NCBI GenBank assembly: GCA_024637195.1
Contig: JAGXFN010000002.1
Location: forward strand, 1 to 64,000
Direction: 5' to 3'
Source of the DNA: Arcobacter sp.
GTDB lineage: Bacteria > Campylobacterota > Campylobacteria > Campylobacterales > Sulfurimonadaceae
Length of the DNA stretch: 64,000 nt
Part shown: piece after piece, positions 1 through 64,000 of the stretch
How the letters are laid out: each line of letters begins with the position of its first letter
How positions within the stretch are numbered: the stretch's first letter is position 1
Made by a program: the position numbers and the translations under genes
Notes under the pieces: model-generated
What the model saw: the letters and a program-made list of their open reading frames with translations, nothing else
What the model was told of the DNA's origin: nothing
Databases searched by the model: none

Positions 1-488
1 ATTCTAGAAATTTCATTGGTTTTTATGCAACTAAGTATATTAGTTCTTTTACTACTTTTATTTTGAGAAAGATTGCTTAAATCCCATTCCCAACCATAGT
101 TTACGAGAAAATTTAGCTTTATACCACCCTTGCCGAAGGTTCTTCGTGTGGTGTATGGAAGTAGTTCTTTAGGAAACATAGGTGAGTCAGTATTTCCTAC
201 TACTAATAACTCAGCATCTTGTGTACTTAGAAGTATTACTGCATCTACACAAGCTTTAACGAAAGCTTCTCTTTGTAATGGTGGCCTTTTGGTATTATCC
301 GTAGTAAAACCATAATAGGTTATTTCTTTTACACCTATTTCTTTACAAAGTTTATACACTAACAAACCAGGATCTAAACCAAAGGTGTATCCTTTATCTT
401 TAGATAAACCATTATCTACAGCCCATCTTCTATTTCCATCGGGAATTATTCCAATATGGTTTGGTGTTCTGATGTTATCATCCTTTAA
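1..488 (-). pseudogene. UppS-like cis-prenyltransferase, 5'-damaged and cut by the window edge
   Basis: Reading the minus strand from 488 gives an open frame to the window start with the hallmarks of undecaprenyl diphosphate synthase: HIGIIPDGNRRWA near the N terminus (family HVAIIMDGNGRWA) and GFTTDNTKRP further on (family GFSTENWKRP). Enzymes of this family condense isopentenyl diphosphate in cis to make long prenyl diphosphates. The frame has no usable start. It opens directly after a TAA (489-491), and the only nearby ATG (481-479, behind AAAGG) is in another frame that soon stops. One missing base just after that ATG would restore an ordinary start. I read it as a frameshifted or 5'-truncated gene; a non-standard start is possible. 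The 3' end lies outside the window. Base composition is clearly AT-rich. Confidence 0.72.
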
Positions 489-620
489 TTATGACGCTAA
501 TTCAAATCTTAAGTGCAACGCGTCATACTGATTGGTCTTCTCGTTCAATCTTAGCATAAAATACTTCATAAGGTGCTGCATTTATGACTTGAATTTTCGT
601 CATAGTTCTATTGCATTATA
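489..620 (-). pseudogene. Decayed coding remnant, possibly a transposase tail
   Basis: On the minus strand, pieces of one protein can be read across several frames. YNAIEL, then a stop, then RKFKS lie around 620-590. NAAPYEVFYAKIEREDQ lies at 582-529. LHLRFELAS lies in a third frame and ends at a TAA 10 bases before the ATG of the UppS-like gene. The APYEVF type of ending resembles C termini of DDE transposases such as IS30 or IS3 relatives, but I cannot assign a family. Stops and frame changes show it is not functional. It supports the view that this end of the window is an accessory, degraded segment. Confidence 0.35.
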
Positions 621-622
621 CG

Positions 623-651
623 TGTTAAAGTGTTATACTTCGTTGTATAAT
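623..651 (+). promoter_or_regulatory. Possible promoter for the BON-domain gene
   Basis: A TATAAT box at 646-651 has a weak TGTTAA-like element 17 bases upstream (623-628). It would leave a leader of roughly 145 bases before the BON gene at 805. No closer box of equal quality was seen; a TAAAAT near 748 is an alternative. The region 621-804 holds no gene I can support. Confidence 0.4.
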
Positions 652-804
652 ATTACAAGACAGTTGGAGGAATCGTGTTTTGTGCTTATAGGAAATCCTA
701 TACAAATGGTGTTATGAAGACCCGGATAGAAGAGTATGAAGGTGTTCTAAAATAGAATTGAGTGGCTCTCTGGACTTAGGTCTTAGACAATGTGAAGGAA
801 TATT

Positions 805-1602
805 ATGAATTTCATGAAAAAAAAGTCTGCTCAAAGCTTTGAAAATAAAATAACCTCTCAAAACGAGATTCATTCTACCGCAATGAATATTGCGATGGCA
901 GCAGCTATTTTATTCGCTACGAGTATTCCACTGTTTGCATCGAATACAGACGATAAAATCGAATCATCGTTTAAAAAAAGTTATGTATATAGAACCTACC
1001 TCAAAGACGAGAATATTGCTATTAAGTCTAAAGACGGAGAGGTTACTTTATCCGGTGATGTCTTGGACGAAGCACATAAACCGTTGGCACAAGACACTGT
1101 CGAAGCGCTACCGGGGGTCAAAAGTGTTGAGAATAACATTGTCATCAAAGACGATGATAAGTCCGATACATGGCTTATGATGAAGATCCAAACAGCACTT
1201 TTGTTTCACAGCAAGGTAAGAGTCAGTAAAACAGAAGTATCGGTAAAAAATGGAGTTGTCACCCTCAAAGGTAAAGCGCAAAGCCAAGCCCAAAAAGACC
1301 TTACTACTGAATACACCAAAGAGGTTGAAGGGGTAAAAGAGGTAAAGAACGAAATGACAATTGCTAAACCTTCGGAAAGCACAGGTGAGATAATCGATGA
1401 TGCTTCGATTACGGCTCAGGTAAAAATGACATTGTTGATGCACAAATCTACCGGGGCAATCCGAACCAGCGTTGACACCAACAATGGAGTAGTCACACTG
1501 AGCGGTCAAGCTAAAAATGACGCTGAACGTGATTTAGTCGAAAAGCTTGCTGAAGATGTTGAGGGCGTTAATAATGTCGTCAATAAAATGACCATTAAAT
1601 AA
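805..1602 (+). CDS. Exported protein with three BON domains (OsmY-like)
   Basis: 265 aa. After a charged N terminus comes a hydrophobic segment (about residues 27-45) ending in FASNTDD, so export to the periplasm is likely, although the pre-sequence is longer than usual. Three tandem BON repeats follow at about 54-115, 121-188 and 199-264. Each shows the pattern V(S/T)L(S/K)G ... A ... V.GV..V.N.(I/M)TI. BON domains bind phospholipid and appear in osmotic-shock proteins such as OsmY. The start is supported by AAGGA at 795-800. It is followed by an Lmo0937-like peptide and a DUF948/YtxH-like gene, a set typical of general-stress envelope cassettes. Function in osmotic or envelope stress is inferred. 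Confidence 0.85.
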   Translation: MNFMKKKSAQSFENKITSQNEIHSTAMNIAMAAAILFATSIPLFASNTDDKIESSFKKSYVYRTYLKDENIAIKSKDGEVTLSGDVLDEAHKPLAQDTVEALPGVKSVENNIVIKDDDKSDTWLMMKIQTALLFHSKVRVSKTEVSVKNGVVTLKGKAQSQAQKDLTTEYTKEVEGVKEVKNEMTIAKPSESTGEIIDDASITAQVKMTLLMHKSTGAIRTSVDTNNGVVTLSGQAKNDAERDLVEKLAEDVEGVNNVVNKMTIK

Positions 1603-1621
1603 TATACAAAAGGAGTCAAAT

Positions 1622-1771
1622 ATGCTGTGGACAATAGCGGTAATTTTAATAGTTTTATGGGCGTTAGGTTTGGTTACCAGTTTCACTATGGGTGGATTTA
1701 TCCACCTGTTGCTCGTGCTTGCAATCATTGTTGTTGTTATCCGGGTGATTCAGGGACGACGACCGCTCTAA
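1622..1771 (+). CDS. Lmo0937-like small membrane protein
   Basis: 49 aa, found by direct translation. It starts MLWTIAVIL and ends RVIQGRRPL, with two hydrophobic stretches (about 2-18 and 25-43) around a short SFTMGG turn and a basic C terminus. Length and the G(G/F)FIHLLLVLAIIVVVIR stretch match the Lmo0937/DUF5670 family of tiny membrane proteins often found with stress genes. AAAGGAG at 1609-1615 is a strong ribosome binding site, and the start lies 19 bases after the BON gene stop, so the two are probably co-transcribed. Biochemical role unknown. Confidence 0.75.
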   Translation: MLWTIAVILIVLWALGLVTSFTMGGFIHLLLVLAIIVVVIRVIQGRRPL

Positions 1772-1882
1772 AGAGCGAAAAAAGGAAATTAAATAAGTAG
1801 TGTGTTGACAACTTTACATGAATGTTGTCAATTAGTAAGGAAGAGAGCAATAAAAAAATCGCAGTGACAAAAGGGTTATAAA

Positions 1883-2536
1883 ATGAGTGATCAACAGCTT
1901 CCTCTATATTTAGGGATTATCGCAACGTGTATGGTCATCATCACTGCAGCAATTATTTTCGCTACTTTCCAATATGTCAAAACCATGCATAAAGTAAATG
2001 CCTTGATTGCCCTTGGCCAAGACAGGCTTTCTGCTCTTTCGAGAGATTTCTCTATCATCACTCAAGAGAGCAGTGATTTGCTACAGATGTTAAGAGATGA
2101 AAGCCAGTTTTTGACATCCAGGGTCTCTAATGGTATCGCTAAATTAACCAATGCCTCAATCGCGTTTAAGGCATTTTCTCAGTTTTTTAAAAAAAATCCA
2201 GAAATAAAAGAGGACAACATGAACAAAAGTAATCTACTCAGTCTCACAGTCGGTGCAGCTATCACAGGTATAGGTGCTTATTATGTTTTCAAAAACAAAG
2301 ATGAGATTTCAAATAAAATCAACGCTCTAGAGGAAACTCTTGTCCATAATTACGGAGAATTAGTCAACGAAGCAAAAGACAAGCTCGAAGAATTAGTCAA
2401 AGCATTTCAATCTACGGTACAAGAATTTTCACATGGCGGAACGGTGGATGAAATCAAAGAAAATGAAATAAAGCAACTCATCAAAAAACTCGATTCACTC
2501 CAAAAAGAAATAGAATCACGCAGCATAAAAAGTTAA
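1883..2536 (+). CDS. DUF948-like / YtxH-like composite envelope protein
   Basis: 217 aa. The first half has one membrane helix (about residues 7-29) and an amphipathic coil (35-100), as in DUF948 proteins. The second half opens with MNKSNLLSLTVGAAITG, a second hydrophobic segment, then YYVFKNKDEISNKI and a helical, lysine- and glutamate-rich tail, as in YtxH-type stress proteins. The junction has its own GAGG box (2211-2214) upstream of an in-frame ATG at 2219. The ORF may therefore be a fusion of two genes that are usually separate, or the second half may also be made alone from 2219 (105 aa). Last gene of the BON cassette. No enzymatic motif seen. Confidence 0.6.
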   Translation: MSDQQLPLYLGIIATCMVIITAAIIFATFQYVKTMHKVNALIALGQDRLSALSRDFSIITQESSDLLQMLRDESQFLTSRVSNGIAKLTNASIAFKAFSQFFKKNPEIKEDNMNKSNLLSLTVGAAITGIGAYYVFKNKDEISNKINALEETLVHNYGELVNEAKDKLEELVKAFQSTVQEFSHGGTVDEIKENEIKQLIKKLDSLQKEIESRSIKS

Positions 2537-2561
2537 TTTTTATCCAAGTGCGTCTTTCCTT

Positions 2562-2590
2562 GCGCAAGGCTTGATCGATAGGCTTTGCGC
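2562..2590. other. Strong hairpin after the stress cassette
   Basis: GCGCAAGGC (2562-2570) pairs with GGCTTTGCGC (2581-2590) over about nine pairs including one G-T, with an 11-base loop. Each arm is also part of a TTGCGCAA palindrome (2560-2567 and 2585-2592). It lies 25 bases after the preceding stop, so it could end or stabilise that transcript, but there is no following T run. Confidence 0.45.
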
Positions 2591-2641
2591 AAAATCATAA
2601 GAGTCGTAATAGCAAGCGAAATTTAGGCTCAGGTGACAACC

Positions 2642-2950
2642 CACTGCTTTATGCCTCTAAAAACCTTAGAAACTGCAGCAGGAGAAAGGTGTAAGTATCT
2701 TGTGCCTTCTGCCTGTTTCTAACCATCTTCCAGTGCATTTATTATAGCTAAGTGATCTGGCTACACTTCCTGCATAAAAATAATCTCGCATCCAATTATC
2801 TAGTCCACCAAGAGCCTTAGCAGTGAAGAGTGACCTGGCTACACTTATTAGGACGCTGAAATGATAGAATCTCTAACTAATAAAAAGAGAGTGAGCGAGA
2901 ATGAGAAGTCCAGAGAAGGGTTGCGCTTGGTGTTAAAAAGGTGTCCATTA
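2642..2950. mobile_element. Decayed element remnant with an 18-base direct repeat
   Basis: No intact gene occupies 2537-3066. On the minus strand 2757-2642 a broken frame reads LAIINALEDG, stop, KQAEGTRYLHLSPAAVSKVF. This resembles a helix-turn-helix such as those at the end of REP-associated or other small transposases. The sequence AGTGAYCTGGCTACACTT occurs twice in the same orientation, at 2751-2768 and 2829-2846, one mismatch apart and 78 bases between starts. This arrangement recalls the multiple terminal repeats of some insertion sequences. Family not identifiable by eye. Confidence 0.35.
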
Positions 2951-3066
2951 ACTGTTAAAGATACTCGATGGACAGAGAAAGACTAAATGAGCTTGTGTGC
3001 CAGTTTTGAATATGATCAAAAGCAGTTTTATAAAGATTCATATTTTAGGGGAGTGTTTGGGGATGA

Positions 3067-3142
3067 TGGTGGAGCATAGCGGGATCGAACCGCTGACCTC
3101 GTCGCTGCCAGCGACGCGCTCTCCCAGCTGAGCTAATGCCCC
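3067..3142 (-). tRNA. tRNA-Ala (GGC)
   Basis: The minus strand reads GGGGCATTAGCTCAGCTGGG and ends in ATGCTCCACCA. The acceptor stem pairs GGGGCAT with ATGCTCC (one G-U). The anticodon stem-loop is GTCGCTGGCAGCGAC with anticodon GGC, and the T arm is GCGG-TTCGATC-CCGC. CCA is encoded. The 76-base gene is complete. Its 3' end faces the AT-rich accessory segment at lower coordinates, the usual orientation for elements integrated at a tRNA 3' end. Confidence 0.97.
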
Positions 3143-3266
3143 ATCGTTAAAAAGAAGGGAAGTATATAGCGATAAGGCTTAATTGGTTCTAAAAAGCCAT
3201 TCTTTGTAAAACAAAATAGATATTTGCCGATTTAGGACGAGATTTAGACTCGCCAAAAGGGAAGAC

Positions 3267-3773
3267 ATGCGTAAAGTATTACTCTTACTGATGATGACTT
3301 CGGCCTTGTTCTCGCAGGAGAGATACTGCATTCAGGTCATATCTGCTGAAAATGAAGCATCAATCACAAAGGCTTTTATAGCCAAGATAAAGCAGATGTC
3401 CGCGCCTTATGTGCAAAAGCAGATTGAGGGGAAGTACAAGGTCTTTGTGGGGGATTTTCACAGCTATGAAGTCGCACGCGCTTATTTGTACGAGGTGCGC
3501 AAAAACGTGAGCCGGGGTGCTTTTATCGTTAGTAAAAACGATACTTCTGCACAACACCCGCAGGTGCAGCAGATAGCGGTGATGGCAGAAGTAAAAACTC
3601 TCCAGCCTTTTGAAAAAGAAGAGCCCTCAGAAAAAACAGCGGAAGCCAAAGATGATAATGCTGCTATAGCAGAGGAGGTGTTCTGCCAGCCGACGAAAAA
3701 AGCGCTGCGCGAGGCAGAGATCTCTTCGGCACTCTCATTTTACCAGAGCTCCTCGTTTTACACATTTAAGTGA
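3267..3773 (+). CDS. SPOR-like secreted protein
   Basis: 168 aa. A signal peptide (MRKVLLLLMMTSALFSQ) is followed by a domain at about 20-92 reading RYCIQVISAENEAS ... VQKQIEGKYKVFVGDFHSYEVARAYLYEVRKN ... GAFIV. This is the pattern of SPOR domains, which bind denuded septal peptidoglycan. The rest (95-168) is acidic and low complexity, with no further domain. It may help cell division or wall turnover, but the call rests on the SPOR-like pattern alone. The last 16 bases overlap the convergent gene ending at 3758. The gene stands alone, with tRNA-Ala upstream. Confidence 0.6.
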   Translation: MRKVLLLLMMTSALFSQERYCIQVISAENEASITKAFIAKIKQMSAPYVQKQIEGKYKVFVGDFHSYEVARAYLYEVRKNVSRGAFIVSKNDTSAQHPQVQQIAVMAEVKTLQPFEKEEPSEKTAEAKDDNAAIAEEVFCQPTKKALREAEISSALSFYQSSSFYTFK

Positions 3774-4180
3774 CGAGTGTCATGATCGAGAAACTCCAGA
3801 TCGATATCTAACTTCTTTTTGACGCTGGCCTGCAGAGCATCGAAAAGCTCTTGGGCGCTTTCGCCGTCTTTGGGAAAACTTACAATCTCATGTTTGAGCG
3901 GCATGGAAAAATACTCCTCAAACATCTTCTCCACCACATCGGTCCCAAATTTGTCTGTTTGATAGAGGATAAAAAAGTAGAAATTGTCATTGTGCACATA
4001 GGCATCGGAAGAACGCAGGACATGCTCAAGCGAGCTTTGGATCACATCCTTGTCCAGGTCGCCGAAATCGCAAAACAAAATGCTGAATGCCTCGGCATGA
4101 GAATCCTCAGCACGCTCAGTGATACCACGTTGCAGGTCGATAAGAGCCGTGAGGTTGAAAAAAGAGAAAGGCACACCCAT
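3758..4180 (-). CDS. Small protein with a degenerate GGDEF-like fold
   Basis: 140 aa, no signal or membrane segment. The order of elements follows a GGDEF domain. ERAEDSHAEAFSILFCDFGDLD matches the first strand-helix and metal region. LEHVLRSSDAYVHNDNFYFFILYQTD matches the helix and hairpin that normally carry GG(D/E)EF. VVEKMFEEYF and the later strand follow as expected. The signature positions read HNDNF, so cyclase activity is not expected; a binding or partner role is possible. This is pattern reading only. It shares the minus strand with the PP-loop gene, whose stop lies 64 bases upstream of this start. Confidence 0.5.
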   Translation of the reverse strand: MGVPFSFFNLTALIDLQRGITERAEDSHAEAFSILFCDFGDLDKDVIQSSLEHVLRSSDAYVHNDNFYFFILYQTDKFGTDVVEKMFEEYFSMPLKHEIVSFPKDGESAQELFDALQASVKKKLDIDLEFLDHDTRHLNV

Positions 4181-4244
4181 GATCTTTCCTTTGTATTGGC
4201 AAAGAATGAGTATACAGAGTGGAATTTAAAAGACGGCTTAACTT

Positions 4245-5222
4245 CTAGACCACGAAGTAAGCGTGTGGCGCCTTTTTATCTTCGAAGGGTTGAGCCGTGA
4301 CCTTCTCGCCGTCTATAGCGATCGTATAGCTCTCGTTGGGCTTTGTACGTGAATAGGTCAGCACAAGGCGGATGGCCAGTTCTCTGTCGGCCTCGCTTGC
4401 ATTGCGCGAAAGCAGAGAGTGCGGTCCGGGCATATCAAGGGTTGAGATATGCAGGTATTTGTCGTTTTCTACGGCCTCGATCTTTTCGTTGTCAAATTCG
4501 TCGCGGCCGACAACAAGTTTCGCCCCGTCAGGAAGACGAAGCTGGCGGCCGTGCTTGATCACGGGAATATCTTTGACCTCGAAGGTGTCGTACTTGAGGT
4601 AGTCGTGCATCTTTTTAGTGAAATTTTCGTCGGTCAGAAGACAGCCGCCGCCCGGGCTTTCGAAGTCGGTAAGATTGTACTTTTTAGCGAGCTCAAACTG
4701 GCGGTCACGGCTTCTGCCCTGAATGTTTTCGAGCTTCTCACGATCGACCCAGCCCTCGGTCTCGGCAATGGTCGGCGCAAGATGTTTCGCAGACATGGGA
4801 CGCAGAAGAAGCCCCTCGCAGTTGCTCTCGTTCAGCACCGTCTGAAGGGCCTCTCTATTTTGGCTCATCGGACGCTGTCCCATTACTTCGCCGGAGAGCA
4901 AGAAGCTTGCCCCCTCGGCCTCCATAATGCGCTTGGCCACTTCGAACATCTTGGCGTGGCAGTCGATGCAGGGATTGAAATGTTTGCCATAGCCGTGTTT
5001 GGGGTCAAAAAGGACATCCTGCAGGTACTCGCTTTGTATGTCGATGATGCGAAGCTCCGCACCGACCTGGTCACACATGTTTTGCATGTGCGCGCGTCTG
5101 TCTTTGGTTGAGCCAAAACCTGTGTTGATGTTGCAGGCGATCACTTCGATCCCTTGATCGATGATCAGTTTCATGGCCAGAGTGGAGTCGAGTCCACCGC
5201 TAAAGAGGGCTATAGCTTTCAT
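4245..5222 (-). CDS. PP-loop ATPase, tRNA-thiolation-like
   Basis: 325 aa, cytoplasmic. The PP-loop FSGGLDST (7-14) binds ATP for adenylation, as in MnmA/ThiI-type tRNA sulfur transferases. CIDC (Cys85, Cys88) and a further cysteine in PGGGCLLT (Cys194) are placed as in enzymes that carry a thiol relay or an iron-sulfur cluster. GEVMGQRPMSQN (111-122) is the second conserved block. The C-terminal 90 residues (strands, then PHAYFVV) look like the NFACT-R-type RNA-binding appendix found on this subgroup. The closest functional guess is tRNA 2-thio or 4-thio modification; the exact target nucleotide cannot be assigned from sequence. Confidence 0.75.
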   Translation of the reverse strand: MKAIALFSGGLDSTLAMKLIIDQGIEVIACNINTGFGSTKDRRAHMQNMCDQVGAELRIIDIQSEYLQDVLFDPKHGYGKHFNPCIDCHAKMFEVAKRIMEAEGASFLLSGEVMGQRPMSQNREALQTVLNESNCEGLLLRPMSAKHLAPTIAETEGWVDREKLENIQGRSRDRQFELAKKYNLTDFESPGGGCLLTDENFTKKMHDYLKYDTFEVKDIPVIKHGRQLRLPDGAKLVVGRDEFDNEKIEAVENDKYLHISTLDMPGPHSLLSRNASEADRELAIRLVLTYSRTKPNESYTIAIDGEKVTAQPFEDKKAPHAYFVV

Positions 5223-5350
5223 TTGTTCTCCTGGTAAGGCACAAGAATCCGCGGCAGGGATCAGTTCACCTTGAAATATTTTTGAAATTATAACAAAGCA
5301 GGCATTAGGTGCAGATAAGAGGGCTCAATTAGTGAAAAGACGGATGTGTT

Positions 5351-5366
5351 CTCCTCTTTCGAGGAG
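5351..5366. other. Perfect hairpin in the 245-base gap 5223-5467
   Basis: CTCCTC (5351-5356) and GAGGAG (5361-5366) pair around TTTC. Downstream at 5393-5399 is an isolated perfect AAGGAGG followed by TTG TTG TAG, too short to be a gene. Nothing else in the gap between the PP-loop gene and dnaG could be recognised. Confidence 0.35.
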
Positions 5367-5467
5367 TACTAGAGTGGTTTGTATTTTAATTTAAGGAGGA
5401 TAAATTGTTGTAGTTGGGTGCTACAGGCGGAATTATAAGGGAGGGATGTGTAGATAAAGTGTGGGCG

Positions 5468-7117
5468 CTAAAGCGTAAAAGGGACAAGTTCGCCGCGCTT
5501 TAAGCGGTTGACCTTTTCTGTGAACTGGCGGATCATAAAGGCTTTTTTCTCAAAAGGGATGTCCTGCTGCATCCTGACTTTTCGCAGCTCTTTTGCATAG
5601 TAGTTCCTTAAAAAAGTGAGCAGTTCATCTTTGATATCCTCTTCTTTGAAGGACTTGATGCTTTCGTTGAGCAGGATCTTGGCCAAAAGAGGGTGGTCGC
5701 CCTGGTTGCTCAGTGCCAGGGTAAATTCATGCGCATGCGAATGCAGCTGCGAAGGGGCGATATAGTCGAGAATACTCTCGGTCACAGCCGGGATCTCGAT
5801 GATCGTTTTCACAAGACTAAGCTCCCAAAAGTCTTCGCGCGTCAGCGGGGCGGAGAACTGGGGTATTCTCTGGTTCTGGGGAGCTTTTTGAAGGCGCACG
5901 ACGGATTTGTTGATGTTCAAAAGGGCCGCAAGATGGCCGCGGTACTCCTCTTGCAGCAGGGGAGAGAGTGTCTTGAGGTAGCCGATGCCCGTATGCATGG
6001 CCTCTTCTTTGGCCTTGGGGTTGCTCAGGTCATAGGCATGCACACTTTGTTCAAGGACAAATTCGATAAAAGGCTTGGGATGTCGGAAGAGATTTTTTAG
6101 CTCTTCGACCTTGCCGTTTTTTACCATGTCGGCCGGGTCAAGGCCCGCAGAAAAGATAACAACGCCCCCGTCCATACCGCCTGCAGAGAGGAGTTTTGAG
6201 GCTTTTATAGCTGCAGCAAGACCGGCATTGTCCCCGTCATAGGCCATGACGATACGCGGTTCTCCTTTGCGAAGCAGAGGAAGATGTTCGCTGGTCAGCG
6301 CTGTTCCCAGGGTCGCCACGGCATTGGTAAAGCCTGCCTGATGCAGCATTACAACGTCCAGATACCCCTCGGTGACGATCATTTCTTTGTTTTTATAGAT
6401 GCCCTCTTTGGCGAGGTGGTAGGCATAAAGAAGTTTGGACTTGTTAAATATTTTGGTTTGCGGAGAGTTGACATACTTCGCCTGATGGCCGCTGATCGTA
6501 CGTCCTCCGAAGCCGACCATACTGCCGTTTTGCGCATGGATAGGGAAGGTGACCCGCTCGATAAAACGGGCAAAAAGATGGTTGTCGCCCTCGCCTATAA
6601 CTCCGAGCTCTATCCCCTCTTTGAGATCAAAAAGCTGACTTTTGAGATAGGCCAGCGTCTGCTGGGAAGCAGGAGCATAGCCGATACCGAACTTCTCTAT
6701 AGAAGACTCGAAGACGCCGCGTTCGCTGAGATAGGCCTGGGCCTCAGGAGTGGAGTCAAGAAGTGTTTTGTAGTAGTCGTTGAGTTTCTCCATCAGACGG
6801 GTGTCGGTCTTTCGCTGTGTGTCGGTGGTATACTGCAGGGAAAAGTTCTGCTGCGAGGCGAGCTTTTCAAGGGCTTCTGGATAGTTGAGTTTCTCATACT
6901 CCATGACAAAACGGATGGGGTCCCCGGTTACGCCGCAGCCGAAACAGTGGTAGATCTGTTTCGCGGGGCTGACGACAAAGCTCGGGCTTTTTTCATCATG
7001 AAAAGGGCAGGGAGCCTTGTAGTTCACGCCGGCTTTTTTAAGCTCGATGTAGTTTCCCACAACATCAACAATATCAAGTCGGGTCTTTAGGGCCTCTATG
7101 GAGTCTTGAGCAATCAT
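5468..7117 (-). CDS. dnaG: DNA primase
   Basis: 549 aa from the ATG at 7117 (MIAQDSIEAL). The longer frame to 7177 adds 20 residues that the family lacks. It makes RNA primers at the replication fork. The zinc-binding CHC2 domain has Cys37, His40, Cys58 and Cys61 (CPFH ... CFGC). The Toprim core has VTEGYLDVV with Glu250 and MAYDGDNAG with Asp294 and Asp296 for metal-dependent catalysis. The C-terminal 130 residues are helical, as expected for a helicase-binding domain. All catalytic residues are present. It stands between the PP-loop gene and the divergent ABC exporter gene. Confidence 0.95.
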   Translation of the reverse strand: MIAQDSIEALKTRLDIVDVVGNYIELKKAGVNYKAPCPFHDEKSPSFVVSPAKQIYHCFGCGVTGDPIRFVMEYEKLNYPEALEKLASQQNFSLQYTTDTQRKTDTRLMEKLNDYYKTLLDSTPEAQAYLSERGVFESSIEKFGIGYAPASQQTLAYLKSQLFDLKEGIELGVIGEGDNHLFARFIERVTFPIHAQNGSMVGFGGRTISGHQAKYVNSPQTKIFNKSKLLYAYHLAKEGIYKNKEMIVTEGYLDVVMLHQAGFTNAVATLGTALTSEHLPLLRKGEPRIVMAYDGDNAGLAAAIKASKLLSAGGMDGGVVIFSAGLDPADMVKNGKVEELKNLFRHPKPFIEFVLEQSVHAYDLSNPKAKEEAMHTGIGYLKTLSPLLQEEYRGHLAALLNINKSVVRLQKAPQNQRIPQFSAPLTREDFWELSLVKTIIEIPAVTESILDYIAPSQLHSHAHEFTLALSNQGDHPLLAKILLNESIKSFKEEDIKDELLTFLRNYYAKELRKVRMQQDIPFEKKAFMIRQFTEKVNRLKRGELVPFTL

Positions 7118-7233
7118 AAACGCAATTATAACCAAGGACGGCTTATGTGCAAGTCGTGAAAACAGATGCGTGTGCAAAGAACATCTTTAAAAAAGTCTAT
7201 TATAATACGTACAGATGATTTGAAAGAGTACAT

Positions 7234-8994
7234 ATGATAAGTTTTCACCTCCTGTTCAGACTGGTGCTCAAGCACAAGCAGAAACTTCTAAAAGCAAATC
7301 TTATTGCTCTGGCAGCGACGCTGATCAGCATTCCCATCCCGCTACTGATCCCGCTTCTGATCGACGAGGTGATACTCAAAGAGCCGGGCGTGCTGATAAA
7401 AAGCATTGCCTTCTTGTTTGACGAGTTCTCGCCTCTGGGATACATCGTGATGACGCTGCTGATCACGATCATCCTGCGCTTTGGGTTTTTCGTGGCCTCT
7501 GTTTTTGCCCATTACGCTTTTACCGAGATCGCGCAGGAGACGACCTTTATCCTGCGTAAAAAACTTCTGCTTCACCTCAAACGCGTTGCCATGCATGAGT
7601 ATGAGACCCTGGGTTCGGGTACCGTCTCTTCAAAACTGGTCAGCGACATGCAGACGGTGGAGAGTTTTATCGGTTCTGCACTGAGCCGCTCTATCGTTTC
7701 GGTACTGACGCTTTTGGGTGTGGCGCTTATCCTTCTTCTGATCGAGTGGAAGCTCGGTCTGCTGATACTTATCCTGCATCCTGCGGTGGTGGTTGCGACG
7801 CAGCTGATCTCGCGCCGCGTCGCCCGCTATAAAAAAGAGGAGAACCGGGCCATAGCGAAGTTTCAAAATGCCCTGATCGAGACTCTGGACCTCTTCGGGC
7901 AGATCCGCGCTTCCTCCAAAGAGAAGGAATTTATCGACAAGAGTATAGAAGATGCCCATGCCCTGCGCAACGAAACGGCACGCTTTGGCAAGAAGAGTTT
8001 TTTAGCAGAGAAGTTCTCCTTTACCCTCTTTCTCTCGGTCTTTGAGCTTTTCCGTGCGCTGGGGCTGATCCTGGTCCTCTCTTCTGATCTTAGCATCGGC
8101 CTGATGTTCGCCGTCTTCGGCTATCTTTGGTTTATGATGACGCCCGTGCAGGACCTTCTTTCGATGCAGTACGCCTATTCTAATGCCAAAGCCGCGCTCG
8201 AACGTCTAAACGCGCTCTTTGAGCTTGAGCAGGAGCCTCTTTATCATCCCAGCGCCGATCCTTTTGGCAGCAAAAGCGCGTCGATAGGCGTGGAGGGATT
8301 GAACTTTTCTTATACGAACGGACGAAGCGTCTTGAAAAACATCAACCTGCACATAGATGCGGGTGCAAAGGTAGCGCTGATAGGACCGAGCGGGAGCGGA
8401 AAAACGACGCTGGCGAAGGTTCTCTGCGGTTTTTATCCGCCCAAAGAGGGAGAGCTTTTTTTCAATGGAGTCTCTTTGTCGGACATAGGTCTGGAGGTGC
8501 TGCGCAAAAATCTTTTTGTGGTCTTGCAGCAACCCATACTCTTCAACGACACCCTGCGCTTTAACCTGACGATGGGGGATGCCTACAGCGAAGAGAAGAT
8601 CCTTCAAGCACTCAATATCGCACAGCTGCACCATTTTCTAGAAGAGATACCCCAAGGACTTGATACCGTAGTCGGAAAGGGAGGCGTGCGGCTTTCGGGC
8701 GGGCAAAAACAGCGCCTGAGCATCGCGCGGATGATCCTCTCTGATCCAAGTGTGGTTGTCTTTGATGAATCTACTTCGGCCCTTGACGTGCACACGGAAA
8801 GCGAGCTTTTTGAAGCACTTCGCGACTTTTTGCACAAGCGTACCGTCATCACGATCGCGCACCGCCTCAGCACGGTACAAAACTCGGACTACATCTATGT
8901 GATGAGAGAGGGCGAGATCGTCGAAGAGGGTGAACCCGGCGTGCTGATGAAAGAAGAGGGGCACTACAACCGTTTCGTTCAGGCACAGCATTAA
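7234..8994 (+). CDS. ABC exporter, fused permease and ATPase (MsbA type)
   Basis: 586 aa half-transporter that should dimerise in the inner membrane. About 320 residues of six membrane helices come first. The nucleotide-binding domain follows with Walker A GPSGSGKTT (about 384-392), signature LSGGQKQRLSIARM (about 487-500), Walker B VVVFDEST (about 507) and the AHRLST switch histidine. The overall form matches lipid A, lipid or peptide exporters; the substrate cannot be told from sequence. It is transcribed divergently from dnaG, with 116 bases between their starts. No partner gene lies next to it. A 178-base gap precedes purT. Confidence 0.85.
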   Translation: MISFHLLFRLVLKHKQKLLKANLIALAATLISIPIPLLIPLLIDEVILKEPGVLIKSIAFLFDEFSPLGYIVMTLLITIILRFGFFVASVFAHYAFTEIAQETTFILRKKLLLHLKRVAMHEYETLGSGTVSSKLVSDMQTVESFIGSALSRSIVSVLTLLGVALILLLIEWKLGLLILILHPAVVVATQLISRRVARYKKEENRAIAKFQNALIETLDLFGQIRASSKEKEFIDKSIEDAHALRNETARFGKKSFLAEKFSFTLFLSVFELFRALGLILVLSSDLSIGLMFAVFGYLWFMMTPVQDLLSMQYAYSNAKAALERLNALFELEQEPLYHPSADPFGSKSASIGVEGLNFSYTNGRSVLKNINLHIDAGAKVALIGPSGSGKTTLAKVLCGFYPPKEGELFFNGVSLSDIGLEVLRKNLFVVLQQPILFNDTLRFNLTMGDAYSEEKILQALNIAQLHHFLEEIPQGLDTVVGKGGVRLSGGQKQRLSIARMILSDPSVVVFDESTSALDVHTESELFEALRDFLHKRTVITIAHRLSTVQNSDYIYVMREGEIVEEGEPGVLMKEEGHYNRFVQAQH

Positions 8995-9172
8995 AGGGCA
9001 GTCTTTGGCGGTACGTACAATAAAAAACGGCTTTTAAGACATCAAGACATTCACGCGATACTTCTCCCTGTCTGCCTCCTGTTTCCTCTGTTTTTTCCTT
9101 TAAATCTGTCAATTTTCAGAGCAGATACGCTAAAATGCCATCCAACTAAGCAGATACCATCAAGGAAGACAG

Positions 9173-10339
9173 ATGCAATTTACGGCTCCATTAAAAAGCA
9201 ACAGTAAAAAGATTATGTTACTGGGTTCAGGCGAACTGGGTAAAGAGGTAGCGATCGAAGCACAGCGCCTGGGGATAGAGGTCATAGCCGTGGACCGATA
9301 CGCCGCCGCTCCGGCGCACCTTGTGGCGAACAGAGCCTATGTGGTCAATATGCAAGACGAAGAGGCCGTGCTGGAGATCATCCGCCGTGAGAAGCCGGAC
9401 TATATCCTTCCCGAGATCGAAGCAATCAGCATCAATGCCCTTTTCAGAGCCGAAAAAGAGGGATTTAATGTCATCCCCAATGCGGACGCGGTGAACAAGA
9501 CTATGAACCGCAAGAACATCCGCCAGTTTGCCGCCGAGGAGCTGGGACTTAAGACAGGACCTTACCGTTTCGTCAAGACACGCGAAGAGATGGAGATCGC
9601 CGCGGCCGCGATGGGTTATCCGTGTGTGGTCAAGCCGGTTATGAGCTCTTCAGGGCACGGACAGAGCGTGATGCGCTCGCAGGATGATCTGGATACGTCG
9701 TGGGAGATGGCCAAAGAAGCGCGCGGCGATGCGAGCGAGCTGATCGTCGAGGCCTTTGTGGATTTCGATTATGAGATCACGATGCTCACCGCGCGCAATG
9801 GCAAAGAGACGGTCTTTTGCGAGCCCATAGGCCATCAGCAGCAAGATGGAGACTACATCTTCTCCTGGCAGCCGATGCAGATGAGCCCGCTTGCCAAAGA
9901 GCGCGCTCAGGAGATGGCGAAGAAGATCACAGACGGGCTTGGCGGCCGGGGTCTTTTCGGCGTGGAGCTCTTTGTCAAAGGCGATGAGGTCTATTTCTCG
10001 GAAGTAAGCCCGCGTCCTCACGACACAGGTATGGTGACGCTGATCACCCAGTCTCAAAGCGAGTTTGCCCTTCATCTGCGCGCCGTACTGGGACTGCCGC
10101 TTGGCTTTACCTTCTACGGAGACGGGGCTTCTGCGGCCTTCAAGTCGCTCAAAGACTCCTGTTCTCCTGTCGTGGATGTAGACGATTCGCTTTTTAGTGA
10201 CAACTCTTTTGTGCGCGTGTTCGGAAAACCCGAATCACACAAGGGGCGCCGCATGGCTGTTGCCCTTGTCTTCGACCAGGTGGACAAGGCGCTTGCGCAG
10301 GCGAAGCTCCTGATCAGCAAGATCAAAGACGTCGGATGA
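9173..10339 (+). CDS. purT: Formate-dependent GAR transformylase PurT
   Basis: 388 aa. An ATP-grasp enzyme that makes formyl-GAR from formate, ATP and GAR in purine synthesis, independent of formyl-folate. It opens with a Rossmann-like preATP-grasp fold ([19 protein letters not shown], 16-34). The family blocks [37 protein letters not shown] and [14 protein letters not shown] are all present, and length matches the family (about 390). AAGGA lies seven bases before the ATG. Its last four bases overlap the start of the following dehydrogenase, so the two are translationally coupled. Confidence 0.95.
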
Positions 10340-11262
10340 AGATCGTACTCTTAGACACCCTGACCTTTGGGCAGAGCGACCTGAGCGGATTTGATCAGTT
10401 CGGTGTGGTGAAACGTTACGAGACGACTACAGCGGAGCAGACACTCGAGCGGATCAAAGAGGCCGATGTTATTGTGACTAACAAGGTTGTTATAACAGCG
10501 AAGATGATGCAGGAGTGTCCCAGCTTGAAGCTGATCTGTGTGGCAGCGACGGGGATGAACAATGTCGATCTGAAGGCAGCAGAAAAGAGCGCTATAGCAG
10601 TGAAAAACGTCGCCGGTTATTCCACCGACTCGGTCATACAACACACCTTCACGATGCTTTTTTACCTGATGGGCCATTCTCGCTATTATGATGAGTATGT
10701 CAAAAGCGCAGAGTGGCAGCGTTCGTCCATCTTTACCCATGTCGAACGTCCATTTTTTGAGCTAAAGGGCAAAAAGTGGGGGATCATCGGTATGGGCGAG
10801 ATCGGAAGAGGAGTAGCGAAGATCGCTTCAGCTTTCGGTGCAGAGGTGAGTTACTACTCCACCTCAGGGAAAAACACCAACACCGAGTACGTGCAGCGGA
10901 GTCTGAGCCATATTCTTGAGCAGAGTGATGTGATCTCCATCCATGCACCCCTGAATGATGCGACGCGCGACCTTATCGCGCACTCAGAACTGCTGATGAT
11001 GAAAGACGGAGCAATCCTGCTCAACCTCGGCCGCGGCGGGATAGTGAACGAAAAAGCGCTCTCTTATATCCTCGATGCCAAGCCGATCTATGTGGGTCTG
11101 GACGTGCTGGAAAAAGAGCCGATGAGCGACCCGCATCCTTTGATGGATATCAAAGAAAAAGAGCGCCTCTACATCACGCCTCATATCGCCTGGACCTCTG
11201 TTGAAGCCAGGCAGAGGCTCATCTCCTCGGTCATAGAAACCATTAAAAGCATCAATGGATAG
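10336..11262 (+). CDS. D-2-hydroxyacid dehydrogenase (NAD-dependent)
   Basis: 308 aa. Family members interconvert a 2-keto acid and a D-2-hydroxyacid, for example hydroxypyruvate and glycerate. An N-terminal substrate domain is followed by the NAD-binding motif [10 protein letters not shown] (about 152-161), the substrate arginine in [10 protein letters not shown], a glutamate in VLEKEPM and the catalytic histidine in HIAW (about 282). Substrate cannot be fixed. It starts inside the purT stop (ATGA) and overlaps the next gene by eight bases, so purT, this gene and the YqaA-like gene form one unit. Confidence 0.85.
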
Positions 11263-11671
11263 TCTCGCTCCACTGGGACTCTTTCTTTCGGCTTTTTTTG
11301 CAGCGACCATCCTTCCCTTCTCTTCCGAAGCAGCGTTGATAACAGCGTTTGAACTGGGAATGGACGCGGATAAAGTACTTGTGTATGCCTCCTTGGGAAA
11401 CTGCCTTGCGGTGAGTCTGAACTTCTTTTTGGGAAGGCTCCTTTACAGCGCGATGAAAAAAAAGATAAAAGCCTACAAAAATGGAAGACGTGCCCTTCTG
11501 CTTGCGCATAAGTACGGCTACTATTCCATGGCTTTCTCTGTTTTGCCCATCATCGGCGATCCTTTAACGATAGCCGCGGGGCTGATCCGTTTGAACTTTT
11601 TCTGGTTTGCGCTCATCACCTTCTCTCTTCGCATCTTCAGATACTGGCTCATTCTCTACTGGTTACAATAA
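11255..11671 (+). CDS. YqaA-like membrane protein (VTT/DedA-related)
   Basis: 138 aa integral membrane protein with three to four hydrophobic helices. It begins [26 protein letters not shown] and contains the family hallmark GNCLAVSLNFFLGR and later VLPIIGDPLTIAAGLIR. These correspond to the E(A/V), G...G and GDP motifs of small YqaA/DedA-like proteins, proposed to act in membrane lipid homeostasis. It overlaps the preceding dehydrogenase gene by eight bases. Substrate and role unknown. Confidence 0.75.
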   Translation: MDSLAPLGLFLSAFFAATILPFSSEAALITAFELGMDADKVLVYASLGNCLAVSLNFFLGRLLYSAMKKKIKAYKNGRRALLLAHKYGYYSMAFSVLPIIGDPLTIAAGLIRLNFFWFALITFSLRIFRYWLILYWLQ

Positions 11672-11752
11672 GAGATATTTTAAGCCAAGCGCGGCGGTCT
11701 AGAACTTAATCTGCATACAGATGCAATAGTGTAAGATGTTGAAATATATGAA

Positions 11753-13381
11753 ATGAAAGAAGTCCAGATGGTAGATGTATTGGTTATCGGTTCAGGCGGT
11801 GCAGGGCTTGTCGCGGCGATAGCGGCAAAAGAGTCTGGCGCAAGCGTCATCCTAGCGGGTAAATCTTTTCCCACCCGCTCACAGACCTCTATGGCCCAGG
11901 GCGGAATCAACGCGGCAATGGCCAATGTTGAAGCGGACAGCGTTGAAGCACATATCGCAGACACAATGAAGTCAGCCCAGGGTTTAGGCACAGAAGCCTC
12001 GGTGCGCAAGATGTGTGAAGAGGCGACAGAGGCTATCTTGTGGCTTGAGCGTATCGGAGTGCCCTTTTCACGCACGAAAGCCGGCAAGATCTCACAGCGG
12101 CGTCTGGGCGGAGCATCGGGGACGCGTGCTTGTTATGCTCAAGACTACACGGGCCTGAAGATACTCCATACCCTCTACGATCAGGTCCTTAAAATGGGCA
12201 TCGAGACTGTAAACGAACACTTCTTGCTCAACTACATCATCGACGGCGAGAAGGATGCGCGCTATAGCAGCGGGGCAACTTTTCTTAACATAAGAACGGG
12301 AGAGGTCGTCGAGATACGTGCTAAAAGCGTCATCATCGCTACAGGCGGCTACGGTTCACTGTTTCACGGCTTCACGACCAACTCGACGGCATCGACCGGG
12401 GATGGAGTGGCCGCGGCTTTGCGTGCGGGTGCGCGGCTTTGCGACATGGAGTTTATACAGTTTCATCCCACGGCCTTGAAGCGTTCGGCGCTTTTGATCT
12501 CCGAATCCGCACGGGGAGCAGGCGGCTACCTTTTAAATGCAAAAAAAGAGCGTTTTACGGACGAACTGGCTGCGCGTGACATCGTAGCGCGGGCGATTGC
12601 GGATGAGATACACAGCAGCGGTGAGGTCTATCTGGACATCCGCCATCTGGGCGAGGCCTTCATCGACCATGAGCTCCCGCAAGAGCGAAAGCTTGCTATA
12701 GCCTATGAGGAAGTGGATCCGGTGGTTGACCTGATCCCCATCAAGCCAGTCGCGCACTATACGATGGGCGGCGTGGATGTAGATGAGGAGTCGATGAGCT
12801 GCATTCAGGGACTTTTCGCAGTCGGCGAAGCGGCAAACCAGAAGGTCCACGGGGCAAATCGTCTTGGGGGAAATTCGCTTTTGGAGCTTATTGTCTTTGG
12901 GCGGCAGGCTGGCAAAAATGCTGCGGCGTATGCAAAGAGAAATGATATTTTTATTGCAGACAATGCGCAGATCAAACAAGATACGCACTATATTAAGACG
13001 CTCAGAGAAGCGGCCGTGCAGATAGACTTCTACGAAAAACGCGCTTCTTTGGGCAAGCGTTTCTATAGCAGCGCCGGAATAAAACGCAATGCCAAAGCGC
13101 TCGAAGAGCTTTTGCAAAGCGTGAAGGAAATGCAAAAAGAGCTTCCGCTTATGGGTGCAAAAGACAAGTCACTGCTTTACAACACAAACCTCACAGAGTT
13201 TCTTGAGTTTAGCAATGTACTTGAGTTGTCGCAGAGCATACTCTTAGGCGCTATCAGCAGAAAAGAGAGCCGCGGTGCGCACTACCGTGAGGATGCTCCT
13301 GCACGAGACGATGATGTTTATGGCGGACACTCCCTCTGCTGGAGAGAGAATGACAGGATCTTTCACGCGATAGAAAAATAA
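11753..13381 (+). CDS. Fumarate reductase/succinate dehydrogenase-type flavoprotein lacking the FAD-linking histidine
   Basis: 542 aa, no Tat signal, so cytoplasmic. FAD-binding GSGGAGLVAA (13-22) is present, as are the substrate and catalytic blocks MEFIQFHPT, SARGAGGYLLN, ELAARDIVARAI, HYTMGGVDVD and RLGGNSLLELIVFGR. The position that is His in covalently flavinylated FrdA/SdhA (RSHT..AQGG) is Gln44 here (RSQTSMAQGG), so FAD is probably bound non-covalently. In E. coli FrdA, loss of this His mainly harms succinate oxidation, so a fumarate-reducing or other 2-enoate/aspartate-like role should be considered. An alternative start is the ATG at 11768. It is followed by a 52-aa acidic protein and an SdhB-like subunit. 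No membrane anchor gene is nearby. Confidence 0.8.
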   Translation: MKEVQMVDVLVIGSGGAGLVAAIAAKESGASVILAGKSFPTRSQTSMAQGGINAAMANVEADSVEAHIADTMKSAQGLGTEASVRKMCEEATEAILWLERIGVPFSRTKAGKISQRRLGGASGTRACYAQDYTGLKILHTLYDQVLKMGIETVNEHFLLNYIIDGEKDARYSSGATFLNIRTGEVVEIRAKSVIIATGGYGSLFHGFTTNSTASTGDGVAAALRAGARLCDMEFIQFHPTALKRSALLISESARGAGGYLLNAKKERFTDELAARDIVARAIADEIHSSGEVYLDIRHLGEAFIDHELPQERKLAIAYEEVDPVVDLIPIKPVAHYTMGGVDVDEESMSCIQGLFAVGEAANQKVHGANRLGGNSLLELIVFGRQAGKNAAAYAKRNDIFIADNAQIKQDTHYIKTLREAAVQIDFYEKRASLGKRFYSSAGIKRNAKALEELLQSVKEMQKELPLMGAKDKSLLYNTNLTEFLEFSNVLELSQSILLGAISRKESRGAHYREDAPARDDDVYGGHSLCWRENDRIFHAIEK

Positions 13382-13426
13382 ACAGACTGCCTGCAAAACT
13401 GCAAGCTGTCTAATAAAAGGCATAAG

Positions 13427-13585
13427 ATGAACACAGAACGAAAAACACAGATAGTAGCAGAAGAGATCGAAGAGGATGAGAACGATTTTTACGCGAATGA
13501 GGAGAGTTGGGGAGAAGGATGCTGTGAAGATATCCTTGATGACGAAGATGAAGACGAGCCCATCGAGCGCGAATATTGCGACTAA
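13427..13585 (+). CDS. 52-aa acidic, cysteine-containing protein between the flavoprotein and Fe-S genes
   Basis: Found by direct translation; nothing recognised. It starts MNTERKTQIVAEEIEE and ends EREYCD. Roughly 40 percent of residues are Asp or Glu. There are three cysteines (32, 33 and 51), one Trp, and no hydrophobic segment. The flavoprotein stop is 45 bases upstream and the sdhB-like start is 19 bases downstream, in the same direction, so co-transcription is likely. The ribosome binding site is weak (AAAAGG about 10 bases before the ATG). It could be an assembly or binding partner of the reductase, by position only. It might also be a non-coding stretch with a fortuitous open frame. 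Confidence 0.5.
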   Translation: MNTERKTQIVAEEIEEDENDFYANEESWGEGCCEDILDDEDEDEPIEREYCD

Positions 13586-13604
13586 AACAGAAAATGGATA
13601 AGCA

Positions 13605-14336
13605 ATGAAGATTAAAATAAAACGATACAGCAGCGAACGCGAAGCGAACGGACAGACCGTAGCCTACGAGATTGCTCTGGAAAATATTTCTCTGCTTGAA
13701 GCGCTTAATCACATCAAGACTAAAGAAGACCCTTCTTTGAGCTTTACGGCGGGATGCCGTTCGGGCGTGTGTGGCAGCTGTGCGGTGCGGGTCAACGGAA
13801 AAGAGGAGCTGGCCTGCGCCTACAAGCTAAGCGATGGAGATCTCATCGAGCCACTAAACAATCTTCCTGTTCTTCGCGATCTTGTCGTTGATGTACAGAA
13901 GATGCTGGAGTTTAACGCTATTGCCAAAGCCTGGAGCAGTACGAACAGCGAAAACATGCCTCTCTTGCCCGAGCAGGCCGAGGTAAATGAGCTGCAAAGC
14001 GACTGTATCCTGTGCGGAGCTTGCTATTCAGCCTGCCCGGTCTATGCGGTCAACGAAGATTTCATCGGTCCTTTTGCGCTGACACGTGTGTGGCGATATG
14101 TCAGTGACAGTCGTGAACAGGACGTTCAGGAGAAGATCGAAACGATCCAGAGTAATGGGATATGGGACTGTACTCTGTGCAACGAGTGCGTGCCAGTCTG
14201 CCCGCAGGGGATTGCGCCGAAACAAGATATCGCAATGCTCAGAGGCAAGAGCGGGGTGATGGGGTTTATGGATCCGAACTTTGCTGCGGGAATGAATTTT
14301 GGTGGAGGTCCTGACTTTGGCCAGCCCTCGTTTTGA
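13605..14336 (+). CDS. Succinate dehydrogenase/fumarate reductase-type iron-sulfur subunit with two 4Fe-4S motifs
   Basis: 243 aa, electron-transfer subunit partnering the flavoprotein. The plant-type [2Fe-2S] ligands are Cys51, 56, 59 and 71. CILCGACYSACP supplies Cys134, 137, 140 and 144, and CTLCNECVPVCP supplies Cys189, 192, 195 and 199. Classical SdhB/FrdB has no cysteine at the position of Cys192 and therefore holds a [3Fe-4S] cluster there. With eight cysteines a second [4Fe-4S] is expected, as in archaeal and type-E-like enzymes. Those use a CCG-domain anchor (SdhE), not seen here. The C terminus is glycine-rich (MNFGGGPDFGQPSF). The convergent chemoreceptor gene ends 26 bases downstream. 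Confidence 0.85.
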   Translation: MKIKIKRYSSEREANGQTVAYEIALENISLLEALNHIKTKEDPSLSFTAGCRSGVCGSCAVRVNGKEELACAYKLSDGDLIEPLNNLPVLRDLVVDVQKMLEFNAIAKAWSSTNSENMPLLPEQAEVNELQSDCILCGACYSACPVYAVNEDFIGPFALTRVWRYVSDSREQDVQEKIETIQSNGIWDCTLCNECVPVCPQGIAPKQDIAMLRGKSGVMGFMDPNFAAGMNFGGGPDFGQPSF

Positions 14337-14362
14337 AGGCGGAAGGACTTAGTCTCTAGTTA

Positions 14363-16276
14363 CTACTTTTTGGCTTCTCTTAGCATGCTATCAAGCAGGA
14401 CAAAGAGCTCGCTACTTGCTTTTTCCATCTCTTCAAAACGTGCGATGATCTCTCCTCCGACTTCAACATGGCTGTCATCAATTCCATCACTGAGATAGGA
14501 AGCATTTTTATTTGCCGTGTCATGTACGATCTTGTGCGGTCGAGGAAGCTGTTTATACGCCGCAGTGTCTGCAAATCGCGTGGCGCCCTCATTATCGTAC
14601 CATTTGCCCAGGCGGCAACCGTGGTGGTCACTGATCTTGAGTTGCGGGGTCGCTGTGATGATCGTATTGTAAGCATTGGACTTGTAGATGATATGATCGA
14701 TCTTGGCAAGGACGACAAAGATACTGCTTTCCATATTGTAAGAATAGTCCACGATCTTGGTCGAACTATCGTTGAGCTCTATCATCGTGCTTTCAAAATT
14801 GGTGATCTTTTGGCTTGAACTCTCGACGACGTCGCTCATGTGCTCAGAGCTGGTCTGGATGTCATTCATCTCCTGTTGAAGCGATTTGATTGAGACAGAG
14901 ATCTCACTGGTCGCCTTATGGGTGCGTTCTGCCAGCTTTCGCACCTCGTCTGCAACTACAGCAAAGCCGCGTCCATGCTCACCGGCCCGGGCAGCTTCGA
15001 TTGCCGCGTTAAGTGCAAGCAGGTTGGTCTGATCGGCAATATCTGTGATGAGCTGGATGACAGAGGTGATATCGGAGACCTGTGTCGCAAGCGAAGCGAT
15101 CGCTTCATTATTGTTAGCAGTATGCTCCATGAGACGCTGAAGTTCAGAGACGATGCTCTCGATATCATGGCGGCTGTTGTTGCTCAGGTCTGCTGCTTTT
15201 TTGGTAGCGGTAGTGACGTCTTTAAGCCCTTGGATATCGGTTTGAAGATCGTCTTGGATGACGCCAAGGCTTTTCATGACACTTCCGCTTAGTGCACTCA
15301 AATCTGAATTGAGGGCATCACGGCGCTTTTTCGCTTCTTCATTTTTCATGATGTTCAAACTCGCACAGATATTTTCAATAGCAACGGTAAACTCTCCGTG
15401 CATCCCCTCTTTTGAGATGCATCTGTCAAAGTTCCCTTTTGTGGCATTGCTAAAGGAGACATTGATCTCTTTGATGAAAAAGTCGACTTGGTGCAGGAGT
15501 TTTTGCAGAGCAAGGTTCATCTGTCCAAGCTCGGTATCGTCTTTTTCATTGATCTGTGTCTTGGAAAAATCACCGTCTGCAGATTTTCGCATGATCTGCG
15601 TGAAAGCTGCCAGTGCATTTGTGATAGAGCTTCGTACGGATGAGGCAAAAACAAAGACAAAGGCGGTTATGACAAAACCGGTGACAAGAAAGAAGATCTT
15701 ATAAAAATTGAGTTCATTATTCATGCTTGCCGAAGCGTTGCTCAACTCTTCTTCTTTAAGCTGGATCACCTTTTTGAAAGCATCGCGCGATGTGTTTGCA
15801 TAAGGAGTAAGCGTCTGTTGGTACTTTTTGTAGTTTTCGATGATGTTGTTGTCGATCTGCTCTTTGGTGAGGCCGTCCATCATCTTGTATGAGTTTTCTA
15901 GAAAGATCAGAGTGCTGTCTTTTGCCTCTTGGATAAGGGCAAGCGAGGCTTCGTCATCAATAGTCGTTGTCAGTTTGTCAAAAGAGTTGCGTATGTTTTC
16001 CATGTGTTCTTTGAGTTTTTGCATATCTTTTTCATAGTTTCCGCCGAGCAGAATATCGCGTGTTGTACGGCTGATATAATTAAGGTCCTTTTCAATATGA
16101 AGCGTCTCCATCGCGCCCGCTGTTGAATGGTTTTGAAGACTGTTATATTGGTTCCCAATACTGCTTAAGGTGAAAAATGCGAATATCGACGCACCGATTA
16201 CCGATACAGTGACAATTGTCAGGAGATAGTTGATGCGCTGTTTGATACTGGCATTTTTTAATAATTGCTTGAACAT
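14363..16276 (-). CDS. Methyl-accepting chemotaxis protein with C-terminal CZB domain
   Basis: 637 aa membrane receptor. The first helix (about 16-36) and second helix (about 193-212) enclose a four-helix-bundle-type periplasmic domain. HAMP (about 213-265) and the signalling domain follow, with the conserved hairpin [20 protein letters not shown]. The C terminus is a chemoreceptor zinc-binding domain: a His in KIDHIIYKS, then [11 protein letters not shown], then PHKIVHD supply the Cys/His ligands. CZB domains have been linked to zinc and hypochlorite sensing. Ligand of the periplasmic part unknown. Transcribed divergently from yajQ; its 3' end meets sdhB. Confidence 0.9.
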
Positions 16277-16401
16277 GAAGACTCCGCGTACTTTTTAGTA
16301 ATATATTAAGATTATAACACAGGAAAAAGAGATTGCAAATAAAATAAATATATTTTCATAAGTTTGAAACTGATATACTCATATAAAAATAGGTAATACT
16401 C

Positions 16402-16899
16402 ATGGCAAAAGAACACTCCTTCGACATCTCAGCAAAGATAAATATGCAAAACTTCAAAGATGCGATCATGCAAGCAGAAAAAGAAGTGGTAAGCAGATAT
16501 GATTTTAAGGGGCTTACCGCCGATATTGACTACAATGAAAAAGCAAAGACATTGACCTTGACCAGCTCAAGCGACAATAAGCTTGAAGCTCTTGAAGACA
16601 TCGTTATAGGAAGGCTTCTCAAGCGGGAGCTGAGCTCCAAGGTTTTGGAGAAGACAAGCGTCATCGATGCCAGCGGAGGCGACAGACGAAAGGTCTTTAA
16701 GATCGTTGACTATATCGAGTCAAAAGAGGCAAAAAAGATCATTTCCGAGATCAAAATACAAAAGATGAAGGTCACCGCGACACTTGAGGGCGACCACATC
16801 CGTGTCAAGGGGAAAAACCTGGACGACCTTCAAGAAGCGATGAAACTGATCCGGGCGATGGAGTGGGACGCGCCTTTGGTATTTGAAAATTTTCGCTAA
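16402..16899 (+). CDS. YajQ family nucleotide-binding protein
   Basis: 165 aa, the family's usual length. It opens AKEHSFDISAKINMQNFKDA and carries SRYDFKG, ALEDIVIGRLLKRE and RVKGKNLDDLQ, all classical YajQ segments. The fold is two ferredoxin-like halves. Some members bind cyclic di-GMP and act with transcription factors. The next gene, 11 bases downstream, encodes an HD-GYP phosphodiesterase, which fits a shared role in c-di-GMP signalling, but the pairing is only suggestive. Confidence 0.93.
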   Translation: MAKEHSFDISAKINMQNFKDAIMQAEKEVVSRYDFKGLTADIDYNEKAKTLTLTSSSDNKLEALEDIVIGRLLKRELSSKVLEKTSVIDASGGDRRKVFKIVDYIESKEAKKIISEIKIQKMKVTATLEGDHIRVKGKNLDDLQEAMKLIRAMEWDAPLVFENFR

Positions 16900-16910
16900 A
16901 AGAAGCCACG

Positions 16911-17861
16911 ATGCAAGAGAAAAAAAGCATGCGCTATAAGTCGATTGACAAACGTCTTCTCACAGAGGGTGCCAAAGTAGATTTCAGTGTTTATGAGAGT
17001 AATGCGACAAAAACAGTCATGTCGCTTTTCTTACAGAGCGACAGTGTTGTTAACAGCAATAACAAGGTGCGTCTGCGTGAGATAGAGACCGTTTTCATTG
17101 CTGATGAAGAGTATGAGAAGTACAAACTCTATGCGCAGCGGCACCTGCTAAACATAGCGAACAGTCCTGATATCTCTTTTTCCGAGAAGGCAAGTATCGT
17201 TTATGAGAAGGCATCCGAGGTCATGGATGAGCTTTTTCGTAACCCCGATGCCTTGGGAAATATGCAAAAAAGCCAGGCAATTGTGAACGGTTTCGTCAGC
17301 CTGGCCTTGCAAAACGAAGCCACACTCTCTTCGATCATGCAGATCGCCGCGCATGACTACTACACACATACGCACTCCATCAATGTCAGCATCTATTCAC
17401 TCAGTCTTGCAAAGTTTATCGGACTCAAAGACAAGGATCTTGAAGATATGGGGATGTCCTCAATGCTGCATGATCTGGGGAAAAGCCGTGTAGATTGGGA
17501 GATCATCAATAAAAACGGCAAGCTCAGCGACGCGGAGTTTGAGAAGATGAAGAAGCATCCGGGGACAGGCCATGAGATTGCGCTGGCGATGGGGATCACG
17601 GACAAACGCATCCTTGCGGGCATCAGAAGCCATCACGAAAAGCTCGACGGAAAGGGCTATCCTGACGGGCTGACGGATAAGCAGATCTCTTTATTTCCGC
17701 GTATTATCGCGGTATGTGATGTCTTTGATGCGCTGACGACAAAACGCTCCTACAAGGACGCAATGACAAGTTTCGAGGCGATCAAGATCATGAAAGAGCA
17801 TATGAGCACACATCTGGACATGCGGCTTGTCAATACAATGATCAAGATGTGCGCGACATAA
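16911..17861 (+). CDS. HD-GYP domain protein, probable c-di-GMP phosphodiesterase
   Basis: 316 aa, soluble. The N-terminal 120 residues form a poorly conserved helical and strand region, the type often called DUF3391-like. The HD-GYP catalytic core begins near AHDYYTHTHSINVS and contains HDLGKSR (about 187) and HHEKLDGKGYPDGL (about 243). The GYP triad and metal-binding HD residues are intact, so hydrolysis of c-di-GMP is expected. A second ATG six codons in is an alternative start. It follows yajQ at 11 bases and is followed within 12 bases by an HTH protein, so a three-gene unit is likely. Confidence 0.88.
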   Translation: MQEKKSMRYKSIDKRLLTEGAKVDFSVYESNATKTVMSLFLQSDSVVNSNNKVRLREIETVFIADEEYEKYKLYAQRHLLNIANSPDISFSEKASIVYEKASEVMDELFRNPDALGNMQKSQAIVNGFVSLALQNEATLSSIMQIAAHDYYTHTHSINVSIYSLSLAKFIGLKDKDLEDMGMSSMLHDLGKSRVDWEIINKNGKLSDAEFEKMKKHPGTGHEIALAMGITDKRILAGIRSHHEKLDGKGYPDGLTDKQISLFPRIIAVCDVFDALTTKRSYKDAMTSFEAIKIMKEHMSTHLDMRLVNTMIKMCAT

Positions 17862-17872
17862 AAGGGAAGATT

Positions 17873-18475
17873 ATGGCAAAACTGAGTGTAGCAGAAGCAG
17901 CAGAGAAGTTTAAGGTCTCCAAAGAGGCGATCCACAACCGCATACGCCGAGGGAGTCTGGACTGTGTGATCGAACACGGGATTAAGCACGTTCTCATTGA
18001 TGAGCAGGCTCAGCCGAAAGAAGAGATGCAAAATGACAAATATTATGCCTACATCGAAGATGAGAATAAAAGCCTGAAAGAGAAGATCCAAGAACTTCAG
18101 AAGAAAAACAGTGCGCTGCGAGACCAAAAAGAGATGATGCTCATAGAAGAGAAAAAGAAGATAGAAGAGATCTACAAGCAGCGTGATGAGCAGCTCAAAC
18201 AACTTCTGCATACGATCACCTCAAAATTTCTGCCCCACATTGAACAGAAGTTTGTGGACGAGACGGTCAATGACGTCGTCGATGTAGAGGCTCTGCACAG
18301 CGAACCAATGCGTCTGAAACGCTTTTTAAAACTTAAAAATTACAAATCGGTGAAAAGCCAAAGAATAAAAAACCGCTTTAAACGGCTGGTGGGACAAGAC
18401 GACAGAGTGCTACGCAAAGAGGGAAAGATCTACGTGGACCCGGTCAAATATGACTATCGGGACCTCTTGGAGTAG
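17873..18475 (+). CDS. HTH and coiled-coil protein (DUF3972-like)
   Basis: 200 aa from the ATG at 17873, chosen because GGGAAG lies six bases upstream; a longer frame to 17849 overlaps the previous gene. The start MAKLSVAEAAEKFKVSKEAIHNRIRRGSL is an excision-type helix-turn-helix. A long lysine- and glutamate-rich coiled coil follows (about 55-110), then a basic C-terminal part. This organisation resembles DUF3972 proteins of Campylobacterota; a DNA-binding or regulatory role is inferred. The last 22 bases overlap the convergent helicase gene. Confidence 0.65.
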   Translation: MAKLSVAEAAEKFKVSKEAIHNRIRRGSLDCVIEHGIKHVLIDEQAQPKEEMQNDKYYAYIEDENKSLKEKIQELQKKNSALRDQKEMMLIEEKKKIEEIYKQRDEQLKQLLHTITSKFLPHIEQKFVDETVNDVVDVEALHSEPMRLKRFLKLKNYKSVKSQRIKNRFKRLVGQDDRVLRKEGKIYVDPVKYDYRDLLE

Positions 18476-21261
18476 GTACGCGGTTTTGCCCGCTCGTTTT
18501 GCTCTTGAGGCGCGAGATGGCGTTTCTTTCGAAAACAGCTGCTGCAGATCGCGTGCGCGGAGTCAAGTGCCAGCGGTTTGGTACAGATACGGCAGCGCGG
18601 GACAAACTGCGCATTTTTAAGGGTCTTTTCGATGTAGTCGTTCAGCCGCTTTCGTGCGGTCCTTGCCTTTTCGCTCTCGGGAAAGATCTCGGGAAAACGG
18701 TAGTTGAGCCAGAGATAGAGCGAGACTTCCTTGACCAGATCCTCAATATGCAGCAGGGTCTCCATCGAGTCAGCATAATCGCCGTAGAGCTTGCTCTCTT
18801 GATAGGGTACAGGCTCCTGGCGGTGCATATGCGATATGTATGAGGAGAAGACCTCGACCAGATAGGGCGACTGGGTGGAGAGCGGCGCACAGGCCATGTG
18901 GTACTTGCTGCTCAGATCCAGATCGTAAGCGTCGGTATAGCGTGCGATCTCGATCAGCGTCTCCAGGTTAGCTACGCGGAAAGGGCCGTCAAAGGTCATA
19001 TGCTTGATAAAGAAGTGCAGGATCTCTTCAAGGTTTTTTGTCTCGAGGATCTTTCCGACAAGCAGGATATGCTCCAGGTTGGCCATAACATTCAGCGGCA
19101 GGGTGATATCTTTGAGCGGCTTGTGAAACTGTTCATGCACAGTCTGCAATATAGCCGGCGTCAATGCACCCACATACCCCTTCTCTTCCATGCCATAACG
19201 TCCGGCCCTGCCTGCGATCTGAATGACCTCGCTGGGCTGAAGTGTTCGGCGGCGTTCTCCGTCAAACTTCGTGTCTTTTGAAAAGAGGATCGTCTTGATA
19301 GGAAGATTGAGTCCCATAGAGATGGCGTCCGTGGCCACCAGTACCTCGGTCTCGCCTTCTCTGAAACGGCGCGCCTCTTCGCGTCTGACCTCGGGCGAGA
19401 GATTTCCGTAGACGACGGAGACCTTGTACTGACGGCTCAACTGCTGTTTGAGCTGAAGTACATCTTTGCGAGAAAAGGCGATGACAGCGGTCTGAGGTTC
19501 GATCTGGTTCAACGGCGTCGCACTCTGCATCACCGAGAGGGGGTTCATCCGCTCGAAATAGACGACTTCGAGCTCTTCGTCCAGCCACTGCGCCAAGGCT
19601 TCTATAGCCTGCAAAGCGTCGGGGGAGCCTGTCATATAGACCTTTTTCGCCGGGGCGCCGATGATGGCATTGACCCAGGCCCAGCCTCGGTCTTTGTCGC
19701 TGATCATTTGGACTTCATCGATCACGCAGACATCCACATCGATATTGAAGTTGAGCATCTCTATCGTTGAGCTGATGTGCGTCGCATACTCATCGACTAT
19801 CTGTTCCTCTCCTGTGATCAATGAGGCGGCGATTCCGTCACGTTTGAGGTTTTCATACCCCTCCAGCGCAAGAAGTCTCAAGGGAGCGAGGTAGTATCCG
19901 GTGTCGGCTTTTTCCAGGGCTTTCATCGCGGTGTAAGTCTTTCCGCTGTTGGTCGGACCTACATGAAAGATCAGTTTTCGCCGCAGTTCCCGGGCGGTAG
20001 GGAAGAGGTTTTTGAAGTCGCGTATGGTGCGTGCCAGCAGGGCTTCGCGCTGTTTTTTTAGTTTGAGCTTTTCTATGCTGGAATTGAAGGTGTAGAGTAT
20101 CTGACGGGCTGCTTTTGCCGGGATATGCAGATCGCGTCCGAGATAGCCGTGAAGCTCTTTGAGTACAAAAGCGGAAATCTCTTTGCGGTCCATCTCCAAG
20201 ATCGTAGCGGACTCTTCGCAGTCATCGATCAGCTCGTTCAGCTCCTCTTTGAAGGCGCTCTCTATCAGTGCGCTGTCGTTACTAAGCTCTATCTTCTCGC
20301 CTTTCCACAAACGAGGCAGAAGTTCATCAAGAGGAAGCTCGCTGGCGGCGTCATAAACAAAATGCTCTCCTTCATACGTTAAAGAGGCCTCATTGTGGAG
20401 GATAAGATTGAAGTCCAGGAGCTTTACGGCGTGGGTGTTGAAGTGTCTGCCAAAAATGGCTTTCAGCGTCTTTTCACTCAGTGGCGTGTGTTCAAACGCT
20501 TCGTTTTCAGGAGGCATTGTCTTGAGTGCCTGTAGGATCTCCTCATCGCTAAGGTAGGGATGAGGAGAGGGAAGCGAGGCCATAAAGCGATCCGACTCTT
20601 GCTGTTTTTGCTTCTTTAGTATCTCTTTTTGCTCCTGAAGCGCTACTAGAAGCTCTTGCGGACTCGACTCCTGTAAGAAGGTGAAGGAGAGGCTCTCGGA
20701 GCTGATCTGCAGGATTTTTGAAAAGCTTTCGTCTGCATAGCTAAAGGCGATCGGCGCGAAAAATTCGATGCAGTTGTCTTCGCTGATATGCAGGTCCAGA
20801 CTCTTTTCAATGGCGTGAAGCTTTTGTTTCAAGCGGATCTTGTAGAGGGCTTTTTCCATCTTTGCAAAAGAGATGCGTTTCGTTCTCTCTTCCATAAAAG
20901 CAGTGCGAAGCTCTCTGGCCTCCTCTTCGTTGAGGCTAAGCTGGTCCAAAAGGCTTTCGATCTTTTCTGTTTTTTCGGGAGAGTTCTGTTTCTCGCCGCT
21001 TCCGGTAAAGACCTTCCCCAGCTCTTTGAAGTAGTGGACGATATTCTGGCGCGGCTCAACGTCGGCTTCACTCCAGACACGCCTGAAGGCACGGATAAGT
21101 GCATCAGGCTTGAGCTCGATATTTTGCAGTCCTATAAACTGTGCGAGTTCGATGAGGTTGTCCAGAGGAACACGGGTGATTCCCTCGTCAAATCCGTCTC
21201 CGTCAAAGAAAGCACGCATGATCTGGTTATATTTGAGTAGTTTTTTTTTCTTTTTTGCCAT
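18454..21261 (-). CDS. Suv3-like superfamily 2 RNA/DNA helicase
   Basis: 935 aa from MAKKKKKLLK at 21261; the frame continues to 21327, and that start is less likely. The N-terminal 430 residues are mostly helical and unassigned. The helicase core has Walker A GPTNSGKT (about 435-442), the DEVQ box in VIDEVQM (515-518), TGSP, and motif VI QIAGRAGRYG, matching SUPV3L1/Suv3-type helicases. A C-terminal ribbon with two CxxC pairs (CRIC ... CSSC) precedes a basic tail. Suv3 acts in RNA turnover; a similar job is plausible here but unproven. Its 3' end overlaps the HTH gene. Confidence 0.8.
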   Translation of the reverse strand: MAKKKKKLLKYNQIMRAFFDGDGFDEGITRVPLDNLIELAQFIGLQNIELKPDALIRAFRRVWSEADVEPRQNIVHYFKELGKVFTGSGEKQNSPEKTEKIESLLDQLSLNEEEARELRTAFMEERTKRISFAKMEKALYKIRLKQKLHAIEKSLDLHISEDNCIEFFAPIAFSYADESFSKILQISSESLSFTFLQESSPQELLVALQEQKEILKKQKQQESDRFMASLPSPHPYLSDEEILQALKTMPPENEAFEHTPLSEKTLKAIFGRHFNTHAVKLLDFNLILHNEASLTYEGEHFVYDAASELPLDELLPRLWKGEKIELSNDSALIESAFKEELNELIDDCEESATILEMDRKEISAFVLKELHGYLGRDLHIPAKAARQILYTFNSSIEKLKLKKQREALLARTIRDFKNLFPTARELRRKLIFHVGPTNSGKTYTAMKALEKADTGYYLAPLRLLALEGYENLKRDGIAASLITGEEQIVDEYATHISSTIEMLNFNIDVDVCVIDEVQMISDKDRGWAWVNAIIGAPAKKVYMTGSPDALQAIEALAQWLDEELEVVYFERMNPLSVMQSATPLNQIEPQTAVIAFSRKDVLQLKQQLSRQYKVSVVYGNLSPEVRREEARRFREGETEVLVATDAISMGLNLPIKTILFSKDTKFDGERRRTLQPSEVIQIAGRAGRYGMEEKGYVGALTPAILQTVHEQFHKPLKDITLPLNVMANLEHILLVGKILETKNLEEILHFFIKHMTFDGPFRVANLETLIEIARYTDAYDLDLSSKYHMACAPLSTQSPYLVEVFSSYISHMHRQEPVPYQESKLYGDYADSMETLLHIEDLVKEVSLYLWLNYRFPEIFPESEKARTARKRLNDYIEKTLKNAQFVPRCRICTKPLALDSAHAICSSCFRKKRHLAPQEQNERAKPRTYSKRSR

Positions 21262-21384
21262 CAGCTTTTTTTTGAAAAAAGTATATCTAAATAAGAGATA
21301 AAGTTTGGCGTGTTTGTGCATTTGCATGCGATTGCTTTGGGATAAATTCGATATTCTTGGCTAAAATTATTTTTAGAGCAGACA

Positions 21385-21711
21385 ATGAAGAGAGAATTTC
21401 CAAATGAATGGACTCAAGAAGAGTTCCTACGCAACAAGACCGCACTCGAAAAGAAGGGGATAAAAGTCCTTCTCATCGACACCATACTCAGCCCTATAGA
21501 GCATGCAGATACCGTGACCTACAATCCCGTAGAATTGAAAGAGGAGGCAGAAGGTTCCGTCTTTGTCTTTTACTGCGACAGCGGAAAAGCGACGATGAAC
21601 AGGCTGGAGGAGTACAAAAGAAGATTCCCCGCGCAGCACTGCATCTCTTTAAAAGGCGGACGCGGCTATTGGCGTAAACACTTTCAGATACTGGACGATA
21701 AGGATGAGTAG
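21385..21711 (+). CDS. Rhodanese-like small protein
   Basis: 108 aa, soluble. The second half reads VFVFYCDSGKATMNRLEEYKRRFP ... SLKGGRGYWRKHF. This is the rhodanese pattern of a strand, an active-site cysteine loop (CDSGKAT), a helix, then GG..YW. The first half lacks the usual opening helices, so the domain is short or divergent. A role in sulfur transfer is possible; a non-catalytic relative is also possible. Its stop overlaps the start of the DUF309 gene by eight bases, so translation is coupled. Confidence 0.5.
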   Translation: MKREFPNEWTQEEFLRNKTALEKKGIKVLLIDTILSPIEHADTVTYNPVELKEEAEGSVFVFYCDSGKATMNRLEEYKRRFPAQHCISLKGGRGYWRKHFQILDDKDE

Positions 21712-22024
21712 CCAAAAAGAACTTCTGGATGAGTTTGTTGTCTGCATCAATGAGACGCGTTACTATGACGCGCATGAGGCCTTAGAGGAGATCTGGTTTC
21801 CGCGGCGCTTTGAGGATAACAAGGAGATGAAGCTGCTCAAAGGCTTTATCAATGCCGCTGTCTCCTTTGAGCTGATAAAACGCGGCCGGCCACTCTCTTC
21901 GGACAGAGTGTGGAAAAATTATGAAAAATACAGGGTGCTGCTGGGATGTTTTGAGAGCGAGCATAACAGCAGGTATGAAGCGCTTGCAAAACTTTTAGAA
22001 AAGACGAGGGCGGAGTTAATTTAG
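21704..22024 (+). CDS. DUF309 family protein
   Basis: 106 aa. The family signature YDAHEALEEIWFPRRF is at about 19-34, followed by LLKGFINAAVSFELIKRGRP. This small helical family is common in bacteria and has conserved His and Glu residues, but no established reaction. The gene overlaps the rhodanese-like gene by eight bases and the two probably share a transcript. A 65-base gap separates it from the next gene. Confidence 0.8.
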   Translation: MSSQKELLDEFVVCINETRYYDAHEALEEIWFPRRFEDNKEMKLLKGFINAAVSFELIKRGRPLSSDRVWKNYEKYRVLLGCFESEHNSRYEALAKLLEKTRAELI

Positions 22025-22089
22025 AATATATATACCGGTTTCAGTTTTAATTGGTTAGAATTAATTAAATAATTCAAAAGGATAAAAAC

Positions 22090-22575
22090 ATGCCGGTTCT
22101 CTCTATGTTGGGTTTTTCGTTTCTTCTCTTTTTTATCACAATCTCTGTTTTTTATATCATATGGATGAGCAAACGTCAGAAGCTTGAGAGAGAGTCTTAT
22201 ACGCTGCAGCAGGTGGTACAGACACATTTTCAGAGTCTTCTTCCGATGATGAGGGAGCTAGAGCCTTTGATGGCACATGACAGAGCATTTTATGAGGAGC
22301 TTGAATGCTATATCAGAGCGCACTGCAGCGATTTCCCTACCTTGGGGAGTGTAGACAGCTCAGAGGCCAAAGCATTCTATGCCTTTTTGACGCATCTGGA
22401 GCAGAAGGTGCGAAAGAATGTCTCCGCTTTCAGTGTGCCTATCATGCAGCAGCTTGAACAGATGCGCTCAAGTCTTATGCATGCAAGGGAATCCTTCGCT
22501 TATGTCGATCATGAGTATAGAACGCTCGCTTCAAGCTTTCCTGTAAGTATTATGGCTAAAATGCTGGAAGATTAG
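22090..22575 (+). CDS. Membrane-anchored helical protein of unknown function
   Basis: 161 aa. One N-terminal membrane helix (about 5-27, ending YIIWMSKRQK) is followed by 130 residues of predicted helix with no enzyme motif. The positive residues after the helix suggest that the soluble part lies in the cytoplasm. I do not recognise the family. AAAAGGATAAAAAC gives a usable ribosome binding site about nine bases before the ATG. It lies 12 bases upstream of the nitroreductase gene, in the same direction. Confidence 0.6.
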   Translation: MPVLSMLGFSFLLFFITISVFYIIWMSKRQKLERESYTLQQVVQTHFQSLLPMMRELEPLMAHDRAFYEELECYIRAHCSDFPTLGSVDSSEAKAFYAFLTHLEQKVRKNVSAFSVPIMQQLEQMRSSLMHARESFAYVDHEYRTLASSFPVSIMAKMLED

Positions 22576-22587
22576 CAAAAGGACTTA

Positions 22588-23214
22588 ATGATGGATTTTC
22601 TAGAGGCGATGAATTTTAGACATGCCTGCAAAATTTTTAAAGAGGGCGAAAAGATCCCCGAAAAACTGTTTGAAAATATTTTGGAAGTCGGACGTCTCTC
22701 CCCTTCTTCTTTTGGGATGGAGCCATGGGAGCTTCTCGTCGTGCAGTCTCAAGAGCTTAAAGAAACCCTCCGCCCCTTTTGCTGGAACCAGGTACAGATC
22801 ACCAGCTGCAGCGACCTTCTTGTCTTTGTGACGAAGAACAAGCTTATCGAACCGGGTTCTGCTTATGTCGAAAAGATGTTCAAACGCAAAGATATGCCCC
22901 AGGAGATGCTTGATGTCTATGTGAAGTTATATGCCGACTTCTTGGGTGCCAAGGCAGAGGGGAATCCAAGCTTTTACAAAGACTGGGCGGCCAAGCAGGC
23001 CTATATCGCGGCGGGCAACATGATGACATATGCGGCAACAGAGGGGATAGACAGCTGTCCGATCGAAGGTTTTGATCAGAGCGGAGTCGAGAAGATTCTG
23101 GGTCTTGACGGAAAAGAGAAGTCTGCTGTCTTGATCGTGACCTTTGGTTACCGGGTTAATGAACAGCCTGCAAAAACACGTCTTCCAATGAGTGAGATCT
23201 GCCGTTATCTGTAA
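22588..23214 (+). CDS. Nitroreductase family FMN oxidoreductase
   Basis: 208 aa. It opens with the typical FLEAMNFRHACKIF ... RLSPSSFGMEPWELLVVQ, the FMN-binding and dimer region of NfsB-like NAD(P)H-dependent nitroreductases. Later conserved parts are AAGNMMTYAATEGIDSCPIEGFD and VTFGYR. Family members reduce nitro compounds, quinones or enones; the natural substrate here is unknown. AAAGGA lies just upstream. ATG at 22588 or 22591 could be used. Length is normal for the family (about 200-220). Confidence 0.88.
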   Translation: MMDFLEAMNFRHACKIFKEGEKIPEKLFENILEVGRLSPSSFGMEPWELLVVQSQELKETLRPFCWNQVQITSCSDLLVFVTKNKLIEPGSAYVEKMFKRKDMPQEMLDVYVKLYADFLGAKAEGNPSFYKDWAAKQAYIAAGNMMTYAATEGIDSCPIEGFDQSGVEKILGLDGKEKSAVLIVTFGYRVNEQPAKTRLPMSEICRYL

Positions 23215-23348
23215 TTTATACAAGCAGACAAAAGGCGCTATAGCATAAGTCGCGGAACTTAGAGTGTTCTCTTAAAAACGCTTTAATCCTAAAATGCTAA
23301 AATCCCGATAATTAAAAATCAATATAGTTTTGAATCCAGGAAGATAAG

Positions 23349-23894
23349 ATGAGTAAAGCGTTCGTTTATAATGAGATGATGGTACATGTTCCTGTCTGTT
23401 CACACAAGTCGCCTAAAAGCCTGTTGCTGATCAGCGACAATGCAGAGGGAATCAAAAAAGAGTTAGAACGTCATAGCGGTCTTGTTGTTACGCAGGGTGG
23501 GCTAGATAGTATCGGCAGCAGTGCCGACAGCAGTTACGATGTCGTTTTGATCGACTCAGCGGCGGCGATCTCGCGCGCAACCTATGCCCACCTTAACCGT
23601 ATCGTCAAAGACGACGGCCTGGTTTCTTGCTTGAACGCTACCTTGGAGGATGAGACTGTCTCAAAAGAGCAGATCGGTGCTCTTGGCGGTTACTTCAAGA
23701 TCGTAATGCCTTATTTTGCTCAGGACAAGACAATGATCTTAGCAAGCAAAGAGTACCATCCGACAGCCGATGTGATCTTGCAGCGCAGTGATCTGATCGA
23801 CGGCCTCTCCTACTATAACTGCGATATCCATACGTCAAGTTTCGCGATGCCAAACTATATCCGTTCGGCTTATAGAGGCATCATTAGAAATTAA
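23349..23894 (+). CDS. Spermidine-synthase-like protein, truncated and degenerate
   Basis: 181 aa against about 280 for SpeE. It begins at the segment equivalent to YNEMLVHVPL of SpeE, so the N-terminal strand domain is missing. The dinucleotide-like GGGDG motif is replaced by ISDNAEG. YDVVLIDSAAA still aligns with the catalytic-Asp region. Aminopropyl transfer is therefore doubtful; many Campylobacterota make spermidine by the carboxyspermidine route instead. The start has AGGAAG seven bases upstream, so it looks like a deliberate short gene and not a broken one. Its TAA overlaps the coaE ATG by one base, so the two are coupled. Confidence 0.7.
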   Translation: MSKAFVYNEMMVHVPVCSHKSPKSLLLISDNAEGIKKELERHSGLVVTQGGLDSIGSSADSSYDVVLIDSAAAISRATYAHLNRIVKDDGLVSCLNATLEDETVSKEQIGALGGYFKIVMPYFAQDKTMILASKEYHPTADVILQRSDLIDGLSYYNCDIHTSSFAMPNYIRSAYRGIIRN

Positions 23895-24508
23895 TGGCGC
23901 TTTATGACTACGCGATTGCCCTTACCGGCGGAATAGCCACAGGAAAAAGCACCGTCGCCAGCATTATGAAGCTGTATGGGATCCAGGTGATCGATGCCGA
24001 CGCTATCGCCCACGAGCTTTTGGATCTGCACCATGAAACGATTGTCCAGATGTTTGGCGAAGAGTTTGTGGTGAAAGGCAAGGTGCAGCGCACCGCCTTG
24101 GGCGAGATCATCTTTAACGACGTAAGCAAAAAAAAAGAGCTTGAAGCCTTTATCCATCCGCTGATCCGCAAAGAGATAGAAAAACGTGCCAAGATCTATG
24201 ATGCACGGGAGTTTCCCTACCTGATAGATATCCCCCTCTTTTTTGAAAACGGCGCCTATGATATCAAAGAGAGTGTTGTTGTCTACACTCCGCCTCATAT
24301 CCAGCTGGAGCGCTATATGAAGCGAAACAAACTGAACGAAGATGAGGCAAAGATACGCATAAACTCGCAGATGAACATAGACGAGAAGAAGAAGCGCGCA
24401 AGCTCGATCATCGACAACAGTTCGAATTTGAAGCATCTTCAAGCGGAGTGTGAGGCCTTTGTTGATAGAATAAAAGAAAAAACAGACTACAAGAACAGAT
24501 ACAAATAG
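23894..24508 (+). CDS. coaE: Dephospho-CoA kinase
   Basis: 204 aa. It phosphorylates dephospho-CoA in the last step of coenzyme A synthesis. The P-loop is GGIATGKST (9-17), followed by VIDADAIAHELL, EAFIHPLIRKEI and DIPLFFENG, all standard CoaE blocks. Length is normal. It starts in the TAATG overlap with the SpeE-like gene and is followed 10 bases later by dapF, so the three form one transcript. Confidence 0.95.
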   Translation: MALYDYAIALTGGIATGKSTVASIMKLYGIQVIDADAIAHELLDLHHETIVQMFGEEFVVKGKVQRTALGEIIFNDVSKKKELEAFIHPLIRKEIEKRAKIYDAREFPYLIDIPLFFENGAYDIKESVVVYTPPHIQLERYMKRNKLNEDEAKIRINSQMNIDEKKKRASSIIDNSSNLKHLQAECEAFVDRIKEKTDYKNRYK

Positions 24509-24518
24509 GAGAGTGTTT

Positions 24519-25259
24519 ATGCAGGTTGCAAAATACACGGCAAGCGGGAATGATTTTGTTATTTTCCATACCTTTATAAAAAAAGATTTTTCTTCTTTGG
24601 CTAAAGTGCTCTGTCACCGACAAGAGGGCATAGGTGCAGACGGACTGATCGTCCTTGTTCCGCATAAAACGCTTGATTTTGAGTGGTGTTTTTACAATGC
24701 GGACGGCAGTTCGGCCGAGATGTGCGGCAACGGAAGCCGCGCTTGTGCACACTATGCCTTTGAAAATGGCCTGGCTCCGGCACAGATGCGTTTTTTGACC
24801 CTTGCCGGAGAGATTGGCTGCACGGTGAGCGGAAATCGCGTGCAGAGTGATCTGACCCCTCCGAAGATACTGGACAAAGAGATCGAGAAATACGGAAAAA
24901 GATGGTGGCTTATCGACACAGGTGTGCCGCATCTGGTGACATTTGATGCAGATATCAATGCCTTTGATCTGCAAGAAGCCAAGATTTTGCGCCAGGAATA
25001 CAATGCCAATGTCAATATTGCTTCCATAGAAAAAGACCATATCCGTGTACGTACATACGAACGCGGGGTGGAAGATGAGACCTTGGCTTGCGGTACCGGC
25101 ATGGCCGCCTGTTTTTATATGGCCAATCAAAATGCAGGTGTCGCAAACACGATGAAAGTAAAACCAAAAAGCGCTGCTGAACTTTATCTTGGCTTAGAAA
25201 ATGGTATAATTACCTTTACCGGAGACGTTAGAAAAGTTTTCACAACAGAGATAAATTAA
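24519..25259 (+). CDS. dapF: Diaminopimelate epimerase
   Basis: 246 aa from the ATG at 24519; a GTG six bases earlier is closer to AGGAG and less likely. It interconverts LL- and meso-diaminopimelate for lysine and peptidoglycan. The two catalytic cysteines are Cys69 in CGNGSRA and Cys191 in CGTGMA. The N-terminal ASGNDFV substrate motif is present. It is slightly shorter than many DapF proteins (about 270). It is coupled to coaE. Confidence 0.95.
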   Translation: MQVAKYTASGNDFVIFHTFIKKDFSSLAKVLCHRQEGIGADGLIVLVPHKTLDFEWCFYNADGSSAEMCGNGSRACAHYAFENGLAPAQMRFLTLAGEIGCTVSGNRVQSDLTPPKILDKEIEKYGKRWWLIDTGVPHLVTFDADINAFDLQEAKILRQEYNANVNIASIEKDHIRVRTYERGVEDETLACGTGMAACFYMANQNAGVANTMKVKPKSAAELYLGLENGIITFTGDVRKVFTTEIN

Positions 25260-25332
25260 ATCCTACAGAGTACTTACCACTGAAAAGGTGTCTTCTGTTA
25301 CATACGGAGTCACCAAAGAATCAGGAGCTTTT

Positions 25333-26073
25333 TTGATTAAACAGATGCTAATCACACTTGTATTGAGTGCCGTATTGTTAGAAGCCAGTCAGTCAGGTTT
25401 CACACAAGAGTACTACAATATCAACGAGACCAAGAAGAAAAAAGCGGCCTTTGTCAATATTCTTCTGCCTAAGATAAAAAGTGCGCAGAAGGATATCCTC
25501 TCAGATAGAATATTTATCAAAAAGTTTTTCAAAAAATATCTTTTTACCAACAGTTTCCGCTCCCGATCGGATATTGTACGTCTGATCAGATTGAAAAAAA
25601 AGTACCGTATCAGGCAGATGTACAACGAGGGGGAGTATCTGGAAAAGATAGACACCATTCCCGTCTCGCTGGTCTTGGCGCAGTCGGCGATTGAGAGTGC
25701 GTGGGGAGAAAGCCGTTTTACCCGCGAGGGAAATAATATTTTCGGAGAGTGGACCTGGGGAAAGATAGGCATTATTCCTGACGGACGCGATGAAGATGCA
25801 CGGCACAAGCTTCGCATCTTCAAGAATCTGGATAATTCTATCGCCTCATATATGCTTAACTTGAATCGCCACTATTCGTACAAAGAGTTTCGCAAACTTC
25901 GTGCACATTACCGCGCAAAAGGCAAGGTCTTTACAGGCTTGACGGCTGCACCGACATTGACAAGATATTCACAAATGCGTGAAGTCTACAGCCGTCTGAT
26001 CGCCAGGGTCATCAAAGGAAACGGCTTTGCACGGTACGAAAAACCCAGAGCAGAGATTTTGGCGCTAAACTAG
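25333..26073 (+). CDS. Bax-like secreted peptidoglycan glucosaminidase
   Basis: 246 aa from TTG at 25333, chosen because AGGAG lies just before it and a signal peptide (MIKQMLITLVLSAVLLEASQ) follows; the frame extends to a GTG at 25288. The mature part contains LAQSAIESAWGESRFTREGNNIFGEWTW, the active-site glutamate region of the Bax/FlgJ-type glucosaminidase family, and later ARYEKP. It should cleave glycan strands in the periplasm. It follows dapF by 73 bases, a sensible pairing for wall metabolism, and converges with the next chemoreceptor gene. Confidence 0.82.
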   Translation: MIKQMLITLVLSAVLLEASQSGFTQEYYNINETKKKKAAFVNILLPKIKSAQKDILSDRIFIKKFFKKYLFTNSFRSRSDIVRLIRLKKKYRIRQMYNEGEYLEKIDTIPVSLVLAQSAIESAWGESRFTREGNNIFGEWTWGKIGIIPDGRDEDARHKLRIFKNLDNSIASYMLNLNRHYSYKEFRKLRAHYRAKGKVFTGLTAAPTLTRYSQMREVYSRLIARVIKGNGFARYEKPRAEILALN

Positions 26074-26107
26074 GTCCGTAAAGACTTCTTGATAACGCGC
26101 GATTTTT

Positions 26108-27715
26108 TTATGATTTGAAGATATTTAACTGCTCTTGAAGCTCGTTCATAGATGCTCTGATCGCGTGGCTTAACTGCGCGACCTGCTGGACATTTTCCTG
26201 GTTGACTTCGGCAATGTAGTTGAGTGATTTGACAGTGGTGGCCATTTCATCTACGTTTTTCGTCACGCTGTTCATCTGTTTGACCTGGGTATCAGAGACC
26301 TGCGCTGTTTTCTGCATCGCATTGACGCTGCGTATCATCTGCTCATCCACCTCTTGCGAGGATGCCGACAGCTTGGAGATGTTTTTGGTGTTCTCATCAA
26401 TCTGTGAGCCCACTTCGATAATCGCCTGTGTGATCAGGTTAATGGAGGCTTGAATCTCAACTAGCGAGTGCTGAGTCTTTTCGGCAAGCTTTCTGACCTC
26501 GTCGGCAACGACTGCAAACCCTCGGCCATGCTCCCCGGCGCGTGCGGCTTCTATAGCTGCGTTCAGGGCTAGCAGGTTGGTCTGGTCTGCGATATCGTTG
26601 ATAACGGAGAGTATCTGTTTTGTCTGCTCTGCATCCTGGGTCAAGGAGGAGAGTTTGTGGGAGAGTTCGGTTTGTGTCTGGGTGGAACTCTCTACCATAT
26701 GTGCCATATTGGAGATCGTATTTCTGGCATTTGAAAGATTTTCAGAGGTCTGCGTGATGTGTATTTTCCCCTCTTCCGAAGAGTTTTTAGAGGCATCTAC
26801 CAGGCTTAAGATGTCGAGATTTTTGGCCTCTGTGTTATTTGCGATCACCAGAGTCTCTTCTGTTTTGCTCCGCATTACGTTCATAATTACTTCGAGTTTT
26901 TCTATGAGGGTCTCATTTTCAATAGAAGACGCCTTGGCCTTGATGACAGTTTGATTGATAACCTGCAGAAGAACATTTATATCAGCAGCGACATCAAGAA
27001 GCTCATCTTTACCTTCGACCTTGATGACTTTTGAAAGCTCTTTTGAGTCAGCGATCGCCTTGATCTGTTTGCCGATGGAAGAGAGAGACTGGTTGATTGA
27101 GAGTGAGATGAAGGTGACCAGGATCAAAATAACAACAGCGATAACAAGTATGGAGATCAGCATCAGTGTCTTGTGTCTCTCAATACTGCTCTGCGCATGT
27201 TCTGTCACATTTGTCTGCAGCTGTGAGAGTTTAACCAGAATCTCTTTGTTGGCTTTTTTTGATGCGGTCAGGACAGTGGACATCACCTCCCTCTCTTTAG
27301 AATCATACCACTCATCAAAATCCATGTAATCTTTCTTCTCGCTCAATTCTGCACGAATGAGATTGTTCTTATGCCAGTTGGCAACACCTGAACGGATCTC
27401 TTCGAGGAGGTCTTTGTTTTCACTGTCGACAAGAATGTTCTCAAGCTCTTCTATCCCGTCAAAGAGCTCTTTATGTATGGACAGATAGAGTGCCTTGTCA
27501 TCGTCAAGAACAAAGAGCTGATACCCGCGGATGGCGCTGAGCATCTTAATGTAGTTCATGTTTATCTTTTCAACTGTTTTGATCTTCGTCTGCTCGTAGT
27601 TGAGGGAGTCCATCATCATCTGATTGCTGAAAAAGATCATTAAAATAGCAAGCAGCGCGATGAAGCCAAGAAGATAGAGGCGCGTTTTAATCTTGATCTG
27701 TTTTAGTATGTTCAT
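26108..27715 (-). CDS. Methyl-accepting chemotaxis protein
   Basis: 535 aa membrane receptor. Helix 1 is at about 10-30 and helix 2 at about 184-206. The roughly 150-residue periplasmic part between them looks like a four-helix bundle, with no recognisable ligand motif. A HAMP-like segment and the signalling domain follow, with the conserved hairpin [20 protein letters not shown]. There is no CZB domain and no C-terminal CheR-binding pentapeptide is evident. Its start lies nine bases after the stop of the DUF6781-like gene, so the two share a transcript. Confidence 0.9.
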
Positions 27716-27724
27716 TGAGTAACC

Positions 27725-28798
27725 TTATTTTTTGTCTATAGCGTCTTTGGCGCCTTTTATAGCACCGTCAATAACAGAGCGGGCAACATTCCAGGCCCGC
27801 ACCCCCATTTTTTTGGCATCCTGCGCCTGCTTGGATTGAAGCAGATTAGAACTTTTCTGCATGGCCTCTTTGGCAAGCTGGGAGAGTTTGTCTCCGAGTA
27901 TTTCAAGGGTCTCTTTGGAGATAAGGACGAGTTCTTGCATATCATAACGTATATCAGAAACAATCTCTTCGAGCACCGCTTTGATATTTGGCGAACTCTG
28001 TGCCGCAAGTGCTTCGATGCTTTGGATGAAGAGAGCATCCGTATGGTGAAGCTCATTGTAAAGATCATGTGGATCTTCGATCAGTACCATCTTCGCTTCA
28101 TCGGGAGTAAACATAAACTTCTGTTTAAACCGGTCAAGCGCGCGGATAAGGCCGGAGCGCATTCCTTTGATCGTCCCTTCGAGTATCATATGCGCCGAGT
28201 TTGGTGTGGCTTCGGCAACACTGATGGCAGTTTTCAAGATGGTAGTAATAACGTAGCGAATCCTGATCGCGGAGATGATCCCTTCATCGAGGGTTTGAAG
28301 CGTGATCTCTTTGGCGAGCTCTTCAAGCGTCTCTTCGATATTGGTGCCTTTTTCCAAGGTGGTGATAATCGCCGACTCTACCATCTCCTCGAGAAGGTTC
28401 AAGAGGTCCAGGTACTGAAGCTCAACACTATGAAGTTTTGCGATGGTTCCGCTTTGCGGATTGCGCTCTTTGATAAGGTCTTCGATGAGATTGAAAAACT
28501 GATGTTTGACATTTTGCAGCTCATGGCTTTTTTTGTCAAGCTGCCATTGAATGCGCTCTTTTTGTAAAAGCAGCTCCTGAAGCTCACCGTTAAGATCTCT
28601 TGTCGCCTCGGTCAGGATGGACGATGCTACGCTCTTAAGCTCTTGGCTGCTGAGTTGCGTGACATCAAGGGCCCATTTGGTATTGAGATGCTCGAAAAGG
28701 TCAGAAACAGCCGCTTTTTTTGCGGGAACGTCAAGTTTTTGAAGCTTGTACTGTGCACATTTGTCCAAAAGGTCGCGTTCTAATTGTTCAGTGTTCAT
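27725..28798 (-). CDS. Conserved helical protein (DUF6781-like)
   Basis: 357 aa from ATG at 28798, which has AAGGA at a proper distance; an in-frame ATG six bases upstream is too close to it. Almost entirely helical, with no membrane segment. Repeated hydrophobic patterns occur in the middle (ISAIRIRYVITTILKTAISVAEATP ...), and the end is basic and glycine-rich (RSVIDGAIKGAKDAIDKK). I recall similar proteins in Campylobacterota under DUF6781, but I cannot verify this here. Its partner is the downstream chemoreceptor gene nine bases away, which hints at a link with signalling or cell poles. No function assigned. Confidence 0.55.
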   Translation of the reverse strand: MNTEQLERDLLDKCAQYKLQKLDVPAKKAAVSDLFEHLNTKWALDVTQLSSQELKSVASSILTEATRDLNGELQELLLQKERIQWQLDKKSHELQNVKHQFFNLIEDLIKERNPQSGTIAKLHSVELQYLDLLNLLEEMVESAIITTLEKGTNIEETLEELAKEITLQTLDEGIISAIRIRYVITTILKTAISVAEATPNSAHMILEGTIKGMRSGLIRALDRFKQKFMFTPDEAKMVLIEDPHDLYNELHHTDALFIQSIEALAAQSSPNIKAVLEEIVSDIRYDMQELVLISKETLEILGDKLSQLAKEAMQKSSNLLQSKQAQDAKKMGVRAWNVARSVIDGAIKGAKDAIDKK

Positions 28799-28860
28799 AA
28801 TCATCCTTGTAAAGTGTAGAGACTGTGCCGAAAAGATGAAGCTCTTGACACTGTCATCTG

Positions 28861-29130
28861 CTATAAAACCATTTTTACTTTTTGGTGCGCCTTGAGCGCC
28901 TCATAGATAAAGTTTCTATCATCCTCATTTTGCACTAAAAGTTCTAAATTCATACTGATATACTTGCCCGATTTACTGCTATTGGAGTGGGTCAGCTTAT
29001 GGATACGCTCTGAGATCACATCAAAAACAGCCTCTTTGGTGTGATCTTCATGCTCACAGATCACTTTGTAGCACCAGGAGCAGGGATATTCAAGTTCGAG
29101 TTTGTGCTCAAGTTCGTTTATAGTTACCAC
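28861..29130 (-). CDS. DUF493 (YbeD-like) family protein
   Basis: 89 aa from a GTG at 29130, preceded by a perfect GGAGG; longer frames lack support and the family is about 90 aa. The sequence reads [20 protein letters not shown] ... [31 protein letters not shown], the typical ferredoxin-like pattern of YbeD (P..F..K.IG ... S..gkY.s.t ... ). In other bacteria it is an allosteric-type regulator of metabolism. It starts inside the last 23 bases of moaC, so translation is coupled. Confidence 0.75.
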
Positions 29131-29581
29131 TTTTTCCTCCTTCTTTGGATTCAAGCTGTATCTTTGAGATGACCATAGACTTGTCAATGGCTTTTACCAT
29201 GTCATAGATCGTCAAAAGACCGATGCCGACCCCAGTCAGCGCTTCCATCTCTACTCCGGTCTGCCCCGTCAGCTTGGCCGTGACAAAGAGCTTGAAGCCA
29301 GGCAGAGAAGGAAGTTCTTCTACGTCACAGTTAATCCCTGAGAGATTCAGCGGATGGCACATCGGGATGAGTTCACTTGTTTTTTTTACGCCCATGATGG
29401 CGGCAATAACGGCCGTCTGAAGAACCGGTCCTTTTTTGGTCTTTTGCTGAACGATTGCATCAAAAGCTTCCCGGCTCATAGAGATCTCTCCGCTTGCTAT
29501 GGCGACGCGCGTACTTGCTGTCTTTTCAGAAACATCGACCATCTTTGGCCGGTCATTTTCATCTAAATGGGTTAAGTTCAT
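29108..29581 (-). CDS. moaC: Cyclic pyranopterin monophosphate synthase
   Basis: 157 aa, the family's usual length. With MoaA it converts GTP to cPMP in molybdenum cofactor synthesis. It starts [19 protein letters not shown]. The catalytic neighbourhood includes [13 protein letters not shown] and [20 protein letters not shown]. Its 3' end overlaps the DUF493 start. Other moa genes are not in the window. Molybdoenzymes such as nitrate reductase would fit a Sulfurimonas-like host. A gap of 105 bases separates it from the divergent GGDEF gene. Confidence 0.95.
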
Positions 29582-29686
29582 GTCTTTCCTAAAAAGTATA
29601 AGTTCTTAATTATAGCAAAAAAGTGCGCTTTTATCGACTAGAAGCTATGTTTTATGATATGATTTACATTATATACAAAGGTTACA

Positions 29687-30769
29687 ATGATAAGTATTTC
29701 ACAGTGGTTTACAACAGGAAGGCTTGAGACAAAAGTTTACAGGCTGATATTGAAAAGTGTAATGTTTGCGGCACTTTTTTTGGGGGTGTTTGACTATATT
29801 TTTTCTCCGCCTCTCTTGGCCTATTCGGAGCTTTTATTTGCACTCGTATCGGCTTTGCTATTGCTGAACACCTACTACTCAGTCGTGAGCTATTCTTTTT
29901 CTAGCCGGATCTTCATCTTTTCTATGGCACTGCCTATCTACTGGAATCTGCTTTGCAACGAGAGCGCTTTGGAGAGCACGATTTTCTTTATCTTTCTTCC
30001 TCTCATCAGCATTATTCTGCGTCCGTTCAAAGAACTTGTCGTCCTTGCCCTGCTCTTTGGAGGCTCTTTTATCGGGATAGTTCTTTTTTATCACGGTATG
30101 GCAGAGCTTAGCAACATGGAACTTTTCAAGTTGATAATGGTGCAGATCTTAGTGAGTGTTTTTATCTTTATTTATGTGCACAACAATCGGAACTATCAAG
30201 AGATCATCTCCAAGCAGGGTCAAAAACTTAAAGCGGCAAACCAGCAGCTGGAAAAACTCTACAAGGACAAATCCCTAGAAGCCGCTACGGACAGCTTGAC
30301 GGGACTGAACAACAGGGCCGCGTTTATGCCCCAGTTTGAACATCTGTATGCACGATACGAAAGACAAAGAGAGTCGTTTTGTCTTATCTTGTTCGACCTG
30401 GACCATTTCAAAGAGGTCAATGACACGTACGGGCATTCTGAGGGAGATCTGGTGCTTCAGTATGTGGCAAAAGAGAGCCTGGAAGCCGTGCGAAAAGTCG
30501 ATATGCTTGCACGCTACGGAGGAGAAGAGTTCGCTGTTTTACTCCCGCATACACAGCTGCAGACGGCATTGAACGTAGCAGAACGCATACGAAGTGCAAT
30601 AGAGCAGAATGTAAAAATGACAGGTCGTCCTATCACGGCGTCCTTTGGAGTAGTCGAGATAAAAGATGGGATGTCTGTTGCGGATATGATTGACCTGGCG
30701 GACCAGGCTCTCTATCAGGCCAAAGCAGATGGCCGGAACAGAGTACAAAGCGCTGAAATCGCGGAGTAA
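29687..30769 (+). CDS. Membrane diguanylate cyclase with MASE-like N terminus
   Basis: 360 aa. Five or six membrane helices span about 20-165, with no extracellular domain, followed by a coiled linker and a GGDEF domain. The active site is GGEEF (about 279-283), and RKVD five residues upstream is an intact RxxD inhibitory site, so c-di-GMP synthesis with product feedback is expected. The metal region reads FDLDHFKEVND. The gene is alone; it converges with leuC, only four bases apart. Confidence 0.9.
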   Translation: MISISQWFTTGRLETKVYRLILKSVMFAALFLGVFDYIFSPPLLAYSELLFALVSALLLLNTYYSVVSYSFSSRIFIFSMALPIYWNLLCNESALESTIFFIFLPLISIILRPFKELVVLALLFGGSFIGIVLFYHGMAELSNMELFKLIMVQILVSVFIFIYVHNNRNYQEIISKQGQKLKAANQQLEKLYKDKSLEAATDSLTGLNNRAAFMPQFEHLYARYERQRESFCLILFDLDHFKEVNDTYGHSEGDLVLQYVAKESLEAVRKVDMLARYGGEEFAVLLPHTQLQTALNVAERIRSAIEQNVKMTGRPITASFGVVEIKDGMSVADMIDLADQALYQAKADGRNRVQSAEIAE

Positions 30770-30773
30770 AGAC

Positions 30774-32042
30774 TTACTTTATATCGGAGGGATCGCTGAT
30801 ATAGCCCGTGATCGCCGAAGCGGCGGCAACGGCAGAATTGGCAAGGTAGATGCCTGAACTTCTCGCACCCATGCGGCCCACAAAGTTACGGTTTGTCGTC
30901 GCTATAGCAACCTCTCCGTCTCCGAGGATACCCATATATCCGCCCAAACAGGCACCGCATGTCGGGTTGGAGACAACCGCGCCGGCATCGATCAGTGTCT
31001 CGATGTAGCCCAGTTTCTCGGCATCTTTCAAGATCTGCTGTGTAGCGGGCGTGATGATAAGACGCGTTCGGCGTGCGACACGTTTGCCTTTTAGTATCTC
31101 TGCGGCGACCTTAAGATCACTCAAGCGGCCGTTGGTGCATGAACCGATAAAGACCTGGTCCACATGGATCTTGTCATTAACGGCAGTGCTGAGGGGTTTT
31201 CCGTTTGAAGGAAGTGAGGGGTAGGCAATGACGGGTTCCAAAGAACTGACATCGATCTCAATGACCTTCACGTATTTAGCGTCTTCATCTGAGTAGAACT
31301 CTTTGGATGCACGAGCGAGTTTCTTGTCTGCAAGGAAAGCTCTTGTCGTATCGTCTACGGCAATAATACCGTTTTTTGCGCCGGCTTCAATGGCCATATT
31401 GCACAGGCTGAAACGGCTGTCCATGTCCAAGTTTGCAATCGTCGATCCCGAGAACTCAAGTGTCTGGTAAAGCGCACCATCCACGCCGATCTGACGGATC
31501 AGCTCGAGAATAAGGTCTTTTCCGTAGACGTAAGGGCGCAGTTCGCCAGTGAAGATGACCTTGATCGACTCGGGTACTTTAAACCAGTTGTCTCCCGTGA
31601 TCATTGCAAAGGCCAGGTCGGTAGAACCCATGCCTGTTGAAAATGCTCCGAGTGCTCCGTGGGTACAGGTGTGCGAGTCCGCACCGATGATAACATCGCC
31701 TGGAACGATAAGCCCTTTTTCAGGAAGGAGGGCATGTTCTATCCCCATATCTTTTTCGTCAAAATAGTTTTTGAGATCATGCTTGTAGGCGAACTCACGG
31801 CTGATCTTTGCCTGGTTTGCAGAAGCAATATCTTTTGCCGGGATAAAATGGTCCAAGACCAGAGAAAAGCCGTCCGGATTTGCGAGTTTCTCTGCACCGC
31901 TTTGTTCAAATGCTTTAATCGAGATCGGAGTTGTGATGTCGTTTCCGATAATCATATCGATCGGTGAACGCACGATCTCACCCGCGTAGACTTTCCTGCC
32001 TACATGCTCAGAAAATATTTTTTCGGTTATCGTCTGTCCCAT
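30774..32042 (-). CDS. leuC: 3-isopropylmalate dehydratase large subunit
   Basis: 422 aa. With LeuD it isomerises 2- and 3-isopropylmalate in leucine synthesis, using a [4Fe-4S] cluster. Ligand cysteines are in GSCTNGR and the pair in TCGACLGG. The family block DSHTCTHGALG is present. Length fits the archaeal-type or single-domain LeuC subgroup (about 420), shorter than E. coli LeuC (466). leuD is not adjacent in the window. It is divergent from the NFACT gene, with 135 bases between the starts. Confidence 0.95.
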   Translation of the reverse strand: MGQTITEKIFSEHVGRKVYAGEIVRSPIDMIIGNDITTPISIKAFEQSGAEKLANPDGFSLVLDHFIPAKDIASANQAKISREFAYKHDLKNYFDEKDMGIEHALLPEKGLIVPGDVIIGADSHTCTHGALGAFSTGMGSTDLAFAMITGDNWFKVPESIKVIFTGELRPYVYGKDLILELIRQIGVDGALYQTLEFSGSTIANLDMDSRFSLCNMAIEAGAKNGIIAVDDTTRAFLADKKLARASKEFYSDEDAKYVKVIEIDVSSLEPVIAYPSLPSNGKPLSTAVNDKIHVDQVFIGSCTNGRLSDLKVAAEILKGKRVARRTRLIITPATQQILKDAEKLGYIETLIDAGAVVSNPTCGACLGGYMGILGDGEVAIATTNRNFVGRMGARSSGIYLANSAVAAASAITGYISDPSDIK

Positions 32043-32177
32043 AGTCTGCCTTATAAATAGCGAATGTGCTAGCTTTTTTGTTGGCGATTATAGCAAAACA
32101 AGCCTGCGAATTTCTTTATAGAAGGCCCCTTTAGAAGCGCCCTTGTGTTAAACTTCCGCTATAGCGAGGAATTATCT

Positions 32178-33509
32178 ATGAAATTTTATGCCTTTAAACA
32201 GATCGCGGACTATTTGAAACAGTACAAACGTATTGCCGCGGCACATCGGGTGGGCGACAATATCATCAAAATCGTTTTTGACGGACACCATGACATCTAT
32301 TTTGATCTGCAAAAAAGCAAGAGCGCTATCTATATGCGAGATGATTCGGTTCGGATGAAACACTACCAGGCCCCCTTTGATGTTTTGCTTCAGAAATATT
32401 TGGGCCGAAGCGATATAGTGAGCCTGGAGATCGTCAACAATGACAAGGTCTTGCGTATCGGCGTGAGCCAAAGCGGTGCCTACAAATCGCATAAAGCCTT
32501 TTTGCAGCTGGAGTTCACGGGAAAGTACACCAATGCCATCTTGCTCGATGAGGAGGAAATCATCGTAGATGCCCTTCGTCATGTCGACATTATGAATTCC
32601 TACCGGCAGATCAAACCCGGAGAGAGACTAGAAGCACTGGCCTCGCCCACCTTTACGCCCAAAGAAGGCGAGGAGATCACAGACATTGAGGCGTATCTAA
32701 AAGCAGTCTATACGCAGCGCACACAAGAGCAGCTCCTTAGCAGGCAGAAGATAGAGGCTTCGCGTATCGATAAAAAGATCATGCGGATGAGAGAGGAGCT
32801 GGAGGGCCTGCAAAGCGAAGAGAAGCTCTCAAGCGAAGCGGAGGATAACTTTTCAAAGGGCAGACTCGTCCTGGCCAATATGCATCTGATCAAGCCATAC
32901 GAGAAGAGTGTCCGCCTGTATGATTTTAACGCAGAGGAAATAGAACTGGCGATACCTGAAGGTGCGCGAAAGGCCTCCGAAGTAGCCGATATTTTCTTCA
33001 AAAGAGCGAAAAAAGCAAAGCAGAAAGCACTCAATCTACATATTGAACGCGAGGGTCTGAGCGAGAAGATCGACTTTTTGGAGCGTTTTAAAGCCAATAT
33101 TCTATTGACGCAAACGAACGAGGAGCTTCAGCTTTTACTTCCCCCACAGAAGAAAAAAGCCAAAAAAGAGCCGCCTAAACCTTATGAAGTCTTTTGGATA
33201 GAGGGGCAAAAAGTACTCTTGGGCAAAAATAAAAAAGGCAATGTCGAGCTGCTGAAGATCGCTCGTGCCGGTGACATCTGGATGCACATGAAAGATATCC
33301 CCTCAGCCCATGTCATCATCCAAACCAGTAAACAGAATGTGAGCGAAAAGGTCCTATATGCCGCCGCCAAGCTCTGTGTGGACTTCTCGACAACTAAAGT
33401 CGGTTCTTTTTTGGTCGATTATACCAATAGACGTGAGGTAAAAGTGCAATCAGAAGCGAATGTCTTGTACAATAAATACAAGACATTGAGCGTTTCAAAA
33501 GAGCGCTGA
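32178..33509 (+). CDS. NFACT family protein (RqcH/Rqc2-like)
   Basis: 443 aa from ATG at 32178, supported by GAGGAA; an upstream frame to 32145 is unlikely. The N-terminal NFACT-N domain (IAAAHRVGDNIIKIVFDG) is followed by a helical coiled coil (about 160-300) and NFACT-R (YEVFWIEGQKVLLGKNKKGN ... DIWMHMKDIPSAHVII). Rqc2/RqcH proteins bind stalled large ribosomal subunits and recruit tRNA-Ala to tag nascent chains; older annotations call them fibronectin-binding proteins. Ribosome rescue is the more likely role. It precedes a small charged protein by 21 bases. Confidence 0.85.
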   Translation: MKFYAFKQIADYLKQYKRIAAAHRVGDNIIKIVFDGHHDIYFDLQKSKSAIYMRDDSVRMKHYQAPFDVLLQKYLGRSDIVSLEIVNNDKVLRIGVSQSGAYKSHKAFLQLEFTGKYTNAILLDEEEIIVDALRHVDIMNSYRQIKPGERLEALASPTFTPKEGEEITDIEAYLKAVYTQRTQEQLLSRQKIEASRIDKKIMRMREELEGLQSEEKLSSEAEDNFSKGRLVLANMHLIKPYEKSVRLYDFNAEEIELAIPEGARKASEVADIFFKRAKKAKQKALNLHIEREGLSEKIDFLERFKANILLTQTNEELQLLLPPQKKKAKKEPPKPYEVFWIEGQKVLLGKNKKGNVELLKIARAGDIWMHMKDIPSAHVIIQTSKQNVSEKVLYAAAKLCVDFSTTKVGSFLVDYTNRREVKVQSEANVLYNKYKTLSVSKER

Positions 33510-33530
33510 CACAAAAAAAGGAAGGAAATT

Positions 33531-33830
33531 ATGGCGATTGGACCCGTAGGCAGTGCGATTTATGTCAACCAACAGATGGCAATCGTCGCCAGTGAAAAAA
33601 CTGCTATCCATAATAGATTTGACCTCCAAAACCTGGCAGCTGCCGCAATAATAAATGAAAAAGAGAAAGAAGTTCAGGCCGTGCGTCCGACGGAAGAGAT
33701 CACTGAGACAAATGAGGACGCCGAACGCAAAAAACGCGAAGAAGAAGAGAACGAAAAAAATAAAGAGAACAGAGAGGAGAAAGAAGAAGAAAAATCTCCT
33801 CCTCTGCATCTCTTGGATATCAAAGTCTAA
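33531..33830 (+). CDS. Small protein with a highly charged Lys/Glu-rich tail
   Basis: 99 aa, function not recognised. The first 45 residues are ordinary (MAIGPVGSAIYVNQQMAIVASEKTA ...). About 55-85 are nearly pure Glu/Lys/Arg with Asn. It closes with the hydrophobic SPPLHLLDIKV. A clear AAGGAAG lies before the ATG. It follows the NFACT gene by 21 bases in the same direction and probably shares its transcript. The N terminus recalls short flagellum-associated proteins of Campylobacterota, but this is a weak impression. Confidence 0.6.
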   Translation: MAIGPVGSAIYVNQQMAIVASEKTAIHNRFDLQNLAAAAIINEKEKEVQAVRPTEEITETNEDAERKKREEEENEKNKENREEKEEEKSPPLHLLDIKV

Positions 33831-33921
33831 AAGAGAGATTGCTCCTTGAAACTGCGCTGTTTTTATAGTTTGTTTTTTAATCAAGAGAGCGTTAGACTAC
33901 GCAGAAAAAATAGGAGTGGGA

Positions 33922-34797
33922 ATGGATGGCTTGAAAGAGACGGGTGCTGTTTTGGTTAAAAATGGCAGTCAGGTGATGGATAAGACCAGCGAGTATATTG
34001 ATATGGGCATTGGTTTTGGCTTGAACTACGGACTGAAAATCCTTGGGGCATTGCTGATCTTTGTGATCGGTACGTGGATCGCAAAACGGACGCAAAGAGT
34101 ACTTGTTGCTCTGATGAAAAAAAAGAAGGTAGATGACACACTTCAGACATTTTTAGAAAACCTGGTCTACATTTTATTGATGATAGTCGTTGTTCTGGCT
34201 GCGTTGAGTGCTCTGGGCATTGAGACGACCTCCTTTATAGCGATCTTGGGTGCTGCGGGTCTTGCCATCGGCCTGGCCCTTCAAGGGACCCTGGGAAATG
34301 TCGGCGCGGGAGTACTTCTAATCTCTTTTCGTCCTTTCAAAGTAGGTGATTTTGTCTCAGCAGGCGGAGAAATGGGAACGATAGAAGCGATCTCTTTATT
34401 TGCAACAATACTGCATACGCCCGACAACAAGGTCATCACCATCCCAAACTCAACGATAACCGGTGCAAACATAACCAACTTTTCGGCTAAAGAAACACGC
34501 CGCCTTAACCTGGTGTTTAGCATAGGATACGGCGATGACCTCAAGCTGGCAAAGTCCGTTCTTCAAGAGATCATCACTTCAGATCCGCGCGTACTGAGCG
34601 ACCCGGCGCCTTTTGTCGGAGTTCTTGAGCTGGGAGAGTCGTCGGTAGACTTTGCTTTTCGACCCTGGGTAAAAAGTGAGGACTTCTGGGATGTTCATTT
34701 TGATATGCAGGAGAAGGTAAAACTGACCTTTGATGAAAAAGGGATTTCTATCCCTTTCCCTCAAATGGACATCCATCTCAATAAAACTCAAGATTAA
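33922..34797 (+). CDS. MscS-type mechanosensitive ion channel
   Basis: 291 aa from ATG at 33922, with AGGAG at five bases; a GTG at 33916 is inside the Shine-Dalgarno. Three membrane helices come first, and TM3 is the glycine- and alanine-rich AILGAAGLAIGLALQGTLGNVGAGVLLI, the pore-lining signature. The family motif PFKVGDFV follows, then a soluble beta/alpha domain. It should open on hypo-osmotic shock and release solutes. A DUF481-like gene follows nine bases later. Confidence 0.93.
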   Translation: MDGLKETGAVLVKNGSQVMDKTSEYIDMGIGFGLNYGLKILGALLIFVIGTWIAKRTQRVLVALMKKKKVDDTLQTFLENLVYILLMIVVVLAALSALGIETTSFIAILGAAGLAIGLALQGTLGNVGAGVLLISFRPFKVGDFVSAGGEMGTIEAISLFATILHTPDNKVITIPNSTITGANITNFSAKETRRLNLVFSIGYGDDLKLAKSVLQEIITSDPRVLSDPAPFVGVLELGESSVDFAFRPWVKSEDFWDVHFDMQEKVKLTFDEKGISIPFPQMDIHLNKTQD

Positions 34798-34806
34798 AGA
34801 GAAAAA

Positions 34807-35688
34807 ATGCAAAAGAGAACAAACACCCTCGGACTTAAAAGAAAACTCTGGCTGGCACTTTTTTTGACAGCGGCTCTTTTTGGCGCTGAACCAAGCGAAG
34901 CGGAATACCTGCGCGACACAGCAGAACTGGAAGCGGCCATAGAAGCGCAGCAAAGAGCAGTCCTTGAGATAGACGCGGCAAAAGAGAGGCTCAAAGAGGC
35001 TAATGCGCGAATAGAAAAGGTACAAGAGCTCAGTGAAGAGGCCCGCTATAAGACAAAAACAGAGCTCTCCTACAGCAACACAAAGGGAAACACAGAAACC
35101 TCGCAATTCGGCCTGGCCCTTCATGCCGAGCGCAAGCGCAAAAAAAATACGATAACCTTAGATCTCACTGCCCTGCAGTCAAGCAACAACGGAATAGAAA
35201 ACAACAACAAGTGGCTCGCACTCTTGCAGTATGACAGAGCCCTGAGCGAAGATCTCTATTTTAACTACCTTGTCTCGTATGGCGAGGACAGGTTTTCGGG
35301 ATTTGACTATCAGTTTTACACGGGTCCGGGTCTTGGCTACAAGGTGCTCCAAAGCGACACACAAAAGTTGAACCTTAGCGGAAATACGCTCTACTCAAAA
35401 GATAGCATCGCCGGAGGGGGAACCAACGAATATGTTTCAGGACTGGCAGGAGTGGAGTATGTATGGCAGATCCTGGACAATTTGAGCTTTCGTGAAAATG
35501 CAACTTACCGATCGCAGCTAGACGATGGCGACAATTACTTTGTCTACACAAAAACGGCGATAAACAGCAAGATAAACGGAAACTTCTCTTTGGGACTTAG
35601 CTATCAGATAGACTATAAAAATATACCAGTAGTGACAAAAGAGCGTACAGACAGGGTGTTTTTGGCTTCTTTAGTCATCGACTACTAA
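34807..35688 (+). CDS. DUF481-type outer-membrane protein with coiled-coil linker
   Basis: 293 aa. The N terminus has a signal-like hydrophobic stretch (about 15-28, ending LFGAEPSEAE), then a helical coiled coil (about 38-78), then alternating beta-strand segments (TKTELSYSNTKGNTETSQFGLALHAERKRKKNTITLDLTA ...). The protein ends in a tyrosine (LVIDY). These fit DUF481, a YdiY-like family of predicted outer-membrane barrels. Substrate unknown. It follows the mscS-like gene by nine bases, so co-transcription is likely. Confidence 0.7.
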   Translation: MQKRTNTLGLKRKLWLALFLTAALFGAEPSEAEYLRDTAELEAAIEAQQRAVLEIDAAKERLKEANARIEKVQELSEEARYKTKTELSYSNTKGNTETSQFGLALHAERKRKKNTITLDLTALQSSNNGIENNNKWLALLQYDRALSEDLYFNYLVSYGEDRFSGFDYQFYTGPGLGYKVLQSDTQKLNLSGNTLYSKDSIAGGGTNEYVSGLAGVEYVWQILDNLSFRENATYRSQLDDGDNYFVYTKTAINSKINGNFSLGLSYQIDYKNIPVVTKERTDRVFLASLVIDY

Positions 35689-35741
35689 GGGACACAGGCG
35701 CGTATTACCTTCTTCTTAGTGAAGTTTACTTATAATCGCAT

Positions 35742-36905
35742 ATGCGATTTTTACTACTACTTCAAATTTTTATCCTCAGCAGTTTTGCTATTATCGATGT
35801 GAGTACCGTCGATTTTGGCGAGAAGCCAGAGGGGTTCAGCGGTTCTGCTTTCGGTTCTTTTCAAAAAAAACGCGGCAATACAGACAAAGACGAGATGGAA
35901 TACGGCGGCCGTATACAGTATGACACTCCCGAAACGATCACCTGGCTGCAGGGTGCGGTTGAAAAAGACCAGGTCAGCGATGTGCCGACAGATGACAACG
36001 CATTTATCCATCTGCGCCATATTCATCAGCTTTTTGATCCAAGATGGGCGATGGAATTTTACACACAGGCCAAAAAAGACAAGTTCAAATACCTTCAGAG
36101 CCGTACCGTCTACGGCACGGGTCTGCGCTACAAGATAGCAGACTCTGCCCAGTACGGGAAGCTCTTTATGGGCCTTTCGGCTATGGGAGAGAAGAACCGC
36201 TATACCCACCAAGACGAGGTCTACGAGGATGAGCACAACTACCGCCTGAGTGCCTATCTCTCCTACACCATAAAAATGGACAAAAACCTCGAATTCAGCT
36301 ACCTGGGATACTACCAGCCAAAAATTGATAATGGCTCGGATTACACGACCTCTTCCACGGTGGAAATGATGATACACCTGACTCAAGTGATCGATCTTAG
36401 CTATCAGCTAGAATTTGACTATGATGCTGATCCTATCTCCAATGTGCAAAAAAAAGACACCCGCCAAAAACTCTCCTTTGTCTACCGGTTTGGAAAAGAT
36501 GACCCGCTAAGTTCATACGCGCAAAATCTTTTAAAATCTTATCGTAAAACGAGTGACCTGAATGCTTCTCGCAGGCCGGCTATAGCCGATAAGGGTACGG
36601 ATTCGCAGAAGAGTTTTGCTGGAGAATGGGTATCTGGAGACAAGCGCTTCTCTATCCTCGAAGGCGGCGAGGGAAGTCTCAGGGATGCCTCCGGTGTGTA
36701 TATCGAAAAGCTCAAATGGACGCTGGTGCTGACCGAAGGCTCAAAAACAGAGACCGCCAAGCTAGTCTCTATGCGTTTTGTGGACGAGGCGGGGCGTTTG
36801 CTAAGAGTCGAAAATTATTTATGGAGCGGGGACAGCCTTGTCACGCTTTCACAGAACAGCGTCTTCTTTTTCACGCGAGGACGTTTTTCTGCTCTCAACC
36901 CATAA
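35742..36905 (+). CDS. DUF481-like outer-membrane barrel with extra C-terminal domain
   Basis: 387 aa. A signal peptide (MRFLLLLQIFILSSFA) leads into a region of repeated amphipathic strands (FSGSAFGSFQKKRGNTDKDEMEYGG ... YRFGKDD, about 25-250) like the preceding protein. About 280-387 are a second beta-rich domain (FAGEWVSGDKRFSILEGGEG ...) of a lipocalin or Avidin-like type, unlike classical DUF481. No catalytic motif is seen. The protein does not end in a terminal aromatic, so the barrel may be closed upstream. The 3' end overlaps the convergent MFS gene by 57 bases. Confidence 0.55.
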   Translation: MRFLLLLQIFILSSFAIIDVSTVDFGEKPEGFSGSAFGSFQKKRGNTDKDEMEYGGRIQYDTPETITWLQGAVEKDQVSDVPTDDNAFIHLRHIHQLFDPRWAMEFYTQAKKDKFKYLQSRTVYGTGLRYKIADSAQYGKLFMGLSAMGEKNRYTHQDEVYEDEHNYRLSAYLSYTIKMDKNLEFSYLGYYQPKIDNGSDYTTSSTVEMMIHLTQVIDLSYQLEFDYDADPISNVQKKDTRQKLSFVYRFGKDDPLSSYAQNLLKSYRKTSDLNASRRPAIADKGTDSQKSFAGEWVSGDKRFSILEGGEGSLRDASGVYIEKLKWTLVLTEGSKTETAKLVSMRFVDEAGRLLRVENYLWSGDSLVTLSQNSVFFFTRGRFSALNP

Positions 36906-37994
36906 GAAGACAAAACTGACAAAGGTGATAAAGGCCGCAAGAAAGTAGAGTCCCTGAGGCGAGATCTCGTAGACAAAACCCGCACTGAATGCCCCCAAAA
37001 ATGCCCCCAGACCGTAAGCGATCCCCGCAAAGAACTGCTGTGAAAGTTTTTTATTGCTATAGAGCGAATGCAGGTACATGATCGCAGCCGTATGAAAGAG
37101 GGCAAAACTGAAGGCGTGAAGGCTTTGAGAAACAAAAAGAAGGATCAGATTATCAGGAAAAACGGCGAGAAGAAGCCAGCGGAAAATAGTGATCGCAACG
37201 GTAAACTGCAAGACCTTGAGCAGGGAGTTCTTAAGCAGCGGGGACTGAAAGTAGAGCATGCCGATCTCGCAGACAACGCCGAAGGTCCAGAGATAAATCG
37301 TCATCTCCAAAGCAGAGATATTCAAGGAAGCAATGCCGATAGGATGCGAACTGGCATAGATCGTAAAGAAGTTATAAAAGGCCCCAAAACCGACCTGCAT
37401 CAAGAAGAGGCTAAGCCACAAGGGCCAGTGCGCCAAGAGACTAAATGGCGTACCCTCCGTACTGCTTGAGGGGTGTATCTTCTCATATCTGAAAATAAAA
37501 AGACCAAAAACAAGAGCGAAAAGAGCATTAAAGCTTAGAAAGTGGATGGCATTGAGCGGCGTCTGAATGTAGTTGACCAAGACAAGCGAGACCAGGATAA
37601 AACCGATGGATCCAAAAAGACGGATCTTTCCATAGCTCTCTTTGGGCATATGGGTCAGGGCAATACTCTCTACATAAGGGAGGGTGAGGCTCATCCCTAT
37701 GCCCAGCAGTATGTTGGTAAAAAACAGGGGCCAGAAGGCGTCTAAAAAAAGATAAAAGAGCAAAGAGGAGAGCAGCGTCAGCACCAGGGAAAAGCTGAAG
37801 ACCCGCGAGGTCAAAGACACATAGTTTAAAAAAAGAAAAGGAATAGCAAAACGCACAAGCGGTGCGGCGGCAAAGAGTATGCCGATCTGCGCGGGGGAGT
37901 AACCCACCATATGCAAGACCTTGGGCATAAAGATGACATACACCGCCACGATGGAGAAGTAGAAGAAATAAAAGCCCCCGATAATAAATGCCAT
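36849..37994 (-). CDS. MFS transporter
   Basis: 381 aa, twelve predicted membrane helices in two halves. The cytoplasmic loop motifs typical of the MFS_1_like subgroup appear (for example GSIGFILVSLVLV and ALFHTAAIMYLHSLY). The closest general form is HcaT/NupG-like permeases. The substrate cannot be read from the sequence. It lies four bases downstream of the RDD gene, so the two are one transcript, and its 3' end overlaps the convergent DUF481-like gene by 57 bases. Confidence 0.78.
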   Translation of the reverse strand: MAFIIGGFYFFYFSIVAVYVIFMPKVLHMVGYSPAQIGILFAAAPLVRFAIPFLFLNYVSLTSRVFSFSLVLTLLSSLLFYLFLDAFWPLFFTNILLGIGMSLTLPYVESIALTHMPKESYGKIRLFGSIGFILVSLVLVNYIQTPLNAIHFLSFNALFALVFGLFIFRYEKIHPSSSTEGTPFSLLAHWPLWLSLFLMQVGFGAFYNFFTIYASSHPIGIASLNISALEMTIYLWTFGVVCEIGMLYFQSPLLKNSLLKVLQFTVAITIFRWLLLAVFPDNLILLFVSQSLHAFSFALFHTAAIMYLHSLYSNKKLSQQFFAGIAYGLGAFLGAFSAGFVYEISPQGLYFLAAFITFVSFVFLWVESRKTSSREKEDAVL

Positions 37995-37998
37995 AGAG

Positions 37999-38523
37999 CT
38001 ACTTCAAGGGCAGCGTGTAGATGACAGCTGTACGGCTTATGATGTCATGCAGGGTGCGTTTTTTAGGATGAAAGAGCATAACAAAAAAACTCGCAAAGGC
38101 AAAAATAGGCAGGATGAAAAATAGCAGGCGCACCAGAAGCTGTACCAGCGTCGCTTTGTGAAAACTTACGCTGTCGACGATGATGACATGCGCCATCTTC
38201 TTGCCGGGCGTCTGCCCGCTGTGATGCCAAAAGGCCAAGGTGACAAGAGACCATAGTCCCATAGTAAGCAAAGGGATAAGCGGATTTGGCTCTTTCGACG
38301 TACTTATCCCCTCTATCGCGTCCATAAACCCCGGCTGGTTCTGCATCGTCTCATAGCCGAAGAAGAGATAGATCACAAGACTGATGGGGATGCCTATCAT
38401 AAAGATGTCTACACAAAGTGCCAAAAACCGCGGCCAAAACCCGGCATAGATGACCCTTGAAGAGGGGAGCTTTTTTTTGTCTTTGCTATGCGGGGTGTTT
38501 TTTTTCAGCGACTTGCCTGGCAT
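37999..38523 (-). CDS. RDD family membrane protein
   Basis: 174 aa. After a basic N-terminal tail, the RDD pattern appears: VIYAGFWPRFLALCVDIFMIG, with the conserved R and D in the first helix, then two further helices and SGQTPGKKMAHVIIVD. The protein has three to four membrane helices. Function of the family is uncertain; some members affect ion or proton exchange. It shares its transcript with the MFS gene. Confidence 0.8.
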   Translation of the reverse strand: MPGKSLKKNTPHSKDKKKLPSSRVIYAGFWPRFLALCVDIFMIGIPISLVIYLFFGYETMQNQPGFMDAIEGISTSKEPNPLIPLLTMGLWSLVTLAFWHHSGQTPGKKMAHVIIVDSVSFHKATLVQLLVRLLFFILPIFAFASFFVMLFHPKKRTLHDIISRTAVIYTLPLK

Positions 38524-38601
38524 GTACTATCTTTGTCTGTTTTTCAAAATTATAACGCATCTATAGACAAAGCCTGCTTGCAGTTGATTAATCATTGCGT
38601 A

Positions 38602-38619
38602 ATTTTTTTTGCTTATAAT
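38602..38619 (+). promoter_or_regulatory. Probable promoter of the lipoprotein gene
   Basis: TATAAT at 38614-38619 is preceded by TTTTTTTTGCT, the T-rich and TTTTTTG pattern seen before the -10 box of Campylobacterota sigma-70 promoters; no good -35 box is visible. It sits 37 bases before the lipoprotein ATG at 38656. Confidence 0.6.
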
Positions 38620-38655
38620 GGAGGTCTCATATAGAAACATATAAAAAGGCTATTC

Positions 38656-40059
38656 ATGTACAAATTATTTTTTCTTTCCTTATCTCTTTTGCTTTTTTTA
38701 AGCGGATGCGGAATCGAGCCCACACCTCAGGAGAAGGCACGCGAAGAATCTATGGCGGCAATGCGCGCCAATATGGAAGCGCGGCAAAAGCAGATGTTTT
38801 CTAAGACAGAAGCGGCTTTGGCGGGTGAAACCGTTTATGCACCTGTGAAAAAAAGAGCAGACATAAAAGACGCAGATGATCCGACGGCCTATGTTTATGA
38901 GGATAAGGTCTTGAGCCTTAGCGAAGAAAAAGCATGGAAAGAGGCGGGCATAGACAACCAGGAGTATCCGCAGTGGAGAGCGCTTCAGATAGAACCAAAA
39001 GAGGCGAAGGAATGGAAAAACCTGCAGATCAGCCCTGCGGCGATCACTCTTTTTCACAATCAGGGATATACACCGAAAAAAGCCAAGCTTTTTATGGACA
39101 AGGAGTTTGAATCCCGTCCTGTCTTTTATGCGCAGTTCGGAACCCCCGTGTATGAGTTTGACACCATTTGTCAGGACGTTATCAAGCGCCAGCAGCCCCC
39201 GTTTGCTTTTTTGGAAGAGAGATGCCTTCCGTACATGAAAGACTCGCACAAAAACGAGGCGATAGGCCATCTTCTTGACGAGGCTAAGCTCATCAAAGGA
39301 ACGCTTGTTTTGGAGTATCTAGCGGAACTTCGCCGGCTTGCAGAGAAAAACAGCGCCATTCAGTCGGGTATGGAGGTGACAATCGAGGAGTTTATGGAGG
39401 AGGAGGACAAGGCAAATTTCACCTTTCTCTTTCCGCTTTTGGTCAATGAACCGACAAGAGAAGAGATGGACTTTATCGACCGCCACAAGCTCGCGTTGAC
39501 GAAAAGTGAGCGTTTCTACTCCTACCAAAATCCGCAATACTGGAAAAAGAGGATCGCGGCCCAGGATGCAGCAAAGGATGCGGCAGCACGCCAGGAGGCA
39601 CTCTTACGGGCAAAAGAACAAAGACAAAGTGCAAATCTGCAGGCAAAAGCCGCCGAAAAAGCCTTAAAAGCAAGGCAGGCCAGAGAGAAGATGGAAGCAG
39701 AGAAAAATGAGGCACTTCGTCTTCAAAGAGCACATGAACTCTGTGGGGCATATATCAAACAAGACGAACTTTCAGGCAAGGCGCTTTTGATCGAAGGCGA
39801 GGTGATCTTTAGTGTCGAAGAGCGGGGTTCGCGAATGTTTGGCTATGGGGTCAAGAGTGTTTCGGATCAGAAGATATACTTTATCCGTGACCCGCAAAAC
39901 TCCGTAGATACCGACATCAATACGAAGATCAGCTGGCAAGTCAAAACAATGGGACGGACAGAAGCTCTCTCAAAAATTGATGCCAAGAGCTATCGGTATG
40001 ATAGCAAGAGCAAAACAAAGTTTGATATGGCACTTTTAATGCATGAATGCAAGATTTAG
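38656..40059 (+). CDS. Lipoprotein with alanine/glutamate-rich coiled coil
   Basis: 467 aa. The type II signal peptide ends LSGC with Cys18 as the lipidation site. The mature protein is mainly helical, with a strong coiled coil (about 300-360) rich in Ala, Lys and Glu, then a small beta-rich C-terminal part (SGKALLIEGEVIFSVEERGS). I do not recognise the family. It stands 75 bases before the copper-type TonB receptor on the same strand. A link with envelope metal handling is possible by position only. Confidence 0.65.
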   Translation: MYKLFFLSLSLLLFLSGCGIEPTPQEKAREESMAAMRANMEARQKQMFSKTEAALAGETVYAPVKKRADIKDADDPTAYVYEDKVLSLSEEKAWKEAGIDNQEYPQWRALQIEPKEAKEWKNLQISPAAITLFHNQGYTPKKAKLFMDKEFESRPVFYAQFGTPVYEFDTICQDVIKRQQPPFAFLEERCLPYMKDSHKNEAIGHLLDEAKLIKGTLVLEYLAELRRLAEKNSAIQSGMEVTIEEFMEEEDKANFTFLFPLLVNEPTREEMDFIDRHKLALTKSERFYSYQNPQYWKKRIAAQDAAKDAAARQEALLRAKEQRQSANLQAKAAEKALKARQAREKMEAEKNEALRLQRAHELCGAYIKQDELSGKALLIEGEVIFSVEERGSRMFGYGVKSVSDQKIYFIRDPQNSVDTDINTKISWQVKTMGRTEALSKIDAKSYRYDSKSKTKFDMALLMHECKI

Positions 40060-40134
40060 ATATGCTCTTTAATCTTTTGTATTAATGCTTTTGTAACACT
40101 TCTGTTTTATACTTCGCCCAACTAAGGACGGAAT

Positions 40135-42201
40135 ATGAAAAAAATTATCAGTAAAACAATCGTGTTGTCTTTGGCATTGGCACCTATGCTCCTTGCCGAA
40201 ACAGTACAAATGCAAGAACTTCAGGTTGAAGCGAAGATCAATAGTGTGATGATCAGTGATGTCAGCGGCGAAGAGCTAAAATCGGCGGACTTGGCGGAGT
40301 CGCTAAGCGAAACGGTGCCGAGCATCTCTCTGGTACGCCGTAGCGGTATTGCCAATGATATCATCTTGCGAGGACAGAAAAAAGACAATATCAATGTCCT
40401 GGCGGATGGGACAAAGACTTATGGCGCCTGTCCAAATCGTATGGATCCTGCAACGTCACATATCTTGACAAACAACATTGAGAGCGTTGAGGTGACCGAG
40501 GGGCCATATGACGTCGAAAACTTCGGCACGCTCAGCGGCTTAGTCGACATCAAGACAAAAAAACCTTCCAAAGAGCTCTCCGGCGAGGTCAACCTAAATG
40601 CAGGAAGCTTTAACTATAAAAAAGCTTCGGCAACGGTAAGCGGCGGAAATGATAAAGTCCGTGTTCTTCTTAGTGCGTCAAAAGAGACAAGTGATCAGTA
40701 TAAAGACGGGAATGGGGATACTTTTGCAGATCAGATTGATAATTACATAGCAAATAATAGTGCAGGACTTTCTGGTATGCCTTTGGCACAATTTCAAGGC
40801 ACCGCGTATCAACCGCAATATAGAGACATGAAAGCTTTTGATAAAAAGACCTTTATGGGTAAACTCTATTTTAACCCAACAGACAACCAGGAGTTAAGAT
40901 TGAGCTATACAGCCAATCGAAGTGATGATGTTCTCTACGGTTCAAGTTCGATGGACGCACTCTACGACGACTCTGATATTTATAACTTAGAGTATTCGAT
41001 TGCAGATATGGGTTCACTCTCTAAAAAGCTTGACTTCCAGGCCTATCACTCAGAAGTAGACCACCCGATGTCAAATAAGTATCGTATATCTGGGACATTG
41101 CCCGCGAATGTTATGATTAGTGCTTTGAGTACATCCGTAGATGGTTTGAAATTGAAAAACTTGATGGAGCTAGGTGAAGCAGACCTTACAGTTGGACTAG
41201 ACGCAAGTCGTAGAAATTGGGATGGAGACTATACTAAAGGTGGGACTCTTTTGCCAACAAAAAGTATTGACGATGTAAATACGGATAACATGGCACTTTT
41301 TGCCAAGATAGAGCAGAGCTTCGGAAAAGTGGACCTTGAAGTCGGTGCACGTTATGACGATACGACAATCGACCATGGAGGGGCACTTCAGGACAATGAC
41401 TACTCAGCTTTTAGCGGATATCTTTCGGCGACATACAATGCGGATAAAGGCATACAGTACTTTGTAGGAGCGGGTAAATCTACTCGTGTTCCGGATGCTC
41501 GTGAGCTCTATTTTACTAGTAATTCTAGCGCAATCAGCGGTACGCCTACGCTGGATCAGACGAAGAACTACGAGATTGATCTCGGCGTCAAAAAACAGTA
41601 TGAAAACGCTTACGTAAAAACGAAAATTTTTCACTCGTGGTTAAAGGACTTTATCGCTTATAATGCCTCTAAGGCACCAGGAATGATGAGCATGCCAGGT
41701 GCTTATGATGTGTTTGAAAATGTAGATGCGAAGGTTTACGGAATCGAGTTCAGCACCTTTTATGCTGCTTCGGATGCCCTCTCTTTTGATGCAGGTCTGG
41801 CATATCAGCGCGGTAAGAAAGATTCCCCTTTGAGTGGTGCAACACAAAATGATAGAGACTTAGCAGAAATACCGCCGTTAAAAGTCAATGCCGCTGTGAA
41901 CTATGATACGGATATGACCAGTTCAAAGATCGAAGTGGTTGCTGCAGACAACTGGAGCAACTTCGACAGCGACAACGGAGAGCAGGCAATCTCAGGTTAC
42001 GCTATTGCCAATATCAAATGGAACAGAGACCTGACAAACGGGTTTGATATTACACTGGGTATGGACAATGTGTTTGACCACGCCTATGCGGTAAGCAATA
42101 CCTACAAAGATCTTACCCTATTGGCAAGTGCCGGAAACGAAGTCATCTTGATGAACGAGCCGGGCCGTTACGTCTACGCCAACCTTCGCTACCGTTTCTA
42201 A
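40135..42201 (+). CDS. TonB-dependent receptor, OprC/NosA-type copper receptor
   Basis: 688 aa outer-membrane receptor. A signal peptide ends LLAETVQMQELQVEA. The plug domain follows (about 40-145, with ILRGQKKDNINVLADGT), then a barrel ending in YRF. Copper-receptor features stand out. TYGACPNRMDPATSHI holds Cys99 and Met103 (CxxxM), and DHPMSNKY holds His310 and Met312 (HxM). In Pseudomonas OprC the copper site is built from a CxxxM and an HxM motif. Copper uptake is therefore the leading reading, plausible for a nitrous-oxide-reducing lifestyle. No riboswitch precedes it. The lipoprotein gene lies upstream and a Cache-GGDEF gene downstream. Confidence 0.85.
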   Translation: MKKIISKTIVLSLALAPMLLAETVQMQELQVEAKINSVMISDVSGEELKSADLAESLSETVPSISLVRRSGIANDIILRGQKKDNINVLADGTKTYGACPNRMDPATSHILTNNIESVEVTEGPYDVENFGTLSGLVDIKTKKPSKELSGEVNLNAGSFNYKKASATVSGGNDKVRVLLSASKETSDQYKDGNGDTFADQIDNYIANNSAGLSGMPLAQFQGTAYQPQYRDMKAFDKKTFMGKLYFNPTDNQELRLSYTANRSDDVLYGSSSMDALYDDSDIYNLEYSIADMGSLSKKLDFQAYHSEVDHPMSNKYRISGTLPANVMISALSTSVDGLKLKNLMELGEADLTVGLDASRRNWDGDYTKGGTLLPTKSIDDVNTDNMALFAKIEQSFGKVDLEVGARYDDTTIDHGGALQDNDYSAFSGYLSATYNADKGIQYFVGAGKSTRVPDARELYFTSNSSAISGTPTLDQTKNYEIDLGVKKQYENAYVKTKIFHSWLKDFIAYNASKAPGMMSMPGAYDVFENVDAKVYGIEFSTFYAASDALSFDAGLAYQRGKKDSPLSGATQNDRDLAEIPPLKVNAAVNYDTDMTSSKIEVVAADNWSNFDSDNGEQAISGYAIANIKWNRDLTNGFDITLGMDNVFDHAYAVSNTYKDLTLLASAGNEVILMNEPGRYVYANLRYRF

Positions 42202-42299
42202 AAAAGTGCTGCTATAGCGCTTCTCTTGGGGAGCGCCTCCCGCAGAAAAAAATATTTTTGAAATAAACACAATAAACCAAATAGAGTGGACAAAAACAG

Positions 42300-42305
42300 T
42301 ATAAT
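42300..42305 (+). promoter_or_regulatory. Candidate -10 box for the Cache-GGDEF gene
   Basis: A TATAAT lies 33 bases before the ATG at 42338 in an AT-rich stretch; no matching -35 is clear. An AAAGGCGGAG ribosome binding site follows it. One exact GCTATAGC palindrome (42211-42218) lies in the same gap. Confidence 0.45.
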
Positions 42306-42337
42306 ATTTTTTAAATACAATTTTCAAAGGCGGAGCT

Positions 42338-44095
42338 ATGCGTTCACTGTATAAAAATGATGCACAGCTCGAAAAAAAACTTCTTAACTTTATTGCCATC
42401 GGCCCGCTGGTCTTCATCCCTTTTCTGGTCATTGTCATCCTCTTTTTTGCCATACGCTACAACCAGTTTCAGCTGGAACAATCCGTCGAAGAGATAAAAA
42501 GTTCCTATATCAACACCCAAAAAAATGTCGTGCTTTCCAAAGTTGAAAGTGCTGTTAAACTGATTGAATATAAACGTTCGATGACCAAAGAGCTCTTAAA
42601 AGAGAAGGTGAAAACACGCGTGGAGAGTGCGTATGCCGTAGCAAAGAACATTTACGAGCAGAACAAAGACTCGCATGACACCAAAAAGATACAGAAGATA
42701 ATCATAGACTCCCTTCGCCCTCTGCTGTGGAACAGGAGTGAGGGGTTTATTTTTATTCTCGACCTTGATGGGATCTTTTACCTCGCTCCTGATTATCTGC
42801 GCCATCTCGAGGGAAAAAGCATCATCGATTTTCAAGATGCCACCGGACGGTACGTGATACGCGAAGAGATTGCGCTCGTGAAAACCCAGGGCGAAGGGTA
42901 TCTGTGGGATACTTTTACTCGGCCGGGGTATAGTCCTGACATACAATTTGAACAGCTCGCCTATGTCAAAAAATTTGGTGCGTTCAACTGGTATTTCGGC
43001 TCCTCTGAATACATGAATAGCATGACAAAAGAGATGGAAAAAGAGGCGGTGAACCTGCTGCGCAGCCTCTCTAGTGAGAACAGCTCCTACTTTTTTATCA
43101 TGAATGATGCGGGGGATATTATCATGCATGGCCAGGATGCAAGTCTGGAAGGCAAAAATGCCCTCTCTCTTCGGGATACTGACGGCAAAGAACTGCTTCA
43201 CAATGCGAAGAGAAACACGCCGTCATTTGTAGAATACCGATGGAAAAATCCGAAAACAAAAAAGATCGAGTACAAAAACACCATCGTTGAAAAAGTCCCC
43301 AACAGCGACTGGATCGTAGGAAGCGGTTTTTATATGGACGAGCTTGAGACGATCATAGCGTCTAAAAAAACTGAACTCTACGAAACGAACAGAGCAAACT
43401 ATGAAAAGATCATCTATATCTCCATCGCGCTCTTGTTGATCTCTTTTCTTCTCTCTTATAAAATATCAAAGATGTTGCGCAGAAAGCTGAGCAGTTATGC
43501 GACCACGGTCGAGGCGAAAAACAGCGAGCTGACCGAGCTTAATCAATCCCTTGAAAAAAAGGTCTACGAACGCACACAAGAGCTCCACGATGCCTACAAA
43601 AAGATGAAACAGCTGGCGATAACTGATACGCTGACGGGGATCTATAACCGTTACCATTTCAACACGGCGCTGGAAAAAGAGATCTACCGGGCGCATCGCT
43701 ACGAGAGAAGCTTTGCGCTGCTGATGTTTGATCTGGATCATTTCAAAAAGGTCAACGACAGCTACGGACATGCAGTCGGCGATACCGTTTTGATACGCAC
43801 GTGCAATCTTGTTGCCGCTTGTCTTCGAGAGAGCGATATTTTCGCACGTGTAGGCGGAGAAGAGTTTATGATCATCCTGCCTGAAACACAGGAGGACGTT
43901 GCGCTGGAGATTGCAGAGCGGATTCGCAAAAGTGTCGAGACACATTCATTTGTGCCGATTAAACAGGTGACGATAAGTATCGGCTTAGTCAGGAATAGGC
44001 CGGATGAAGACTTGGAAAAGCTTCTTAATCGAGTGGATTCCGCTCTGTATGCGGCAAAAAATAGCGGACGAAACAGAGTAAGTCTGGGCGCTTAA
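42338..44095 (+). CDS. Cache-domain diguanylate cyclase
   Basis: 585 aa. A first membrane helix (about 28-50), a long periplasmic dCache-like sensor (about 55-350, with NPKTKKIEYKNTIVEKVPNSDWIVGSGFYMDE), a second helix (about 352-372) and a coiled linker precede the GGDEF domain. The active site is GGEEF (about 506-510), with RESD five residues earlier as inhibitory site; FDLDHFKKVND is the metal region. Signals bound outside should set c-di-GMP synthesis inside. It follows the TonB receptor by 136 bases. Confidence 0.92.
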   Translation: MRSLYKNDAQLEKKLLNFIAIGPLVFIPFLVIVILFFAIRYNQFQLEQSVEEIKSSYINTQKNVVLSKVESAVKLIEYKRSMTKELLKEKVKTRVESAYAVAKNIYEQNKDSHDTKKIQKIIIDSLRPLLWNRSEGFIFILDLDGIFYLAPDYLRHLEGKSIIDFQDATGRYVIREEIALVKTQGEGYLWDTFTRPGYSPDIQFEQLAYVKKFGAFNWYFGSSEYMNSMTKEMEKEAVNLLRSLSSENSSYFFIMNDAGDIIMHGQDASLEGKNALSLRDTDGKELLHNAKRNTPSFVEYRWKNPKTKKIEYKNTIVEKVPNSDWIVGSGFYMDELETIIASKKTELYETNRANYEKIIYISIALLLISFLLSYKISKMLRRKLSSYATTVEAKNSELTELNQSLEKKVYERTQELHDAYKKMKQLAITDTLTGIYNRYHFNTALEKEIYRAHRYERSFALLMFDLDHFKKVNDSYGHAVGDTVLIRTCNLVAACLRESDIFARVGGEEFMIILPETQEDVALEIAERIRKSVETHSFVPIKQVTISIGLVRNRPDEDLEKLLNRVDSALYAAKNSGRNRVSLGA

Positions 44096-44107
44096 ACCCC
44101 CTCGAAA

Positions 44108-44144
44108 AAAGACATCCTCCTGAGGTTACTCACGCGATGTCTTT
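44108..44144. terminator. Inverted repeat after the Cache-GGDEF gene
   Basis: AAAGACATC (44108-44116) pairs perfectly with GATGTCTTT (44136-44144), a 9-base stem with a 19-base loop, 12 bases after the stop. The A-rich start and T-rich end suit termination in both directions; the convergent gene ends at 44232. Confidence 0.55.
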
Positions 44145-44231
44145 GTACTTATATGACTCGGCAAAATATTTTTTGACGGAATGAAATTTATCATCATGAT
44201 GAATGCGCCTGGCCATTACATCTACACGAAT

Positions 44232-44864
44232 TTAAGGTCTATACTTTCTTTTACCTAGGTTTTTCCTCGATGTAAAAAAAGCCAAAACAAACATGTGCCC
44301 CAGACTATAGAGCATAATACAAAATGCCACAACTCTAAAAAATCCTGCCAATACTTTATGATAATTAAGAAGATGCAGCTGTGTCAGTATATAGTTGAAG
44401 TCATGCTTCCCATCAACGCCTAAAAAAGATTTACTTGCTGGAAGAAAGAGTCCCTCGCCTGCAGTTGACATGTACCAGGCTGAGTAATGCAAAGAGATGC
44501 CAAGAAAGAAGAGCCCTATAAAGTAGGCAAAGAATTGGCCCTTTTGTTTATAGTAATAGCCGATTAAGAAGGGAAAAAGAAGCTGAAAGACGGTGCCGTT
44601 TGCTGCTGCAACAAATTCCGGACAATGAAGTAAATAGCAGACCCCATGGCCTCCTTCATGTACAATCCCGAGTGTTTTGTTCACTATGAACAAATAGAGC
44701 ATAAAGAGTTGCCTGCCAAGACTGTCACCGACAAGATGGGTATTGCCATAGGGAGCATACTTGATAAACATCAAAAATGAGAGAAAAAACAATACGACTA
44801 GTGCTTTTTTAACGGTTGGAGTCATCTGTGTTGTCTGTTCTGTCTTGAAATCCTCACGATCCAT
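44232..44864 (-). CDS. Membrane protein with HEGGH motif (M50-like)
   Basis: 210 aa, five or six membrane helices (the first about 21-36). The motif HEGGH (His69, Glu70, His73) in TLGIVHEGGHGVCYLL has the HExxH form of zinc metallopeptidases, positioned in or at the edge of a helix as in site-2 (M50) proteases. The second, aspartate-bearing motif of that family is not evident; DFNYIL near the end is a weak candidate. It could be an intramembrane protease or a non-catalytic relative. The gene stands alone between two opposite-strand genes. Confidence 0.5.
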   Translation of the reverse strand: MDREDFKTEQTTQMTPTVKKALVVLFFLSFLMFIKYAPYGNTHLVGDSLGRQLFMLYLFIVNKTLGIVHEGGHGVCYLLHCPEFVAAANGTVFQLLFPFLIGYYYKQKGQFFAYFIGLFFLGISLHYSAWYMSTAGEGLFLPASKSFLGVDGKHDFNYILTQLHLLNYHKVLAGFFRVVAFCIMLYSLGHMFVLAFFTSRKNLGKRKYRP

Positions 44865-45091
44865 ATAAAGAAGCCTTGTAATAAAAGTCTTTGCAAGTTT
44901 AACTTGATTCGGATTAGTAAAACATATAAGTCTTTTTGGGTCAATAGATCTTAGTGTTACTTATATAGAAAAGAGAATTTTAGTTTTTTCATTCTTTAGT
45001 ATTACAGCTGCATCGCTTAGCACCTCAGAAGAGCACAACTCGCTCTAATCTCTATTTGGACATAATAATATAAAACTTAATGGGTGAAGAC

Positions 45092-46300
45092 ATGAAAAAA
45101 GTAATAGTCATAGGAGGCGGTTATGGTGGACTGCGTGCGGTGGAACACCTCTCTGGCATCGAAGGTCTGCACATCACCTTGATCGATAAACATCCTTACC
45201 ACTATCTTCAGACAGAAGCCTACGGTTATATCGCGGGACGTTTTGATCTGCACGGAGTGGCGATAGATCTTAAGAACTGGTGTCTGGGTTTTAAGAAATG
45301 GGTAGAGTTTGTCCATGATGAGGTAACCCTGTTAGATCTTGAAAACAAGACCGTGCATCTTTCACAGACAAAGCTTCATTACGACTATGCAATTATCGCC
45401 ATCGGAGCGGAGACGAACTTCTTCTCCTTCATCGAAGGGCTGAGAGAGAACAGTTTTGGAGTGAAGAAGCTGCGAAACGCCTTCAACTTCAGAACGGCCT
45501 TTGAACGACTTCTCTACAGTAAGGTAGAAGACCCCTTAGATAAAAACAAAGGCGTGCTCAACATCGCTATAGGCGGGGCAGGACTGAGCGGTGTCGAGAT
45601 CGCTGCGGAAATGGCCGATGTCATCAAAAAACACACGCAAAGTATCGGAGCATCGACTCAGGAGATCAAGATACACCTTATCGATGCAAGTGCGACTATC
45701 CTGCCGGGCATGAGCGATTACGTCGTCAGCCGGACATGTGAGCGACTTGAAGATCTTGGTATTGAGATTATGACGGATGCCTTTATCGAAAAGGTAGATG
45801 CATCCAGCATCTATTTCAAAGATGGGAGAGTCTTGGACTTCTACTTTATGATCTTTACGGGCGGGATAAAGGTCCCCTCTTTTGAGCTCTCGCGAGAGGT
45901 TAAGAAGAACAATATCAATCAGTTCCTTGTCGATCAATACATGCGTATCCCTGACGAACCGAGTGTTTTCGCTATCGGCGACTGCGTAGAGATACATGAC
46001 GCCCAAGGCCAAATACTGGCACCTACAGCACAAACAGCTGAACGAAGTGCCGAATATGCAGCACAATGTATCAAGCAGGAGCTTGAGCGCAAAGAGCTGA
46101 AGCCTTTTAATGCGTCTATCGACGGCGTCTTCGTCGCCTTGGGCGGTAAGTATGCAGTGGGCGAGATGTTTAAGATCATTAAGGTCAAAGGATACGCGGC
46201 GTATTTACTCAAGAAACTGATCACCTATACTTACTATATCGGGCTGAAACTACGAGTCAATACAGGCTTTAAAAAGCGTACAAAGACATTCGATGAATAA
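45092..46300 (+). CDS. NAD(P)/FAD oxidoreductase (NDH-2-like)
   Basis: 402 aa from the ATG at 45092 (MKKVIVIGGGYGGLRAVEHL); an in-frame ATG at 45080 adds four residues. Two nucleotide-binding folds are visible: FAD at 4-14 (VIGGGYGGLRA) and NAD(P) in IGGAGLSGVEIAAEM (about 160). FAIGDCVEI marks the second FAD contact. The C terminus (about 345-400) is the amphipathic membrane-contact part of NDH-2-type enzymes. A quinone-reducing NADH dehydrogenase or a sulfide:quinone oxidoreductase relative are both possible; the two catalytic cysteines of sulfide oxidation are not apparent. Confidence 0.8.
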   Translation: MKKVIVIGGGYGGLRAVEHLSGIEGLHITLIDKHPYHYLQTEAYGYIAGRFDLHGVAIDLKNWCLGFKKWVEFVHDEVTLLDLENKTVHLSQTKLHYDYAIIAIGAETNFFSFIEGLRENSFGVKKLRNAFNFRTAFERLLYSKVEDPLDKNKGVLNIAIGGAGLSGVEIAAEMADVIKKHTQSIGASTQEIKIHLIDASATILPGMSDYVVSRTCERLEDLGIEIMTDAFIEKVDASSIYFKDGRVLDFYFMIFTGGIKVPSFELSREVKKNNINQFLVDQYMRIPDEPSVFAIGDCVEIHDAQGQILAPTAQTAERSAEYAAQCIKQELERKELKPFNASIDGVFVALGGKYAVGEMFKIIKVKGYAAYLLKKLITYTYYIGLKLRVNTGFKKRTKTFDE

Positions 46301-46309
46301 AACTTTTTA

Positions 46310-46338
46310 CTCGTTCCCAAGCAAAGCATGGGAGCGAG
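46310..46338. terminator. Bidirectional terminator between NDH-2-like and SulP genes
   Basis: CTCGTTCCCA (46310-46319) pairs with TGGGAGCGAG (46329-46338), one G-U, nine-base loop. On the minus strand the stem is followed by GTAAAAAGTTT, and on the plus strand by AGAAAAGG. Both flanking genes end within 40 bases. Confidence 0.55.
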
Positions 46339-46377
46339 AGAAAAGGATGGATTCCGCGCTCTATACGGCCTCGGTGC

Positions 46378-47952
46378 CTAATGGCTCGGCAGGATGTTCT
46401 TGGGTGGAATGAAATTGATCATTTCGACTGTGATATTTTTAAGTTCCGCCTGCAGGGGATAATGGAATATAAACTCCACGACATCAAAGGCGATTGCTTT
46501 TGAGCGGGAGCAGTCGATGATGACATGGGAATTTTCCGGGATGTCTTTCAGGCGCTTGATGATGCTCGCTTTGTTGAAGAATGAGACCTCTTCGGCCAGT
46601 ACGATGTGGTGGACAACTCTCCCGTCACTGTTGGTTACCATATCTTTCATATAGTAGGAATTGCGGTAGCTGTGGTGGAGGGTGAAAAAGATACTGGCCA
46701 CAAGACCGAAGAGTACACCCGTGAGAAGATCGCTCACCAGCATCACAAGGATCGTCACGCTGAAGGGGATAAATTGCTCCCATCCGAGGCGGTACATCGA
46801 CTTGAACAATGATACCTGGGCCAGCTTGTAGCCGACAAGGATCAAGATGGCGGCCAGACTCGCCAAAGGAATCATGTTGAGCAGATTTGCGATGGCGATC
46901 ACACTGATCAGCAGAAGAAAGCCGTGCAGGATCGCTGAGAGCTTCGTTTTCGCACCAAAGGTGATGTTAGCAGAACTGCGGACAACGACCTGCGTGATAG
47001 GCAGCCCCCCGATGAGTCCCGAAATAAGATTACCCAGCCCCTGCGCTTTGAGCTCGCGGTTGGTAGGCGTCACCCGTTTATGCGGATCGAGCTTGTCGGT
47101 CGCCTCAACGCAGAGCAGGGTCTCAAGACTGGCCACAACGGCGATGACGGCAGCGATCTTGTAGACGTCAGGGTTGCTGAGCACAGAGAAGTCGGGAAAG
47201 GTGAACTGGCTGATAAACTCGGCCATCGTCGATGCGACAGGCAGGGAGACGATCTGCTCGGGATCGAGCGTCAGGCCAAAAAAGCCGTTCTGATAGAGAT
47301 AGTTCATTACAATGCCGAAAAATACGACGACGATCGGCCCCTGAAGAACCTGAAAGAAGCGGCTTTTTTTGAGCAGTACCTTGTCCCAGAATATCAGTAT
47401 CGCCAAAGAGACCAAGGCAATAAGAACCGCACCCGGCGTCAAATACTGCCAGGCGGTCATAATGGCCGAGAAGGTGTTCTCACCGTCGGCCTGAAAAAAG
47501 GATTCGTCTCCGGGATAGTCGGAGGTATAACCGAGCGCATGCGGGATCTGCTTGAGAATGATCAGGATACCGATACCGCTTAGCAGTCCGGTGATAACAG
47601 AGGTCGGGAAAAAGTAGGCGATAAATCCCGCCTTGGCATATCCCATCGCGATCTGCATCAGACCGGCGATCACCACGGCCGCGAGAAAAGCTTCCCACGA
47701 ACCCAGTGTAGCGATCGCACCAAAGACAACAACGGCCAGGCCGGCGGCAGGACCGCTGACCCCAAGACGCGAACCGCTCGCCATACCGACAACGATACCG
47801 CCGACAATACCGGCGATGACCCCGGAGAACAGAGGCGCACCCGATGCAAGTGCAATGCCAAGACATAGCGGCAGGGCCACAAAAAAGACGACGATACTCG
47901 CCGGCAGGTCACTCTTGATCTCTTTGAAAAGTGTGCTGTTAATCATCTGCAT
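46378..47952 (-). CDS. SulP family anion transporter, probable bicarbonate uptake
   Basis: 524 aa, about 11 membrane helices, then a C-terminal STAS domain (about 430-524). The family opening SDLPASIVVFFVALPLCLGIALASGAPLFSGVIAGIVGG and GGLPITQVVVRSSANI are present. SulP members carry sulfate, bicarbonate or related anions. Its gene begins three bases after the beta-carbonic anhydrase stop, so it most likely supplies bicarbonate for CO2 fixation, as in BicA-type systems; sulfate remains an alternative. The start could be at 47952 or the ATG six bases on. Confidence 0.88.
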   Translation of the reverse strand: MQMINSTLFKEIKSDLPASIVVFFVALPLCLGIALASGAPLFSGVIAGIVGGIVVGMASGSRLGVSGPAAGLAVVVFGAIATLGSWEAFLAAVVIAGLMQIAMGYAKAGFIAYFFPTSVITGLLSGIGILIILKQIPHALGYTSDYPGDESFFQADGENTFSAIMTAWQYLTPGAVLIALVSLAILIFWDKVLLKKSRFFQVLQGPIVVVFFGIVMNYLYQNGFFGLTLDPEQIVSLPVASTMAEFISQFTFPDFSVLSNPDVYKIAAVIAVVASLETLLCVEATDKLDPHKRVTPTNRELKAQGLGNLISGLIGGLPITQVVVRSSANITFGAKTKLSAILHGFLLLISVIAIANLLNMIPLASLAAILILVGYKLAQVSLFKSMYRLGWEQFIPFSVTILVMLVSDLLTGVLFGLVASIFFTLHHSYRNSYYMKDMVTNSDGRVVHHIVLAEEVSFFNKASIIKRLKDIPENSHVIIDCSRSKAIAFDVVEFIFHYPLQAELKNITVEMINFIPPKNILPSH

Positions 47953-47955
47953 CTT

Positions 47956-48600
47956 TTACTTGACCTCGCTTAGGGACTTGAATTCATACGCATCGGGGTC
48001 ATAATACTCGATATTCCCGCTTCCGATGTCATAGAGCCAGCCGTGGATATGCAGGGTTCCCTCCTCCACTTTTTGCTTGACATAGGGGTAGGTCAAAAGG
48101 TGCTCGATCTGGAAGACCACGGAGAGTTTTTCGGTGAGGCGCAGAAGCTCCTCTTTATCGCCGCTCTTACCTACGGCAAGAAGGGCGAGGGACTTTGCCT
48201 TGTTTCCTAAAGTCAGCCACTTTTTGGTATGGATAAAGGATTTTCCCTCGACCTCGGTGTAGAGCGAGGAGATCGCGCCGCAGTGGGTGTGGCCGCAGAT
48301 AATGATCTCGGAGACCTCCAGCGCGGTGACCGCGTACTCTATTCCTGCCGCCGTCGAGTGGTAATCCTCGTCCGGTTTGTAGGGAGCGACAAAATTGCCG
48401 ACATTTCTGAGCACGAAAAGCTCTCCCGGAGAGGTCTGGGTGATAAGGTTCGGCACCACCCGCGAGTCGGCACAACCTATAAATAGCGCTTTGGGATGCT
48501 GCCCCTTGTGGACAAGCTCCAACAACTCTTTTTCATATTTTTTGAAATAACTTTTTTTGAAGACTTCATTGCCTTCTATCAGTTCGCTCTGTTTTATCAT
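47956..48600 (-). CDS. Beta-class carbonic anhydrase
   Basis: 214 aa. It interconverts CO2 and bicarbonate. Zinc ligands are Cys43 in CADSRV (with Asp45), His104 and Cys107 in GHTHCGA, all as in the plant-type enzyme. It lies directly upstream of the SulP transporter gene with a three-base gap, so anion import and CO2 equilibration are co-expressed, which fits an autotroph using the reductive TCA cycle. Confidence 0.95.
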   Translation of the reverse strand: MIKQSELIEGNEVFKKSYFKKYEKELLELVHKGQHPKALFIGCADSRVVPNLITQTSPGELFVLRNVGNFVAPYKPDEDYHSTAAGIEYAVTALEVSEIIICGHTHCGAISSLYTEVEGKSFIHTKKWLTLGNKAKSLALLAVGKSGDKEELLRLTEKLSVVFQIEHLLTYPYVKQKVEEGTLHIHGWLYDIGSGNIEYYDPDAYEFKSLSEVK

Positions 48601-48668
48601 TTTTATCTGCCTTGAAAATAGTTTTTGTCACAGTTTTTGGTTTCTGTCATAACAGAAAGCCGGATGTT

Positions 48669-48962
48669 TTATGCGAAAAGACCAAGATCGGGTGGCTTGA
48701 GTAGAACAAATATTTTTTCATAGGGGTATCGGGTGAGGGTGTGGTGAGAAGATGTCGTCTTGAAAAATGAGGTGTATTTGAAACGGTTAAGATGCAAAGA
48801 GGGCGTATCATGGGGATCGCTTGAGCCGCTGCTGTCTGTCTGCTCAAGAGAAATTTCGACAGGCAAAGCTTCCGCAACTTCCATCTGGTTTGGAAAAAAA
48901 GAGCTATTAAGTGTTGATAAGCTTAGAAGAAGCCCTAATACAAATGTGGTCAAATATTTCAT
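48669..48962 (-). CDS. Small secreted protein of unknown function
   Basis: 97 aa. The N terminus (MKYLTTFVLGLLLSLSTLNSSFFP) is a plausible signal peptide. The rest is polar with a proline-rich end (SHHTLTRYPYEKIFVLLKPPDLGLFA). No domain recognised. Upstream signals are weak. It lies alone between carbonic anhydrase and the next minus-strand gene. It could be a true small exported protein or a chance frame. Confidence 0.45.
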   Translation of the reverse strand: MKYLTTFVLGLLLSLSTLNSSFFPNQMEVAEALPVEISLEQTDSSGSSDPHDTPSLHLNRFKYTSFFKTTSSHHTLTRYPYEKIFVLLKPPDLGLFA

Positions 48963-49073
48963 CGGGCGATTATGGTGCAGAGTTGTGGGGAAAAAATGGT
49001 GAAAATAAAAAAAACAAATAAAGAGGGTGCGGATACCGGACTGAGTATTCGCAGAGCCTCTACTATGCCGAGC

Positions 49074-49493
49074 TTAATCAGATGAGCTGGGTTCTATCTC
49101 TTTGGATCGGATAGTAAACTCACTCTCCGCCTCTCTGGCCATGTTCTGCGCCTCTTGGGCAGAGCGGTTCTTCCCGTCGTTCATGTAGCCGACAAGGCGG
49201 AGGTAGTAGCGTGCCTCGGAGGAGTCTAGGTCGCTTATCTTCGCGCCGTTGCACAAGAAGCGTTCACCTTCTTTAAGGTCGGCAAGCCCGGCGAGTATCA
49301 TCTTTTTTTTCACTTCGTCGATGCCGTTTTGAAGGGGAAGTTTTATCGCTTTTGCCATCATCTCTTCTTTGTATGTCTGTACGGCCTGGATTTGACGGGA
49401 GGCATCAGGCGTTAAGATGGTGTTCATAAAAATATCCGCCGCGCCATCTTCAAGGGAGATGATCCGGGTATTGGTAAAAACGCTTAAGGTCAT
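49074..49493 (-). CDS. Conserved-looking small protein, function unknown
   Basis: 139 aa, soluble and mostly helical, with no motif I recognise. Local features are an Asp-rich opening (SLEDGAADIFMNT), a helical middle with many Lys and Glu residues (GIDEVKKKMILAGLADLKEGERFLCNGAKISDLDSSEARYYLRLVGYMNDGKN), and a Ser-rich end. Codon use matches the neighbouring housekeeping genes, supporting that it is real. The next gene upstream ends 106 bases away. Confidence 0.55.
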   Translation of the reverse strand: MTLSVFTNTRIISLEDGAADIFMNTILTPDASRQIQAVQTYKEEMMAKAIKLPLQNGIDEVKKKMILAGLADLKEGERFLCNGAKISDLDSSEARYYLRLVGYMNDGKNRSAQEAQNMAREAESEFTIRSKEIEPSSSD

Positions 49494-49599
49494 GTTGGCT
49501 CTTTTGTTTTTGCAATGGTAACAAAAGGAGCATGAGAGGCTTCTTTAGAAAAAAGCATACGAAGTTTTTTAGAAAAGGAGATGTGGCTGCATAGTCAGC

Positions 49600-50676
49600 T
49601 TATTCGCCCGCCTCTCCCTCAACAATGGCCCACTGCACAAAGGGCATCATTTCGATCACGGCGTAGGGCAGACCGAGTTTCACCTCGGTACTCATCGTCA
49701 CCACCTCCACGCGCAAGACCCCATTCTCTATAATAAAGGCTTCAATGCTCTCTATCTTTTTGAAGAGAACATCTTCGTTAGAGAAGGGCATGGTCAAAAC
49801 GATGCGGTCCTCTTTGGGGATATAGAAGTCTATTCCCTCCGCGTAGTAGACCTCGGAGCCTCTTTTCAGTATCTCTAAAAAGACGAGGGTCTCAAAGAGG
49901 TGAGAGAAGTCTTTTTGAAGTGTCAGTGCATTTTTGATGTTGAAGTCCAGGGTATAGAGCTTTTTGGTGGCGCGGGCATGGTCGTACTTCTGCACCCAGT
50001 AGAGATAACCCTTCTCTATAAGTGTATAGAAGGTTTTGTAGAACATATCCTTGGAGAGTTTCTGCTGCTGCTTCAGCCGCTCGTACATCTGAAAAGCGGA
50101 GACTTTCTGGCCAAGAAGGCGTGCAGAATGGATCATGATCTGCAGCTCAAGCGGATTAAGGGAGAGCCTTAGAATATTTTGCAGCTGGCTTTGGCGGTTT
50201 TGCTGGGGCAGGTAGTAGAGCTCAGGGTAAGAGCCGGTCTGAAGGAAATGGGTGAAGGCAGTCTCGAGGGTGTCATAGCGCGTATCAAAGGCCAGGAACT
50301 CCTCAAAATCGAGATTGTATACCTGGAGATGTTCAAAGCCCTCTATCGCCAGCGGCTCCTCCGTAGAGAGAATGATCTGTGAGACATCAGGAAGCGCTAT
50401 CTCTTTCGTGTAGGCTTCCAGCACAAGGGTGTGGATCGCGTTCTCGCGGCAAAATTTTTCCAGTTCGAGTTTGACCGTCTCAAGGTCGATGCGCAGATCA
50501 TTGAGATCGATGTACAGATAGGCGGCAGTAGGCAAAGTAGAGAGATACTGTTTGATGATAGAGCTCTTCCCAGTCCGTGCGGCGCCTGTGACGATCGTAA
50601 AGGGATGGCTGATCTGGTATTTTCTATTAACAAGAACAGTCTTTTTTTCGGAGAGGTTATAAAGGGCATCAAGCAT
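49600..50676 (-). CDS. P-loop ATPase (AAA_14/DUF4143-like) with degenerate Walker B
   Basis: 358 aa from ATG at 50676, after AAAGG; the longer frame to 50718 lies upstream of a likely promoter. Walker A is GAARTGKSS (about 31-39). The usual aspartate-glutamate pair at the end of the second strand is replaced (LVLEAYTK), so hydrolysis may be weak. The middle and end have the helical and nuclease-like appendix seen in DUF4143 proteins (NLDFEEFLAF ... PLELQIMIHSARLLGQKVS ... LYTLDFNIKNAL). Role unknown; this group often belongs to mobile or defence-like accessory genes. The gene is divergent from the ribosomal operon. Confidence 0.6.
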   Translation of the reverse strand: MLDALYNLSEKKTVLVNRKYQISHPFTIVTGAARTGKSSIIKQYLSTLPTAAYLYIDLNDLRIDLETVKLELEKFCRENAIHTLVLEAYTKEIALPDVSQIILSTEEPLAIEGFEHLQVYNLDFEEFLAFDTRYDTLETAFTHFLQTGSYPELYYLPQQNRQSQLQNILRLSLNPLELQIMIHSARLLGQKVSAFQMYERLKQQQKLSKDMFYKTFYTLIEKGYLYWVQKYDHARATKKLYTLDFNIKNALTLQKDFSHLFETLVFLEILKRGSEVYYAEGIDFYIPKEDRIVLTMPFSNEDVLFKKIESIEAFIIENGVLRVEVVTMSTEVKLGLPYAVIEMMPFVQWAIVEGEAGE

Positions 50677-50717
50677 GGCCGGACCTTTGTCTTTAAAGTG
50701 CTGTGCACAGTATAGCA

Positions 50718-50839
50718 TTTCCTTTTAAAAAGGAACAAATAAAATAAGGTGGACAAAAAGAGGGGCAAAATTCCACCTGCCGTTTGTTTTAGCGGCAAAA
50801 ATGCATTTACCTGAGTACACTTTCCTTTTTAAAAGGAAA
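50718..50839. promoter_or_regulatory. Two quasi-palindromic operator-like sites
   Basis: TTTCCTTTTAAAAAGGAA (50718-50735) and TTTCCTTTTTAAAAGGAAA (50821-50839) are near-perfect palindromes, about 100 bases apart, in the gap between the ATPase gene and rpsJ. The first lies in the spacer of a possible minus-strand promoter (TATACT, 50714-50709). The second lies just upstream of a plus-strand TATAAT (50851-50856). A dimeric repressor site is inferred from symmetry and position only. Confidence 0.4.
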
Positions 50840-50878
50840 CATATTTTATCTATAATCGCCCGAAACCCTCTAAAACAC

Positions 50879-50907
50879 TTGACCTGCTAAGGGTAAGTGG
50901 CTATAAT
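50879..50907 (+). promoter_or_regulatory. Sigma-70 promoter of the S10 operon
   Basis: TTGACC (50879-50884), a 17-base spacer and TATAAT (50902-50907) make the best promoter in the window. Initiation near 50914 leaves a leader of about 70 bases before rpsJ. No strong leader structure was found, so I cannot point to an L4-type attenuator. Confidence 0.85.
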
Positions 50908-50984
50908 TTCCGTTCCAATTTGGGTTAGTTCTGCGTTTTTGCAATGCGGACCTGTGGAATTAACGAGTTCTTTAAAGGAAAATC

Positions 50985-51296
50985 ATGGAAAAAATTAGAC
51001 TAAAGCTTCGTGCTTATGATCACCGAGTACTGGATAGATCAGTTGCTTCAATTGTAGAAGCTGTAAAGCGTACTGGCGCTGAGATTCGTGGACCGATTCC
51101 AATCCCTACGAAAATCCGTAAATATACGGTTCTTAAGTCAGTTCACGTCAACAAGAAAGCACGTGAACAATTCGAAATTCGTTTGCATTCACGTCTTATT
51201 GACATCGTGTCTGCTACACCAGATACAGTTGACTCATTGATGAAGCTAGATCTTGCACCAGAAGTAGACGTAGAAGTACGTTCTATGGACAAGTAA
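50985..51296 (+). CDS. rpsJ: 30S ribosomal protein S10
   Basis: 103 aa, full length. It starts [20 protein letters not shown] and holds the conserved GPIPIPTK(I) and [11 protein letters not shown] segments. S10 packs in the 30S head and also partners NusB in antitermination. First gene of the operon, preceded by AAAGGAAA. A promoter lies at 50879. Confidence 0.98.
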
Positions 51297-51305
51297 GGAT
51301 AGAAG

Positions 51306-51881
51306 ATGGAATATATTGTACAAAAAATAGGTATGAGTCGTACTATTACGGTTCCTTCAGTACCGGTCACTCTTCTTAAGCTGATAGAGACTAAGGTCTG
51401 TGAAGTCACTGACGGTACTGCTATCGTAGCATACGGTTCAGGCAAGAAGACAAACAAAGCAGTTGCTGGAAAGCAAAAGAAATACTCGATAGATGCTCAG
51501 TTTAACCGTTTCGCAACTATGCAGGTTACAAACACTGAAGCAGGAGATATTGATCTTTCCGCTCTAATCGAAGCCAAAGTTATTAAAACATCAATGACCA
51601 CTAAGGGTCATGGTTTTACCGGTGTTATGAAACGCTGGAACTTTGGTGGTGGTCCAGGGTCACACGGTCACCGTATGCACCGTACAGGTGGTTCAATCGG
51701 TAACTGTGAATGGCCAGGTCGTGTTCAAAAAGGACGCAAAATGGCTGGACAACACGGTAATGTAAAAGTTACTGTTAAAAACGAAGTACTTTCATTTGAT
51801 GCTGAAAACGGAGTCCTTGCAGTCAAGGGTTCGGTTGCAGGCGCAAATGGCGGTCTTGGTCGTGTAAAGGTTGTTAAATAA
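51306..51881 (+). CDS. rplC: 50S ribosomal protein L3
   Basis: 191 aa. The signature [11 protein letters not shown]-type stretch reads [20 protein letters not shown], followed by [14 protein letters not shown]3 is one of two proteins that start 50S assembly, near the peptidyl-transferase center. Nine bases after rpsJ; its stop overlaps the rplD start by one base. Confidence 0.98.
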
Positions 51882-52492
51882 TGAGCGCAATCGTACTTAA
51901 TGAAAAATTCGAAGAAGCTTCTAAAGTAGCTTTGCCGGAAAGTTACAAGGGTATTAATCCTCACAACGTTTGGTTATATGTTAAATCATTCCAAGCTGCT
52001 GTACGCTCAAATAGCGCACACACTAAAACGCGTAGTGAAGTAAGCGGCGGTGGTAAAAAACCATTCGCACAAAAAGGTGGTGGACGTGCTCGTGCCGGTT
52101 CACGTCGTTCACCAATATGGGTTGGCGGTGGAACTGTTTTCGGTCCTACAAACAACCGTAACTATGACCAGAAGATCAACAAAAAGCAGAAAAAAGTTGC
52201 CCTTAACTGTGCACTTAACGGTCTTGCAGAAAATGGAAAACTTTTCATAGTTGATTCTATTTCAGTTGAGTCTGGAAAAACTAAAGATGCTATGGCGATC
52301 TTCAACAAACTTGGACAGCGTGATGTACTTCTCGTTAAAGAGCTTATTGATGACAAAACATTTTTAGCATTTAGAAATGTTGATCAATCTTACCTTATTG
52401 AAGGTAATGAACTAAACGCTTATCTTGCGTCGACTTTCCGTTCTGTCGTTATAGAAAAAGCCGTTTGGGATAAATTAGTAGAGGGAGCTTAA
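51881..52492 (+). CDS. rplD: 50S ribosomal protein L4
   Basis: 203 aa. [29 protein letters not shown] is the long basic loop that reaches the exit tunnel. The ATG overlaps the rplC stop. In E. coli L4 also represses its own operon; no matching leader structure is seen here, so this cannot be inferred. Confidence 0.98.
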
Positions 52493-52493
52493 G

Positions 52494-52775
52494 ATGGCCG
52501 ATATTACAGATATCAAAGCAATTCTTTATACTGAAAAAACTTTAGGTCTTCAAGAAGCCGGTGTGATCGTTGTTCAGACATCACCTCGTATGACTAAAAA
52601 CGGTCTTAAAGAAGTTTTTCGTGAGTATTTCGGGATCAACACACTCCGTGTTAACTCTCTTAATCAAGCCGGAAAAGTAAAAAAATTCCGTGGCAAAACT
52701 GGTAAGCAGAACGATTTCAAAAAGTTCTACGTAAAATTACCAGAAGGCGCAGAAATTCAAAGTTTGGCGGTATAA
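52494..52775 (+). CDS. rplW: 50S ribosomal protein L23
   Basis: 93 aa. The conserved basic stretch is [31 protein letters not shown]23 lies at the tunnel exit and docks trigger factor and SRP. Starts one base after rplD. Confidence 0.97.
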
Positions 52776-52776
52776 C

Positions 52777-53616
52777 ATGGCAATTAAAACATACAAACCG
52801 GTCACACCGAGTCGTCGTTTTTATACCAATGTTGACAGTGGCGATATCACTGCAAAAGCAAGCGTTCGTTCACTGTTGGTAAAAATTCCACAACACGCTG
52901 GCCGTAACAACAATGGTCGTATCACATCTCGTCACCGCCAAGCGGGAGCGAAAAAGATTTATCGTATTATCGATTTTAAACGTAACAAATTTGACATCCC
53001 TGGTACAGTGGCAGCGATCGAGTATGATCCATACCGTAACTGCCGTATTGCCTTGATCAACTATGCTGATGGTGAGAAGCGTTATATTCTTCAGCCAAAA
53101 AGTCTTGTTGTCGGTGATGTTGTTACTGCTGCTGAGTCAGGTCTTGATATCAAGCCGGGTAATGCAATGAAACTTATGAACATCCCGGTGGGTACATTGG
53201 TACACAACGTTGAGATGAAACCAGGAAAAGGCGGACAAATGGTCCGTACTGCCGGCGGTTCAGCTCAGATCATGGGCCGTGAAGGAAAATATGTCTCACT
53301 TCGTCTTCCATCTTCTGAGATGCGTAAGATCCTTGGTGAGTGTATGGCAACTGTCGGTTCTGTTGGTAATGAAGAGTTCGGTAACATCGTTATCGCCAAG
53401 GCTGGACGTTCTCGTCACCTTGGTATCCGTCCACAGACGCGTGGTTCTGCGATGAACCCGATTGACCACCCACACGGTGGTGGTGAAGGTAAAACTAACT
53501 CAGGCCGTCATCCAGTTACTCCATGGGGTAAACCGACTAAGGGCGCGAAGACTCGTCGTAAACAAGCTAGTGATAAACTTATTATCACTCGCCGTAAATC
53601 AAATCCTAAGAGGTAG
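52777..53616 (+). CDS. rplB: 50S ribosomal protein L2
   Basis: 279 aa, normal length. It begins [15 protein letters not shown], and the C-terminal catalytic-region motif [18 protein letters not shown] is intact, including the His of the PHGGGEGK loop near the peptidyl-transferase center. One base after rplW. Confidence 0.98.
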
Positions 53617-53619
53617 ATG

Positions 53620-53898
53620 ATGGCAAGATCAGTAAAAAAAGGTCCATTTGTTGACGATCACTTGATGAAAAAAGTGCTAGTTGCAAAAGAGACCAATAAT
53701 AACAAGCCGATTAAAACATGGTCACGTCGAAGTATGGTTCTGCCTGATATGGTAGGACTTACTTTCAATGTCCATAATGGTCGCCAATTTATTCCTGTAT
53801 ATGTTACAGAGAACCACATTGGTTATAAGTTTGGAGAATTTGCTCCAACGCGTACGTTCAAGGGCCATAAAGGTTCTGTACAGAAGAAGGTGGGATAA
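53620..53898 (+). CDS. rpsS: 30S ribosomal protein S19
   Basis: 92 aa from the second of two adjacent ATGs (53617 and 53620), which sits better behind AAGAGG. Family features [30 protein letters not shown] and GHKLGEF-type FKGHKG are present. S19 binds the 30S head with S13. The exact start is uncertain by one codon. Confidence 0.97.
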
Positions 53899-53900
53899 TC

Positions 53901-54218
53901 ATGGCTAGAGCATTATTGAAATTTATCCGTGTTTCACCGATCAAATCTCGTCTAATAGCGAGAGAAGTTCAGGGGATGAACGCTGAAGAGGCATTGGCCG
54001 CTTTGGAGTTCACTCCGAACAAAGCAGCGAAGATCATCTCTAAGGTTATTGCATCTGCAGTAGCTAACTCTGGCCAAGAGCCAGAAGATTGTGTGATCAC
54101 GTCGTGTCGTGTTGATAACGGTCCGGTACTTAAGCGTTTCCGTCCACGTGCTCGTGGTATGGCTTCAGGTATTCGTAAACCGACAGCACACATCTTAGTA
54201 GAAGTAGAGGGCAAATAA
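53901..54218 (+). CDS. rplV: 50S ribosomal protein L22
   Basis: 105 aa, slightly short but complete. [17 protein letters not shown] at the N terminus and the C-terminal tunnel hairpin [25 protein letters not shown] are present. L22 lines the exit tunnel; some macrolide resistance maps to this hairpin. Two bases after rpsS. Confidence 0.98.
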
Positions 54219-54220
54219 CT

Positions 54221-54937
54221 ATGGGTCATAAAGTAAATCCAATCGGACTTCGCCTGGGCATCAATAGAAATTGGGAAAGCCGTTGGTATCCTGATTTTAA
54301 AACTGCACCGGAGAGTCTTGGTGAAGATCACAAAATCCGTACGTTCTTGAAGAAAGAGCTTTACTATGCAGGTATCTCGAATATCATTATCGAGCGTACT
54401 GCAAAGCGCCTTCGTGTAACTCTGGTAGCTGCTCGTCCTGGTATCATCATCGGGAAAAAAGGCTCAGATATAGAGAAGATCAAAACACGTCTTCAAAACT
54501 TGATTGGCAAGCCAGTTGCGCTTAACATCAAAGAAGAGAAAAAAGCGATGATCTCCGGCCAGCTGGTCGCAGAAAACGTAGCGACTCAGATCGAGCGCCG
54601 TGTTGCTTTCCGCCGTGCAATGAAAAAAGTTATCCAAAATGCTCTTCGCGCTGGTGCCAAGGGTATCAAGATCTCTGTTTCTGGCCGTCTTAACGGTGCA
54701 GAAATGGCACGTACTGAATGGTATCTTGAGGGACGCGTTCCTCTTCATACTTTCCGCGCTAAGATCGACTACGGTTTTGCTGAGTCTCATACTACATACG
54801 GTTGTATCGGTGTTAAGGTATGGATTTTCAAAGGTGAGGTACTTACAAAAGGTGTCCCTGCTGAAGTAGCTGAAGAGAAGAAAGAGCAGCGTCCAAAACG
54901 TGCTCCAAAACGCGAAACTAGCGGAAAGGCTGAATAA
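54221..54937 (+). CDS. rpsC: 30S ribosomal protein S3
   Basis: 238 aa. [23 protein letters not shown], then the KH domain [13 protein letters not shown], and [12 protein letters not shown] in the C domain. S3 is at the mRNA entry of the 30S. The C-terminal tail is basic and low complexity, as usual. Two bases after rplV. Confidence 0.98.
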
Positions 54938-54939
54938 TC

Positions 54940-55365
54940 ATGTTGATGCCTAAAAGAACAAAATACAGAAAAGTGATGAAAGGCCGTAATCGCGGTAAGT
55001 CTGCGAAAGCAAACAGCCTTGCATTTGGTGATATCGCATTTAAAGCGGTTGAAGCGGGACGTATTAATTCTCGCCAAATTGAAGCGGCTCGTATTTCTGC
55101 GACGCGTCATATCAAGCGTCAGGGTAAGATCTGGATCCGTGTGTTCCCGGCTAAACCATTGACTGCTAAGCCACTTGAAACTCGTATGGGTAAGGGTAAA
55201 GGTTCAGTTGACCAATGGGTCATGAACATCAAGCCGGGCCGTATTATTTTTGAAATGGCCGGCGTACCTGAAGCGGTAGCACGTGAAGCACTTACGCTAG
55301 CGATGCACAAGCTTCCATTCAAAACGAAAATCATTACTGCGGAGATGAACAATGAAATATTCTGA
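54940..55365 (+). CDS. rplP: 50S ribosomal protein L16
   Basis: 141 aa. Starts [21 protein letters not shown] and [11 protein letters not shown] are typical. L16 helps organise the A site of the large subunit. Its final 14 bases overlap rpmC, which is read in a different frame. Confidence 0.98.
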
Positions 55366-55543
55366 TTTAGCAGACAAAAACGTAACAGAGCTTAACGCTC
55401 TTCTTAAAGAGAAAAAGACCAATCTTTTTACTCTTAAGATCAAAAAACAGATGATGCAACTTCAAAACACAAGTGAACTTCGTGTTGCTAAAAAAGATAT
55501 TGCACGCATTCAAACAGCACTTCGTGTGCAAGCAAACGCGTAA
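55352..55543 (+). CDS. rpmC: 50S ribosomal protein L29
   Basis: 63 aa, two-helix protein near the tunnel exit. It carries the typical [24 protein letters not shown]. Overlaps rplP by 14 bases, an efficient coupling. Confidence 0.95.
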
Positions 55544-55553
55544 GGAGACCTGA

Positions 55554-55799
55554 ATGACACATAAAAAAGAAGTTCAAGGTGCAGTAGTAACAATAGCAGG
55601 CGACAAGTCTGCGACAATCGTTGTAGAACGCCGTGTAATGCACCCACGTTACCACAAGGTTGTTAGACGTTTTAAAAAGTATGTGATTCATGATGAGAAG
55701 AATGAGCTTAAAGTAGGAGACATCGTTGTTGCTATCGAATGCCGTCCTTTCTCTAAGCGTAAATCTTTCCGCCTGAAAAACGTTGTAGGAGCTAAGTAA
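55554..55799 (+). CDS. rpsQ: 30S ribosomal protein S17
   Basis: 81 aa. [33 protein letters not shown] shows the OB-fold pattern of S17, an early-binding 16S rRNA protein. GGAGA lies before the ATG, 10 bases after rpmC. Confidence 0.97.
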
Positions 55800-56167
55800 T
55801 GATACAGAGTTTTTCACGTTTAAATGTTGCAGACAACACGGGTGCTAAAGAGATCATGTGCATCAAGGTACTTGGCGGCTCAAAACGCCGTTATGCAACT
55901 GTTGGTGATGTTATTGTAGCTTCTGTAAAGAAAGCTACACCAACAGGAAAAGTAAAAAAAGGTGCAGTAGTCAAAGCGGTTATCGTTCGTACTCGTAAAG
56001 AAGTACAACGTGAAAACGGTTCACTTATCCGTTTCGACGACAATGCAGCTGTAATCCTAGATGCGAAGAGAGAGCCAATCGGTACTCGTATTTTCGGCCC
56101 AGTTGGCCGTGAAGTACGTTACGCTGGCTTCATGAAAATCGTATCTCTGGCACCGGAGGTAGTTTAA
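55799..56167 (+). CDS. rplN: 50S ribosomal protein L14
   Basis: 122 aa, the standard length. [27 protein letters not shown] is the classical start and [23 protein letters not shown] the classical end. L14 lies at the subunit interface and can bind the silencing factor RsfS. One-base overlap with rpsQ. Confidence 0.98.
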
Positions 56168-56397
56168 TGGCAAAGTTTACATTCAAAAAAGGCGATACTG
56201 TAGAGGTCATCGCTGGAAATGACAAGGGTACTAAGGCAGAAGTGCTAAAAGTAATGCCTAAAGAGGGCAAAGTTATCGTTGCCGGTTGTAAGATCGCAAA
56301 GAAAACAGTTAAGCCTACTGAAGAGAACCCAAAGGGTGGTTTTATTAATAAAGAGATGCCAATGGATATCTCAAATGTTCGAAAAGTGGAGGCATAA
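56167..56397 (+). CDS. rplX: 50S ribosomal protein L24
   Basis: 76 aa, shorter than E. coli L24 (104) but normal for this phylum. The KOW motif [21 protein letters not shown] is complete. L24 starts 50S assembly. One-base overlap with rplN. Confidence 0.97.
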
Positions 56398-56399
56398 TT

Positions 56400-56957
56400 A
56401 TGGCTGCAAGATTAAAAGAACGTTTTATCAATGAAATCGCTCCGGCGCTTCAAGCTGATCTTGGGATCAAAAACGTAATGCAAACACCGAAACTAGAGAA
56501 AGTAATTATCTCTGTCGGTGCGGGCTTTGCGATGAAAGACACCAAGATGATCCAAAATATTGCTGATACGATCAGTACTATTGCAGGTCAGCGTGCAGCG
56601 GTTGTTGTTGCAAAAAAATCTGTTGCAGGTTTTAAAGTACGTGAAGGTATGCCGGTAGGTGTACGTGTAACACTTCGCGGTGAAAACATGTACAACTTCG
56701 TAGACAAACTGATTTCTATCGCACTTCCTCGTGTGAAGGATTTCCGTGGTATCAAACGTAATGGTTTTGACGGCCGCGGTAACTTCAACTTCGGTCTTAC
56801 CGAGCAGTTGATCTTCCCTGAGGTTGAGTACGATTCAGTAATGCAGGTACATGGTATGAACATCACTATCGTTACTAGCACTGATTCTGATACAGAAGCA
56901 TTCGCATTATTAGAAAAATGTGGTCTACCATTCTCGAAAGGATCTACCAATGGCTAA
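56400..56957 (+). CDS. rplE: 50S ribosomal protein L5
   Basis: 185 aa. [49 protein letters not shown] and the C-terminal strand motif are typical. L5 binds 5S rRNA and contacts the P-site tRNA. Its last eight bases overlap rpsN. Confidence 0.98.
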
Positions 56958-57135
56958 AAAGTCGATGATCGCAAAACAAAAGCGTACGCCTAAGTTTGCA
57001 GTACGCGCTTATACTCGTTGTCAGATCTGTGGACGTCCACACTCTGTACTCCGTGACTTCGGAATCTGCCGTATCTGTTTCAGAAAAATGGCAAACGAAG
57101 GTCTAATCCCAGGTGTTAGAAAGTCTTCTTGGTAG
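56950..57135 (+). CDS. rpsN: 30S ribosomal protein S14, zinc-binding form
   Basis: 61 aa from ATG at 56950. Four zinc-binding cysteines are present: Cys24, Cys27, Cys40 and Cys43 (CQIC ... CRIC), the C+ short form of S14. It overlaps rplE by eight bases. A 91-base gap follows, the only large one inside the operon. Confidence 0.98.
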
Positions 57136-57176
57136 GAACAAAATGGGCCACGGTCCATTCCTCTGAAAAGAAACTC

Positions 57177-57205
57177 CTGACAATAGCAAATATACCCAGT
57201 ATATT
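57177..57205 (+). promoter_or_regulatory. Probable internal promoter before rpsH
   Basis: CTGACA (57177-57182), a 17-base spacer and TATATT (57200-57205) lie in the 91-base rpsN-rpsH gap. A short hairpin (ATGGGC/GTCCAT around 57143-57158) lies upstream in the same gap, and TATACCCAGTATA sits on the -10 side. The rest of the operon has gaps of 0-14 bases, so this gap looks deliberate. Confidence 0.6.
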
Positions 57206-57226
57206 TAGCACATAAGGAAAAATAAA

Positions 57227-57622
57227 ATGGTAAATGATTTAATTTCTGACTCATTGACGCGTATTCGTAATGCGGCAATGAGACGTTTAGATGCTACTAC
57301 GCTTCTACACTCAAAAAGTGTTGAGGCCGTTGTAGCTATCCTTCAAGACAAAGGCTATATCGATAGCTATAACGTTCTTGAAAACGGTGTCAAAAAATCG
57401 ATCAACGTTGTACTTAAGTATAACGATGCTGGTAAAACAGTGATCAATGAGATGAAACGTGTTTCAAAGCCTGGCCGTCGTGTTTATAAGCCGGCAGAAG
57501 AGATCAAACGTTTTAAGAACGGCTACGGAACAATCGTAGTATCTACATCGAAGGGTGTTCTTCCTAATGATAAAGCTTACGAGCTTGGCATTGGCGGAGA
57601 AGTCCTTTGTACAGTATGGTAA
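57227..57622 (+). CDS. rpsH: 30S ribosomal protein S8
   Basis: 131 aa. [27 protein letters not shown] and [33 protein letters not shown] are the typical ends. S8 binds the central domain of 16S rRNA. In E. coli it represses the spc operon; here the preceding gap holds a possible promoter, so regulation may differ. AAGGAAAA lies before the ATG. Confidence 0.98.
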
Positions 57623-57631
57623 GGAGATAAC

Positions 57632-58171
57632 ATGTCACGTATTGGTAAAAAACCACTCGAAGCTCCAGCTGATATAAAAATTAGCGTTGACGGAGATGTT
57701 ATATCTTTTGAAAAAGGCAACGACACACGTACACTTGATACTAAGGGTAACGTCGGTATCGCTCTTGAAGGTCAGACTTTGACATTCTCGAACCTTTCAG
57801 ATTCATCCGTGCATCGCGCATTCTGGGGAACATACCGTGCACTTTCTGCAAACATCGTCAAAGGACTTACTGAAGGTTTCACTAAGTCACTTGAGATCAA
57901 TGGCGTTGGTTACCGTGCTGCTGTCAATGGCAAAGTGCTAAATCTTCAGCTTGGTTTTTCTCATGATATCAATTATGAGATCCCTGAAGGTCTGACGATC
58001 AGCGTTGAGAAAAACGTTATTACTATCAAAGGTAATGACAACCAACAAATTGGCCAGACTGCAGCTGAGATCCGTGCGTTCCGTCCACCAGAACCGTATA
58101 AAGGCAAGGGTGTTAAATATGTCGGTGAGCATATTACACGTAAAGCTGGTAAGACAGGAGGCAAAAAATAA
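57632..58171 (+). CDS. rplF: 50S ribosomal protein L6
   Basis: 179 aa. MSRIGKKPLEAP at the start, and the RNA-binding RAFRPPEPYKGKGVKY near the end. L6 lies at the factor-binding site of the large subunit. One-base overlap with rplR. Confidence 0.98.
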   Translation: MSRIGKKPLEAPADIKISVDGDVISFEKGNDTRTLDTKGNVGIALEGQTLTFSNLSDSSVHRAFWGTYRALSANIVKGLTEGFTKSLEINGVGYRAAVNGKVLNLQLGFSHDINYEIPEGLTISVEKNVITIKGNDNQQIGQTAAEIRAFRPPEPYKGKGVKYVGEHITRKAGKTGGKK

Positions 58172-58527
58172 TGAACATTAAAGTACTAAAAACTAAAAAT
58201 AAAACACGTATTCAGCGCAAGCGCCGTATCCGTAGCAAGATTTCTGGTTCTGCAACGAGCCCACGTCTTTCTGTGTTCCGTTCTAACCGTTGTGTGAGTG
58301 CTCAAGCGATTGATGATGCTACCGGAACGACTTTGGCTTCTGTTCATTCAAAAGCTTTGAACCTAAAAGCGAACAAAGACGATGCTGCCAAACTTGGTGA
58401 AGCGATGGCTGCTGCACTCAAAACAGCGGGTATCTCTACAGTGACTTTTGACCGTAACGGTTATATTTATCATGGTGTTGTTAAAGCGTTTGGTGACGCT
58501 GTACGCGCTAATGAAATCAGAATGTAA
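58171..58527 (+). CDS. rplR: 50S ribosomal protein L18
   Basis: 118 aa. RKRRIRSKISGSATSPRLSVFRSNR at the basic N terminus and FDRNGYIYHGVVKAFGDAVRANEIRM at the end. L18 binds 5S rRNA with L5. Starts within the rplF stop (TAATG). Confidence 0.98.
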   Translation: MNIKVLKTKNKTRIQRKRRIRSKISGSATSPRLSVFRSNRCVSAQAIDDATGTTLASVHSKALNLKANKDDAAKLGEAMAAALKTAGISTVTFDRNGYIYHGVVKAFGDAVRANEIRM

Positions 58528-58536
58528 GGCTGTATG

Positions 58537-58977
58537 ATGGAAATCAATAGAGACGAATTTGAAGAATCGATCGTAAATATCGGTCGTGTGACTAAAGTTG
58601 TTAAAGGTGGTCGCCGTTTCCGTTTTACTGCACTTATTGTTGTTGGTAATAAAAAAGGCCAGGTCGGCTACGGTTACGGAAAAGCGAAAGAAGTACCAGA
58701 TGCTATCAAAAAAGCAGTAGATGAAGCCTTCAAAAACATCACTACTGTAAGTATCAAGGGTACGACAATTGCTCACGATATCGAAGAAAAATATGATGCA
58801 AGCCGTGTTATCATGAAACCAGCCTCTGAAGGTACCGGTCTAATCGCCGGTGGCGCAATGCGTCCGGTTCTTGAGCTTGCAGGTTTTCAAGATATCTTGA
58901 CTAAATCAATCGGATCCAACAATCCAAGTACGGTTGTGCGTGCGACAGTTAACGCACTTGCCCGCTTAAAAGGATAA
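58537..58977 (+). CDS. rpsE: 30S ribosomal protein S5
   Basis: 146 aa from the second ATG of a pair (58534 and 58537), better spaced from [33 protein letters not shown] and the C-terminal S5 domain with [23 protein letters not shown] are typical. S5 helps accuracy of decoding. No rpmD (L30) follows; rplO starts three bases later. Confidence 0.98.
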
Positions 58978-58980
58978 GAA

Positions 58981-59379
58981 ATGGCATTAGAAAATCTTTC
59001 ACCGGCTGAGGGTTCAACCCACAACCGTAAACGTGTAGGTCGCGGTCAAGCTTCGGGAACGGGTAAGACTTCTGCACGTGGTCAAAAAGGTCAAAAATCA
59101 CGTTCAGGTTACAAGCGCAAGCGTAACTTTGAGGGTGGACAGCAGCCATTGGCTAAGCGCCTTCCAAAAATCGGCTTTACCTCTCGTAAAGTTAAGCCGT
59201 ACGTGATAAATGTGGAGCGCGTCACAGCCGTAGCAGCACTTTCTGAGATCACTATGGAATCTATCCGTAGCGTACACAAAGTAGCAAACTCAATCACTAA
59301 AATTAAGCTAGTAGGCGCATCTGCAAAAGATCTTGCTGGTAAAATTAAAGATGAGAACATCACAGTTACTGGAAAATAG
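58981..59379 (+). CDS. rplO: 50S ribosomal protein L15
   Basis: 132 aa. [34 protein letters not shown] is the classical glycine-rich start; [17 protein letters not shown] follows. L15 is a late assembly protein. It directly follows rpsE and precedes secY by two bases. Confidence 0.98.
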
Positions 59380-59381
59380 TT

Positions 59382-60659
59382 GTGAGTAAGTCTTTAGTAA
59401 ATAAAATCCTTATTACTCTGGGCTTCTTATTCCTCTACCGGATGCTGGCATATGTGCCGGTACCGGGCGTGGATGTAGAGGTAATCAAATCCTTCTTCGA
59501 CAGCAACACTGACAATGCGCTTGGACTTTTCAATATGTTCAACGGCAACGCAGCGGAACGTCTCTCTATCATATCCCTTGGAATCATGCCTTATATCACT
59601 GCGTCTATTATCATGGAACTTCTTGCTGCGACTTTTCCGGCACTGGGCCAGATGAAAAAAGAGCGTGACGGTATGGTCAAGTATATGCAGATCATTCGTT
59701 ATGCGACCATCGTGATTACGCTTGTCCAGGCTGTCGGTGTTTCTGTGGGGCTTCAAAACCTTACAGGTGCAGACGGAGGTTCAGCGATCTTGGTTTCAAA
59801 CATGAATGAGTTCTTGCTTGTTGCAGCGATCTCAATGCTGGCGGGGACAATGCTTTTGATGTGGATCGGCGAGCAGATCACGCAAAGCGGCATCGGCAAC
59901 GGTATCTCTTTGATCATTTTTGCGGGTATCGTCTCTTCGATCCCTTCAGCGATCGGCTCGACCTTCACGTTGCTTAACACAGGCGGCATGAACTTTCTTA
60001 TGCTGATCGGGATCATTTCGGTGATCCTGGTTACTGTCGGTGTGATCATTTATGTCGAGCTTGGTGAACGCCGCGTGCCTATAACCTATGCTAAAAAAGT
60101 GATGATGGAAAATAAGAACAAACGTGTGATGAACTACATCCCGATCAAAGTAAATCTTGCGGGTGTTATTCCGGTGATCTTTGCATCAGCGATCCTGATG
60201 TTCCCCGGAACTATTCTTTCGGGAAATATCACTGAGAACAGTTCGGATGCACTGAAGTTTATTGCAGATATTATGAGTCCAAACTCATATTTCTTCAATG
60301 TTTTCACTTTTGTCTTTGTTATCTTCTTTGCCTACTTTTATGCATCGATCACTTTCAATGCAAAAGACATCTCTGAGAACCTAAAACGTCAAGGCGGCTT
60401 TATTCCGGGTATCCGTCCCGGTTCACATACAGCTGAGTTCTTAAATGAAACGGCCAGCCGCTTGACATTTACCGGAGCGATATATCTGGGACTGGTGGCA
60501 ACACTTCCTTGGGTTATCGTCAAGGGGATCGGTGTTCCTTTCTTCTTCGGCGGAACCGCTGTTTTGATCGTTGTTCAAGTAGCACTTGACACAATGCGCA
60601 AGATTGAAGCTCAGGTCTATATGCAAAAGTATGAGACACTCTCGGCAGTTGGCTTATAA
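59382..60659 (+). CDS. secY: Preprotein translocase subunit SecY
   Basis: 425 aa, ten membrane helices, starting at GTG. It forms the protein-conducting channel with SecE and SecG. Typical landmarks are RMLAYVPVPGVD near helix 1, IISLGIMPYITASIIMELL (helix 2), ERRVPITYAKK (cytoplasmic loop), LKRQGGFIPGIRPG (loop that contacts SecA and the ribosome). Two bases after rplO and two before map. Confidence 0.98.
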   Translation: MSKSLVNKILITLGFLFLYRMLAYVPVPGVDVEVIKSFFDSNTDNALGLFNMFNGNAAERLSIISLGIMPYITASIIMELLAATFPALGQMKKERDGMVKYMQIIRYATIVITLVQAVGVSVGLQNLTGADGGSAILVSNMNEFLLVAAISMLAGTMLLMWIGEQITQSGIGNGISLIIFAGIVSSIPSAIGSTFTLLNTGGMNFLMLIGIISVILVTVGVIIYVELGERRVPITYAKKVMMENKNKRVMNYIPIKVNLAGVIPVIFASAILMFPGTILSGNITENSSDALKFIADIMSPNSYFFNVFTFVFVIFFAYFYASITFNAKDISENLKRQGGFIPGIRPGSHTAEFLNETASRLTFTGAIYLGLVATLPWVIVKGIGVPFFFGGTAVLIVVQVALDTMRKIEAQVYMQKYETLSAVGL

Positions 60660-60661
60660 AA

Positions 60662-61420
60662 ATGGCCATTGCGCTTCGTAAGCCTGATGAGATAGAAAAA
60701 CTGCGCGCAGCAAATAGAATTGTTGCGGGTGCGTTGAATCTGATGCGCGAACATGCCAAAGTCGGTGCAAGCTTGAAAGAGCTTGATGCGATGGCGGAGG
60801 AGTATATTCGCTCGTACGGTGCAAAGCCATCATTCAAAGGCCTCTACGGCTTTCCTTCTTCTGTATGCTGTTCACTCAATGAAGTGATCATTCACGGTAT
60901 TCCAACGGACTACAAACTGCATGAAGGTGATGTTATCGGTTTTGATATCGGTACGGAACTTGACGGTTGGTTCGGGGATGCCGCGATAAGTGTAGGTGTC
61001 GGCAAGATCACAAAAGAAGATGAAGATTTGATTGCTTGTGCAAAGGACAGCCTTTACCATGCAATAGATATTATAAAAGATGGAATGCGTTTTAAAGAGC
61101 TCTCTTATGAGCTCGAGAAGTTTATAAAAAGCCGTGGATTTATTCCGTTGAGAAGTTTTTGCGGCCATGGAATTGGAAAAAAACCGCATGAAGATCCTGA
61201 GATCCCAAACTATTTGGATTCACCCAATCCAAAAGCGGGTCCGAAGATCAAAAATGGAATGGTTTTTTGTTTAGAACCGATGATATGCCAAAAAAACGGC
61301 AAACCAAAAATATTAGAGAACGGCTGGGACGTGGTAAGTGAAGACGGGCTAAGAGGTTCGCACTACGAACACACCGTCGCCATTATCAACGGCAAAGCCG
61401 ATATTCTCTCAACACTATAA
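60662..61420 (+). CDS. map: Methionine aminopeptidase type I
   Basis: 252 aa. Removes the initiator methionine. Metal ligands Asp95, Asp106, His169, Glu205 and Glu236 are all present ([26 protein letters not shown]). Normal length for the short type I enzyme. No obvious ribosome binding site; two bases after secY, so probably coupled. Confidence 0.97.
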
Positions 61421-61434
61421 AAGGAAACCTAGAG

Positions 61435-61653
61435 ATGGCAAAAACTGACGTTATCGAAGTGGACGGTAAGATTATTGAAGCGCTTCCGAATGCAACATTT
61501 CGTGTAGAGCTGGAGAACGGCCATGTGATCTTGTGCCATATCGCAGGCAAAATGCGTATGCACTATATCAAGATCCTTCCTGGCGATAAGGTTAAGCTTG
61601 AACTTACGCCCTATAGTCTTGACAAGGGCCGTATTACCTACCGCTACAAATAA
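61435..61653 (+). CDS. infA: Translation initiation factor IF-1
   Basis: 72 aa, the standard length. [53 protein letters not shown] is the family OB fold. Binds the 30S A site. AAAGGAAA lies before the ATG. Last gene of the operon; a hairpin follows at once. Confidence 0.98.
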
Positions 61654-61654
61654 G

Positions 61655-61672
61655 CTTTTCCTTCGGGAAAAG
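61655..61672 (+). terminator. Hairpin after infA
   Basis: CTTTTCC (61655-61661) pairs perfectly with GGAAAAG (61666-61672) around a TTCG tetraloop, two bases after the infA stop. The T run is weak (ACCCCTTCATC), so it may be partial termination. It supports the operon ending here, without rpmJ-rpsM and later genes. Confidence 0.6.
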
Positions 61673-61676
61673 ACCC

Positions 61677-61787
61677 CTTCATCATCATTTTACTCCCTTA
61701 TTTTTATCATTCGGCTAGTTTTAGGCGGCATCAATATTTTCTTACCTGCACAATCTCAGATTTAGCAAAAGATAAATGATGATGAAG
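61677..61787. repeat. Perfect 14-base inverted repeat around 83 bases
   Basis: CTTCATCATCATTT (61677-61690) and AAATGATGATGAAG (61774-61787) are exact inverse copies, with 83 bases between them that encode nothing I can read. It could form a long-loop stem, or mark a small inserted element. The gap 61654-61946 has no gene. Confidence 0.45.
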
Positions 61788-61946
61788 CACTAATGCCCCG
61801 ACGGTGGCGAATGAAAAGATGAGTTTGCGCCTACGGTACAGGCTTTTTCAAAAATATGCAGATTTAAGAAAGATTTACCCATATTCTCTGTATAATTCCC
61901 CTCTTTAAAGACCTGAAGAAGTAGTCAAAGGTCACCTCTAAATTAT

Positions 61947-62035
61947 GGACAGTTGGGAGAGCTGGTTTAATCCAGTCGCCTGGAACGCGGCCGTAGTTAA
62001 TTCTACCGAGGGTTCGAATCCCTCACTGTCCACCA
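61947..62035 (+). tRNA. tRNA-Ser (GGA)
   Basis: GGACAGT pairs with ACTGTCC in the acceptor stem. The anticodon arm GTCGC-CTGGAAC-GCGGC carries GGA. An extra arm (about CCGTAGTTAATTCTACCG region) is present, as in class II tRNAs. The T arm is GAGGG-TTCGAAT-CCCTC. CCA is encoded (62033-62035). 89 bases, complete. Confidence 0.97.
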
Positions 62036-62194
62036 TCATTAAACCTTCCGCTCTAGCACTCTTTTTTCACACTGAATAACTTAGAAAACTATAGAAGAAT
62101 CACTTCTGAAATATCTTCCAATATCCCCGATAATACGCACTTTTTGAGAGCACCTTAGGATATAATTAGCTTCACTAAACGGCAAGGATTATGC

Positions 62195-62680
62195 ATGGAA
62201 CGCAAGATGGACAATAGCGATTTTATAGTCTCTAAAACAGACTTAAAAGGGAAGATAAGCTACTGCAACCGCATCTTTATGGAGATGGCAGAGTACAGCG
62301 AGGAAGAGCTTTTGGGTGCTCCTCACAGCATCATCCGCCATCCTGAGATGCCTAAGGCCGTATTTAAACTGCTCTGGGACCGTATTCAGAAAAAAGAAGA
62401 AGTCTTTGCCTATGTACTCAACCAGACCAAAAACAAAAACGAGTACTGGGTTTTCGCGAACGTTACGGCCTCTTTGGACGTGCGGGGAAATATCATCGGC
62501 TACTACTCGGTCAGACGCAAGCCTAATGAAAAAGCGGTTGCGATCATCAAACCACTCTATGCGAAGATGTTAGAAGCAGAAAAGCGCGGCGGAGTAGAGA
62601 CATCAACGAAAATTTTAACAGATCTATTGGCAGAGAAAGGAATGAGTTATGACGAACTTATCATCGCTATTCAAGAATAA
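62195..62680 (+). CDS. PAS-domain protein, CetB-like (Aer-type PAS)
   Basis: 161 aa, soluble. One PAS domain (about 7-118) opens [49 protein letters not shown], the Aer-type block used to bind FAD, and continues with [15 protein letters not shown] short helical tail follows. It lacks any signalling domain, which is supplied by the next gene. This split matches the CetB/CetA energy-taxis pair of Campylobacter jejuni. The next gene overlaps it by 32 bases, strong evidence for a shared complex. Cofactor not proven from sequence. Confidence 0.8.
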
Positions 62681-64000
62681 GCAGAGTTTAGTACTGTTGG
62701 CAGGACTGGCTTTTGTTGTATTTTACAGCCTCTATCTAGGGGATTATGCCCTTTTGGCAGTGGCACTTCTTGCGATGGCGTTTTCTGCTTTTGTAAAAGC
62801 GAATACACGAAGCGCAAACAATATGCATTTGCGAAATGAGATCAGACGCGTTCTTCTCGCAGCAGTTCAGGGTGACCTGGAACAAAGAATCACCCACATA
62901 CACTCCGAGGACAAGGAGCAAATGGAACTGGCGTGGGCAGTAAACGATGTGCTCGATCAGCTGGAAGCCTTTATGCGCGATATTTCGACCTCTATTGAAA
63001 TGGCATCAGACGGAAAGACTTTCCGCCGTACCTTTCCAAGCGGTCTTCACGGGATGTTCAAAAAGACTTGTATACAGCTTAACGGTTCGATAGACGCGAT
63101 ATCTTTGGGGCACAAGACAAAAGTGCGCGGAGACGTGGCGAACAGAGTCAATAAGCTAGGTGGTGGTATAGGCGGCGGATTGAAACTGATCCAAAATGAT
63201 GTGCACAACGCCGAGGTGGAGTCAGAAACAATCGTCAAAACTGCACAGATGACAGCGGACCAAGCTTCAAAAAGCCGCGAAAGTGTCTACTCGGTCAGTA
63301 AGAAGCTCGCTGAGCTCAGCGAGCTCATCAGTGCTTCGCATGAGGGAGTCATCAGTCTTCACAGCCGCTCGCAGGAGATCTCCGAGGTGGTCGGTCTGAT
63401 CAAAGATATCGCCGACCAGACCAACCTGCTCGCGCTCAATGCTGCTATAGAAGCTGCCCGGGCCGGCGAACACGGACGCGGCTTTGCCGTGGTTGCGGAC
63501 GAGGTAAGAAAACTGGCTGAGCGTACTCAAAAAGCAACCCAGCAGATAGAGATCACGATCTCTACTTTGCAACAGGAGTCTAGTGAGATACAGAGCAACT
63601 CTGAGCATGTTACTGAACTTGCATCCAACTCCAGTGATGAGATCCAAAGCTTTGAAGAGATCTTTGCCCGCTTCTACGAGACAGCACAGACCTCGGCAAA
63701 ATCGGCTAACATTATCCAGAACCGTCTCTTTGTGACCCTGACAAAGATCGACCATATTATGCTTAAATCCTGCGGATATGCCTCTGTCCTGGATGAAAAG
63801 AAGACGCGAGAATTTGAGAACAGCGATGAGTGCCGGCTTTCTAAATGGATGCAGACAGAAAGCGCAAAGCGCTTTAGCCATACCAAAGCCATCAAACAGA
63901 TCAGTGCTCCGCATACAGTCATTCACGAAAATCTTTTAAAAAATATCGACTTTGTTGAGAAGGGCATATGTTTTGAGGGTAAAAACCCCGATATCATCAT
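62649..64000 (+). CDS. CetA-like methyl-accepting protein with CZB domain, 3' end outside the window
   Basis: Over 450 aa visible and still open at the window end. It starts at an ATG inside the PAS gene ([14 protein letters not shown]). Two closely spaced hydrophobic segments (about 15-31 and 35-52) form a membrane hairpin with no external sensor. A HAMP-like part (about 60-115) and the signalling hairpin [20 protein letters not shown] follow. A CZB-like C terminus (about 365-440) has a His in KIDHIMLKS, then CRLSKWM, then PHTVIH. CetA of C. jejuni has the same no-sensor plan. The CZB addition is unusual and worth checking. Confidence 0.82.

Follow-up and report, generated by a model that had tools for sequence, protein, structure and literature searches.

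The quinol:fumarate reductase of E. coli binds its FAD covalently, has a 3Fe-4S centre as cluster III and is held in the membrane by the anchors FrdCD; in these respects the enzyme described here is predicted to differ, although the E. coli FrdAB shares the fold and the catalytic residues of the family. The thiol:fumarate reductase TfrAB of methanogens is a fumarate reductase without a membrane anchor. A third type, the 8-methylmenaquinol:fumarate reductase (MFR) SdhABE of Wolinella succinogenes and Campylobacter jejuni, lacks the FAD-linking histidine (Ala86 in W. succinogenes) and has an extra cysteine in cluster III, which in E-type SdhB is taken to indicate a second 4Fe-4S cluster; the W. 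succinogenes enzyme cannot oxidise succinate, and succinate oxidation was not restored when the covalent link was (PMC2680327). The covalent link alone thus does not set the direction of catalysis. When the covalent bond is lost, the potential of the FAD falls by about 90-150 mV, and homologues with non-covalent FAD carry out fumarate reduction only (PMC9557727).

Closest to the present case is the two-subunit FrdAB/SdhAB of Epsilonproteobacteria that use the reductive TCA (rTCA) cycle, which likewise has no anchor and was earlier suggested to be a cytoplasmic enzyme of that cycle (Sievert et al. 2008, cited in PMC4674564). The two-subunit, anchorless nature of such enzymes and their suggested cytoplasmic rTCA role are already in print, and the pair described here most likely belongs to the same family; the passages of PMC4674564 consulted make no mention of a missing histidine, an extra cysteine or a small protein. 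What is new is the small protein encoded between the two genes, the anchorless nature of the pair having been known.

Organisation of the locus

The window (the whole 64,000-nucleotide stretch of Arcobacter sp. DNA that was analysed) contains the following features, coordinates being those of the window.

10336..11262, + strand: D-2-hydroxyacid dehydrogenase (NF006263), a conserved neighbour upstream
11753..13381, + strand: sdhA/frdA-like flavoprotein, 542 aa (PF00890 and PF02910 above cut-offs; a fused homologue is modelled with the FrdA fold)
11882..11884, + strand: codon for Gln44, at the position of the FAD-linking His (aligned with the His of solved SdhA chains)
13427..13585, + strand: acidic microprotein of 52 aa, motif CCED...EREYCD (dN/dS, conserved position, fusion in genome G057)
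13520..13525, + strand: codons for Cys32-Cys33 of the CCED block of the small protein (CCED in 12/12 aligned rows)
13577..13579, + strand: codon for Cys51 of the terminal EREYCD of the small protein ([YWQ]CD in the window's family, absent from a second family)
13605..14336, + strand: sdhB/frdB-like iron-sulfur subunit, 243 aa, with 12 conserved Cys and a Gly/Phe-rich C-terminal tail
14178..14180, + strand: codon for Cys192, the extra cluster III Cys of SdhB (CTLCNECVPVC; aligned with E. coli FrdB CTFVGYC)
14363-16276, minus strand: chemoreceptor-like gene, convergent, next after sdhB

The coordinates and reading frames in the original prediction, which was made from the sequence alone, were found to be exact. 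As it had also stated, no SdhC, SdhD or SdhE gene follows; within the window there is no cytochrome b or hydrophobic anchor gene after sdhB, the next gene being the chemoreceptor-like one on the opposite strand. The D-2-hydroxyacid dehydrogenase gene was found upstream of sdhA in 26 of 43 loci from several families, and a functional link with the pair is possible.

The flavoprotein subunit and its FAD site

The FAD-binding domain (FAD_binding_2) and the C-terminal domain (Succ_DH_flav_C) of the SDH/FRD family are both found in SdhA, in which, as in all members aligned, the catalytic residues His238, Arg275, His335 and Arg370 are present. Its score against TIGR01812 (553.1) lies below the cut-off of 567.3, as does its score against the NadB equivalog model TIGR00551 (378.4, cut-off 452.75); it scores better against SDH/FRD than against L-aspartate oxidase models, and a NadB-like protein is encoded separately in the same genome (contig C7). 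By its domains, its catalytic residues and the clusters of its SdhB, the pair is a member of the complex II superfamily.

In the alignment, Gln44 occupies the position of the His that is flavinylated in E. coli SdhA and in M. smegmatis Sdh2, so the prediction that a glutamine replaces the FAD-linking histidine was correct, and the subunit lacks the residue characteristic of covalent-FAD SQR/QFR enzymes. When the alignment was extended across Campylobacterota, position 44 was glutamine in 33 of the 37 anchorless-pair SdhA members compared, the four exceptions having Ala, Gly, Asn and His. With Gln in place of the linking His, the FAD of the pair is predicted to be non-covalent, in which case its potential should fall and succinate oxidation would be disfavoured.

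The SdhA C terminus, GVLCADF, was at one point considered as a counterpart of the SDHAF4 tail; this was dropped, as the segment aligns with the normal C-terminal strand of SdhA and is present whether or not the small gene accompanies it.

The iron-sulfur subunit

The window SdhB has 12 cysteines in total, eight of them in two C-terminal clusters, and scores 203.9 bits against TIGR00384 (dhsB; cut-off 88), with the 2Fe-2S and the two C-terminal cluster motifs in place. Cys192 falls at a non-cysteine position of E. coli FrdB CTFVGYC, confirming it as an addition to the classical motif, and across Campylobacterota all 12 cysteines, Cys192 included, were invariant among the fully covered members. 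The extra cluster III cysteine is a feature of E-type SdhABE/MFR enzymes, and from this cysteine pattern cluster III of the window SdhB is probably 4Fe-4S.

The pair nevertheless differs from MFR SdhABE, a periplasmic enzyme: it has neither the SdhE subunit nor the Tat signal of MFR, and it scores far below the cut-offs of the MFR models. Similarity to both TfrAB profiles was detectable and in both cases below cut-off; the TfrB profile has 488 positions, and SdhB was matched only over the first 214. A C-terminal tail rich in Gly and Phe (SdhB residues 216-243, window 14250-14333), with the pattern G-[YFH]-x-[DN]-P-N ... FG..F, is common to the SdhB members and is perhaps a docking tail. An AlphaFold model of SdhB built from 10 sequences was set aside on account of its pLDDT of 50.

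Distribution of the pair and coexisting complex II-like enzymes

The pair had originally been regarded as unusual. This did not hold: a search of genome contigs found homologous sdhB genes in Campylobacterota assemblies, with sdhA adjoining in nearly all, and a profile search identified the window SdhB type in 38 of 200 Campylobacterota genomes, membership being drawn at a clear score gap (last member 268.7 bits, next protein 210.6). The pair is a widespread lineage and is not peculiar to the window's genome.

A complete, separate sdhABE operon with a His-bearing SdhA and a 341-aa SdhB is also present in the window's genome, and the sole CCG protein of that genome (contig C9) is the SdhE inside it. 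The absence of an anchor was thus upheld for the pair's own operon, where no CCG-domain SdhE of the E-type arrangement was found. The coexisting E-type SdhA had His at the FAD-linking site in 20 of 20 carrier genomes checked, the window's included, as against Gln in nearly all anchorless SdhA of the same genomes. The window's genome further encodes an orphan FrdA-like FAD protein (C15:66268-67926; 552 aa) in which Asn occupies the FAD-linking site; a NifU-like gene lies two genes upstream of its gene, which no SdhB partner adjoins.

One alternative is that the pair is not soluble and that SdhAB borrows the SdhE of the sdhABE operon, making it a second quinone-linked enzyme. The genome does have a single CCG protein, an SdhE that adjoins the SdhAB of the other operon, and the cluster III cysteine pattern of the pair is the E-type one. 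Its SdhB, however, is 243 aa long as against 341 aa for the subunit encoded beside SdhE, so that about 100 C-terminal residues are missing; the two flavoproteins are only about 40% identical, and a CCG gene never adjoins a window-type pair in the carrier loci read. Such borrowing is accordingly regarded as improbable.

A conserved acidic protein between sdhA and sdhB

The frame between the two genes encodes 52 aa with a pI of 4.05 and 23 Asp/Glu residues. Synonymous exceeded non-synonymous change in every pair compared, with a dN/dS of about 0.18 against the nearest relative (about 0.1 for sdhA and sdhB); the frame is coding and under purifying selection, and the open frame originally noted at this point thus encodes a real protein. 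A six-frame search with a profile built from 12 sequences found the protein in 16 of 397 genomes from five genera, seven of the 16 not having been used in building the profile, and the gene was flanked by sdhA and sdhB in 16 of 16 loci, so that it is conserved between homologous pairs. No Pfam or NCBIfam model, CP12 included, matched the window's 52-aa frame (Pfam to E 1). To our knowledge, this conserved microprotein has not been described so far.

The motif of the protein consists of (C)CED, an acidic run and E-x-E-[YWQ]-C-D. CCED is common to all 12 aligned sequences, and three further genomes have AVCED or RCED. The protein of the window's family ends in the E-x-E-[YWQ]-C-D element, whereas that of the second family (f11) ends soon after CCED, without Cys51. 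Of the three cysteines to which attention had been drawn (Cys32, Cys33 and Cys51), Cys32 is therefore not strict, being Val or Arg in three genomes, while Cys33 and Cys51 are kept throughout the window's family except in genome G214, where the small frame lacks the CCED block. In the sdhA of G214 (L015, 4242-5812) an in-frame stop at about codon 279 interrupts the gene and the frame shifts at about codon 395, through either decay or assembly error. In G145 (L079) and G199 (L046) a coiled-coil frame lies between sdhA and sdhB; it resembles that of G125 and G074 but lacks their CCED ending.

In one genome (G057) SdhA is extended at its C terminus by a fused acidic tail of 33 residues with the ending NCCEDID. 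AlphaFold modelled the body of this fused protein with a mean pLDDT of 90.7 and residues 539-571 as disordered, and the fold closest to the body was that of E. coli FrdA (TM about 0.89).

Many carriers of the pair do not have the small gene, which is not found where sdhA and sdhB lie directly against each other. On the SdhA tree its carriers occur in several branches, interspersed with non-carriers, and this scatter suggests that the gene is old and has been lost repeatedly. As the protein is limited to some genera, the enzyme family as a whole does not need it.

It might be asked whether the frame merely serves as a translated spacer, or as a leader that sets sdhB translation by coupling, its peptide having no function. 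In 11 of the 13 loci measured, the small gene's stop and the computed start of sdhB overlap, which would suit such a role, as would the absence of the gene where its neighbours abut. Against this, the amino acids are under strong purifying selection, the cysteine motif is conserved across genera, and the CCED tail of G057 is fused to SdhA, where coupling to sdhB is impossible; a spacer without a functional product is hence thought unlikely. The conserved position and motif, the purifying selection and the SdhA fusion together make the originally proposed accessory part of the enzyme a well-supported reading of the sequence data, the peptide probably serving regulation or assembly.

Association with ATP-citrate lyase

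Of the 200 Campylobacterota genomes, 45 contain ATP-citrate lyase (PF16114), whose distribution followed that of the pair: it was present in 35 of 38 pair carriers compared to 10 of 162 non-carriers (Fisher P about 1.6e-26, a value not corrected for shared ancestry). As in the two-subunit rTCA enzyme, sdhAB without an anchor therefore occurs in ATP-citrate lyase genomes. This association fits the view that the pair is a fumarate reductase working in the cytoplasm as part of the reductive TCA cycle.

ATP-citrate lyase was absent from two well-assembled carriers (G122 and G165) and was not found in the window's own assembly. In a close relative (G200), acl lies in a region of which the window's assembly contains nothing matching beyond a 55-base contig end; glmS, part of that region in G200, was likewise not found. 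An assembly gap at acl is therefore likely, and the window's genome was set aside as a counter-example. Six of the ATP-citrate lyase genomes without the pair belong to one family (f5); the three that were read (L093, L094 and L096) have a His-bearing FrdA, frdB, a CCG gene, a short gene and then a second frdB. As these ATP-citrate lyase genomes use a His-bearing FrdA, non-covalent FAD is not required for the pathway. The short gene in L094 is a 199-aa kinase-like frame, and the second frdB of the f5 loci encodes 238-243 aa.

That the pair acts, together with the D-2-hydroxyacid dehydrogenase, on another dicarboxylate or 2-hydroxyacid-derived substrate instead of fumarate would agree with the recurrence of the dehydrogenase gene upstream and with the carriers lacking ATP-citrate lyase, but is very unlikely given that all four catalytic residues are conserved, the closest fold is E. 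coli FrdA, SDH/FRD models score better than L-aspartate oxidase and the association with ATP-citrate lyase is strong.

Proposed function

The favoured reading, with a probability of about 0.68, is that of a soluble, reductive-only FrdAB with non-covalent FAD and low potential that serves the reductive TCA cycle, together with a disordered accessory peptide that binds SdhA. The soluble, low-potential reductase working in the reducing direction that was originally proposed thus remains the best-supported reading; its direction, FAD mode, cluster types, electron partner and location, and the function of the peptide, are inferred. The cytoplasmic, anchorless FrdAB would turn fumarate into succinate, chiefly in the service of the reductive TCA cycle, with electrons entering through SdhB from a putative soluble donor. 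The separate SdhABE, with its His, would take on succinate oxidation or quinone-linked reactions. The small acidic peptide would be co-translated, is probably disordered and may bind SdhA near the SdhA C terminus, its cysteines most likely serving regulation or assembly.

For the regulatory use there is an analogy in photosynthetic GAPDH. The C-terminal extension of GapB is a redox-switch tail of that enzyme. CP12 is likewise described as such a tail (PMC9406205). Like these tails, the small protein is short, acidic, probably disordered and Cys-bearing, and occurs either free or fused at a C terminus; the likeness is one of analogy only, as CP12 acts on a different enzyme and has no sequence-family match to the small protein. 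By this analogy, the peptide might be a conditionally disordered redox switch: a rise in oxygen might lead to a disulfide between its conserved cysteines, upon which the peptide docks on SdhA (as a fused tail in the one genome) and shuts off a soluble, low-potential and easily autoxidised fumarate reductase, a scheme that we put forward as speculative and doubtful. If it is true, no earlier switch of this kind is known to us, either for a complex II homologue or for the reductive TCA cycle.

Vents and sulfidic waters commonly harbour Campylobacterota that fix carbon through the reductive TCA cycle, and in these organisms the assignment of the fumarate reductase step has come mostly from annotation. 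The contrast between Gln in the anchorless SdhA and His in the SdhABE that accompanies it makes the proposed division of labour directly testable, and the microprotein would indicate a regulator or assembly factor of complex II outside the known SdhE/SDHAF set.

Follow-up and report, generated by a model that had tools for sequence, protein, structure and literature searches.

The window analysed here, a stretch of 64,000 nucleotides from Arcobacter sp., carries on its forward strand a gene at positions 40135 to 42201 that was assigned, from its open reading frame, Pfam domains, a phmmer search of PDB sequences and a sequence profile, to the OprC-type TonB-dependent copper receptors. The 688-aa product matched both the Plug (PF07715) and the TonB_dep_Rec (PF00593) models above their cut-offs and thus possesses both a plug and a barrel. 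Reading of the N-terminus by eye suggested a probable signal peptide (M1-A21; 40135 to 40197) and a probable TonB box, VQMQELQVEA, at residues 24-33 (40204 to 40233). The candidate copper ligands are Cys99 and Met103 in the plug (CPNRM; 40429 to 40443) and His310 and Met312 in the barrel (HPM; 41062 to 41070), and two further residues, His109 (40459 to 40461) and Met273 (40951 to 40953), are considered below. Upstream of the gene and on the same strand lie an 11-bp direct-repeat box, TTAATGCTTTTGTAACACT (40082 to 40100), and, 7 bp past it, a predicted -10 hexamer, TATACT (40108 to 40113). The flanking genes, also on the forward strand, are a lipoprotein-like ORF of 467 aa upstream (38656 to 40059), for which neither Pfam nor NCBIfam gave a hit at E ≤ 1e-3 and which occurs near the receptor in loci of its own genus only, and a dCache_2-GGDEF protein downstream (42338 to 44095), which is probably unrelated to the receptor and has no relative within the other receptor loci compared. 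Pfam and NCBIfam models recognised no copper gene among the receptor's neighbours in the window. The idea that these neighbours form a copper operon was rejected: their assigned roles are in signalling, transport or other functions, or are unknown, and outside the genus they do not accompany the receptor.

Among PDB sequences, phmmer at E ≤ 1e-3 returned only OprC entries (six of six distinct sequences; best E-value 6e-28, 101 bits), and a 22-sequence profile scored 200.6 bits against OprC, compared with 76.3 for the haem receptor PhuR, 48.9 for YncD and 44.5 for FepA. The best NCBIfam model was that of the TonB-dependent copper receptors, TIGR01778, which scored 198.5 bits and so missed its cut-off of 472.45; the haem, siderophore, ZnuD and B12 models followed with 120.6, 99.1, 50.6 and 43.9 bits, respectively. 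A siderophore, haem or cobalamin receptor was therefore rejected, the best PDB, NCBIfam and profile matches all being copper receptors, and the clustering with siderophore or cobalamin receptors that would have told against the sequence-only reading was absent. For calibration, receptors from Klebsiella, Pandoraea and Thioclava scored 809, 810 and 463 bits with TIGR01778, while five Campylobacterales receptors gave 207 (G126), 223 (G056), 183 (G170), 136 (G018) and 718 bits (G050); the divergent G018 scored higher with the haem model (149.8 bits). In a tree from a short search under LG+G4, which has several long branches, omits two short receptors (L079 of G016 and L071 of G029) and was used only to place the cco-linked receptors and G050, the latter was nested among the proteobacterial receptors, and the gene studied here belonged to a distinct group of Campylobacterales sequences (support 96). 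Six other TonB-dependent transporters (TBDTs) of the host genome grouped apart, the dividing branch being weak (SH-aLRT 61). As the receptor both scores below the TIGR01778 cut-off and belongs to a separate tree group, we describe it as a divergent branch of OprC-like receptors, outside the TIGR01778 equivalog.

The sequence-only reading had proposed that the receptor carries the copper signature of OprC and NosA, namely CxxxM plus HxM, and this was borne out. Residues 99, 103, 310 and 312 are indeed C, M, H and M, each motif occurs once, and Cys99 is the sole cysteine of the protein; both motifs appeared anywhere in 102 of 20,000 shuffles of the receptor, placing their joint presence above chance. 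In the Pseudomonas aeruginosa protein (PDB 6FOK, 6Z8Q and variants), C143, M147, H323 and M325 coordinate copper in the crystal, according to PMC8610252. Both the phmmer and the 22-sequence profile alignments place C99/M103 on C143/M147 and H310/M312 on H323/M325, the H/M stretch by itself being weak in the phmmer alignment (11.2 bits). A predicted structure had a mean pLDDT of 47.8, and about 22 around Cys99 and Met103, with an alignment depth of five sequences, values too low for the plug of this model to be used.

Conservation of these residues was followed in an alignment of 76 sequences, comprising 66 Campylobacterales receptors (a subset of the matches found, two of them from one tandem pair), four proteobacterial relatives taken from plasmid records, two of them with a copper-receptor annotation, and the six other host TBDTs. 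The full C/M/H/M set was present in 65 of the 66 Campylobacterales receptors and in all four proteobacterial relatives, and in none of the six other host TBDTs. The sole exception, G035, has Gly in place of Cys, so that equivalents of Met103, His310 and Met312 are found in 66 of 66; an identity of at least 98% is reached at 35 positions out of 688, the four ligands included. Neither CxxxM nor HxM was found in the 647-845 aa examined of the 649-1055-aa open frames of the other host TBDTs, some of which are cut by locus ends and one of which, the second TBDT discussed below, was re-checked in full. Met273, which corresponds by alignment to the methionine-track residue Met286 of OprC, an Ag2 ligand according to PMC8610252, is likewise present in 66 of 66 Campylobacterales and four of four proteobacterial receptors. 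The remaining methionines outside the site are each shared by no more than 55% of the 66, and the other methionine-track positions of OprC are mostly unconserved. His109, six residues after Met103, is a lineage feature adjoining the copper site (64 of 66 Campylobacterales receptors, none of the four proteobacterial relatives) and could possibly act as a lineage-specific extra ligand or second-shell residue. The receptor resembles OprC in being a TBDT with aligned CxxxM/HxM motifs and the Met286 equivalent, but differs from it by low overall similarity, a methionine track that is mostly unconserved and the extra conserved histidine.

The distribution of the receptor was surveyed in 178 genomes of the order, all of them at least 90% complete except that of the host, at 89%. 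A receptor match (E ≤ 1e-30) was found in 101 genomes, ccoN in 155 and clade II NosZ in 72. With the host genome set aside, 95 of the 100 receptor-bearing genomes have ccoN and 56 have NosZ, compared with 59 and 16 of the 77 receptor-less genomes; by the same count, 44 genomes have the receptor without NosZ and 61 have neither. The corresponding 2x2 association p values, 3e-6 for receptor and NosZ and 5e-4 for receptor and ccoN, are descriptive, because related genomes are not independent. Three receptor genomes contain neither ccoN nor NosZ. The 59 ccoN genomes without a receptor indicate that it is not obligatory for the cbb3 oxidase.

In relatives from three families, the receptor occupies the interval between carA and ccoNOQP, in the same orientation. 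Coordinate tables place it 0.2-3.8 kb ahead of a ccoN gene of like orientation in 24 receptor genomes out of 101, again from three families; for 12 of these the order was checked gene by gene. Among these, the receptor directly precedes ccoN in four (G039, G058, G073 and G110), a thioredoxin-like gene intervenes in G056, and one to three genes, DsbD_2 and/or regulators, intervene in seven (G053, G107, G128, G082, G070, G203 and G118). The cco linkage appears at three separate places of the receptor tree, requiring at least three changes of context. In four genomes of one genus (G152, G161, G170 and G205), the receptor is located directly upstream of nosZ, with the NosZ model over its cut-off in all four and NosD over its cut-off in the one genome tested; a tonB-like gene precedes the receptor in this genus, modelled in G152 only and scoring below the cut-off. 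The receptors of G031 and G016 are each flanked by a DsbD_2-family gene upstream and a double-NosL gene downstream, as assigned by models in the former and by clustering in the latter. The genes exbB and exbD adjoin the receptor in G047, G057, G038 and G131 (called by models for G047 and by similarity for the other three), with tonB also present in G047 and G131. The contexts with cco, nosZ, DsbD_2, NosL and exbB-exbD point to copper delivery. By eye, the common neighbours in other genera are alanine racemase- and agmatine-deiminase-like genes.

The copper enzymes of the host itself bear on which of these destinations applies. The sequence-only reading had offered nitrous oxide reductase or cytochrome oxidase as the beneficiary of copper uptake and had suggested a genome search for nosZ and copper-handling genes. 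For nosZ, this search yielded one partial match only (8e-5, 21 bits, model positions 518-576 of 578), which was placed by its position inside a CoxB gene (L050), and the NosL model had no match in the host genome; in the sister genome G004 (99% complete, 85% receptor identity), NosZ gave nothing above 24 bits. A role dedicated to NosZ in the host was accordingly rejected, nosZ and nosL not having been found in an 89%-complete genome, and the link to nosZ is real elsewhere, in the four relatives described above. The oxidase part fared better. The host has a cbb3 oxidase (ccoN over cut-off), and its cco operon (L049) is preceded by a DsbD_2 gene, which fills the slot between carA and ccoN that the receptor holds in some relatives. 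It also has an aa3-like oxidase of the CtaD/CoxB type, accompanied by a gene for SCO1/SenC (L050; CoxB exceeds its cut-off, CtaD scores 635 bits where 671 is required), a copper-type P-ATPase near cco, and two TonB_C matches over cut-off. The cco linkage in relatives and the upstream repeat shared within the host genome support service to cytochrome oxidase; as for copper uptake itself, the OprC-type site is supported and uptake follows from it by inference.

The upstream repeat, TTAACACT-N3-TTAACACT with an 11-bp period, first became visible in a comparison of promoters within the genus. Within 220 bp upstream and with at most 3 of 16 mismatches, the box precedes 48 of 62 receptor genes (two of the 64 receptor loci, L071 and L074, having less than 150 bp upstream, were left out) as against 17 among 681 further genes of these loci, a control count raised by true neighbours such as nosZ. 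Outside the genus, with at most 2 mismatches and the 3-bp spacer, it was found at 34 of 58 receptors and 9 of 630 controls, which likewise include true neighbours; each of ten other spacers gave 0 or 1 among these receptors, and 50 scrambles of the half-site averaged 0.34 and never exceeded 4. The receptor boxes of G056 and G058 were already known when the refined consensus was set, and without these two the count is 32 of 56 at the same threshold. The first pattern, built from four receptor promoters of the genus including that of the window's gene, found 19 of 58 outside receptors and 3 of 630 controls at at most 2 mismatches. Of the 43 such boxes before receptors of other genera, 36 are followed after 7 bp by a hexamer that matches TATAAT at four or more of its six positions, and the position of this -10-like hexamer implies that the repeat covers the -35 region. 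OmpR-type activators bind as tandem dimers over the -35 region. The box of the window's receptor is among the weaker ones, with 3 of 16 mismatches to the family consensus, and is the single site with at most 3 mismatches in the window.

The box is not confined to receptor genes. The first pattern, at up to 2 mismatches, has four sites in the host genome and none when reversed; the site at 40082 has 0 mismatches by construction, the other three being independent of the building of the pattern, and a fifth match was found with a wider box pattern. One host site is a perfect repeat 61 bp before DsbD_2-ccoNOQP, another lies in reverse orientation 132 bp before the sco-aa3 oxidase genes, and a third stands just before a second TBDT gene, directly followed by a gene for a Fer4_5 (4Fe-4S) protein. 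The nearest PDB relative of this second TBDT is PqqU/YncD, and its nearest NCBIfam model, a siderophore subfamily, scored below cut-off. Across 1.02 Mb of loci, 52 sites with at most 2 mismatches were detected, against 1-2 in simulated sequence and 0-6 for eight other spacers. All 52 have a receptor, nosZ, NosL-type, DsbD_2-cco, sco-aa3, response-regulator or Met-rich EF-hand gene within 245 bp downstream, the receptor share being inflated because the loci were chosen around receptors; two of the sites lie inside ORFs called upstream of a receptor, and a few occupy the promoters of divergent gene pairs, in which the opposite gene is a possible target.

Promoters of cco and nosZ were also retrieved separately. 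In 10 of 13 DsbD_2-led cco operons the box lies between carA and DsbD_2. Among the 27 ccoN genes without DsbD_2, 8 have a site (7 reversed, 5 with 3 mismatches) and 19 have none at up to 3 mismatches, while 6 of 20 nosZ promoters have a site, 5 of these reversed, and 14 have none at the same threshold. Loci found by the pattern alone were represented by about one per genome from the matches listed, and many of them are chance matches inside genes. Among the matches listed, the box precedes a PCuAC chaperone gene in G037, where it lies inside the called ORF about 40 bp before the signal-peptide Met, and a multicopper oxidase gene in G043, both being genomes without a receptor match. Some boxes precede genes without a known copper role; among the same listed matches, a DUF4395 gene (G043), a Pfam-less ORF (G059) and a gene for a Trans_reg_C-kinase protein (G056) follow boxes. 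Response-regulator and kinase genes, OmpR-type by eye, directly precede the receptor in G001 and G002, and genes resembling these are located on its upstream side in G131 and G152; the regulator of the box was not located in the host genome. In the literature covered, which included few subscription papers, we found no report linking an OprC-type receptor to cbb3 or nosZ in Campylobacterota, and no description of this repeat or of this receptor branch.

Several other explanations of the receptor deserve consideration. That its substrate is copper chelated by a small molecule or a peptide, the four residues merely selecting copper, is unlikely in our view, although a precedent is provided by CrtA of Bordetella pertussis, likewise a copper TBDT tied to respiratory oxidases, which PMC12914433 describes as an importer of chelated copper. 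The loss of most of the methionine track that handles free Cu(I) in OprC would also suit such a substrate; however, the CxxxM-HxM residues that hold the ion in OprC are kept, and the receptor's PDB sequence matches include neither a CrtA nor a BfrG entry by name. A dedicated NosA, the receptor serving nitrous oxide reductase, is less probable still. NosA of Pseudomonas stutzeri has the same motif, as stated in PMC8610252, and the arrangement directly upstream of nosZ in one genus, together with the joint occurrence of receptor and NosZ in 56 of 177 genomes (uncorrected for kinship), would fit this role. Against it, nosZ and nosL were not found in the host, 44 of 100 receptor genomes lack NosZ, 41 of them having ccoN, and three families have the receptor upstream of ccoNOQP instead. 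The least credible alternative is a receptor for zinc, nickel, silver, haem or siderophore in which the motif was kept by chance: the scores of the haem, siderophore, ZnuD and B12 models reflect a general similarity among TBDTs, but TIGR01778 is the top family, all six PDB sequences are OprC, and both the exact ligand set and the linkage to copper enzymes tell against it.

The alternative with the most weight concerns the repeat. It may be the site of a regulator of respiration or redox state, responding to oxygen or NO, with the copper genes carrying it as respiratory genes; we regard this as doubtful, yet less so than the alternatives above. The targets are largely respiratory (cco, aa3 and nosZ), and HP1043/HsrA of Helicobacter pylori likewise recognises direct repeats with an 11-bp distance between their centres, as in the box, but the half-site given in PMC5253667 is TTTAAG and not TTAACACT. 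Against this reading, boxes also occur in front of the receptor gene, a NosL-type gene and the genes for a PCuAC chaperone and a multicopper oxidase. Another system of H. pylori, the copper two-component system CrdRS, has a response regulator, CrdR, that binds a 21-nt site, and its described role is copper resistance.

We therefore favour, with good though not full confidence, an OprC-type copper importer that feeds respiratory oxidases under the control of a shared direct-repeat box. The direct basis of this explanation is homology, ligand conservation, gene linkage in relatives, and the presence and position of the box. The gene very probably makes an outer-membrane gate for copper import, in which copper would be captured between the plug (Cys99 and Met103) and the barrel (His310 and Met312), with Met273 as a putative outer thioether ligand, and would be pulled into the periplasm by TonB. 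In the host, the copper would presumably be used mainly by the cbb3 and aa3-type oxidases. The receptor would belong to a small set of genes with the box at the -35 region, including DsbD_2-ccoNOQP and the sco-aa3 oxidase, and it is likely that the shared repeat marks a regulon for the supply of copper to respiratory oxidases. An OmpR-type response regulator probably recognises the box, which could allow import to be tuned jointly with the synthesis of copper enzymes; transport, the metal and its use, the regulator, its signal and the direction of regulation are inferred.

A more extended model can be put forward tentatively, as one that may well not hold in full. The Campylobacterales might possess a copper-limitation regulon at TTAACACT-N3-TTAACACT, governed by an OmpR-type regulator that is sometimes encoded beside the receptor. 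This regulator would activate import and DsbD_2-cco from a forward box, which covers the -35 region of the receptor, and would repress or retune nosZ, the ccoN genes without DsbD_2 and sco-aa3 from a mostly reversed box, thereby budgeting scarce copper between oxygen and N2O respiration. Other TBDTs, namely the second TBDT of the host with its Fer4_5 protein and a different TBDT in G005, a genome in which an OprC-type receptor was not found, might represent parallel copper routes under the same switch in some members.

Copper import in Gram-negative bacteria is described as poorly known in two reports (PMC8610252 and PMC12914433). Here, both gene order and a common promoter element connect one type of receptor with cytochrome oxidase and NosZ. 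Should this explanation be true, the supply of copper to oxygen respiration and N2O reduction would be testable through one receptor or a 19-bp site.

Two open reading frames near the receptor gene in the window were without matches in Pfam or NCBIfam. One, at 38656-40059, encodes a lipoprotein-like product of 467 aa and is kept near the receptor within the genus only; the other, on the reverse strand at 44232-44864, encodes a membrane protein of 210 aa in which an HEGGH motif was recognized by eye.

Among the relatives, several variants of the receptor were observed. The genome G100 carries two receptor genes separated by 20 bp (locus L111), a pair that is a tandem duplication of the copper receptor, and a single receptor of the 66, that of G035 (L091), has Gly in place of the copper cysteine. 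A proteobacterial-type OprC, scoring 718 bits to the copper receptor model TIGR01778, was found in one genome of the order (G050, L094), where it was possibly acquired by transfer. In addition, a protein of approximately 365 aa with two NosL stretches adjoins the receptor at L058:4066-5172 and in L079 (G016). In a genome of the same genus, G001, the nosZ match is split into two pieces with internal stops (C61:17793-19585), indicative of gene decay or assembly errors.

The box, an 11-bp direct repeat with a 3-bp spacer, is also present in genomes without a match to the OprC-type receptor. The search for this receptor returned no match in G005, of the same genus, and another TonB-dependent receptor of this genome (L147:3-1460) has the box 40 bp upstream, with 2 mismatches. 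The box also lies near the cbb3 oxidase (cco) genes in G005 (L158) and G022 (L172), both ccoN-bearing relatives lacking a receptor match.

The Arcobacter sp. genome itself harbors a second TonB-dependent receptor, which together with an adjoining gene occupies C15:197879-201401 (L148:7880-11402) and is preceded by the same box as the OprC-type receptor. Its protein contains neither CxxxM nor HxM and no cysteines at all, its closest PDB matches are PqqU/YncD, and the gene directly following it encodes a Fer4_5 (4Fe-4S) membrane protein. This receptor, with the Fer4_5 protein, is a candidate for a second route for copper or a copper-chelate.
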